From: Epinephelus fuscoguttatus
Lineage: Eukaryota > Chordata > Actinopteri > Perciformes > Serranidae
DNA length: 64,000 nt
Direction: 5' to 3'
Assembly (NCBI RefSeq): GCF_011397635.1
Contig: NC_064769.1
Coordinates: 40,534,033 to 40,598,032 of the forward strand
The translations under genes were made by a program, and so were the position numbers. The notes under the pieces are model-generated. The model did no database searches and was not told where the DNA came from. It worked only from the letters and a program-made list of their open reading frames with translations. This document shows, piece by piece, positions 1 through 64,000 of this stretch; the stretch's first letter is position 1; every line of letters starts with the position of its first letter.

Positions 1-289
1 CTGGACTCAATACAAGTAGTGATCGTCAATTTGAATGTTTTTTCGGGGGTGGGGTGATATCGGCCGATGAGTCAGCTATCGGCTTTTTCCTACTCCAAAC
101 TATCGTTATTATATCGGCCTTTAAAAATCCACTATCGGTCGACCTCTAGTTCAGACCAGATAAACAAGTTCTTTCTAATCATAAAAAACTGACCCGAAGG
201 AAACTGTCCGTTAGCTTGTTAGCAACCTGTTAGCTTAGCTAGCTCACTGTCAAAACTGAACTCTTCCCTCTAAGAACCACCTGTACAGT
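1..289. repeat. Probable DNA-transposon terminal fragment in myo5b intron 13
   Basis: Repeated TATCGGCC/CTATCGG words between 58 and 150 look like the end of a dispersed fish element. No coding content; family not recognised with certainty. Confidence 0.3.
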
Positions 290-305
290 GTGCTGTGGCA
301 ATACT

Positions 306-1288
306 CGGTCTGTAGGTTAGTCAGCGGGTCAGTTAGCAGGCAGGTCTGTAGGGTAGTCAGCGGGTCAGTTAGCAGGCAGGTCTGTAGGTTAGTCAGCGGG
401 TCAGTTAGCAGGCAGGTCTGTAGGGTAGTCAGCGGGTCAGTTAGCAGGCAGGTCTGTAGGGTAGTCAGCGGGTCAGTTAGCAGGCAGGTCTGTAGGGTAG
501 TCAGCGGGTCAGTTAGCAGGCAGGTCTGTAGGGTAGTCAGCGGGTCAGTTAGTAGGCAGGTCTGTAGGGTAGTCAGCGGGTCAGTTAGCAGGCAGGTCTG
601 TAGGTTAGTCAGCGGGTCAGTTAGCAGGCAGGTCTGTAGGTTAGTCAGCGGGTCAGTTAGCAGGCAGGTCTGTAGGGTAGTCAGCGGGTCAGTTAGTAGG
701 CAGGTCTGTAGGGTAGTCAGCGGGTCAGTTAGTAGGCAGGTCTGTAGGTTAGTCAGCGGGTCAGTTAGCAGGCAGGTCTGTAGGGTAGTCAGCGGGTCAG
801 TTAGTAGGCAGGTCTGTAGGGTAGTCAGCAGGTCAGTTAGCAGGCAGGTCTGTAGGGTAGTCAGCAGGTCAGTTAGTAGGCAGGTCTGTAGGGTAGTCAG
901 CAGGTCAGTTAGCAGGCAGGTCTGTAGGGTAGTCAGCAGGTCAGTTAGCAGGCAGGTCTGTAGGTTAGTCAGCGGGTCAGTTAGCAGGCAGGTCTGTAGG
1001 GTAGTCAGCGGGTCAGTTAGCAGGCAGGTCTGTAGGGTAGTCAGCAGGTCAGTTAGCAGGCAGGTCTGTAGGTTAGTCAGCAGGTCAGTTAGCAGGCAGG
1101 TCTGTAGGGTAGTCAGCAGGTCAGTTAGTAGGCAGGTCTGTAGGGTAGTCAGCGGGTCAGTTAGCAGGCAGGTCTGTAGGGTAGTCAGCAGGTCAGTTAG
1201 CAGGCAGGTCTGTAGGTTAGTCAGCGGGTCAGTTAATAGGCAGGTCTGTAAGGTAGTCAGCGGGTCAGTTAGCAGGCAGGTCTGTACG
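306..1288. repeat. 36-bp minisatellite, about 27 copies, in myo5b intron 13
   Basis: Unit of 36 bases built on GGTCTGTAGGGTAGTCAGCG and GGTCAGTTAGCAGGCA. Variation is limited to a few positions (GGG/GGT, GCG/GCA, GCA/GTA). Because 36 is a multiple of three the array is open on both strands as 12-residue repeats, which explains its long open frames; it lies in an intron and is not a gene. Confidence 0.95.
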
Positions 1289-1523
1289 TAGATAAGTAGG
1301 TATGATATGAGAATAAACTGTGTGAATAACGGAGCCGCGTTACACAACGTAAAAATAAATCTGGCGATGATGGTGAGGAGCTGGATCAAAGACTTCAAAT
1401 GATTAGCGGGTCACAGGAGGAGTTAGGAGGCGAGGACGAGCTGACGATAGCACCTGACCGCCACAGATTAATGAAGCAAAGACACTCGACCCTTTAACAG
1501 CACGTATCTCTGCTGCTGCTCAC

Positions 1524-21703
<20,180 letters not shown>

Positions 21704-22106
21704 CTTGTTCCCGAACAACCGACCAACAAACTACGCTCGTGCCGTCGCTCCCATCAAGAATCCATCAGAATCCGTGTAACCGGAAGTTTCTTCGTCTAAA
21801 CAACCGGACAACTTTGAGTCCCCATGTCCCCGGTGCGGCGGCGCGGCGCGGGGCGGAGCGGAGCGGGGCGGGCAGGTGTTCCCGGCGGAGTTTCGGTCAG
21901 TTTGTTCGGTGAAGCCTCGGCTCTCAGTCAGCCTCGTGCTCCCCGGTAACGGCAGCTGTTGCCTCCGGTAACCACACTGCGCAGTTTCAGCGGCGACACA
22001 CGTTAATCCACCGCGTTAAGAGTCGGTAACGTCCCGTTAAATCAAATACAACAACCTGCCGCAGAGTGAGGACTTCCGGACAGCACGCGCACACTCTGAT
22101 TGGCTG

Positions 22107-22156
<50 letters not shown>

Positions 22157-22260
22157 GCTCATGGGAGCGCAGTTTCACCGGGTCTCAACCTGCGGCTCGC
22201 GACCCCACAGACGGTCCTGAGAGGCCGCTGAGGCGTCACGTGACGTGACGTCATCGATCA
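21704..22260 (-). promoter_or_regulatory. GC-rich 5' flank of myo5b (probable promoter)
   Basis: CpG-rich sequence upstream of the first codon, peaking at 21830-21890 with repeated GGGGCGG and GGAGCGG words (Sp1-type GC boxes). No TATA box seen. A (CA)n tract at 22110-22154 interrupts it. Transcription start not determinable. Confidence 0.55.
22110..22154. repeat. (CA)n microsatellite
   Basis: About 22 units. Confidence 0.97.
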
Positions 22261-24850
22261 TTCACAGGATCAATACACAGAGTGATCGGCCTGTGACCAG
22301 GTGGAAAACAACATATTAAACACATGTCGTCCGGTGTTTTTGTTTGTTGTGCGACACAGTTGATGTGTTTGACAAGTTTTAAAAGAGAATTTATAAATGA
22401 TCAATTATTTATTTATTCAATATTAATTTATTTGTTTCCATATTTACTTCTGTATTTATTTATATGTTTATTTAATCTAATATTTAATTTTGTGTTTATT
22501 TATACGCACATTTATTTACTTCTGTTTATTTCATACGTCTTTACGTAGTAAAATATTAACGTTTTATTCTTGTGATGAAAAAACATCATAAAAACAAGAG
22601 TCCAAAATGTTTTCCATGTTTACAGTGTTTGTTTATATGAACAAGAGAAAAAGACGATCGTTTCAAACTGTTAAAAATATTAAAACTTAACACGTATATA
22701 TATATATATATATATATATACTTGATTTTAATATTAACTTAAATAAATAAACAATATCAACAGTTTTAATCTCTGTAATTTTCCCTTTAAATGTTCAGAA
22801 TACAAACACAAACAATAAACAGTGTCAGTGTCACACACACACACACACACAGTCCGTACAGTGTCGTGTTACATTCTGGGACGAGGGCGCCATCTTGTGG
22901 GGAGAGCGTGCTGTTACCTGATCCTGCTGCAGCCTCATCATCATCGAGACAACACAGGTCACCGTGACCTCACACTCACACACCTGGTGTTCACACTGAC
23001 GCCGTCCTGTTTACAGAGCACGCTCAGTTCAGCAGCAGCTGACTGTGACATCATCCAGAGCCAACAGGAGCACAGGTGAGCTCAGGTCAACACCTCCTTT
23101 AACCTGTTCAACTGAATCTAATCGCCTTCCTCACAAGATGGTGCTGCCGTCACACACACCAACATACAGAGGATCTGAGTGACAAGCTGCATCATCATCA
23201 TCATCATCATCATCAGTCTGCAGGGTCAGTCACGACATCATCCTGTCTCTGTCCTCCTGAGACCCTGCGTCCTCACATGAGGACGTCCCAGTCAGTGTCT
23301 GCTGCTCCTCATCCTTCATCCTGCTGAACTCAGACCTGTTGTCCTCGTTCAGGGACACTTTTTGTCCCATACAGACCACTATACACTGATCCATGTAAAA
23401 ACAAGATGGCAGCCATCTGTGCAGAGTCAGTCTGCAGCTGATTCTGACACGGACAGAAACAGAACCTGATCACATGTCAGGGTTCAGACTTTATGAATGA
23501 TTAATAAAGTTTGTAGTTTGATATGACGACACGTGATATATTTAATATTCATCTGAGACCTGACGCATCTGTCAGTGTGTGGAGCACAGCTGTGTAGCTG
23601 TGCTGGCCGATGCTGCGCTATGATTGGCCAGCCACCATTCGAGGGGCGGGGCTTAGCAAAGGGTGAATTGTTTTGATTAATGTTTCTGCTGTCAGAGCCC
23701 CGAGGCTGTGGACCAATCAGGGTCTTTAAGTCCCTTCTTCCAACAGACTTTAATCAGTTTAAAGTTAATTTGAAGTGTTTTTATCACTTCTTATAAAGTC
23801 GTCGTTTTATGTCTCGTCTGTTTTAATGATCCACACGTGAAGAAAGTGCTTCATGAGTAAAGATTATTATCACTTTATTCTTCGTCCTGATTAAACTTCT
23901 TCACTTTTATTTAAAGGTCCAGTCAGTGACATCTAGTGGTGAAGCTGCAGACAGCAACAAACTGAAACTTCTCTGGTGTGCTGAGTGTGCAGGAGACATG
24001 AACACATGAATGTCTCTCTAGAGTCAGTGTTTGGTTTGTCCGCTCTGGGCTACTGTAGAAACATGGCGGTGCAACATGGTGATCTCTGTAGACGAGGACC
24101 TGCTGCCTGTGGAGATATAAACAGCTCATTCTGAGGGAACAGAAACACACTGAGTCTGACTCTCAGCGGTGCTGTTCTGTTTCACGAGATGTGTAACAGC
24201 GCCCTGATTCCCGCCATTGACGAGATATACCGTGAATCGGGGTGCTGTTACACATCTCGTGAAACAGAACAGCACCGCCGTGTCCAAAAACAAATGAAGA
24301 AGAAGACCCGCTGGCAACAGGAAGAAGATGTAGCCGCTTGTAAACTGCAGGAAAATGCTGACGGAAAAGTTTACGGCTGCACAAGTGGTGGAGACGCTGA
24401 TGGACTCAGACTCTGACACTTCCTGTTTTGATCAACATTCTGAATCTGATTGGACGAAGAAACAAACGAGATGGTGGGACGAATCTCCATGACGACCACG
24501 GAGGAGACGGAGACAACAGAACACTGAGCGATGACTGAATGTGTCAACATGTTCCACAGCTGCAACTCAAAGAGATTATTATTAGTGATACAGTTCAGAC
24601 TGACGCAAGGAAATGAGAACGAGACAGAACAATGAAACAGACGGTCTGTTCTTCAGTCTGATGTCTGTGTAACAGCCATCCTGCTGCAACACAACACTCT
24701 GGTGAGGAAAGGGTTAAGTGTAATGGGGCCCAGTGGAGCTGTGATGAACCGTCCTCAGTGCAGGAACCATCCCAGTAACAGAGTACTGTCACAGTGTGGT
24801 AATCTGATTACTTCCCCAGCAGCAGTTACAGGTTGTATCTGAAGCTGACT

Positions 24851-24896
<46 letters not shown>

Positions 24897-24952
24897 TATC
24901 AGAGGAACCAGGCAGAGTGTGTGTTATCACTGACGTGGTGTAATGCTGATAA

Positions 24953-24990
<38 letters not shown>

Positions 24991-25400
24991 GTATCACCTG
25001 AACATTAACCGACACAGATCAGAAGATAAGAGCTCAGAAAGATTAAAAAGGACCTTTACCTTGGAGTACGGGTAATAATCACTGGTCATCCTCTCAGGGT
25101 AATCAGCAGGTCAGTAGATCATCAATAGATCATCAATAGATCATCAATAGATCATCAGTAGCTCGTCATGTGGCGTCAAGTTTAAAGACATGAGCTGGTC
25201 CGACTGTGGGAAGCAGCACGACTCAGACCTGTCTGAGCAGAACTCTTGTTCTTACATCAGGTAATGAGTCCACTCCCAGAACACTCCCTCTGCAGGTATG
25301 AGCTGTTTACCTGCCGCTCCACCCACAACAGCCACTGTCAACACCTGTGCACAGCTCACCTGTGGAGCCGTGCAGAGCAGCAGGAGTACGGAGGACCAGT
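22261..25400. other. Intergenic, no gene recognised
   Basis: AT-rich ATTTATTTAT stretch at 22380-22540, (TA)n at 22697-22720, (CA)n at 22833-22851 and 24854-24893, (TG)n at 24955-24988. 23915-24130 resembles a dispersed fish repeat (TCCAGTCAGTGACATCTAGT, TTTGGTTTGTCCGCTCTGGG). No credible coding exon. Confidence 0.6.
24167..24277. repeat. Perfect 34-bp inverted repeat (hairpin)
   Basis: 24167-24200 (CGGTGCTGTTCTGTTTCACG...) is the exact reverse complement of 24244-24277 around a 43-base spacer whose edges also pair in part (GATTC/GAATC). Confidence 0.9.
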
Positions 25401-25429
25401 CCTGACTCTACTAACAACAAACACATACA

Positions 25430-26080
25430 TACATAATAATAATAACTTTATTTATATAGCACCTTTTAAAAACAAAGTGCTTTGACAAACAAAGCAAAAT
25501 CAGTCCAATCAACAATATGACAGCAGCAGGTAAGACAGCAACAACACACAGTGTAGCAGAGGCAGACATATACAACATGGCAGCATCAAGGTAGCAGCAA
25601 GGAGTACAGGAGAAAACAGCAAAGGGAATAAAATAAGTAAATACAACTAAAACACTAATAGATAAACAATACAAGAAAAAAAGAGGAGAAGGATGACATC
25701 ACATAAAAGCAAGTCTATAAAAATGGGTTTTAAGAAGTGATTTAAAGGAAGTTACTGATTCTGCAAACCTTATGTCCTCTGCCAGGTCGATCCAAAGCCG
25801 AGGGGCCCTGATGGAAAAAGCTCGGTCGCCCTTAGACTTCAGCCTCGACTCTGGAACAATCAAAAGGCCCCTGCCCGAGGATCTGAGGCTGCGTACAGGC
25901 TCATATGGGGTCAACATATCTGTTATATAGCTAGGGGCCAGACCCAGACGTGCCTTAAAAGTGATCAGTAAAATCTTAAAATCAATTCTAAAACAGACAG
26001 CGAGCCAGTGAAGGGAAGCAAGAACAGGGGTGATGTGATGTCGTCTGTTAAAACCAGTGAGAAGCCTAGCTGGAAACAAA
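25430..26080 (-). mobile_element. CR1/L2-like LINE, 3' end
   Basis: Minus strand encodes RRHHITPVLASLHWLAV, then SYITDMLTPYEPVRSLRSSG and RLWIDLAEDIRFAESVTSFK, the C-terminal part of a non-LTR reverse transcriptase ORF, with a stop after FYRLAFM. The AAATAAAGTTATTATTATTA tail at 25430-25450 marks the 3' end. 5'-truncated near 26080. Confidence 0.8.
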
Positions 26081-26844
26081 AGACAAACAAATACACAAAT
26101 AAATCTGGAAACAAAGAAATACACACAAAAACGAATAAATACACAAATAAATAGATAAATATGTAATTAATTAATAGAAGTAAAGAACTAAGCACAGTAA
26201 TGAATGAAAGCAGTGCGACGGCCTGGAGGCAGTCGGGCATTAGAGAAGGTCCTGATGAGGGTTTGGTGAGACTGGTCCTACATCAGCTGCACAATGACTC
26301 TTTCACAATAAAAGCTTTCATGTAACTTGTCCCTCGTCTTCAGCACTGCATGTTACCAGAATGTCATGTGACGTACGGAGGGCAAAGGTGTAGAGTCACG
26401 GGTGGCGCTGACACCAGTCGTCTCTGAACATTACAGACCTGAAATCTAACACTGATCAAACTGAATGTTGTTTCCATGGTAACCACAGTATGACAAGAAA
26501 ACACAGCTGACTTGTTTAATTAATGTTGTATTTTAATTCTCACCGCTGCACAATATCAACTGTAAGTTACGTCAGATCAGGCGGCCTGTCCTCCACCTTC
26601 GTCCTCACTGTACGGTTGCTGAGACCGATATCTGCAGATGTGTTTTTCCACCCAGTTACAGAGAACATGAGGTCTCTCCTGTCGTGGGACGCACATGTTT
26701 GTACTCTGACTGTGACGCCAGGCGCTGACATAAAATACAGCTTTTCAAAATGTCTGCAGGGCACAACAAGAAAACTACATCAAGGCTGTGTTCACCCCAG
26801 ATTGCTCCCAATATTATATGCACCCTGTATGCACCTGACGATGC

Positions 26845-26876
<32 letters not shown>

Positions 26877-27635
26877 GCTGGTGGAATTTGTTTCCAGTAC
26901 AGCTCATTGAAACAGGTTCCAACATAAAGGACATTGAACATATAACATAGATATACAGACAAACACATTATCACACGAATAATTAGGCTATGACAAAAAG
27001 AATGTTTTAAACGTTAAATGTTTTTTTTTATTGTATACTTCATGTATTTTGTTCAAAATGAGGCAAATACACACATAAGAACATGAAATGACGGTGAAAC
27101 ACATTGATTTCGGATCGCAGTGACAGCTGACTGGACAGATAAGACACCAGACTAAACTAAGCCTGGTTGTTAACCTGGTCGGGACCAGGCTGAGTGCACA
27201 GAATAAATCTCCATGGCAACATATATGTGCCTCTGCTTTCGAACAACCGAATCAACGCTAAGTTAAACCAGGATAACCAACATATCCCGGCTTAATCCCT
27301 TATCTAGGTTTCGAACAACAGGGCTCAGGTCCACCAGCCACAGGGTGAAGCTCATGGGGCCAGCAGGAGGACAAAGGAAAGGAGGACTCTGATGACAGTG
27401 AGGTAGAACTTGACAAGCTGTTGTGTGAGCTCAAAAGCCAGGGCTCACAACTCTAGTATTGTCCATGCTGGAATAGTGTTCAAATATTCAAATAGTGTTC
27501 CTATTCATACTGTTGTGTTTGTTGCTGTTGTTGTTTACTGACACCGTTACATTATATACATGAGAAAAGAGTGACAAGAAAAGAAGGGAGAAGGAGAGTC
27601 ATTTGACTTTGCAGTTCTTCTTTATCATGTTCTTT
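26081..27635. other. Intergenic, repeats only
   Basis: ATAAATAAATA-rich stretch 26085-26165; (TTGA)n at 26847-26875; 27160-27325 resembles a DNA-transposon end (TAGGTTTCGAACAACAGGGC at 27305, TCCATGGCAACATATATGTG upstream). No gene recognised. Confidence 0.55.
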
Positions 27636-27639
27636 CATT

Positions 27640-28510
27640 GTGTCTTAATATTCCAAATACAGTAAAAAATAGTTGTTTAAATAAAGTTGTTTTGAACTTG
27701 GGGAAAAAAACAAACCCAAAAAAACCTCAACAGCAGGCGGCAACAACACAGGATCCCAGTCCCCAGACGCACAACATGGAAGAGGACCAGCACAGCCAAC
27801 CAAAACCTGTTCAAAAGGCTCTGCAGCACCGTCATCCTCTGACACAGTGTCTTTGAACCGACTGCATGAAGTAGGATCTGCCGTCGGCTCCGTCACCAAC
27901 TGAGCATCATCAGGAGCAATGTCTAACCGAGGGTCAGAACTCACTTTTGGAGCAACACAAACTCGGCCCCAGCTAGATCATTTCCAAGGAGCAACGAAAC
28001 ATCATTTGGAAGCTGTGGGGAAAGAGCAACCACAACTTCACCAGATACCAAGTCGGAGTTCAGTGTCAGTGTGTGTAGGGGTAGGGGCAAAAATCTCATT
28101 ACCAAACCCCTTAACCAAAGCATAGGAACCAAGAAAAGACTGGTCACTATATGGGAGAGCATCAGAGTCTGAAAAGCTCCAGTGTCTCGCCATATTCTTT
28201 TAGAGCCAACTCCCTGTGCCATCGCTGGATTGCAGCCTCAGATGCAACAGGGGACACAGGCATGACAAACTCAGCTGCTGGAGGAGACGGTTTCAACACG
28301 CCTCTACTCATAAGCTCTTTTTTAATCGAATCTTTAATGTTCTTTTTCAGCTTTTTATCATCATTAGAAATTTCAATATCATAGCTAGATGCCAGCTGAA
28401 GAAGTTATTCTTTGGTGAACTCTCGAGAACGTCTTCACAAGGCTGTGCAAGGAAATCATCAAGAGTTGCCACTGTTTCAGCAAAGTTTGCTTGACAAGTT
28501 TCACTGCCTT
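27640..28510 (-). mobile_element. Gypsy-like retroelement relic (gag N-terminus and protease end)
   Basis: Minus strand, right to left: a gag-like start (VATLDDFLAQPCEDVLES), then in a shifted frame IEISNDDKKLKKNIKDSIKK and MSRGVLKPSPPAAEF, EAAIQRWHRELALKEYGE; then after a gap a retropepsin-like end, SDLVSGEVVVALSPQLP..SLLLGNDLAG. Most of gag is missing between them and stops and frameshifts are present. The RT and integrase regions are absent, so this is an internally deleted, inactive copy. LTRs were not located. Confidence 0.55.
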
Positions 28511-29716
28511 AAGGGACACACATAAAGCAATCACACACACAATGGGGCTTCACACAAAGCAACCACTGCTGCTCCTTTAGCTATGCATACAGCACAAAAC
28601 ACAAGACGGGTCCAACACAGCACACAGCTGACACAAGATGGCTACACTACCATCCAATGTAGACAACTATTACCCTTCAAGCCAGCAAGGCAGCACAAAA
28701 GATTACTTGCCCCACACAAGCACAGAATTGAGCTTGCTAGTAATCAGGGTTATGCACAAGGTCACAGAAACACTCAGGGTAATATTCATCTACACAAGCC
28801 CACACTGAGCTCAACACAAAAGCCACTAAACACACTAAAGTTAGGATCATGGACCCAACACAGTGCCACTCCTGGCACAACTCACCTAACTTCACGAATG
28901 CTCTCTCTTCCCTCCCTCCAGATGAACAAACAAACAGGGAGCATGGCTGTCAAGTTCAAACCACAAAACCAGTGCAACACAGAGCAGAGTGGAGCAACCC
29001 TGGACACCTGCCTCACCAGACTAAAACCTAAGTATCTTCTGAGGTTACCAGGCTTGAGGCGGCTTTAAACGCAAAAACCAAAGCTCCACAGAAAGCCAAA
29101 ACACAGCCAACTGCAGAAGCTTGGAGCGTGCCCCTACCCAGGATACCCTCGAAAACAAAAAAGGAAAAACAACAAAAGAGTGAACCGTTGGAAGGATCAA
29201 AGTCCAGCTGGAACACTCGCCCTACATAACCAGGGAGCTCTAGCACTGAAATGTGTGGCCTACAGATGACAACCATACTCGCCAAACCAAACCCAAACCA
29301 GAAAGGAGAGAAGCACACAGCCTCCACACTCCAGCAAGCAACAAAGGAACACCAAGGAACCAACAGAAATCTAGGGGAAATGATCAGAAATGGACGAGCC
29401 CCCATTATGTTGCAACCCTGGCTCACGGGAAGCAACACAATGAAAATGGTGGGACCAAAAACTGAATGCAAGACTGTTTGTTAAGTAAGGTAGCAGTAAG
29501 AAACCCAAAACAAAGGGACAAACAGCCTGGAGTGCTGCAGCATGGCCTGCAGCTGGTGAGAGAGAGAGAGACAGAAGGAGGCGTGGCTTGCCTTTTAAAC
29601 CTGGGGGTCATGTGACCACAGGCTGCTTCAGGAACTCAGAGAACCTGGAGGAAAATAAGAAACACAAGCAGGGCACAAACATAATACAAAACACAATACA
29701 TGACATAATATATGAG

Positions 29717-30507
29717 ACCTGTAACAGTGATAACAGGTGAAAGTAGCATGCACATCCCAAAAAAATGTAATGCTGGGTGCTGGACCACAAAGTAAGTATG
29801 GAATATGTAAACACAAATGACAAGTTCCTAGACCCATAGAAATGAAGCACACGGACCACACACATCATAAAAAAGGCCTCAAGTCAAAATCAACATTAAG
29901 CCCTTTGGGAACTTGTCATTTGTGTTTACATTGTTCCCTCAGTAGCTGGTATGATGTTGGATTTGATTGTTTTCTGCTACTACTGTGTGAGCCATGTTTC
30001 TCATATTGTCTGCACTTGCCATAACGCTGTGTTCGATATTTATTAGAGACGCCTCTACAGAACATTTTTTTCCCCTTTTTAATATCGCATAAATTTATGA
30101 TGGTCTTCACCTGATGTTCTCTTTATGTGATATTTAAAGTGTGTGGGATTTGTTCATATTTATATTTGCACTGCAGGCCTTATACCTGCGCATATTCTTA
30201 AAGATTTTCTGATAGAACCTTCTTAAAGAATCTTTGTAAAGTGCATTTAAAGATTGTTTCTCATCAATCAGAAATATATTTTTCTTTTCTGTTTGATAAT
30301 TATGATTATTGTTCTCACACCTGTGGTTTATTCACTTGATTGTGTCAGGTGACCCTGAGGGGTTGTGTGTGTATATATGGAGGTGTATTCACATTCACTT
30401 TATGTCTGATGAAGGGCAGGGGCCCGAAACGTAACACATAAATAAATTGTTCAAGGAGCAGCTTCTGGTGTGCGGACTTGATCTTTTATTCCACCTGTAA
30501 CAGTGAT
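29717..30507 (+). mobile_element. Candidate element with 15-bp flanking direct repeat, ending in a Penelope-type tail
   Basis: ACCTGTAACAGTGAT occurs at 29717-29731 and again at 30493-30507, as expected for a target-site duplication. Inside are a 24-bp perfect hairpin (29805-29828 with 29908-29931) and, near the right end, CTGATGA..GAAAC with the fold expected of Penelope-like element tails. No coding sequence. Confidence 0.45.
30399..30442 (+). ncRNA. Hammerhead-ribozyme-like motif (probably degenerate)
   Basis: Stem I: TTTATGT (30399-30405) pairs perfectly with ACATAAA (30436-30442). Core CTGATGA at 30406-30412. Stem II: GGGC (30414-30417) with GCCC (30422-30425), preceded by one extra A. 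Then GAAA at 30426-30429. Penelope-like retroelements are known to carry minimal type I hammerheads with very short stem III; here the stem III/cleavage region (CGTAAC) does not match the expected NUH context, so self-cleavage is doubtful. Confidence 0.45.
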
Positions 30508-31429
30508 GTCATCACAATGTAAAGTCTATGAGCTGAGCAGGGACCCGTGGGCGGGGGGGTGACAGCCGAGCACAGCTGAACACAGCTGACTTCCTGTTTA
30601 GCACTCCGCTAACTTGAGTGGAGATAAAATGGTTTAATCTCGCGGCTCTTTAGACTTTCCAAACGTCATCAGACTGAACAGATCAAATCGTGATCATGAG
30701 ACGAGTCGTCTCTCAGGAGCTGTGACACTCAAAACATGTATCCACACAGACCTGTCTTTCATGATGTGAGTCAATGGGAAAAGTCTTTTTGGGCATCACG
30801 TGACATCACACCACTGTTTGGCCACTACAAAAAACTGGCCTCAAAGCGTGGTTGACCTCCTGTGGGCCAGTGTCAAGTTATTATCATACATCTGTGACGC
30901 AAACAACAGGTGACGAAGGAAACACAGAACAATGGAGCAACAGTGAAGTCCAGGTTTACTGAGCAGATACGTGACGGAGGAAACAAAACCTGATTTTGAC
31001 TCGTCAAAACAAAAGTGACGTTCCTGCGCCAAATGTCAGCCGGCTCACAGTCTGATTTACAGTCGTCCAACAAAAGTTAAAAAGCAGCACAATGTTTGTG
31101 ATTCATGCTCCAGTGACAGGCTTCAGTCGTCTCCACGGCTCTGCCCAAAGTTTTGTGTGGTCAAGTTTAGTGTAATCTGCACAGACAGCTGTAAACGTGT
31201 TTTAACATATCAACTGTGTCTTTATTGACTGATCAGCTCACAGTACGTCTGTGAGCAACCGACTGACTCTATTTAGAACCAAGATGGCCGCTTCGGGACT
31301 TCGCTCTCTCCTTCTCCTGGTTTAGTTAGATTTTTTAGCTTTCTGCTGCCCCTCACTGGTCACCTCCACCAGAGAGGAACTCCCACACATTGATCAGTCC
31401 TGCACTGGTGCTGGTGAGGCTACGGCAGC

Positions 31430-31570
31430 GGAGATTACGCGCTCTGCTCCCGTCTATACACCTGGCAAATGTCCACTCTTTGGCAAATAAGATGGAGGAG
31501 TTGCTGCTGCTCACTCATAAAAACTCGGACTTAAGCACATCTGCCGCCCTGTGTTTCACCGAATCGTAAT
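31430..31570 (+). mobile_element. LINE endonuclease N-terminal fragment
   Basis: Plus strand reads HLANVHSLANKMEELLLLTH, then KNSDLSTSAALCFTES, the usual start of an AP-endonuclease domain in fish LINEs (NVRSL.NK.DEL, LCFTETWL). Ends abruptly. Confidence 0.6.
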
Positions 31571-31961
31571 TTTCATCAATGAAATCCACACTGGTCGTCC
31601 GCAACATAACAGAACTCTACAGGTGAGCAATGTTGAAAATATTTCTGTTGAGCAACTCTTCAAACTGTTGAAACATAAATCAGGCTTCACAGGACGGCAC
31701 GTCAGCGTTTGGATCAGCCATGTGAATGCAAACAGGATAAAACCCCCGACGGGGTGCAGCCCTCAGGAAGTCCTCACAGCTGTTGATACTGGAAACACTT
31801 GTGAAGTGCTTAACTTAACTTTTAAGAAGCTAAACAGACGAAAGAGAAGAGCATACTCTTGGCAGCAGCAGCCACGTTCTTTATTTCAACTCTGGTTAAC
31901 AACAACAACCAACAGTCAGCAGCGCCCTCTGCTGACTAGTGCGCAAGTGCAGCTCAAATGA
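31571..31961 (+). other. Unrecognised open frame directly after the LINE fragment
   Basis: About 130 codons, basic and without a motif I know (contains NVENISVEQLFKLLKHKSGF, then KKLNRRKRRAYSW). It may be part of a mobile element or chance. No promoter or splice evidence. Confidence 0.2.
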
Positions 31962-32163
31962 TCACAATAAACTGGCTTATGCCACAACACTCACTTTTCT
32001 TTGGAACATAAATGTTGAGGTCTGGAAGCTGTTATCTAGAAGTCGTTTGGTTGTGTCTCGTTACAGGGTTCCTACAGTTTAACACAGGTTTGGAGACTCT
32101 GTAAGGATCTGTGGGAACTCTGGGTGAAAGGACTGAAGGTGAAGCTCACAATGTGGACAGACT

Positions 32164-32169
32164 TTTATT
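32164..32169 (-). terminator. Polyadenylation hexamer AATAAA overlapping the cfap53 stop codon
   Basis: Minus strand reads GAA-TAA-AAG: the TAA stop is the middle of AATAAA, implying a 3' UTR of only a few tens of bases. Confidence 0.6.
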
Positions 32170-32456
32170 CATATAAACCATCAGAGTAACGTGGGGCTGC
32201 GCAGGCTGACCCTGTGTGTCGCTGTCTGGAGGCAGACCTGGTGCATCCCTCTGTTCGTCTGAACGGATGGGGGGCGCTGGCGTGAGACGTAGGTCTGGAC
32301 AGGATGTGGTCTTTCCTCTGTTCGTACAGCTGCTGCAGGATCACACCCTGCTGCTGCTCCCTCTCCTCCTGAGCTCTCTGCTCACTGTGGCGCCACTGCT
32401 GAGCCTCGATCTGAGCCTTCAGGTCGGCCTGGTACGCCTCGGAGCTCTGCTTCTGA
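32165..32456 (-). CDS. cfap53: cfap53 last exon
   Basis: QKQSSEAYQADLKAQIEAQQ, then HSEQRAQEEREQQQGVILQQ and a basic tail ending SDGLYE. Stop TAA at 32165-32167 lies inside the AATAAA hexamer. Confidence 0.88.
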
Positions 32457-33850
32457 CTGAGAGGACCAACACAGACCAGGACTGTAACTGACGGACACAT
32501 TCAGTGATCAATCAACAGTGTCGCACTGAAAGGAGAATTACCACCTTACCAATTCTGTTCCTGAGATATGATGTTAAACATGATGATGTCACAGTCAAGC
32601 TGACCTTTGACCTTTGACCTTCATGATTTTATCCTGTTTGACATTTGTGTGTAGTCGGGTTGCAGCCATGTACCAGCGATATTTACAGTGATATGAAAGT
32701 TATCATAGTCATAGAGTATCATAGAGTTTTTTTTGTCATTAGAGATTTTAACACAAACGTCCAAAAAAACGTCCAACAAAATGTTTCAAGTTTCAGTTCT
32801 TGCAGTAAAATATCTGTTCAACCATTTCGTGATACTCTCTGAGATGGTTATCGTACTATGAGTCTCACACTGTCGCAGCCCAAGTGCGACATTTTGTCAT
32901 AATTAATGATTATGACCTGAGTTAAGGCCAAAACCACGTTTTGTGAGGTCACAGTAACCTAAGTGCATCATGTAAAAAAAGTGCTGGGATGAAGCGCCCT
33001 GCCAACACTTTTCTCTGGAGGGACTGTTTTTATCTTTGATGGCCAGAAGACAAAGGAGGGGGTGTCAGCGTCTGTGATATATCGTCTCATATCCATCACA
33101 GGCCTCATAAACTGGCCTCTAGCACTACCGTAAGAAACCTCGGAGTAACATTTGATCAAGATTTGTCTTTTAATTCTCATTTAAAACAAACCTCACGGAC
33201 TGCATTTTTTCATCTGCGTAATATTGCGAAAATTAGGCCTATCCTGACCCGAAAAGATGCAGAAAAATTGGTCCACGCTTTTGTTACCTCAAGGCTGGAT
33301 TACTGTAACTCTCTATTATCAGGTAGCTCTAGTAAGTCCTTAAAAACTCTCCAGCTAATTCAGAATGCAGCAGCACGTGTACTAACAGGAACTAAGAAAC
33401 GAGATCATATTTCTCCTGTTTTAGCTTCTCTGCACTGGCTCCCTGTAAAATCCAGAATTGAATTTAAAATCCTAGTGTTAACTTATAAAGCTCTAAATGG
33501 TCAAGCTCCGTCATATCTTAGAGAGCTCATAGTGCCATATTATCCCACCAGAACACTGCGCTCTGAGAACGCAGGGTTACTCGTGGTCCCTAAAGTCTCC
33601 AAAAGTAGATCAGGAGCCAGAGCCTTCAGCTATCAGGCTCCTCTCCTGTGGAATCATCTTCCTGTTACGCTCCGGGAGGCAGACACCGTCTCCACATTTA
33701 AGACTAGACTTAAGACTTTCCTCTTTGATAAAGCTTATAGTTAGGGCTGGCTCAGGCTTGCCCTGTACCAGCCCCTAGTTAGGCTGACTTAGGCCTAGTC
33801 TGCCGGAGGACCCCCCTATAATACACTGGGCACCTTCTCTCTCTCTCTCT

Positions 33851-33895
<45 letters not shown>

Positions 33896-34900
33896 ATTGT
33901 GTCATGTGGATTACTGTTAATTTATCATGCTGATCTGTTCTGTACGACATCTATTGCTCGTCTGTCCGTCCTGGAAGAGGGATCCCTCCTCAGTTGCTCT
34001 TCCTGAGGTTTCTACCGTTTTTTCCCCGTTAAAGGGTTTTTTGGGGAGTTTTTCCTGATCAGGTGTGAGGGTCATAAGGACAGAGGGATGTCGTATGCTG
34101 TAAAGCCCTGTGAGGCAAATTGTGATTTGTGATATTGGGCTTTATAAATAAAATTGATTGATTGATTGATTGATAAACTGAATCCAACTGAAATCATGTG
34201 GCGGCAGAATTTGTGACATCATCAAACATCAAACAGTCCAAATAAACAATAATCAGATTTGATCTACAACCTGATCAGAGAGCGTGTCCTGGACTCACCA
34301 TCTCCTGTCCTCCTCCTCCATCAGCTTCATCTCCTCCATCACTCTGTTCAGCTCGTCTCTCTCTGCAGACAGCTCCGCCTGTTTCTGTGTGTTCAGGTCC
34401 ACTGCAACACACACACACACACACAAAACTAAGGAACTACTTTCAGCAGTGGAGTAATAATTACATCTGACAGAGAGCGTGTCTCTTACGTTTGTGTTGG
34501 ATCTGCAGACGTCGAGCCTCCATCACCTCCTCCATCAGTCTGTTTCTGGCCTCTCGCTGCAGTCGGCTCTGCTCCTCTCTTTTAGCCCAAACCTCCTTCA
34601 GTTTCTCCTCCATCAGCTGCTCCGTCTCCTCCTCCTCCCTCCTCTGCTTCTGTAGCTCCTCAGACAAATACTGCCGGTACCTCCGCTGCTCCTCACGCAG
34701 CTCAGCCTGAACAACACAGAGTACAGCGGGGAGGTCGACATGTTTCAGATATTCAAAAACAGGCTGCTCCTCCATCAGCTTTTAGCAAACAGGCTCACGC
34801 TGTGTGGTGGCGAGCCCAAAGGTCTGTCAGGTCAGCTGGAGACGGTTGTTACACAGTCAGTTCACATGTTATAGTCCACATGGTCTCAGGTGTTTTTGAT

Positions 34901-34948
<48 letters not shown>

Positions 34949-37900
34949 TTGTTGTATCTAAACAGTAACGTACTTCATCCATCTGTTGCAGGCTCACTGT
35001 TTCATTTCATGTTATATTCATAATGAACTGTTGTGAAACAGTAGCTTTATAAAGGTTTGATTTTTTTCAGCACTTTAAACTCCTTCATATTATTTCTCAT
35101 GACAGAGGATCCTCCTGGACTAACTACATGGGAGGCTGAGCAGTGTGACGCTAACGGTAAAAACTAAAAGACTCAAAAGCTCCTTTTTTTTTTTTGAAAG
35201 CCTATCATTAACTCTGGGGACCACCCGCCCCCCCACACAGTGACAGTCTGTGATGGGGTTGGCTGTCACAGTGTGTCAGAGAGTCTTTGATGGTTAATCA
35301 CAGGTAAAGTCTGGGATTTACCTTCTTGTGAGCAGCTTCCTGTTTGTCATCAGTTTCCTGTTGGAGCAGCGTCTGCAGGATGTTCATGTCCAGCTGCAGC
35401 TCATCCTGCTGCTCTCGAGCCAGACGCTTCATCTTCAGCCGCAGACACTGATCCAGCTGCCGCCGTCTTCCCTGCTGCTGCTGCAGCGTCGTCTGCTGCT
35501 GGCGCTGCTGCTGCAGCTGCTGCATCTGCTGCTGCTGCAGCTGGTGGAGACAAGATGAGACTCATCTGAGGGGTATTCCAGGTAGGAGGTTCAACAAACT
35601 CTGAGTCTAACCCTGAACTCTGAGTTACCGGTTCCAGAACAGCTGATCTGAGTTAGTTCAGTCAACTCTGAGTATGTTCACTCTGAGTTAAGCCGACAAT
35701 AAAAAGCCATCATCAATGGAGCTCCGACTCCACGATTCACCATGGCAACAGGTCAATAAAAGACAGCGCCTCCATTTTAATCCAGTGGATGTAGAGATAT
35801 TAATGCATGTGTAGCAGACGGTGCACGTTTATCTTTAAAAGAAGAGCCTGAGTCAGAGCGAGGAAAGTGTCAATAAGTTAACCATAAAGTTAATAAAAAA
35901 GTTTATTCATCATTTATCAGACTTACATTTCCTTAATGAAGATAAAGTGGTGGAATCTGACTGTGTATCAGGCTGTAGATACATTACATTATATTAATAA
36001 TATATCATAATATATTTGTTCAGGTTTAATCTGATGGGGAAAAACACAGGAGGCAGAAGATTTCAAACATATAGGCTAGGCTATAGATCAAAGACATAAA
36101 GACATGACTGTAAACTCACAGTCTGACCCAGTAATAATATGTTTGGTGATTTGCACCTGAAAAGACGTTGAGGTTAAAATACAGTAGATTTGAAAATGCT
36201 GCACATCTATTTGTATCTTGACTCAACAGCATTCAGTGACTTTATTTCAGCTACAAATGTAGTAAATGTAAAGACAGTGAAATGCTGCACCATTGCTCAC
36301 TCAGAAATATGAACATATAATCCCCAATATTAGGCTATAGGAGTTATGTTCCATCAGTGCGACCAGTGACATCAGTGATAGAGATCATTAGTCACTGATA
36401 CTACGTGTCTAAAGCTTCATACCCATTTTAACATTTAAATAATTAGACCTACACATTATGTGCAATAAACATGTGGGAGCTGCTCTGACAGACTGACAGT
36501 CTGATCCTTGTGCACAGTGTTATAAAAATAATAAATATAAAAAGGACAGAGGTTTGATTCTGAGCTGAGGGTGAATTCTCGCTGTGTAATATTTGAATGT
36601 AAAGACAAAAGCTGATGTCCAAAGAAATGACTGATGTGCATAAATTCAGTAACTTCAGACAGTCCTGAGTAACAAACTAATATCCAGCAGGATTTAGACT
36701 GTGACAGACGGTAAATCTCCGCTAATGAACGCGCTTTGATACAAGCTTTGACACGGACTGAATGAATGAGGAAATGAAACAGCCTGTAAGAGGGAGGAGA
36801 CAGAGAGAAACCTAACCAGCGAGCAGGTTATGTTCACAGACTCAGTTGCCATGGTGACTGACTCAGAGTTTGATCTACCTCTCTTTCTGGAACTGAAAAC
36901 CCAGAGTTTCCCTCATTTCATGCTCAACATACTCAGAGTTTTCACTAAACCCGCTTTCTGGAATACCCCTCTGGACAACAACAACACTTCACTGTTATTA
37001 ATTGATTATTCTGAAAATGAATGCATCTCATGATAAGTCATTTAATCTTGCTGGTGTTTACAGACCACCATCGGCTGTTGCTGGTGCGATTGGTGCTTTG
37101 GCTGATTTGCTCACTCAGTTTGAGCATTCTGAGCTACTGATCCTGGGTGACCTAAACCAGACCTGGTTGTCAAATGATTCATCCAGTTTAAAGTAGTTGT
37201 GTGCAAATTTCAATCTGTCACAACTGAAGAACCAATTAGACCAAATTTAAAGGACCCATCAAAGTCTACCCTGATTAACTTCATTGTTTCAAATAGGAAG
37301 GAAAACATGACTGCTTGTCCTAAGCACAAAGCTTTCTGTAATAGTTTTTAAAGAGGATGAAACTTCTTGTAATAGTTTCTAAAGAGAATGAAACTTTTGG
37401 TAATAGTTTTTAAAGAGGATGAAACTTTTGGTAATAATTTTTAATGAGAATGAAACTTTTTGTAATAGTTTTTAAAGAGAATGAAACTTTTTGTAATAGT
37501 TTCTAATGAGAATGAAACTTTTGGTAATAGTTTTTAAAGAGAATGAAACTTTTTGTAATAGTTTCTAATGAGAATGAAACTTTTGGTAATAGTTTTTAAA
37601 GAGAATGAAACTTTTGGTAACAATTTTTAAAGAGAATGAAACTTTTTGTAATAGTTTCTAATGAGAATGAAACTTTTGGTAATAGTTTTTAATGAGAATG
37701 AAACTTTTGGTAATAATTTTTAAAGAGAATGAAACTTTTGGTAATAGTTTTTAAAGAGGATGAAACTTTTGGTAATAGTTTTTAATGAGAATGAAACTTT
37801 TGGTAATAGTTTTTAAAGAGAATGAAACTTTTTGTAATAGTTTCTAATGAGAATGAAACTTTTGGTAATAGTTTTTAATGAGAATGAAACTTTTGGTAAT

Positions 37901-40900
37901 AATTTTTAAAGAGGATGAAACTTTTTATAATAGTTTTTAAAGAGAATGAAACTTTTTGTAATAGTTTTTAAAGACAGTGAAACTTTTGGTAATAGTTTTT
38001 AAAGAGAATGAAACTTTTGGTAAAAGTTTTTAATGAGAATGAAACTTTTTGTAAGAGTTTTTAAAGAGGATGAAACTTTTTGTAATAGTTTCTAATGAGA
38101 ATGAAACTTTTTGTAATAGTTTTTAAAGAGGATGAAACTTTTGGTAATAATTTTTAATGAGAATGAAACTTTTTGTAATAGTTTCTAATGAGAATGAAAC
38201 TTTTTGTAATAGTTTTTAAAGAGAATAAAACTTTTTGTAATAGTTTTTAAAGAGAACGAAACTTTTGGTAATAGTTTTTAAAGAGAATGAAACTTTTGGT
38301 AATAGTTTTTAATGAGAATGAAACTTTTGGTAATAGTTTTTAATGAGAATGAAACTTTTCGTAATAATTTTTAAAGAGGTTGAAACTTTTTATAATAGTT
38401 TTTAAAGAGAATGAAACTTTTGGTAATAGTTTTTAATGAGAATGAAACTTTTGGTAATAGTTTTTAAAGAGAATGAAACTTTTGGTAAAAGTTTTTAATG
38501 AGAATGAAACTTTTTGTAAGAGTTTTTAAAGAGGATGGAACTTTTTGTAATAATTTTTAATGAGAATGAAACTTTTGGTAATAATTTTTAAAGAGAATGA
38601 AACTTTTTGTAATAGTTTCTAATGAGAATGAAACTTTTTGTAATAGTTTTTAAAGAGAATGAAACTTTTGGTAATAATTTTTAAAGAGAATGAAACTTTT
38701 GGTAATAGTTTTTAAAGAGGATGAAACTTTTGGTAAAACATTTTTAATGAGAATGAAACTTTTTGTAATAGTTTCTAATGAGAATGAAACTTTTTGTAAT
38801 AGTTTTTAAAGAGAATAAAACTTTTTGTAATAGTTTCTAATGAGAATGAAACTTTTGGTAATAGTTTTTAATGAGAATGAAACTTTTGGTAATAATTTTT
38901 AAAGAGAAGGAAACTTTTGTAATAGTTTTAAAGAGGAATGAAACTTTTGTAATAGTTTTTAAAGAGAATGAAACTTTTGTAATAGTTTTTAATGAGTATG
39001 AAACTTTTGGTAATAATTTTTAATGAGAATGAAACTTTTGGTAATAGTTTTTAAAGAGAATGAAACTTTTTGTAATAGTTTCTAATGAGAATGAAACTTT
39101 TGGTGATAGTTTTTAATGAGAATGAAACTTTGGTAATAATTTTTAAAGAGAATGAAACTTTTTATAATAGTTTTTAAAGAGAATGAAACTTTTGGTAATA
39201 GTTTTTAATGAGAATGAAACTTTTGGTAATAATTTTTAAAGAGAATGAAACTTTTGGTAATAGTTTTTAAAGAGGATGAAACTTTTGGTAATAGTTTCTA
39301 ATGAGAATGAAACTTTCTGTAATAGTTTCTAATGAGAATGAAACTTTTTGTAAGAGTTTTTAAAGAGGTTGAAACTTTTTATAATAGTTTTTAATGAGAA
39401 TGAAACTTTTTGTAATAGTTTTTAATGAGAATGAAACTTTTTGTAATAGTTTCTAATGAGAATGAAACTTTCTGTAAGAGTTTTTAAAGAGGTTGAAACT
39501 TTTTATAATAGTTTTTAATGAGAATGAAACTTTTTGTAATAGTTTTTAAAGACAGTGAAACTTTTGGTAATAGTTTTTAAAGAGAATGAAACTTTTTGTA
39601 ATAGTTTCTAATGAGAATGAAACTTTTTGTAATAGTTTTTAAAGAGGATGAAACTTTTTGTAATAGTTTCTAATGAGAATGAAACTTTTTGTAATAGTTT
39701 TTAATGAGAATGAAACTTTTGGTAATAGTTTTTAATGAGAATGAAACTTTTCGTAATAATTTCTAATGAGAATGTAATGCATTTACAATAGTTTTTAAAG
39801 AGGTGAAACTTTTATAATAGTTTTTAAAGAGAATGAAACTTTTTTGTAATAGTTTTTAAGAGAATGAAACTTTTGGTAATAGTTTTTAATGAGAATGAAA
39901 CTCCTCTGCTTGTAATAGTTTTTAATGAGAATGAAACTTTTGTAATAATTTTTAATGAGAATGAAACTTTTATCAATATTTTTAAAGAGAATGAAACTTT
40001 TTGTAATAGTTTCTAATGAGAATGAAACTTTTTGTAATCGTTTTTAATGAGAATGAAACTTTTGGTAATACTTTTTAAAGAGAATGAAACTTTTGGTAAT
40101 AGTTTTAAGAGAATGAAACTTTGTGAAACATTTTTAAAGAGAATGAAACTTTTTGTAATAGTTTCTAATGAGAATGAAACTTTTTGTAATAGTTTTTAAA
40201 GAGAATAAAACTTTTTGTAATAGTTTCTAATGAGAATGAAACTTTTGGTAATAGTTTTTAATGAGAATGAAACTTTTGGTAATAATTTTTAAAGAGAATG
40301 AAACTTTTTGTAATAGTTTTTAAAGAGGATGAAACTTTTTGTAATAATTTTTAAAGAGAATGAAACTTTTTGTAATAGTTTTTAAAGAGGATGAAACTTT
40401 TGGTAATAATTTTTAATGAGAATGAAACTTTTGGTAATAGTTTTTAAAGAGAATGAAACTTTTTGTAATAGTTTCTAATGAGAATGAAACTTTTGGTGAT
40501 AGTTTTTAATGAGAATGAAACTTTGGTAATAATTTTTAAAGAGAATGAAACTTTTTGTAATAGTTTTTAAAGAGAATGAAACTTTTTGTAATAGTTTCTA
40601 ATGAGAATGAAACTTTTGGTGATAGTTTTTAATGAGAATGAAACTTTTGGTAATAGTTTTTAAAGAGGATGAAACTTTTGGTAATAGTTTCTAATGAGAA
40701 TGAAACTTTCTGTAATAGTTTCTAATGAGAATGAAACTTTCAGAATGAAACGAATGAAACTTTAATAGTTTGATGGAGACAGACAGGTGGGGACAGACAT
40801 GACAGACAGATGGGGACAGACAGGTGACAGACAGGATGGGACAGACAGGTGGGGACAGACAGTGATGGAGACAGACAGGATGGGGACAGACAGGTGGGGA

Positions 40901-43602
40901 CAGACAGACAGGACGGGGGACAGGTGGGTGACAGGTGGTGGGGAGACACAGGTGGGGACAGACAGATGAGACAGACAGTTGCTGATATGGGGACAGACAG
41001 ATGGGGACAGACAGATGAGACAGACATGAGACAGACAGGTGACAGACAGATGGAGACAGACACGTGGGGACAGACAGGTGGGGACAGACAGTTGGTGACA
41101 GACAGTTGGTGACAGACAGGTGGGGACAGACAGGTGGGGACAGACAGATGGGGACAGACAGGTGGGGACAGACAGATGGAGACAGACAGGTGGGGACAGA
41201 CAGATGGAGACAGACAAGTGGGGACAGACAGGTGGGGACAGACAGGTGGAGACAGACAGATGGGGACAGACATCTGGGGACAGACAGGTGGGACAGACAG
41301 ATGGAGACAGACAGGTGGGGACAGACAGATGGAGACAGTCGACAGGTGGGGACAGACAGATCAGACAGTCAGACAGGTAGACATGAGGACAGACAGATGG
41401 AGACAGACAGGTGGGGACAGACAGATGGGGACAGACAGATGGAGACAGACAAGTGGGGACAGACAGGTGGGGACAGACAGATGGAGACAGACAGGTGGGG
41501 ACAGACAGTTGGGGACAGACAGATGGAGACAGACAGGTGGGGACAGACAGGTGGGGACAGACAGAGGGAGACAGGTGGGGACAGACAGTTGGGGACAGAC
41601 AGGTGGGGACAGACAGATGGAGACAGACAGGTGGGGACAGACAGTTGGGGACAGACAGATGGAGACAGACAGGTGGGGACAGACAGATGGAGACAGACAG
41701 GTGGGGACAGACAGGTGGGGACAGACAGATGGAGACAGACAGGTGGGGACAGACAGGTGGGGACAGACAGATGGAGACAGACAGGTGGGGACAGACAGGT
41801 GGGGACAGACAGATGGAGACAGACAGGTGGGGACAGACAGGTGGGGACAGACAGATGGAGACAGACAGGTGGGGACAGACAGGTGGGGACAGACAGATGG
41901 AGACAGACAGGTGGGGACAGACAGGTGGAGACAGACAGGTGGGGACAGACAGGTGGGGACAGACAAGTGGGGACAGACAGGTGGGGACAGACAGATGGAG
42001 ACAGACAGGTGGGGAGAGACAGGTGGGGACAGACAGATGGAGACAGACAGGTGGGGACAGACAGATGGAGACAGACAGGTGGGGACAGACAGGTGGGGAC
42101 AGACAGGTGGGGACAGACAGGTGGGGACAGACAGGTGGGGACAGACAGATGGAGACAGACAGATGGAGACAGACAAGTGGGGACAGACAGGTGGGGACAG
42201 ATAGGTGGGGACAGACAGGTGGGGACAGACAGGTGGGGACAGACAGGTGGGGACAGATAGGTGGGGACGGACAGATGGAGACAGACAGGTGGGGACAGAC
42301 AGGTGGGGACAGACAGATGGAGACAGACAAGTGGGGACAGACAGGTGGGGACAGATAGGTGGGGACGGACAGGTGGGGACAGACAGGTGGGGACAGATAG
42401 GTGGGGACGGACAGATGGAGACAGACAGGTGGGGACAGACAGATGGAGACAGACAGAGTAATTGTACACTGTGATATTGCTTCTTTTGCTCCAGTAAAGA
42501 TCTGAGAACTCGTGCCCGCTGTAGAGAGACATTATGAGACCAGACGAGGTAAAAGTGTCCCTCCACAGACGAACCTGTCCCTCCTCTCGTCCACGTGGAT
42601 CTTCTGTTGGTCCAGAGCAGCTCGGACTTGTCTCTCGATGGTTCCTGTCAGGAAACGGCGCTCTGAACTCTTCAGCCATGAAGTCTTGATGTCACAGCTC
42701 CGCTGGGACTTAGCGAAGTCCAGGACTTTGTCTCGAGCAGCGTCTTGTTTCTGTCTGTCCAGGATCAGCTGGTCCGCAGGTCTCTGGGACGGGAACTTTG
42801 CTCTCTGAGACAAAACAAAGACATTCATTATAATCTGAGATTTGAATTAACTACTACAGGAGGACTGTCCCGTCCTGTCCACACCCACCAATCATGTCTG
42901 ACAAAGACTTTAATAACTCACTGAGCAGCACGTTAGCTTTAAATTATTAAATAATATGAAATCATATGATGCATGTTAATAAATATAAATGTATTTGTGA
43001 TTTATTTTCTCGTCTGTATCGATTAGTATTTCTGTAACTGAATTTATGCACAATAAAGACAGTTGGGAAAAAAACACTTCCACTGTTATGCTGTTGCTAC
43101 GGCAACAGCTTTGGTCCGTGTTTACTTCCTGTCAGCTGATGCATCAACAAACATTCCGACAGGAAACACAGAGACGCATTTAAGGTTCATGTTGCCACGT
43201 TACAAAAGATGTTTCACAAAAACTAATTCAAGTCAACCAGCTGCAGAGGACACAACATGAATCCACCCACAGTCTGTTAGCTCCATGCTAACTCATAATG
43301 GGAGTTATCATAAACGCGCTAACGCAAATTAGCATCGCGAGAACACGATCGTAATAAACGGTTTGAGTTCACCTGAACATTAAACAACATGTTTGATCTC
43401 ATTTACAGACATGGCGTCCTCTGCTCTGCTGATGACGTCACACCGTCAGCTCGGTACTGCTGTTACTGTGATCCCCGTGGACTGTTTGTCCGGTCCCGCC
43501 CCTCGTGATGAGTGGAGCGTGTCGGTGTCTCACCACGGCCACGGAGTGAGGCGTCGGTCCCGTTATCTCCCGACATCTTGTTCTTCTTTGACTCAGCAGC
43601 AT
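32165..43602 (-). CDS. cfap53: Cilia- and flagella-associated protein 53; both ends present, centre missing
   Basis: Coiled-coil protein of motile cilia and centriolar satellites, needed for left-right asymmetry (family knowledge). Exon 1 (MLLSQRRTRCREITGPTP) aligns with the family start (SQR..VQREVKGPTP). Exon 2 carries SSERRFL and KIHVDERRDR. The last four exons carry the C-terminal coiled coil (LQEEADKK-like, EARNRLMEEVMEARRLQIQ). Roughly 170 residues expected between exon 2 and the exon at 35322 are not found; that interval holds a transposon, a LINE scrap and two minisatellites. Either the exons were lost in assembly or the gene is damaged. Upstream lies an X-box. It neighbours myo5b as in human 18q21. 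Confidence 0.85.
32545..32960. repeat. Fragments of the dispersed TGACCTTTGACCT repeat
   Basis: Triple half-site TGACCTTTGACCTTTGACCT at 32601-32620 and a second piece at 32885-32960. Lies in the last cfap53 intron. Confidence 0.8.
33100..34175 (+). mobile_element. L2-like LINE, 3' part with intact C-terminal frame
   Basis: Reads NLGVTFDQDLSFNSHLKQTS, RLDYCNSLLSG, LQLIQNAAARVLTGTKKRDH and ISPVLASLHWLPVKSRIEFK, the end of a non-LTR RT ORF, with a stop after FLFDKAYS at 33744. The 3' UTR has a CT-rich run (33835-33890) and ends in AAATAAAATTGATTGATTGA. 5'-truncated insertion in a cfap53 intron. Confidence 0.88.
34299..34401 (-). CDS. cfap53: cfap53 penultimate exon
   Basis: LDLNTQKQAELSAERDELNR then VMEEMKLMEEEDRR. 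Acceptor TTGCAG next to a short (GT)n tract, donor GTGAGT. Confidence 0.88.
34490..34706 (-). CDS. cfap53: cfap53 coiled-coil exon
   Basis: AELREEQRRYRQYLSEELQK through EARNRLMEEVMEARRLQIQ. Acceptor GTTCAG, donor GTAAGA, phase 1 out. Strong match to the family C-terminal coiled coil. Confidence 0.9.
34903..34945. repeat. (AC)n microsatellite
   Basis: About 21 units in a cfap53 intron. Confidence 0.97.
35322..35540 (-). CDS. cfap53: cfap53 coiled-coil exon (Gln-rich)
   Basis: Reads a Gln-rich start then LKMKRLAREQQDELQLDMNI and LLQQETDDKQEAAHKK, matching the family stretch ending LQEEADKKK. Donor GTAAAT; acceptor CACCAG is the best of several CAGs. Confidence 0.82.
35569..36970. mobile_element. 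Non-autonomous PIF/Harbinger-like transposon with TIRs and CTG target duplication
   Basis: Terminal inverted repeats AGGGGTATTCCAG (35569-35581) and CTGGAATACCCCT (36958-36970). CTG flanks both sides (35566-35568, 36971-36973), a 3-bp duplication as in Harbinger. The 1.4-kb interior has no transposase. Right end shares about 190 bases with 18398-18586. Contains GTTGCCATGGTGAC (36845-36858), the reverse complement of an X-box. Confidence 0.75.
36985..37330 (+). mobile_element. LINE endonuclease fragment
   Basis: Reads VYRPPSAVAGAIGALADLLT then SELLILGDLN, the central AP-endonuclease motifs; frameshifted after SNDSSSLK. Abuts the 31-bp minisatellite. Confidence 0.65.
37331..40765. repeat. 31-bp AT-rich minisatellite, about 110 copies
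   Basis: Unit GTAATAGTTTTTAAAGAGAA plus TGAAACTTTTG, with AAAGAG/AATGAG, TTTTTA/TTTCTA and GGTAAT/TGTAAT variants in mixed order. Each unit has T- and A-tracts spaced by 31 bases (about three helical turns). Occupies the interval where central cfap53 exons are expected. Confidence 0.97.
40772..42457. repeat. 14-bp G-rich minisatellite, about 120 copies
   Basis: Alternating ACAGACAGGTGGGG and ACAGACAGATGGAG units. Three 14-bp units make 42 bases, so all frames stay open; the long open frames on both strands are artefacts. Ends against cfap53 exon 3. Confidence 0.97.
42466..42528 (-). CDS. cfap53: cfap53 exon 3, start only; runs into a minisatellite
   Basis: After a CTCTCTACAG acceptor-like tract the strand reads RARVLRSLLEQKKQYH, resembling LRELLALEENEYF of the family. 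About 60 bases in, it becomes the CAGACAGGTGGGG repeat. The exact acceptor is unclear: the strong one gives a wrong frame, and a later TTCTCAG gives R-SLLEQKKQYH. Confidence 0.45.
42575..42804 (-). CDS. cfap53: cfap53 coding exon 2
   Basis: Starts RAKFPSQRPADQLI after a TCTCAG acceptor and ends HVDERRDR at an AG|GTTCGT donor. Matches the VRSKPP..SSERDRL..NIEERRNK region of the family. Confidence 0.87.
43534..43602 (-). CDS. cfap53: cfap53 coding exon 1
   Basis: 23 codons, MLLSQRRTRCREITGPTPHS then VAV, phase 0 GTGAGA donor. The ATG at 43600-43602 is chosen from the match to the family N-terminus. Confidence 0.85.
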
Positions 43603-43652
43603 TTTAAACAGCTGATCTTCAGTCTCTCTGCAGTCACACACACGGGCTGCAC

Positions 43653-43666
43653 GTAGCCATGGCAAC
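43653..43666 (-). promoter_or_regulatory. X-box (RFX site) in the cfap53 promoter
   Basis: GTAGCCATGGCAAC fits the X-box consensus GTNRCC-N(0-3)-RGYAAC at every position and lies 51 bases upstream of the cfap53 ATG. RFX factors switch on ciliary genes through such sites close to the start. Confidence 0.75.
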
Positions 43667-43939
43667 CACAAACACACCTGGACTAACTTCCGTTTCCGTT
43701 TTTCCTTTGGGGCCGTTCTTTACTTATCTTAACTTTTAATATTAAATGTGTTTTATTAATTTACAGTTTCTGGCTATGATAAATGGTTTTAAAGAAAACG
43801 TGCCATGTTTTCTATTCAAATCTGCAGTAAGATAAATACAAACATTTAAATTTGTGTGCGCCTCCACTAAGCCAAAACAGGGAGAACAGGACGAGACGAA
43901 CTGCAGGAGGTGTGAGGGGTCAGCTGATGGCGGATCCGG

Positions 43940-44790
43940 TCTATTTTTGTATTGAAAAATGCCATCAGTGAGTTACAGTAATCAGTTGAGTAAAAATGTG
44001 GAGGAAGAGAGTCGGGTAGGCGGAGGGTGTTGGTGACCAGTGAGAATAGTGCCCGATTAATTCAGCATAGTATTGTGATTTTGCTTTGGAGAGAGTCCTC
44101 GTAAAACAGAATTACGGCTGTGGTACATCTGCTTGTGAATAGTGAGACCAGTTTTCCTGTAGAGCCGTTCCAGTTGGCGTCCTGTGGCTTTGAGTTGGCG
44201 TAGATGGGATGAGAACCAGGAGGCAGAGTGGGTGAAGGATACAGTCCGGGTGTTTAATGGAGCAAGTGGGTCCAACAGAGTGTGAAGACCATTATTATAA
44301 TGAGAGACCAGTTCATCAGTAGAGGCAGAGGAGTTGATGTTTCCAAACCTGATGTGAGGGCTGTTAATGTTTTTGATATTGCCACATGAGATGACCCGTA
44401 GTGGTTTAGTTTTGGACAGTGTTACGTTCGTGGTGAATGAAATTAACATATGGTCAGAAATGGGGAGATGATCTGCAGAGCAGTTGAAAGGAGTGACTCC
44501 GGAGCAGCAAACCAAGTCCTTTTGAGTGTGTTGGGAAATTAATGTAGTGTTGTAATCCAAAACTGTCCAGGCATGAAGTGAAAGCCTCAGTGAGAGGGCG
44601 GTTGATGTTGTCCAGGTGTATATTAATATCTCCACGCAGAATTATATTGGGGGAAAGGGAACAGATGTGAGTGAGGAAGGTAGAAAATTCATAAATAAAG
44701 TCCTTGTTGGGTTTAGGTGGGCGGTGAACAGTGGCCACTGTAGTTGGTGTTGGACCATGTATGTGCAAGACCACTGTTTCAAAAGAAGCG
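43940..44790 (-). mobile_element. LINE endonuclease, downstream half (split by a Tc1 element)
   Basis: Minus strand continues the frame interrupted at 46420: SFETVVLHIHGPTPTTVATV, NIILRGDINIHLDNINRPLT, DLVCCSGVTPFNCSADHLPI, then RALFSLVTNTLRLPDS. AP-endonuclease motifs (GD.N, SDH) followed by the linker to the RT domain. Several frameshifts. Confidence 0.8.
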
Positions 44791-44792
44791 TA

Positions 44793-46417
44793 CAGTACAG
44801 GCCAAAAGTTTGGACACACCTTCTCATTCAATGCGTTTTCTTTATTTTCATGATTATTTACATTGTAGATTCTCACTGAAGGCATCAAAACTATGAATGA
44901 ACACATGTGGAGTTATGTACTTAACAAAAAAAGGTGAAATAACTGAAAACATGTTTTATATTCTAGTTTCTTCAAAATAGCCACCCTTTGCTCTGATTAC
45001 TGCTTTGCACACTCTTGGCATTCTCTCCATGAGCTTCAAGAGGTAGTCACCTGAAATGGTTTTCCAACAGTCTTGAAGGAGTTCCCAGAGGTGTTTAGCA
45101 CTTGTTGGCCCCTTTGCCTTCACTCTGCGGTCCAGCTCACCCCAAACCATCTCCATTGGGTTCAGGTCCGGTGACTGTGGAGGCCAGGTCATCTGCCGCA
45201 GCACTCCATCACTCTCCTTCTTGGTCAAATAGCCCTTACACAGCCTGGAGGTGTGTTTGGGGTCATTGTCCTGTTGAAAAATAAATGATCGTTCAACTAA
45301 ACGCAAACCGGATGGGATGGCATGTCGCTGCAGGATGCTGTGGTAGCCATGCTGGTTCAGTGTGCCTTCAATTTTGAATAAATCCCCAACAGTGTCACCA
45401 GCAAAACACCCCACACCATCACACCTCCTCCTCCATGCTTCACAGTGGGAACCAGGCATGTGGAATCCATCCGTTCACCTTTTCTCGTCTCACAAAGACA
45501 CGGCGGTTGGAACCAAAGATCTCAAATTTGGACTCATCAGACCAAAGCACAGATTTCCACTGGTCTAATGTCCATTCCTTGTGTTTCTTGGCCCAAACAA
45601 ATCTCTTCTGCTTGTTGCCTCTCCTTAGCAGTGGTTTCCTAGCAGCTATTTGACCATGAAGGCCTGATTCGCGCAGTCTCCTCTTAACAGTTGTTCTAGA
45701 GATGGGTCTGCTGCTAGAACTCTGTGTGGCATTCATCTGGTCTCTGATCTGAGCTGCTGTTAACTTGCGATTTCTGAGGCTGGTGACTCGGATGAACTTA
45801 TCCTCAGAAGCAGAGGTGACTCTTGGTCTTCCTTTCCTGGGTCGGTCCTCATGTGTGCCAGTTTCATTGTAGCGCTTGATGGTTTTTGCGACTCCACTTG
45901 GGGACACATTTAAAGTTTTTGCAATTTTCCGGACTGACTGACCTTCATTTCTTAAAGTAATGATGGCCACTGGTTTTTCTTTAGTTAGCTGATTGGTTCT
46001 TGCCATAATATGAATTTTAACAGTTGTCCAATAGGGCTGTCGGCTGTGTATTAACCTGACTTCTGCACAACACAACTGATGGTCCCAACCCCATTGATAA
46101 AGCAAGAAATTCCACTAATTAACCCTGATAAGGCACACCTGTGAAGTGGAAACCATTTCAGGTGACTACCTCTTGAAGCTCATGGAGAGAATGCCAAGAG
46201 TGTGCAAAGCAGTAATCAGAGCAAAGGGTGGCTATTTTGAAGAAACTAGAATATAAAACATGTTTTCAGTTATTTCACCTTTTTTTGTTAAGTACATAAC
46301 TCCACGTGTTCATTCATAGTTTTGATGCCTTCAGTGAGAATCTACAATGTAAATAGTCATGAAAATAAAGAAAACGCATTGAATGAGAAGGTGTGTCCAA
46401 ACTTTTGGCCTGTACTG
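44793..46417 (-). mobile_element. Tc1/mariner transposon with broken transposase, inserted in a LINE
   Basis: 1,625 bp. Long terminal inverted repeats beginning CAGTACAGGCCAAAAGTTTG, flanked by the TA duplication (44791-44792, 46418-46419). The minus strand carries a transposase start MARTNQLTKEKPVAIITLRN, paired helix-turn-helix region, GRPR-type hook, catalytic motifs WSDESKFEIFG, FQQDNDPKHTS and SPDLNPMEMVWGELD (DD34E class). At least two frame breaks between 45400 and 45490 separate the D1 half from the rest, so it is inactive. Confidence 0.95.
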
Positions 46418-46700
46418 TATGCAGGAACGGAGAGAGACGAGACTTTCCACAGCTCACGGTAGATTATCGCGAGACCTCCTCCTCTGCCGGTGTGACGTGG
46501 CTGACAGGTGTAAACAAAGCCATGTGGAGTGGACTCGTTCAGTTGGGAAAAGTCATTGGGTTGTTGCCACGTCTCTGTTTGACAGAGAAAGTCAAACTCA
46601 CGAGGAGGAGGTCCTGAAGGAGTTGTCCTTTGCCCATGAGAGAACGGATGTTGAATAGTCCGAAGTTGACGTTGCTGCGGTCGGTGGCAGTGCATTTAAT
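46418..46700 (-). mobile_element. LINE endonuclease, upstream half
   Basis: Minus strand reads FDFLCQTETWQQPNDFSQLN, ESTPHGFVYTCQPRH and GRGGGLAIIYRE, the first AP-endonuclease motifs, ending SVPAY at the Tc1 boundary and resuming at 44790. Confidence 0.8.
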
Positions 46701-46899
46701 CCTTGTTCTTATTCCAAATAAAATTAGTTATCATTACAGTCCGTCTTTTAAAACTTTGTGGAGGAAGTGAAGTTGGTAAGGCTTGAAAGAGGAAGGGGAA
46801 CTGCGGGAGGACCATCATCATCATTAACTATGAAATAAAGATTGGATGAAAACCAAATGCTTTTACTGTTAGTGTTTTTCTTTTATATCAGACAAGATG

Positions 46900-47590
46900 A
46901 GGTTTGTTTTACCTTGACATGATTCGACGGATGTCTTCCATCTTCTTCAGAAGTGTCACCAGCTGTCATTGGTGATGTGCCTTATATCAGCTGATGTTGC
47001 AGAGGCGTAGTGGCCTGTCAAATTTAACAGGGCAACTACAACTCCTGCTGTCAGGTCGCTCCTCGAGGACGGCACTCCAGGTATGTGACAACATACATGC
47101 TCCCTCATCCCGGTTCATAGTCCTGCGGGCCCGCTTCCTTATAACCACTGCCTCCATGATCCAGCGGTGGAAACGATTATCCTCTTTATTATGTTGATCT
47201 GTTCTTCCCCCGTTAAAGGGTTTTTTGGGGAGTTTTTCCTGATCAGCTGTGAGGGTCATAAGGACAGAGGGATGTCGTATGCTGTAAAGCCCTGTGAGGC
47301 AAATTGTGATTTGTGATATTGGGCTTTATAAATAAAACTGATTGACTGATTGATGACTCTGGCCTCCTCCCAGTTCATTATGTGGTTCCCTCTTTTGCAG
47401 TGTTCAAAAATGGCTGATTTCTGATTGTCTTGATAGGCTTTTTCTTTTTCCAGTCGTGTGTCTTTTTCAATCAAATCAATTTTGTGGGGTTGTGAGCGAC
47501 GAACTCCCCGCGGCTTAGCTAAACATGAATCGATCTTTTTATGATCTTTATGAAGTAAAGCTTTGAGGTGTATCCTGTCAAAGATCCTCA
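46900..47590 (-). mobile_element. Penelope-like element 3' part (GIY-YIG end), interrupted
   Basis: Minus strand: KSAIFEHCKRGNHIMNWEEA then, after an inserted LINE tail, NRFHRWIMEAVVIRKRARRT, MNRDEGACMLSHTW. This is the C-terminal end of Penelope-like ORFs (H..NHVIDW.EA, EA..IRK, MNRD.G...LSH.W). The tail at 46915-46962 folds like a degenerate hammerhead: TGACA/TGTCA, CTGAAGA, GATG/CATC. Confidence 0.65.
47192..47356 (+). mobile_element. L2-like LINE 3' tail inserted in the Penelope-like relic
   Basis: Matches the 3' UTR at 34020-34160 closely (GTTAAAGGGTTTTTTGGGGA, GTGAGGCAAATTGTGATTTG) and ends ATAAAACTGATTGACTGATT. A piece present in the longer copy is missing at its 5' side. Confidence 0.85.
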
Positions 47591-47591
47591 C

Positions 47592-47770
47592 ACATGGGGC
47601 GTTGGTAGCGTAGTGGATAGTGCTGGCGCCCCATGTACAGAGGCATTGCCTCGCTGCAGAGACCTCAAGTCCGGCTCGCGGCCCTTTGCTGCATGTCAGT
47701 CCCCATTCTCTCTCTGTCTCCCCATTTCACTTTGTCCTGTCATTAAAGGCAAAAAAGCCCATAAAAATAA
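47592..47770 (+). mobile_element. tRNA-derived SINE
   Basis: Head with A box TAGCGTAGTGG (47606-47616), weak B box region near 47665, then CGGCCCTTTGCTGCATGTCA, CT-rich stretch and ATTAAAGGCAAAAAAGCCCA tail, as in abundant teleost SINEs. Confidence 0.8.
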
Positions 47771-48215
47771 TCTTCACACCTACTGGAACCAATAACACCA
47801 AATACTGCAGCGGTCTTCTTAAACGTGATAACCCGTAATGGCGGTGACAGTGCTGGTATTTTAATGAATTCTCTCTGCGGCACCATGTGATGAGCTCATC
47901 GGCTCCAAGTACTCTACCTTTAAAGCAGTCCCATAACAAACACTGACAACAGCTCTGCCGGCTCTTCAGGTTTTCTACTTGATCTCTGCAGTGCAGGGAG
48001 AATGCTCAGACTAAAGCTTGTTCCTCGCAGCTGCCTGGTGATCGGTTCAGTTATTAAATCTAGTTTCAGTTTTAACAAACTAACCCATAGTCACATGACT
48101 CAGTGGGATGATCAGATGTCAGCTGCCATCTGCCAACACGTTAGTTTGTTTTACTGAAGTCACAGAATCTCACTTAAACCTTTGGCTTGATGTCAAATTA
48201 TAGAAAGACAAATAA
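47771..48215. other. Intergenic, no gene recognised
   Basis: Short unassigned sequence between the SINE and the end of the ZP-N/mucin-like gene. Confidence 0.5.
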
Positions 48216-50621
48216 TCAGACTTCAGGTAGAACAAAACGTTGCTTTATTAGAAACAAGACAGGGAGAGGGTTTGAGGGAGTCGATGGGAGGGTGGGAACC
48301 ACCACCTTTCTAGGGACCAGTTGTGGTGGAGGAGACGCCAGTTGTGGTGGAAGAGGCGCCAGTTGTGGTGGAAGAGGCGCCAGTTGTGGTGGAAGAGGCG
48401 CCAGTTGTGGTGGAAGAGGCGCCAGTTGTGGTGGAAGAGGCGCCAGTTGTGGTGGAGGAGGCGCCAGTTGTGGTGGAGGAGGCGCCAGTTGTGGTGGAGG
48501 AGGCGCCAGTTGTGGTGGAAGAGGCGCCAGTTGTGGTGGAAGAGGCGCCAGTTGTGGTGGAAGAGGCGCCAGTTGTGGTGGAAGAGGCGCCAGTTGTGGT
48601 GGAGGAGGCGCCAGTTGTGGTGGAGGAGGCGCCAGTTGTGGTGGAGGAGGCGCCAGTTGTGGTGGAGGAGGCGCCAGTTGTGGTGGAGGAGGCGCCAGTT
48701 GTGGTGGAGGAGGCGCCAGTTGTGGTGGAGGAGGCGCCAGTTGTGGTGGAAGAGGCGCCAGTTGTGGTGGAGGAGACGCCAGTTGTGGTGGAGGAGGCGC
48801 CAGTTGTGGTGGAGGAGGCGCCAGTTGTGGTGGAAGAGGCGCCAGTTGTGGTGGAAGAGGCGCCAGTTGTGGTGGATTAGGCTCCAGTTGTGGTGGAGGA
48901 GTCGCCAGTTGTGGTGGAGGCGCCAGTTGTGGTGGAGGGCGCCAGTTGTGGTGGAGGAGGCGCCAGTTGTGGTGGAGGAGGCGCCAGTTGTGGTGGACGA
49001 GGCGCCAGTTGTGGTGGAAGAGACGCCAGTTGTGGTGGAAGAGACGCCAGTTGTGGTGGAAGAGTCGCCAGTTGTGGTGGAAGAGGCGCCAGTTGTGGTG
49101 GAAGAGGCGCCAGTTGTGGTGGAAGAGGCGCCAGTTGTGGTGGAAGAGGCGCCAGTTGTGGTGGAAGAGGCGCCAGTTGTGGTGGAAGAGGCGCCAGTTG
49201 TGGTGGAAGAGGCGCCAGTTGTGGTGGAAGGCGCCAGTTGTGGTGGAAGAGGCGCCAGTTGTGGTGGAAGAGGCGCCAGTTGTGGTGGAAGAGGCGCCAG
49301 TTGTGGTGGAAGAGGCGCCAGTTGTGGTGGAAGAGGCGCCAGTTGTGGTGGAAGAGGCGCCAGTTGTGGTGGAAGAGACGCCAGTTGTGGTGGAAGAGGC
49401 GCCAGTTGTGGTGGAAGAGGCGCCAGTTGTGGTGGAAGAGGCGCCAGTTGTGGTGGAAGAGGCGCCAGTTGTGGTGGAAGAGGCGCCAGTTGTGGTGGAG
49501 GAGACGCCAGTTGTGGTGGAAGAGACGCCAGTTGTGGTGGAAGAGACGCCAGTTGTGGTGGAAGAGACGCCAGTTGTGGTGGAAGAGACGCCAGTTGTGG
49601 TGGAAGAGACGCCAGTTGTGGTGGAGGAGACGCCAGTTGTGGTGGAGGAGACGCCAGTTGTGGTGGAAGAGACGCCAGTTGTGGTGGAAGAGACGCCAGT
49701 TGTGGTGGAAGAGGCGCCAGTTGTGGTGGAAGAGGCGCCAGTTGTGGTGGAAGAGACGCCAGTTGTGGTGGAAGAGACGCCAGTTGTGGTGGAAGAGACG
49801 CCAGTTGTGGTGGAAGAGACGCCAGTTGTGGTGGAAGAGACGCCAGTTGTGGTGGAGGAGACGCCAGTTGTGGTGGAGGAGACGCCAGTTGTGGTGGAGG
49901 AGACGCCAGTTGTGGTGGAGGAGGCAGCAGTTGTGGTGGAGGAGGCGCCAGTTGTGGTGGAGGAGGCAGCAGTTGTGGTGGAGGAGGCGCCAGTTGTGGT
50001 GGAGGAGACGCCAGTTGTGGTGGAGGAGACGCCAGTTGTGGTGGAGGAGACGCCAGTTGTGGTGGAGGAGGCAGCAGTTGTGGTGGTCGTTGGAGTCGTG
50101 CTTTTGCAAGGTGGAGTCGTGCTTTTGCAAGGTGGAGTCGTGCTTTTGCAAGGTGGAGTCGTACTGGTGGTCGTTGGAGCCGTGCTTTTGCAAGGTGGAG
50201 TCGTACTGGTGGTCGTTGGAGCCGTGCTTTTGCAAGGTGGAGCCGTGCTTTTGCAAGGTGGAGCCGTGCTTTTGCAAGGTGGAGCCGTGCTTGTGGTTGC
50301 AACTCTGGGGGGTTGGTCGCCAGTAAATGGTCCATCAGGAATTATGTTAAACCCCCATAGCTCAAAGATTCCTGCATCAGCCGACTGTGTGGTTACTGGT
50401 TTTGTGGTCACTGCTGCTGAATCAGGGGTCGTCGTGGTCACTTCTGGCTGGAATGGTTCGACAGGAACCTCCTCAAAGTTCCAAAGCTCCCACAGGTCGG
50501 GTTCATCCAGAGCTCTTCGGGGACGATCCCGCCCTCTTTGTGTTGCTGTGTTGAAACATGCCACCAGCATCGCAGACATTTCCCCTGCGGAGTTGGTGTA
50601 AATCATTTCAAAAGTGGATTC
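48216..50621 (-). CDS. ZP-N/mucin-like gene exon 5 (repeat exon)
   Basis: Begins ESTFEMIYTNSAGEMSAMLV, then LDEPDLWELWNFEEVPVEPF and GIFELWGFNIIPDGPFTG, a duplicated LWELWNF/FELWGFN motif, before the repeats. As written the frame ends LPEV-stop at 48216. In the original TTTG frame a TAG at 48310-48312 would stop it right after the array. Confidence 0.65.
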   Translation of the reverse strand, partial: ESTFEMIYTNSAGEMSAMLVACFNTATQRGRDRPRRALDEPDLWELWNFEEVPVEPFQPEVTTTTPDSAAVTTKPVTTQSADAGIFELWGFNIIPDGPFTGDQPPRVATTSTAPPCKSTAPPCKSTAPPCKSTAPTTTSTTPPCKSTAPTTTSTTPPCKSTTPPCKSTTPPCKSTTPTTTTTAASSTTTGVSSTTTGVSSTTTGVSSTTTGASSTTTAASSTTTGASSTTTAASSTTTGVSSTTTGVSSTTTGVSSTTTGVSSTTTGVSSTTTGVSSTTTGVSSTTTGVSSTTTGASSTTTGASSTTTGVSSTTTGVSSTTTGVSSTTTGVSSTTTGVSSTTTGVSSTTTGVSSTTTGVSSTTTGVSSTTTGVSSTTTGASSTTTGASSTTTGASSTTTGASSTTTGASSTTTGVSSTTTGASSTTTGASSTTTGASSTTTGASSTTTGASSTTTGASSTTTGAFHHNWRLFHHNWRLFHHNWRLFHHNWRLFHHNWRLFHHNWRLFHHNWRLFHHNWRLFHHNWRLFHHNWRLFHHNWRLVHHNWRLLHHNWRLLHHNWRPPPQLAPPPQLATPPPQLEPNPPQLAPLPPQLAPLPPQLAPPPPQLAPPPPQLASPPPQLAPLPPQLAPPPPQLAPPPPQLAPPPPQLAPPPPQLAPPPPQLAPPPPQLAPPPPQLAPLPPQLAPLPPQLAPLPPQLAPLPPQLAPPPPQLAPPPPQLAPPPPQLAPLPPQLAPLPPQLAPLPPQLAPLPPQLAPLPPQLASPPPQLVPRKVVVPTLPSTPSNPLPVLFLIKQRFVLPEV

Positions 50622-52006
50622 CTGTAAAACATTCGGTTATCAGCCATCACCTGAATATTTACGAACCAGATCATGTTTCAGACATTCCTTACCATGTTCG
50701 CTGGTGCCGATATCTGTACGTACGTGGTACCTGAGCTCATTGTGACTGTCTTCCCAAGTACACCGTGTTTACCAAGAGCTTTTACTCTTGTCAGTCTTGC
50801 TCCAAGAGGCAGTTTCACAATCACATCTGTTGATCTGCAGGTCACCAACGGCGGTGCCAGTTGCAGCGAAGTTGCAGGATTCTCGCAGGCAGCCACACCA
50901 GTTACGGTCTCCTGCAGCAGATGGTCGAAGTAACGCAGTCTCAGCTGGTGAAACCATGATCCGTTAGAAACCTGTAGGAAAAAAAACAAAACAAAAAAAA
51001 AAACAAGTCAGCAGGAACATATCCAGTTTAACCAGTCATGCTCTTTCTCAGCCTCCAACAGTCTTCTGGCTGCAGCTTCAAGAAATGGAAAAGCATGTCA
51101 GGATTCCCCAAAGCTCAGAGTGACGTCTTTCATTGTCTCATTCTGTCCGTCCGACTGTTCCAAACCCAAAACAGATTCAGCTGACTGCGATGAAAGTGAC
51201 CGAGGAACTGTACATCTGAACCAGTGACTCAGATATGACCAAAATATTTATGAAGAATATCAACTGATTGTTTTAGCGCCAACAATACAGAAATACATTG
51301 AGATTCATGGTGCGATTATCAGCCCTCAATAAACACTGGTTTATTTATTTAAAAAAAAAAAAAAAAAGATTAAAGTTTAAAATCTGCAGTTTCATTCAAT
51401 GATTCATTGAATCTGCCAAATACCTACATCTGGAAGAATCATGGGGCGAAAAAAAATGTGCACATTTCTCTGGAAAGAGGGAACAATTTAAAAAGTGCAA
51501 TAACCTAACAAAGTTGTCTAAAGGAGAGTTTGTCTTTAATGCACCAAAGTGCAGCGATTGGTAACAGTAATCAGTATTTTTATGGTGCAGAGCTGGGCGC
51601 AGTGACTCTGGTGCAGTGAGTAGTAACAAAGGTGTTGAACAGTTTTACCCATAATTCCATGTGGCAGCTGGTATACGGGACGTTTATCAGCAGCCAGGGT
51701 CTAAAGGTCTGAAGAGAAGCCTGACATCCGTCCTGCAGGGACAGCAGCCTCGTCCCGTCTGTGGAGACACATGACAAACTGAGGTCTGTGGTTCTAGCGC
51801 TCCTGCAGGGGGCGTTCAGTCTGCTGGGACAAAACTGACACGAGATGACATGTGACAGCCTGAGGACATAAAGCACGAGGGCGAGAGCCTGCAGTTTCTC
51901 CCATTTATTCAGTGTTTTCTGCAACAGCTTGTTATGATTTAAGTTTTATGTATTTTTGGACTTTGAGAAAAAAAACAAAAAAAAACAAAACAAAAAAAAA
52001 CACAAA

Positions 52007-52037
<31 letters not shown>

Positions 52038-52823
52038 CAAAAGGTTTGATCTCCAAAATCAAGCTAACTTGGTTCTGTAAGGTTCCACCTGTGAGCCAAT
52101 CAGGACTCTGAAAACACTAAAGAGGACCAATCAGGTTCTGCGTCTGTTGCGTCAGTGCTGACTGGTCACTTCCTGTAGTAACAGTTATTTACTGAATGCT
52201 TCCTGGAATCATGTGTTTAATAACCAACCGTTTTCTTCAGTGGACACGTTCAGCGCTGTGTCACAGCTTCCTCCTGTGGGAGGAGTCAGGTGTTTCTGAC
52301 CCACCACAACATGAACACTGATGACATCACAGATGGTGAACGAATCAAACTCACCCTCCAGACTGACAGCAGAGTGTCTGATGAGCGACAGGCGAACAGA
52401 CAGTGATCCGTCACTGCAGCGGTACTGAGGCTGCCCCAGGTCCACCGCCTCTCCATCATCACCGCCATCGCCGCCACGCTCCAACACTGATAACAACACA
52501 TCAGCTGACAGTGTGAAATTAATCACGTCACAAACACAAACAGATCTTTGCACTGACTGATCAGCTGTTGGAGTCTGATGGTGACAGACCGACCTGTTAG
52601 TGCCACAGGTCACCACAGGTCACCACAGGTCACCACAGGTCACCACTCATACTGAGGGCTCTAAATTTTACGTTTCAATATGTAAATGAGGAACAACAAC
52701 AACAACAACAATAATAACAACAACAAGAGGAATAATAATAACAATAATAATAAACAACAACAATAACAACAACCCTCAGATCAACAGATTAACTCCTGAA
52801 ACATTTAATAATCTACAGATTCT

Positions 52824-52856
<33 letters not shown>

Positions 52857-53286
52857 GTCACTCTGATTAATTCGGTTTAATACGTAGAGAATTTAAAGTG
52901 ACGTCATGAACTGATAAAAGCCAATAAAAAGGAAACTTTGGATGATGTAAAAATGAGCATGCGTGAGCAGAGTTCACTTATTCATCCTCCTGTTCATCTC
53001 AGGTGGGTGTGTGTGTGTGTGTGCGTGTGCGTGTGCGTGTGCGTGTGTGTTCGTTCTTACCTTTAACGAACCTCCACACCGGCACCGGGACAAACCCTCT
53101 GCTGCTGAGCGGCTCTTCCGGCGGTTCAATGTCCGGGAGCAGCGGCTCCAGGCTGGCCAGAGCTCCGTCCGCGTCCCGGTGCGGTTCCTGTGCCGTGTTG
53201 AGGCGGGCTAGAGTCACCGAACTGATCCAAACCCAGGCCATCATCATCATAATCATCATCATCACCTGTCCGGGAGACGCCAACAT
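48216..53286 (-). CDS. Secreted protein with ZP-N-like modules and a giant Thr/Ser/Pro repeat tail
   Basis: Five exons with consistent phases join to 3,279 nt (1,092 residues). First codons give a Met-rich hydrophobic leader (MMMIMMMMAWVWISSVTLA), probably a signal peptide. Exons 2-5 hold eight spaced cysteines and two ZP-N-like patterns: INVPYTSCHMELW..GSWFHQLRLRY and VTCRSTDVIVKLPLGARLTR. After VACFNTAT the rest is low complexity: STAPPCK repeats, then about 84 seven-residue repeats (SSTTTGA), likely O-glycosylated. The reading frame drifts through HHNWRLF and PPPQLAP because of short repeat units. Cell-surface or egg-coat-type role is inferred only. CIROZ/C1orf127 (ZP-N laterality protein) is one candidate, unproven. 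Confidence 0.7.
48244..48249 (-). terminator. AATAAA polyadenylation hexamer of the ZP-N/mucin-like gene
   Basis: Reads CTAATAAAGC on the minus strand. It lies upstream of the LPEV stop but 61 bases downstream of the TAG that would end the original repeat frame. Confidence 0.5.
48322..50085. repeat. 21-bp coding minisatellite, about 84 copies
   Basis: Unit GTGGTGGAAGAGGCGCCAGTT, with AAG/GAG and GGC/GAC/GTC variants. Three units are short: 18 bases near 48920 and 19 bases near 48937 and 49229. No frame of the standard unit on either strand contains a stop. Confidence 0.97.
50086..50292. repeat. Second 21-bp repeat type, about 10 copies
   Basis: Unit GGTGGAGTCGTGCTTTTGCA plus A, minus strand coding STAPPCK or STTPPCK. 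Sits between the unique N-terminal exon part and the main array. Confidence 0.93.
50693..50971 (-). CDS. ZP-N/mucin-like gene exon 4
   Basis: VSNGSWFHQLRLRYFDHLLQ, then APPLVTCRSTDVIVKLPLGA and a Thr/Ser stretch ending SAPANM. Acceptor CCTACAG, donor GTAAGG. Confidence 0.75.
50972..52228. other. Introns 2 and 3 of the ZP-N/mucin-like gene (flanking exon 3): nothing else recognised
   Basis: A17 run at 51350; A-rich/(AAC)n block at 51966-52038. No other gene, RNA or element recognised. Confidence 0.6.
51649..51758 (-). CDS. ZP-N/mucin-like gene exon 3
   Basis: DGTRLLSLQDGCQASLQTF then RPWLLINVPYTSCHMELW; the V-PY--C pattern is ZP-N-like. Acceptor TCCACAG, donor GTAAAA, phase 0 out. Confidence 0.7.
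52229..52486 (-). CDS. ZP-N/mucin-like gene exon 2
   Basis: Acidic GGDGGDDGEAVD then QPQYRCSDGSLSVRLSLI, FTICDVISVHVVV and GGSCDTALNVSTEEN. Three cysteines. Acceptor TTATCAG, donor GTTGGT. Confidence 0.7.
52606..52645. repeat. CACAGGTCAC tandem repeat
   Basis: Four copies of a 10-base unit in intron 1. Confidence 0.9.
52834..53050. repeat. (GT)n tracts in intron 1
   Basis: (GT)n at 52829-52856 and GTGTGC-type at 53006-53050, the second directly beside the exon 1 donor (CA-rich on the transcript). Confidence 0.9.
53061..53286 (-). CDS. ZP-N/mucin-like gene exon 1 (signal peptide)
   Basis: First ATG at 53284-53286. Leader MLASPGQVMMMIMMMMAWVW, then an acidic stretch (PLLPDIEPPEEPLSS) and WRFVK. 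Donor GTAAGA followed within ten bases by a CA-rich tract. A CCAAT box (minus strand) lies near 53380. Confidence 0.72.
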
Positions 53287-54315
53287 GCTCCGCTCCGCCG
53301 GGAACCACCGAAGAACCGCTGCAGGTTGCAGCAGGTTTAAGAAGGCTGCACACACACCTGTGCTCACCTGCACCGTGATTGGATCATTACAACCGGAAGC
53401 TGAGCCGCTGAGTTCGCACGTGCGGGCTCATCTGATTTGATCAAATAAAGTTACTGAAAGAGTTTCATCAAAATAAGGATACAAACTGTGTCTGCCCTGT
53501 TTGTTTGTTTGTTAATGAGTGAGATTTGGTTGGAGGGGGTGGGTCCGTGACGTAAGCAGGAGATAAAGTCCAGATATGAGAGGTCAGAGGTCAGAAGATG
53601 ATCTGATATTAACTCAAGTTATATTGATTATAATAAATGTGATGACATGTTGAAAGTGACAGCAGGAGGTCTGGACTCTGGACTCTGGGGTCTGGACTCT
53701 GGGGTCTGGACTCTGGGGTCTGGAGGCCTCCAGCCTCAGGCAGCGTCCAGGGGAGAATCCTCCTGAGCAGGTTGGTGACATCACGACCAGTAATGACCAG
53801 TTTGCTTTTAAACACGTCACTGTTTGATAGTATTGATCCTGAGGAGTGATAATGGTAGAGGGGTCCCTACATGGATCATCAGGCTGTGCAGGTTAGATGG
53901 AGGTGCTCTGTATCTGAACCATTTCCTGTTCAACAGGACGCCATTCAGTCTGCTTGTCTTTCATATGTGAACATGGTTAAATACAGTAAGACAGGCTGTA
54001 TGGTTAGCAACACCTTAATAAATCATCTTATGTACGCAGATGATTTCTTCTGCCCATATAGTGATGACCTACAACAGCTGATGAAGATTTGTTCCAACTG
54101 TGGTGCAGATGTTAAAATATAATGATATAATAAAATAATAATTAATAATAAAAGAGCAACATGATGATTGTTGGAAAATGAGTATTTCCTGAACTTTTTA
54201 TCTGGTGTTGCTCTGAAAGTGTGTGATGAGATAAACATCTTCGTCATTATATTGTCAGTGATTTATCTGATGATATCTACAGACACAGTGTCACAAGTTG
54301 TAACACACACACACA

Positions 54316-54347
<32 letters not shown>

Positions 54348-54440
54348 TAAAACATCATGAATGTTTTTGTTTGGTCCCCGTGTGTTTCGGCCCAAACAGT
54401 TGACGTACAGTACTTGTGAGGACGTTATGATGAAAGACGC
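53287..54440. other. Spacer between the ZP-N/mucin-like gene and hsdl2
   Basis: Promoter-side GC-rich sequence to about 53420; CTCTGGGGTCTGGA repeat (four copies) at 53668-53725; LINE scrap at 53870-54122; (CA)n at 54302-54348. Confidence 0.6.
53870..54122 (+). mobile_element. LINE reverse-transcriptase scrap with YADD box
   Basis: Plus strand reads KTGCMVSNTLINHLMYADDF then DDLQQLMKICSNCGADVKI; YADD is the RT catalytic motif. Short and isolated. Confidence 0.7.
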
Positions 54441-54467
54441 AGCCGTCACTTTATTATCAAGGTGGAT

Positions 54468-54473
54468 TTTATT
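54468..54473 (-). terminator. AATAAA polyadenylation hexamer of hsdl2
   Basis: Minus strand GTTAATAAAATC, 112 bases past the stop; predicts a short 3' UTR with a C-rich middle. Confidence 0.7.
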
Positions 54474-54585
54474 AACACATATTACTATTCTTTCCTTAGT
54501 AAGGCAACATGTACAGCTTCAAACAGGAGGCGGGGCCTGACAGCGGCCGGGGCGGGGCTTGACGGGGCGGGGCGGGGCTTCAGTC

Positions 54586-54701
54586 TCACAGTTTGGCCTT
54601 GTTCATGCGGCTCATGAGTTTCTCCAGTTTCATGGCAAGCGTCATGTCACCTTTGATCCGCAGTTTCCCCGCCATGAAGGCCAGCGTGGGCTTCAGCTTC
54701 C
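54586..54701 (-). CDS. hsdl2: hsdl2 exon 11 (SCP2 end)
   Basis: GKLKPTLAFMAGKLRIKGDM then LAMKLEKLMSRMNKAKL and TGA. The C-terminal AKL resembles a peroxisomal targeting tripeptide. Confidence 0.95.
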
Positions 54702-57700
54702 CTGAAACAACAAGCAGGAAAGCACAACCGTTACCATGGAAACAACAATGATGCAGGGTCCCACTGAGACCATCGCTACGGTTACGGCATCATGTGTCAT
54801 TCTCAGCATTACCGTGGTGACAGCTCACCTGCAAACATCTTAGTGAAGTCACTGGAGTCCATCGTCATGATGACGTCAGCTTTGACGGGTGGCTGGCCCT
54901 GACCAGCGCTGCCGGGGCCGCTCTTCAAGTCCAGGAACCAAACGCCCGAGTGATCTCCTTATATGGACATAAACACTTTCAGGTTAATGACACGCCCACT
55001 GGATCTCCTTATATGGACATCCTCCTTCTGACAGATTGTTACCTGACAGGTCAAACTGATAAACGCCCTGCGTTGACTTGACAACATCTTCGTTAATGAT
55101 TCCTCTGATGACATCAAACGTGCTTTCTATTGGTCCACTGGAGGGAGGTGTGGCTGACGATGATGATGGTGGTTTGAAGGCTGGGGTCGCCCCTAACGAC
55201 AAGGAAACAAAAACAGGTCATTTCATGAGGTGTTTTGTAAATCATGCAATATATTTTATAACATTATTCTATGCTGTGATTGGTCGTTCAAAGCTACGGA
55301 CAACAGTTTCAATTTGTTTTAGTAGAGATGGTAATAGTACACTAACAGTATGAAAACACAACAGTAGTGCTGGCAGCAGTATTCACAGTATTTGTAGTAT
55401 CGGCTGCAGCGCTGGCAGTAGTATTCACAGTATTTGTAGTATCAGCGCTGGCAGTAGTATTCACAGTATTTGTAGTATCGGCTGCAGTGCTGGCAGTAGT
55501 ATTCACAGTATTTGTAGTATCGGCTGCGGCGCTGGCAGTAGTATTCACAGTATTTGTAGTATCAGTTGCAGTGCTGGCAGTAGTATTCACAGTTGCAGTG
55601 CTGGCAGTAGTATTCACAGTATTTGTAATATCAGCTGCAGTGCTGGCAGTAGTATTCACAGTATTTGTAGTATCAGTTGCAGTGCTGGCAGTAGTATTCA
55701 CAGTATTTGTAATATCAGCTGCAGTGCTGGCAGTAGTATTCACAGTATTCACAGTATTTGTAATATCAGCTGCAGTGCTGGCAGTAGTATTCACAGTATT
55801 TGTAATATCGGCTGCAGTGCTGGCAGTAGTATTCACAGTATTTGTAATATCAGCTGCAGTGCTGGCAGTAGTATTCACAGTATTTGTAGTATCAGCGCTG
55901 GCAGTAGTATTCACAGTATTTGTAGTATCGGCTGCAGTGCTGGCAGTAGTATTCACAGTATTTGTAGTATCAGCGCTGGCAGTAGTATTCACAGTATTTG
56001 TAGTATCGGCTGCAGTGCTGGCAGTAGTATTCACAGTATTTGTAGTATCAGCGCTGGCAGTAGTATTCACAGTATTTGTAGTATCGGCTGCAGCGCTGGC
56101 AGTAGTATTCACAGTATTTGTAGTATCAGCGCTGGCAGTAGTATTCACAGTATTTGTAGTATCGGCTGCAGTGCTGGCAGTAGTATTCACAGTATTTGTA
56201 GTATCGGCTGCAGTGCTGGCAGTAGTATTCACAGTATTTGTAGTATCGGCTGCAGTGCTGGCAGTAGTATTCACAGTATTTGTAGTATCGGCTGCGGCGC
56301 TGGCAGTAGTATTCACAGTATTTGTAGTATCGGCTGCAGTGCTGGCAGTAGTATTCACAGTATTTGTAGTATCGGCTGCGGCGCTGGCAGTAGTATTCAC
56401 AGTATTTGTAGTATCAGTTGCAGTGCTGGCAGTAGTATTCACAGTTGCAGTGCTGGCAGTAGTATTCACAGTATTTGTAATATCAGTTGCAGTGCTGGCA
56501 GTAGTATTCACAGTATTTGTAGTATCGGCTGCAGTGCTGGCAGTAGTATTCACAGTATTTGTAATATCAGTTGCAGTGCTGGCAGTAGTATTCACAGTTG
56601 CAGTGCTGGCAGTAGTATTCACAGTATTTGTAATATCAGTTGCAGTGCTGGCAGTAGTATTCACAGTATTTGTAGTATCGGCTGCAGTGCTGGCAGTAGT
56701 ATTCACAGTTGCAGTGCTGGCAGTAGTATTCACAGTATTTGTAATATCAGCTGCAGTGCTGGCAGTAGTATTCACAGTATTTGTAGTATCAGTTGCAGTG
56801 CTGGCAGTAGTATTCACAGTTGCAGTGCTGGCAGTAGTATTCACAGTATTTGTAATATCAGCTGCAGTGCTGGCAGTAGTATTCACAGTATTTGTAGTAT
56901 CGGCTGCAGTGCTGGCAGTAGTATTCACAGTATTTGTAATATCAGCTGCAGTGCTGGCAGTAGTATTCACAGTATTTGTAATATCAGCTGCAGTGCTGGC
57001 AGTAGTATTCACAGTTGCAGTGCTGGCAGTAGTATTCACAGTATTTGTAATATCAGCTGCAGTGCTGGCAGTAGTATTCACAGTATTTGTAGTATCAGCT
57101 GCGGCGCTGGCAGTAGTATTCATAGTATTTGTAGTATCGGCTGCAGTGCTGACAGTAGTATTCACAGTATTTGTAGTATCAGCTGCGGCACTGGCAGTAG
57201 TATTCATAGTATTTGTAGTATCGGCTGCAGTGCTGGCAGTAGTATTCACAGTATTTGTAGTATCAGCTGCGGCGCTGGCAGTAGTATTCATAGTATTTGT
57301 AGTATCGGCTGCAGTGCTGACAGTAGTATTCACAGTATTTGTAGTATCAGCTGCGGCGCTGGCAGTAGTATTCATAGTATTTGTAGTATCGGCTGCAGTG
57401 CTGGCAGTAGTATTCATAGTATTTGTAGTATCAGCTGCAGCGCTGGCAGTAGTATTCACAGTATTTGTAGTATCGGCTGCGGCGCTGGCAGTAGTATTCA
57501 CAGTATTTGTAGTGTCTGCAGTATTTACCGTGTTGCTCCATCTGTTTGGCCAGCGCCTCCGGTGCTTCGTCCAGAAAGAAGTCTGGCAGCAGGGGGTGAC
57601 CTGTCGACCAATCAAAGACCACCGTCAGTACCATATGACAGCAAGTGGAAATGCGAGGTCAGCGTTAGAATAGAATATGTCTTCATTGTCACTGTGTAAG

Positions 57701-58988
57701 TACTACAAGGAAATTACAGGGGGCTCATCACAGTGTAATTTTGTTGTAGTACTGACAATAAAGGCATAGCTTAGTTAGCGTGCGTCACCTGGCAGGACGG
57801 CGTACTGATCAAAGTCTTTGACTCCCTGTTCCTTCAGGATGTCCTCGTCCACTACGAAGTGACCCGTGTAGTCCTTTGGACAGGACAGGATGGCGTAGGC
57901 GGCGTCCGCCATGATGTCAGCTGTACGACACTGTTTACTGATGCCCTCTCCACCCAACATGTCCATAGCTGCTGTCTGGATCGCTACGGCAACAACACAC
58001 AGGTCAGAGCAGGGTTAGCGTCATCTGTTAGCATGCTAGTTTACTATAAGAGTCTATGAGGAATCTGTCAGCATGCTAATTTACTATGAGCCTGTTAGCA
58101 CGCTAATTTACCACGAGGAGTCTGTCAGCATGCTAATTTACTATGAGCCTGTTAGCACGCTAATTTACCACGAGGAGTCTGTCAGCATGCTAATTTACTA
58201 TAAGAGTCTTTGAGGAGTCTGTTAGCATGCTAATTTACTATAAGAGTCTTTGAGGAGTCTGTCAGCATGCTAATTTACTATAAGAGTCTTTGAGGAGTCT
58301 GTCAGCATGCTAATTTACTATAAGAGTCTTTGAGGAGTCTGTTAGCATGCTAACATTTAGCCACTGACCGGTTTTAGGCCAAAGCGCGTTGACAGCAATT
58401 TGACCTCTGAACTCTTCGGCCATTCCCAGGACGCACATGGACATGCCGTACTTCGCCATGGTGTACGCTGAACACCAAAACAAAAAAGAGTAGAGTTATT
58501 TCTGCACAGGTCTATGATGGGATGTTGGCTGGTCAGCTGCTATGGTAACCTGTGTGGTTCTTGAACCAGACGGGGTTGAGGTTGAGTGGAGGCGACAGGT
58601 TCAGGATGTGAGGATTTTGACTCTTCAGCAGGTGAGGGATGACCAGCTTAGACCTGAAACATACAGACGCTTGTTAACTGAAGCTCATTAACTGATGTTC
58701 GTCAACTGATGTTCGTTAACTGAAGCTCGTTAACTGAGCGCATTAATAAAAGTTCAGATACTGCGGCATGTTTATTTCTAAGGAACTTGTAGTTGACTAA
58801 CATTAAACACTGCGGCTCATTAACAAAATCATGTTAGCAACACACATCAACACCTTATTAAGAGCCACTCGCAGACACAGCTAGCTAACAACTGCACGTT
58901 TATTGAGGCTCGTTAACTGAAGTTAAGTGAAGCTCGTTGGTAGTACCCTGTCACCTGTAAGTTAAGATCAATAACTGCAGCTAGAAAT

Positions 58989-59029
<41 letters not shown>

Positions 59030-60033
59030 CAGTACGTCAGGTAAGTCCCTCTCAGGTTGATTCCCAGCATCAGGTCCACCTTCTTCATGGGCGTCTCCAG
59101 AGTTCCTGTCAGACTGATGGCGCTGGCATTGTTCACCAGGATGTCGATTCCTGCCAATCAGACACGAGCACAGTGATGACACAGCATCAGGCTCAGACTG
59201 AGCGGCACCACACACATGCTGACACACAAGTTTCTTTATAATATATATAACAATAAACGTTGTGTGTTTTTGTTTTAGATTTAAACAGGATGATGAAAAC
59301 AGCGACCTCCTGTGGCCGTCTACGGTACGCCGTTTTTAAAGCATTAAAGTCGTTGATCTTTAATTTGTCTCATTTCCTGTTGTGGAGTTTTGCTGTCTGC
59401 CCAGGTCGTTTCTGATGTTTTTATTCAACACTGTAAAAAATGTCGTCATACCTCCAAATTTGTCAACAGCTTTCTGAACAGCCTCGTCGACCTGCTTCTC
59501 GTCACGGATGTCGACGACACAAGCCAACGCTTTCCCTCCTGCTGCCTCCACTGAAACAAGAAACACACACAGAGCATGTCAGAACATGACAGGGACGCAA
59601 CCACGACCTTTCATCACGCCGCTGTTGCTTCTTTATACAGAACCTAACAACACTGGCGTGATGCTGCCCCGGCGTTTGGAACAAAGCCTGTAAAAAAAAA
59701 AAAAGACACCATCACGTAACCATAGTGACGTGACACATCAGTTTTTGGGTGTTTTAAAGCCTCAATTTCAGCACCTCAGCCGTCACCATACTGGTTTGTG
59801 GAGCCAGGAGTGACCATATATGGATAGGGGGTGGAGCTAACACTAGCTGCTAGCCTGTTAGCTCCTCACCCTCCTGAGCAGCGGTGTAGATGGTTCCGGG
59901 GAGTTTGGGGTGGGGTTCGGCGGTCTTGGCAGCGATGATGATGTTGGCACCGTCTCTGGCGGCCTTCAGAGCGATGGCTTTACCGATCCCTCGGCTCGCT
60001 CCGGTGATGAAGAGCGTGCGGCCGGCTAACTTC
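54586..60033 (-). CDS. hsdl2: Hydroxysteroid dehydrogenase-like protein 2 (exons 2-11; first exon not found)
   Basis: Peroxisomal/mitochondrial NAD(P)-dependent short-chain dehydrogenase with a C-terminal sterol-carrier (SCP2) domain, linked to fatty-acid and cholesterol metabolism (family knowledge). Ten exons join in frame to a TGA after MNKAKL. Seen in order: cofactor motif TGASRGIGKA, NNASAIS, catalytic YTMAK (Y-x-x-x-K) with NLSPPLNLNPVWFKNH, then a Pro/Ser linker (AFKPPSSSSATPPSS) and SCP2 domain (GVWFLDLKSG, KLKPTLAFMAGKLRIKGDM). The last residues NKAKL end in a PTS1-like A-K-L. Intron 8 holds a 2.2-kb minisatellite. The short first exon (family start M-x-x-NTGK) must lie further right and was not located. 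Confidence 0.95.
54829..54957 (-). CDS. hsdl2: hsdl2 exon 10 (SCP2)
   Basis: DHSGVWFLDLKSGPGSAGQG then PVKADVIMTMDSSDFTKMFA. The acceptor ATATAAG at 54958 lacks a good pyrimidine tract and is duplicated 50 bases upstream. Confidence 0.9.
55043..55192 (-). CDS. hsdl2: hsdl2 exon 9 (linker and SCP2 start)
   Basis: GATPAFKPPSSSSATPPSSG then STFDVIRGIINEDVVKSTQG, VYQFDLSG. Acceptor GTTAG, donor GTAACA. Confidence 0.93.
55365..57520. repeat. 42-bp minisatellite, about 51 copies, in hsdl2 intron 8
   Basis: Unit GTATTCACAGTATTTGTAGT plus ATCGGCTGCAGTGCTGGCAGTA, with internal short units (GTTGCAGTGCTGGCA). As 42 is divisible by three, it is open on both strands (Val/Ala/Phe-rich on plus, Thr/Asn/Ala-rich on minus). 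Splice sites around it show it is intronic. Confidence 0.96.
57529..57600 (-). CDS. hsdl2: hsdl2 exon 8
   Basis: HPLLPDFFLDEAPEALAKQM then EQHG; donor GTAAAT. The 42-bp minisatellite starts about ten bases past this donor. Confidence 0.92.
57789..57983 (-). CDS. hsdl2: hsdl2 exon 7
   Basis: AIQTAAMDMLGGEGISKQCR through DEDILKEQGVKDFDQYAVLP. Acceptor CCGTAG, donor GTGACG. Confidence 0.95.
58025..58350. repeat. GTTAGCATGCTAATTTACTA minisatellite in hsdl2 intron 6
   Basis: Units of about 40 bases, GAGTCTGTTAGCATGCTAAT then TTACTATAAGAGTCTTTGAG, about eight copies. Each holds the palindrome TTAGCATGCTAA (or TCAGCATGCTAA). Confidence 0.92.
58369..58467 (-). CDS. hsdl2: hsdl2 exon 6
   Basis: AYTMAKYGMSMCVLGMAEEF then IAVNALWPKT; contains the Y-x-x-x-K active site. 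Acceptor GTTCAG, donor GTCAGT. Confidence 0.95.
58550..58653 (-). CDS. hsdl2: hsdl2 exon 5
   Basis: SKLVIPHLLKSQNPHILNLS then PPLNLNPVWFKNHT; supplies the catalytic Ser region. Acceptor TTTCAG, donor GTTACC. Confidence 0.94.
58991..59028. repeat. (GT)n microsatellite beside hsdl2 exon 4
   Basis: About 19 units; CA repeat in the hsdl2 transcript, starting seven bases after the exon 4 donor. Confidence 0.97.
59036..59150 (-). CDS. hsdl2: hsdl2 exon 4
   Basis: GIDILVNNASAISLTGTLE then LMLGINLRGTYLT; contains the NNAS motif. Donor GTACTG followed after seven bases by a long CA repeat (transcript sense). Confidence 0.94.
59452..59550 (-). CDS. hsdl2: hsdl2 exon 3
   Basis: VEAAGGKALACVVDIRDEKQ then AVQKAVDKFGG. 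Acceptor TTTCAG, donor GTATGA. Confidence 0.95.
59870..60033 (-). CDS. hsdl2: hsdl2 exon 2
   Basis: KLAGRTLFITGASRGIGKAI and then IIAAKTAEPHPKLPGTIYTA; Rossmann cofactor loop TGxxxGIG. Acceptor GTTACAG, donor GTGAGG. Confidence 0.95.
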
Positions 60034-60439
60034 CTGTAACAGAAAGAAGAGAAGATGTGGGTCTTTGCTGTTGTGCAGCGGCAGACAGATTATGGTGTGT
60101 CTGAACAGAGACATGTTTAACGTGCAGGCCGGCCGCCAGCTCTCCCACATCTCTTCATTTATTCATCTCCTTTACAAATGATTAACGATCAATTCGACTG
60201 CTCATGATTAAAGAACAACATATAAACTTTATCAATACAAAAACATGTCGCAGGTTTTTGCGCTGACAGATGATGAAACCTGACGATGAAGATGAGACGA
60301 AGATGACATGACTACACGTGACGTAGTCTCATGAGAACATGAAAATTCTTTCTTTTTAAAGTAATAAGAAAAATAAGAGTTTATTTGCAGTGTGGTCGTG
60401 ATGAGTGTTTGACAGTTAATGTTTGACTCCCTGAGGCTT

Positions 60440-61366
60440 TTCCCCGCTGTGAGCGAGACTGTGAGTGAGGCTGTGAGAGCTGTGAGTGGAACTGTGAGAG
60501 GAGCTGTGAGAGCTGTGAGCGGAGCTGTGAGAGGAGCTGTGAGTGAGGCTGTGAGCGAGGTTGTGAGAGGAGCTGTGAGCGGAGCTGTGTGAGGAGCTGT
60601 GAGCGAGGCTGTGAGAGGAGCTGTAAGCGAGGCTGTGAGCGAGGCTGTGAGAGCTGTGAGCGGAGCTGTGAGAGAGGCTGTGAGAGGAGCTGTGAGCGGA
60701 GCTGTGAGCGAGGCTGTGAGCGAGGCTGTGAGCGAGGCTGTGAGAGCTGTGAGAGGAGCTGTGAGAGAGGCTGTGAGAGGAGCTGTGAGCGGAGCTGTGA
60801 GCGAGGCTGTGAGCGAGGCTGTGAGCGAGGCTGTGAGAGCTGTGAGAGGAGCTGTGAGCGAGGCTGTGAGAGCTGTGAACGGAGCTGTGAGAGGAGCTGT
60901 GAGCGAGGCTGTGAGCGAGGCTGTGAGCGGAGCTGTGAACGGAGCTGTGAGCGAGGCTGTGAACGGAGCTGTGAGCAGAGCTGTGAGCGAGGCTGTGAAC
61001 GGAGCTGTGAGCGAGGCTGTGAGCGGAGCTGTGAGCAGAGCTGTAAGCGCGGCTGTGAGCGGAGCTGTGAACGGAGCTGTGAGCGAGGCTGTGAACGGAG
61101 CTGTGAACGGAGCTGTGAGCGAGGCTGTGAACGGAGCTGTGAGCGAGGCTGTGAATGGAACTGTGAGCGGAGTTGTGAGTGGAGCTGTGAGCAGAGCTGT
61201 GAGCGAGGCTGTGAGAGCTGTGAGCAGAGCTGTGAGTGGAGCTGTGAGCGGAGCTGTGAGTGGAGCTGTGAGCGGAGCTGTGAGCGGAGCTGTGAGCGAG
61301 GCTGTGAGAGCTGTGAGCAGAGCTGTGAGCAGAGCTGTGAGCAGAGCTGTGAGTTTGAGGCGTACT
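60440..61366. repeat. 12-bp minisatellite, about 77 copies
   Basis: Units GAGCTGTGAGCG and GAGGCTGTGAGC with A/G variants. Open in several frames on both strands (Cys/Glu/Arg-rich or Ala/Val-rich on plus). Upstream of hsdl2 exon 2, probably in intron 1. Confidence 0.96.
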
Positions 61367-61518
61367 GAGCCACAGGCTGTAAAGTCATTTTTCCTGTTTG
61401 CTGTCAGTTGATGGTTGCTGTGTGAGGTGTTTGCACAGTCTGCAGGCTGTTTGCTTCTCTGATGTCCAGCTGAACATTTAAAACAGTTTCTTTCTTCCTG
61501 AAGGCAGAGCTGAAGTCT

Positions 61519-61520
61519 CT

Positions 61521-61571
<51 letters not shown>
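61519..61571. repeat. (AC)n microsatellite
   Basis: About 26 units. Confidence 0.97.
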
Positions 61572-61574
<3 letters not shown>

Positions 61575-61735
61575 GTTTCATATGTCAGAGCAGAAAAACC
61601 AACAGTGACGTCATCGCTCACCAAACTCTGCAGAAGAAAATGTCACTTTTAAAATGACTTGGTTGAATAAGACCGAGCACAACTGAACATAGTGCGGTTT
61701 GTGACGCAAAAGAGTTTATGACCGTTCGGCGAGCC

Positions 61736-62036
61736 GGTTGCACCACCTCTCACTAAGTGTTTACTAACCTTAGTAAAAGTGTAAGTGTTTACTAAATCAA
61801 GATTTAGTCATTACTAAATTAAAATGGGTTGCACCAATTTTACTAGGAATCACGTAGAGCTAGTAATTACTGTTTACTAAATATTTACACCTACCCTAAG
61901 GGTTGTGTAACTGTTACCTAGTTACCTAGTTTGCCGACACGGGATCAAAACCAACTGAAGAAAACAGCAACTATGGCTCGTTTAGAGAGGCTTGCTCTAC
62001 AAAACAGAGAACCCATATATATAGATATATATATAC

Positions 62037-62088
<52 letters not shown>

Positions 62089-63664
62089 ATATCTATATAT
62101 CTATAGATAGATATATATTCTTTGTGTGTGGAATATAACCACTGGTATTCCTCTGACTTCGTGTGTGTTTATGTACCATCTTAAATCCTTGTTAATGTAA
62201 TGTTTCATTGTTTATCTATCTGTTTTTTCGCTCTCCTTCCATAACGTTACCGTTTGCATATCTGCCGACCGTGTTTTCGGGGTTTTTTTTCGGTGTTCCG
62301 AGGGCAACCCCTGTATTTGACGTCACAACGCTTTGAACTGTGGGTAATTTCCTTACCATAAGTCCGCATCGATGCTGACCTACGGTAAGGGGGCATAAAG
62401 GGCTCACTCACTGACTCACTGACTTGACGATTTGACAGTGGGACAGCCCTCACACACTCACGCACTTCACATGAACGCGCCTCTAAGTCAGTGAGTCTGT
62501 AAGGGATCGGATTGGAATTGGGCCTATCTTGCCTGGCTGCGCCCAGCTGTTCCTGTGTACATTCTGCTCTGCACGCTGATTGGGTAGCCAAGTTGTTGTC
62601 GTCACGTCATGCGACTAGTAACCAGTGTTGCCAAGTCCGCTTATTATAAGCAACTCTGGGCTTGTTTTTCTGTAAAGTCACTTACAAATATTGGTAGTCG
62701 CGGGTCGTGTTTTTTTGGGCTTGTCTCTAAAGCATAGTTGCTTATTTGGGCATGTTCCCAGCTCCATAATAAGTTGTCAAGCAGATATTTCCAATATGTT
62801 ATTTAAACGTAGGATAGTTTGTCTTGCCTGTTCCCTCTGTCCCTCCCCTTTCCCCATGCACACAGGAGACAGCAGAGTTTTTTCCCACCCGCATCCTGCT
62901 TCCAATTGGCTCTGACCCTGATGGCAACGAGTACTAGCCAATCAGAGGCAGAGCAGGGTAATGTGTTTTTTTTCTGGTTTGGAAAACATCAGTCCTGTAA
63001 CTAAAAGAAAAAAGTTAGATGAGTGCATAAAAGGCAATAATAAATGAAGAATTTGTGAATTCAGGATGATATTTATTTGTGTGTGCAAATTTTAATTATG
63101 AAAGGTTTACTGTGTATATAATGTACTTGGTACTACATCCGACTATATTTGATATCCCATCTGTTTTCTAATGTTAAATAATGTTAAAAGGTGGTTTAAC
63201 TGCCTCTTGTGGTCATTGTCCTGAAGCACGGGGGGGGAATAAATAAACTGTGTACCGTGGGTACAGTTTTGCAAAACTGCGCACAGTTTACGAATCTGTC
63301 CACATGGATGTAAATTGACAATCTGTACCCACAGTTTAAAATCTGTCCCCACGGATTGTAAAACCGTGCACACAGTTTATTTATCTTTCTCTCCCCGGAA
63401 CCTCGGGGGGCTCCATAGAAAAAGTCGCTTGTTTTGGGCTTGTTTTCACAGGTCTGGTTGCTTATTTGCCTCGCGAGATCTGGCAACACTTCTAGTAACC
63501 ACTTACGCATCTACTAGATACGGGATTGCGTAAACTGATCTGGTGCAACCGAAATTAGTAAACAACTAGTTGCAAACTAGCTAGTAATTCCTAAGGGGTT
63601 AGTAGTGGTTTAGTAATTACTAAATCCTGACTTTAGTAGAGAGATACGCCAAACTGGTGCAACC
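61736..63664. mobile_element. Non-autonomous DNA transposon with GGTTGCACCA ends
   Basis: GGTTGCACCA at 61736-61745 mirrors TGGTGCAACC at 63655-63664. Both subterminal zones are rich in TTTACTAA/TTAGTAAT words. No transposase seen. An (AT)n tract lies at 62010-62117 and a hAT element is inserted at 62623-63491. Confidence 0.65.
62623..63491. mobile_element. Non-autonomous hAT element with 8-bp target duplication
   Basis: Ends CAGTGTTGCCA (62623-62633) and TGGCAACACTT (63481-63491), flanked on both sides by CTAGTAAC (62615-62622 and 63492-63499), the 8-bp duplication typical of hAT. Interior 869 bp lacks a transposase; has repeated AGTTGCTTATTTGGGC-like words. Confidence 0.8.
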
Positions 63665-64000
63665 CCACCCTGTACCGTCGTGATACAGACGGTTTTACTG
63701 GACTAGAATCTCTGTTCTTAAACGACGGCTGACATCACTATCATTCAGTCTGCAGCAGGAGTCAAACGCTCAGTTAGAACAGTTAGATAATGAGGCGCTG
63801 GAAACTCTGTAGGAAAAGTCTTAAACTTTCAGCGTGTCTCCCTCCATCAGAGGACAAAAGACAGACGAAGCAGAAACTGCAACAGTGCCTGAAGGAGAAC
63901 TGTCCACTGCTCAGTTCGGCGTTAGTCCTGTCCCAGACTGAGGGTTCTACATGGACTAAAGTCCGGTCTGATTCCCGGAGTCCTTCTCGGTGTTGTACGG
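63665..64000. other. No feature recognised
   Basis: Unique-looking sequence at the right edge. I looked for the hsdl2 first exon here (ATG..NTG then GT donor) and did not find a convincing one. Confidence 0.5.

Follow-up and report, generated by a model that had tools for sequence, protein, structure and literature searches.

Central cfap53 exons missing at two joined minisatellites: a probable false partial gene loss in a fish assembly

The cfap53 gene of Epinephelus fuscoguttatus keeps both of its ends in the present assembly, and no recognisable central exon lies in the 7 kb between them, where two minisatellites meet. Judging from the sequence, the middle of the gene was probably dropped by the assembly at the joined arrays (rough probability 0.6), which would make this a false partial gene loss. 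CFAP53, also called CCDC11, is a microtubule inner protein of motile cilia and a centriolar satellite protein, and the locus does not point to a novel type of system. The window, by which we mean the whole 64,000-nucleotide stretch analysed, corresponds to positions 40534033-40598032 of a 41,309,532-base contig, lies ~0.71 Mb from the end of that contig, and belongs to a 1.047-Gb assembly of 26 contigs. Positions below are those of the window unless the contig is named. A wider local search region of 274 kb (contig positions 40524033-40798032, 5 kb of which is N) was made up of 10 kb on the left, the window itself and 200 kb on the right.

Results

Both ends of cfap53 are intact

Six exons were found on the minus strand, and their numbering presumes eight exons, the count given for mouse Cfap53 in PMC8195676. 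Exon 1 (43534-43602) carries the start codon and MLLSQRRTRCREITGPTPHSVAV, aligns with urchin-chain residues 1-23 and ends at the donor GTGAGA; exon 2 (42575-42804; match 157 bits) ends at the donor GTTCGT and is left in phase 2. Exon 5 (35322-35540), with a glutamine-rich start, is entered in phase 0 and is followed in phase by exon 6 (34490-34706), exon 7 (34299-34401) and exon 8 (32165-32456), the last with the stop codon, and all four share in the C-part match to CFAP53. The sequence-only reading had reported both ends with the centre lacking at two minisatellites, which we also observed, and its exon blocks at 43602-42575 and 35540-32165 turned out to be exact to the base. No stop or frameshift interrupts the 375 codons, and the internal boundaries are GT/AG. 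The N part amounts to 99 codons plus 2 nt and the C part to 276 codons plus the stop, its exons joining in phase; in 2000 nucleotide shuffles the C part was open in 0 and the N part in 37 (1.85%).

By both ends the minus-strand gene is, on similarity, CFAP53. In phmmer searches of chains from solved structures, residues 1-109 of the 112-residue N query aligned with residues 1-109 of 8snb_4F (E 6.5e-26), followed by four chains named CFAP53 (E 6.2e-09 to 1.9e-07), and residues 4-253 of the 276-residue C query aligned with 8snb_4F residues 263-510 (E 3.6e-28), followed by four chains named CFAP53 (E 2e-17 to 3.8e-12) and by FAP53 (4.1e-04). We take 8snb to be from urchin, 8i7r from mouse and 7rro from bovine. 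RNF168 chains, which also appear in the C-query list at E values of 0.033 and higher, seem to reflect coiled-coil noise. A Pfam scan of the C part returned 0 families at E 0.001, and none of the 13 genome-wide matches to TPH (PF13868) fell in the cfap53 locus; TPH may not define the CFAP53 family. A second cfap53 copy was considered and set aside, because the exon-2 query reported the cfap53 locus as its sole match genome-wide (157 bits; 1 candidate scored). The neighbourhood also fits what would be expected around CFAP53: a myosin motor exon lies at 3786-4262 on the minus strand, its top matches being to myosin Va (E 3.2e-36; the subclass is putative), which points to a class V myosin gene as the cfap53 neighbour in the window. 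In human, MYO5B presumably adjoins CFAP53.

The missing segment is the most conserved third

In the phmmer alignments exon 2 ends at urchin residue 99 and exon 5 starts at about residue 260, which leaves ~160 residues (urchin 100-259) homeless, or ~144 (117-259) if a 16-residue exon-3 start described below is real. Thus the central loss proposed earlier stands, and its size is nearer 160 than the ~170 residues first given. The locus differs from known CFAP53 in this one respect, that an equivalent of this segment was not found there. Between the urchin and mouse CFAP53 chains the missing central third is the most conserved part, with 64/159 identities (40%) compared with 29/96 (30%) and 70/240 (29%) in the flanks.

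Central exons hidden inside the interval or displaced nearby were sought by tblastn in the window and in the 274 kb (5 kb of which is N), and none was found, so that both possibilities were dropped. Against both strands of the window, the best 60 matches of the mouse central segment amounted to coiled-coil noise, the top one falling on exon 6. Across the 274 kb, among matches above 27 bits, the urchin central query reached 35.0 bits at best, landing on exon 6, and the mouse central query 28.1 bits, in a tandem array, whereas the urchin end pieces recovered exon 2 (68.9 bits), exon 6 (66.2) and exon 5 (54.3) over the same region. Genome-wide, a 170-residue urchin central query gave one match, on another contig, of 16.5 bits (E 4.65); run without a positive control from the full-length urchin query, this search carries less weight than the local one.

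A possible start of exon 3 borders the 14-bp array

An apparent start of exon 3 had previously been seen in LRSLLEQKKQYH, running directly into the 14-bp repeat. Lengthened to 16 residues it becomes LRSLLEQKKQYHSVQL (42459-42506, minus strand), with the acceptor CTCTACAG ending at 42519, and it is identical to each of three CFAP53 chains at 4/16 positions. Across six frames, 42 of 547,900 positions reached its prefix score, which corresponds to 0.008 expected within the 100 nt past exon 2; this chance estimate is post hoc, since the stretch was picked after being seen, and it weakly suggests an exon-3 start above chance. The array begins 2 nt past the 16 residues and 14 nt past QYH, in agreement with the earlier description. 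The stretch is in frame with exon 2 only via a donor 4 nt further on (TTC/gtctgt), which inserts FRARV, and the frame is lost from the consensus-like donor (AG/gttcgt). By eye, CACA/gtgtac can be read as a weak possible donor at the edge between exon 3 and the array. Either exon 3 would be cut by the array, or it would be short with the array lying in the next intron. DNA folding around this junction was uninformative (z -0.06).

Indels are massed where the two arrays join

Repeat detection and unit alignment placed 110 copies of a 31-bp unit at 37332-40740 and 122 copies of a 14-bp unit at 40774-42456, matching the 3.4 kb and 1.7 kb of repeat reported before. Relative to the consensus units the two arrays hold 48 indels. 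The 429 bp of the join (40632-41060) account for 21, where 4.0 would be expected if the indels were uniform, and in 5000 uniform random placements no 429-bp window held more than 16. The outermost 1.4 kb of the 31-bp array (37332-38738) and 0.9 kb of the 14-bp array (41570-42456) have zero indels, and lesser clusters occur at 38.7-39.1, 39.8-40.1 and 41.3-41.6 kb. As controls, five other arrays profiled in the window showed 0 to 7 indels per 429 bp; for three arrays further right the range was 0 to 4. Two nearby 19-bp arrays, in contrast, showed 3 to 16 per 429 bp along their whole extent, which may reflect units of variable length. Since these arrays equal the count at the join, the absolute number was dropped as evidence and only the localisation of the indels is used. 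On that localisation the indel-dense join is read as a candidate assembly seam.

Abutment of arrays is not odd per se, since a further abutting pair (157115-158226 and 158222-168316) is present in the 274 kb, as are arrays of ~9 and ~10 kb without N. Four stretches taken from the repeat units have no exact copy in the 274 kb outside both arrays. This region near the contig end contains 13 tandem arrays of at least 0.7 kb with units of at least 6 bp, the 31-bp and 14-bp arrays included, and two arrays ~80 kb apart have almost the same 19-bp unit. Starting ~39 kb past the right end of the window (window coordinates 103001-108000; contig positions 40637033-40642032) are exactly 5000 consecutive N, which could be either a gap in the assembly or sequence that was withheld and which adjoin a 3.8-kb array of 12-bp units. 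On the cfap53 sense strand (minus) all three frames of the 14-bp array are open, two for ~1.1 kb and the third for the whole 1.7 kb, which is probably due to its CT-rich unit.

Discussion

The sequence-only reading left the choice between mis-assembly and a disrupted gene. The facts on which it drew were confirmed, and we lean to mis-assembly because both ends are intact and open, the exon-2 query has a single match, the conserved third was not found, and indels are massed where the arrays abut. In the animal, the central exons of cfap53 (two, if the mouse count holds) would sit between or beside the two minisatellites; the assembler would have fused the 14-bp to the 31-bp array at ~40.63-41.06 kb and so lost the intervening unique sequence, exons included. 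Alternatively, the trigger may have been an array too long for the assembler to place. The intact ends, the middle that was not found, the abutting arrays and the indels at their join are observed; an assembly error at that join, and central exons still present in the fish, are inferred. Moreover, male mice without Cfap53 are sterile (PMC8195676) and loss of Cfap53 in zebrafish leads to laterality defects (PMC9481976), so that a fixed null would be costly.

False gene loss through missing exons has been described for vertebrate assemblies in a study that lists repeats among the causes in its title (PMC9516821). Here too internal exons are missing and the flanking exons are intact and open; the loss was shown there against better assemblies, whereas at cfap53 it is read from one assembly's sequence alone. 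Neither 'minisatellite' nor 'tandem repeat' occurs in the main text of that paper, and its fish assembly had the fewest missing exons of the study, which argues against a false loss. Assembly errors are known to be caused by tandem repeats, and Atlantic cod is one of the examples (PMC6868369); the errors covered in that source are collapse and missing genes, whereas here two arrays would have been joined over lost exons. If the loss is false, comparative studies on this assembly would wrongly record a truncated or lost cfap53, and the locus would offer a compact test case of exons dropped between tandem arrays.

Several observations do not sit well with an assembly error. The edge of the 14-bp array is clean 2 nt past the exon-3 start, and the first 0.9 kb of that array is indel-free; an error between the arrays would not by itself account for a cut so near to coding DNA, except if a short exon 3 were followed by an intron that houses the array. 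Minisatellite edges may decay naturally. The lesser indel clusters elsewhere in the two arrays, and the abutting pair and long N-free arrays nearby, also weigh against a false loss.

The same clean junction keeps alive a real and recent deletion of the central exons on the sequenced haplotype, with minisatellite growth after it or alongside, which we consider possible and clearly the less probable of the two accounts. One breakpoint would tentatively fall within exon 3 or next to it, the other in the intron ahead of exon 5. The sharp switch between the exon-3 start and the indel-free 14-bp repeat has the look of a true junction; the exon start itself, which scores above chance yet stops at 16 residues and does not share a frame with the better exon-2 donor, also favours a deletion. 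Spliced through the consensus-like donor, exon 2 joins exon 5 in the wrong phase and the reading frame reaches a stop ~35 codons on, so that the allele as written, if the deletion is real, would be null. Zebrafish cfap53 mutants are described as adult viable (PMC9481976), which means that a carrier or a homozygote could have been sequenced. Against a deletion, the remaining exons have kept their 375 codons open, the indel noise lies at the join of the arrays, and male fertility in mice needs Cfap53 (PMC8195676). Were it real, this would be a natural cfap53 allele with effects expected on left-right patterning and male fertility.

It is unlikely that the central exons lie elsewhere in the assembly, for example through a scaffolding error, or are too diverged to be detected. 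Room for displaced or unseen exons is left by the genome-wide search, run without its positive control, by the mere 10 kb covered on the left in the local one, and by the 5000 N to the right of the window. The sole genome-wide match is not convincing, however, and the tblastn search of the 274 kb did recover exons 2 and 6, while the middle gave exon-6 or array noise; moreover, the segment that would have escaped detection is the most conserved part of the protein.

A working shortened gene, in which the exon-2 donor TTC/gtctgt splices to exon 5 in frame and the central rod is absent, is very improbable: this splice does hold the frame across the join (80 residues examined), but it requires the donor judged weaker by eye and gives up the most conserved part. 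Still harder to credit is the fuller claim that minisatellite growth truly removed the central rod, that an in-frame Cfap53 from the shifted donor survives, and that motile cilia work without the segment.

Other elements in the window

Between exon 5 and the 31-bp array lies an inverted-repeat element (35568-36971), for which we found a pair of 24-bp terminal inverted repeats (35568-35591 and 36948-36971) that are 83% complementary; its assignment as Harbinger-like is the label of the sequence-only reading and is putative. Next to it, the reported LINE scrap corresponds by eye to an endonuclease-like frame at 37002-37196 on the plus strand. A minus-strand frame at 18242-18634 has, again by eye, a long stretch in common with the plus-strand frame at 36770-37033 inside the inverted-repeat element, and probably represents another copy of this element. 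Two overlapping ORFs on the minus strand (44959-46114), ~1.4 kb upstream of cfap53, match HTH_Tnp_Tc3_2 and DDE_3 and resemble a Tc1/Tc3-like transposase. Further upstream, an 806-residue ORF on the minus strand (48219-50636) runs across a 21-bp array (48317-50086) and has a non-repetitive head; its repeat is threonine-rich and mucin-like (STTTG, TAPPCKS), with no Pfam match to the ORF, and it could be a coding minisatellite within a secreted-protein gene.
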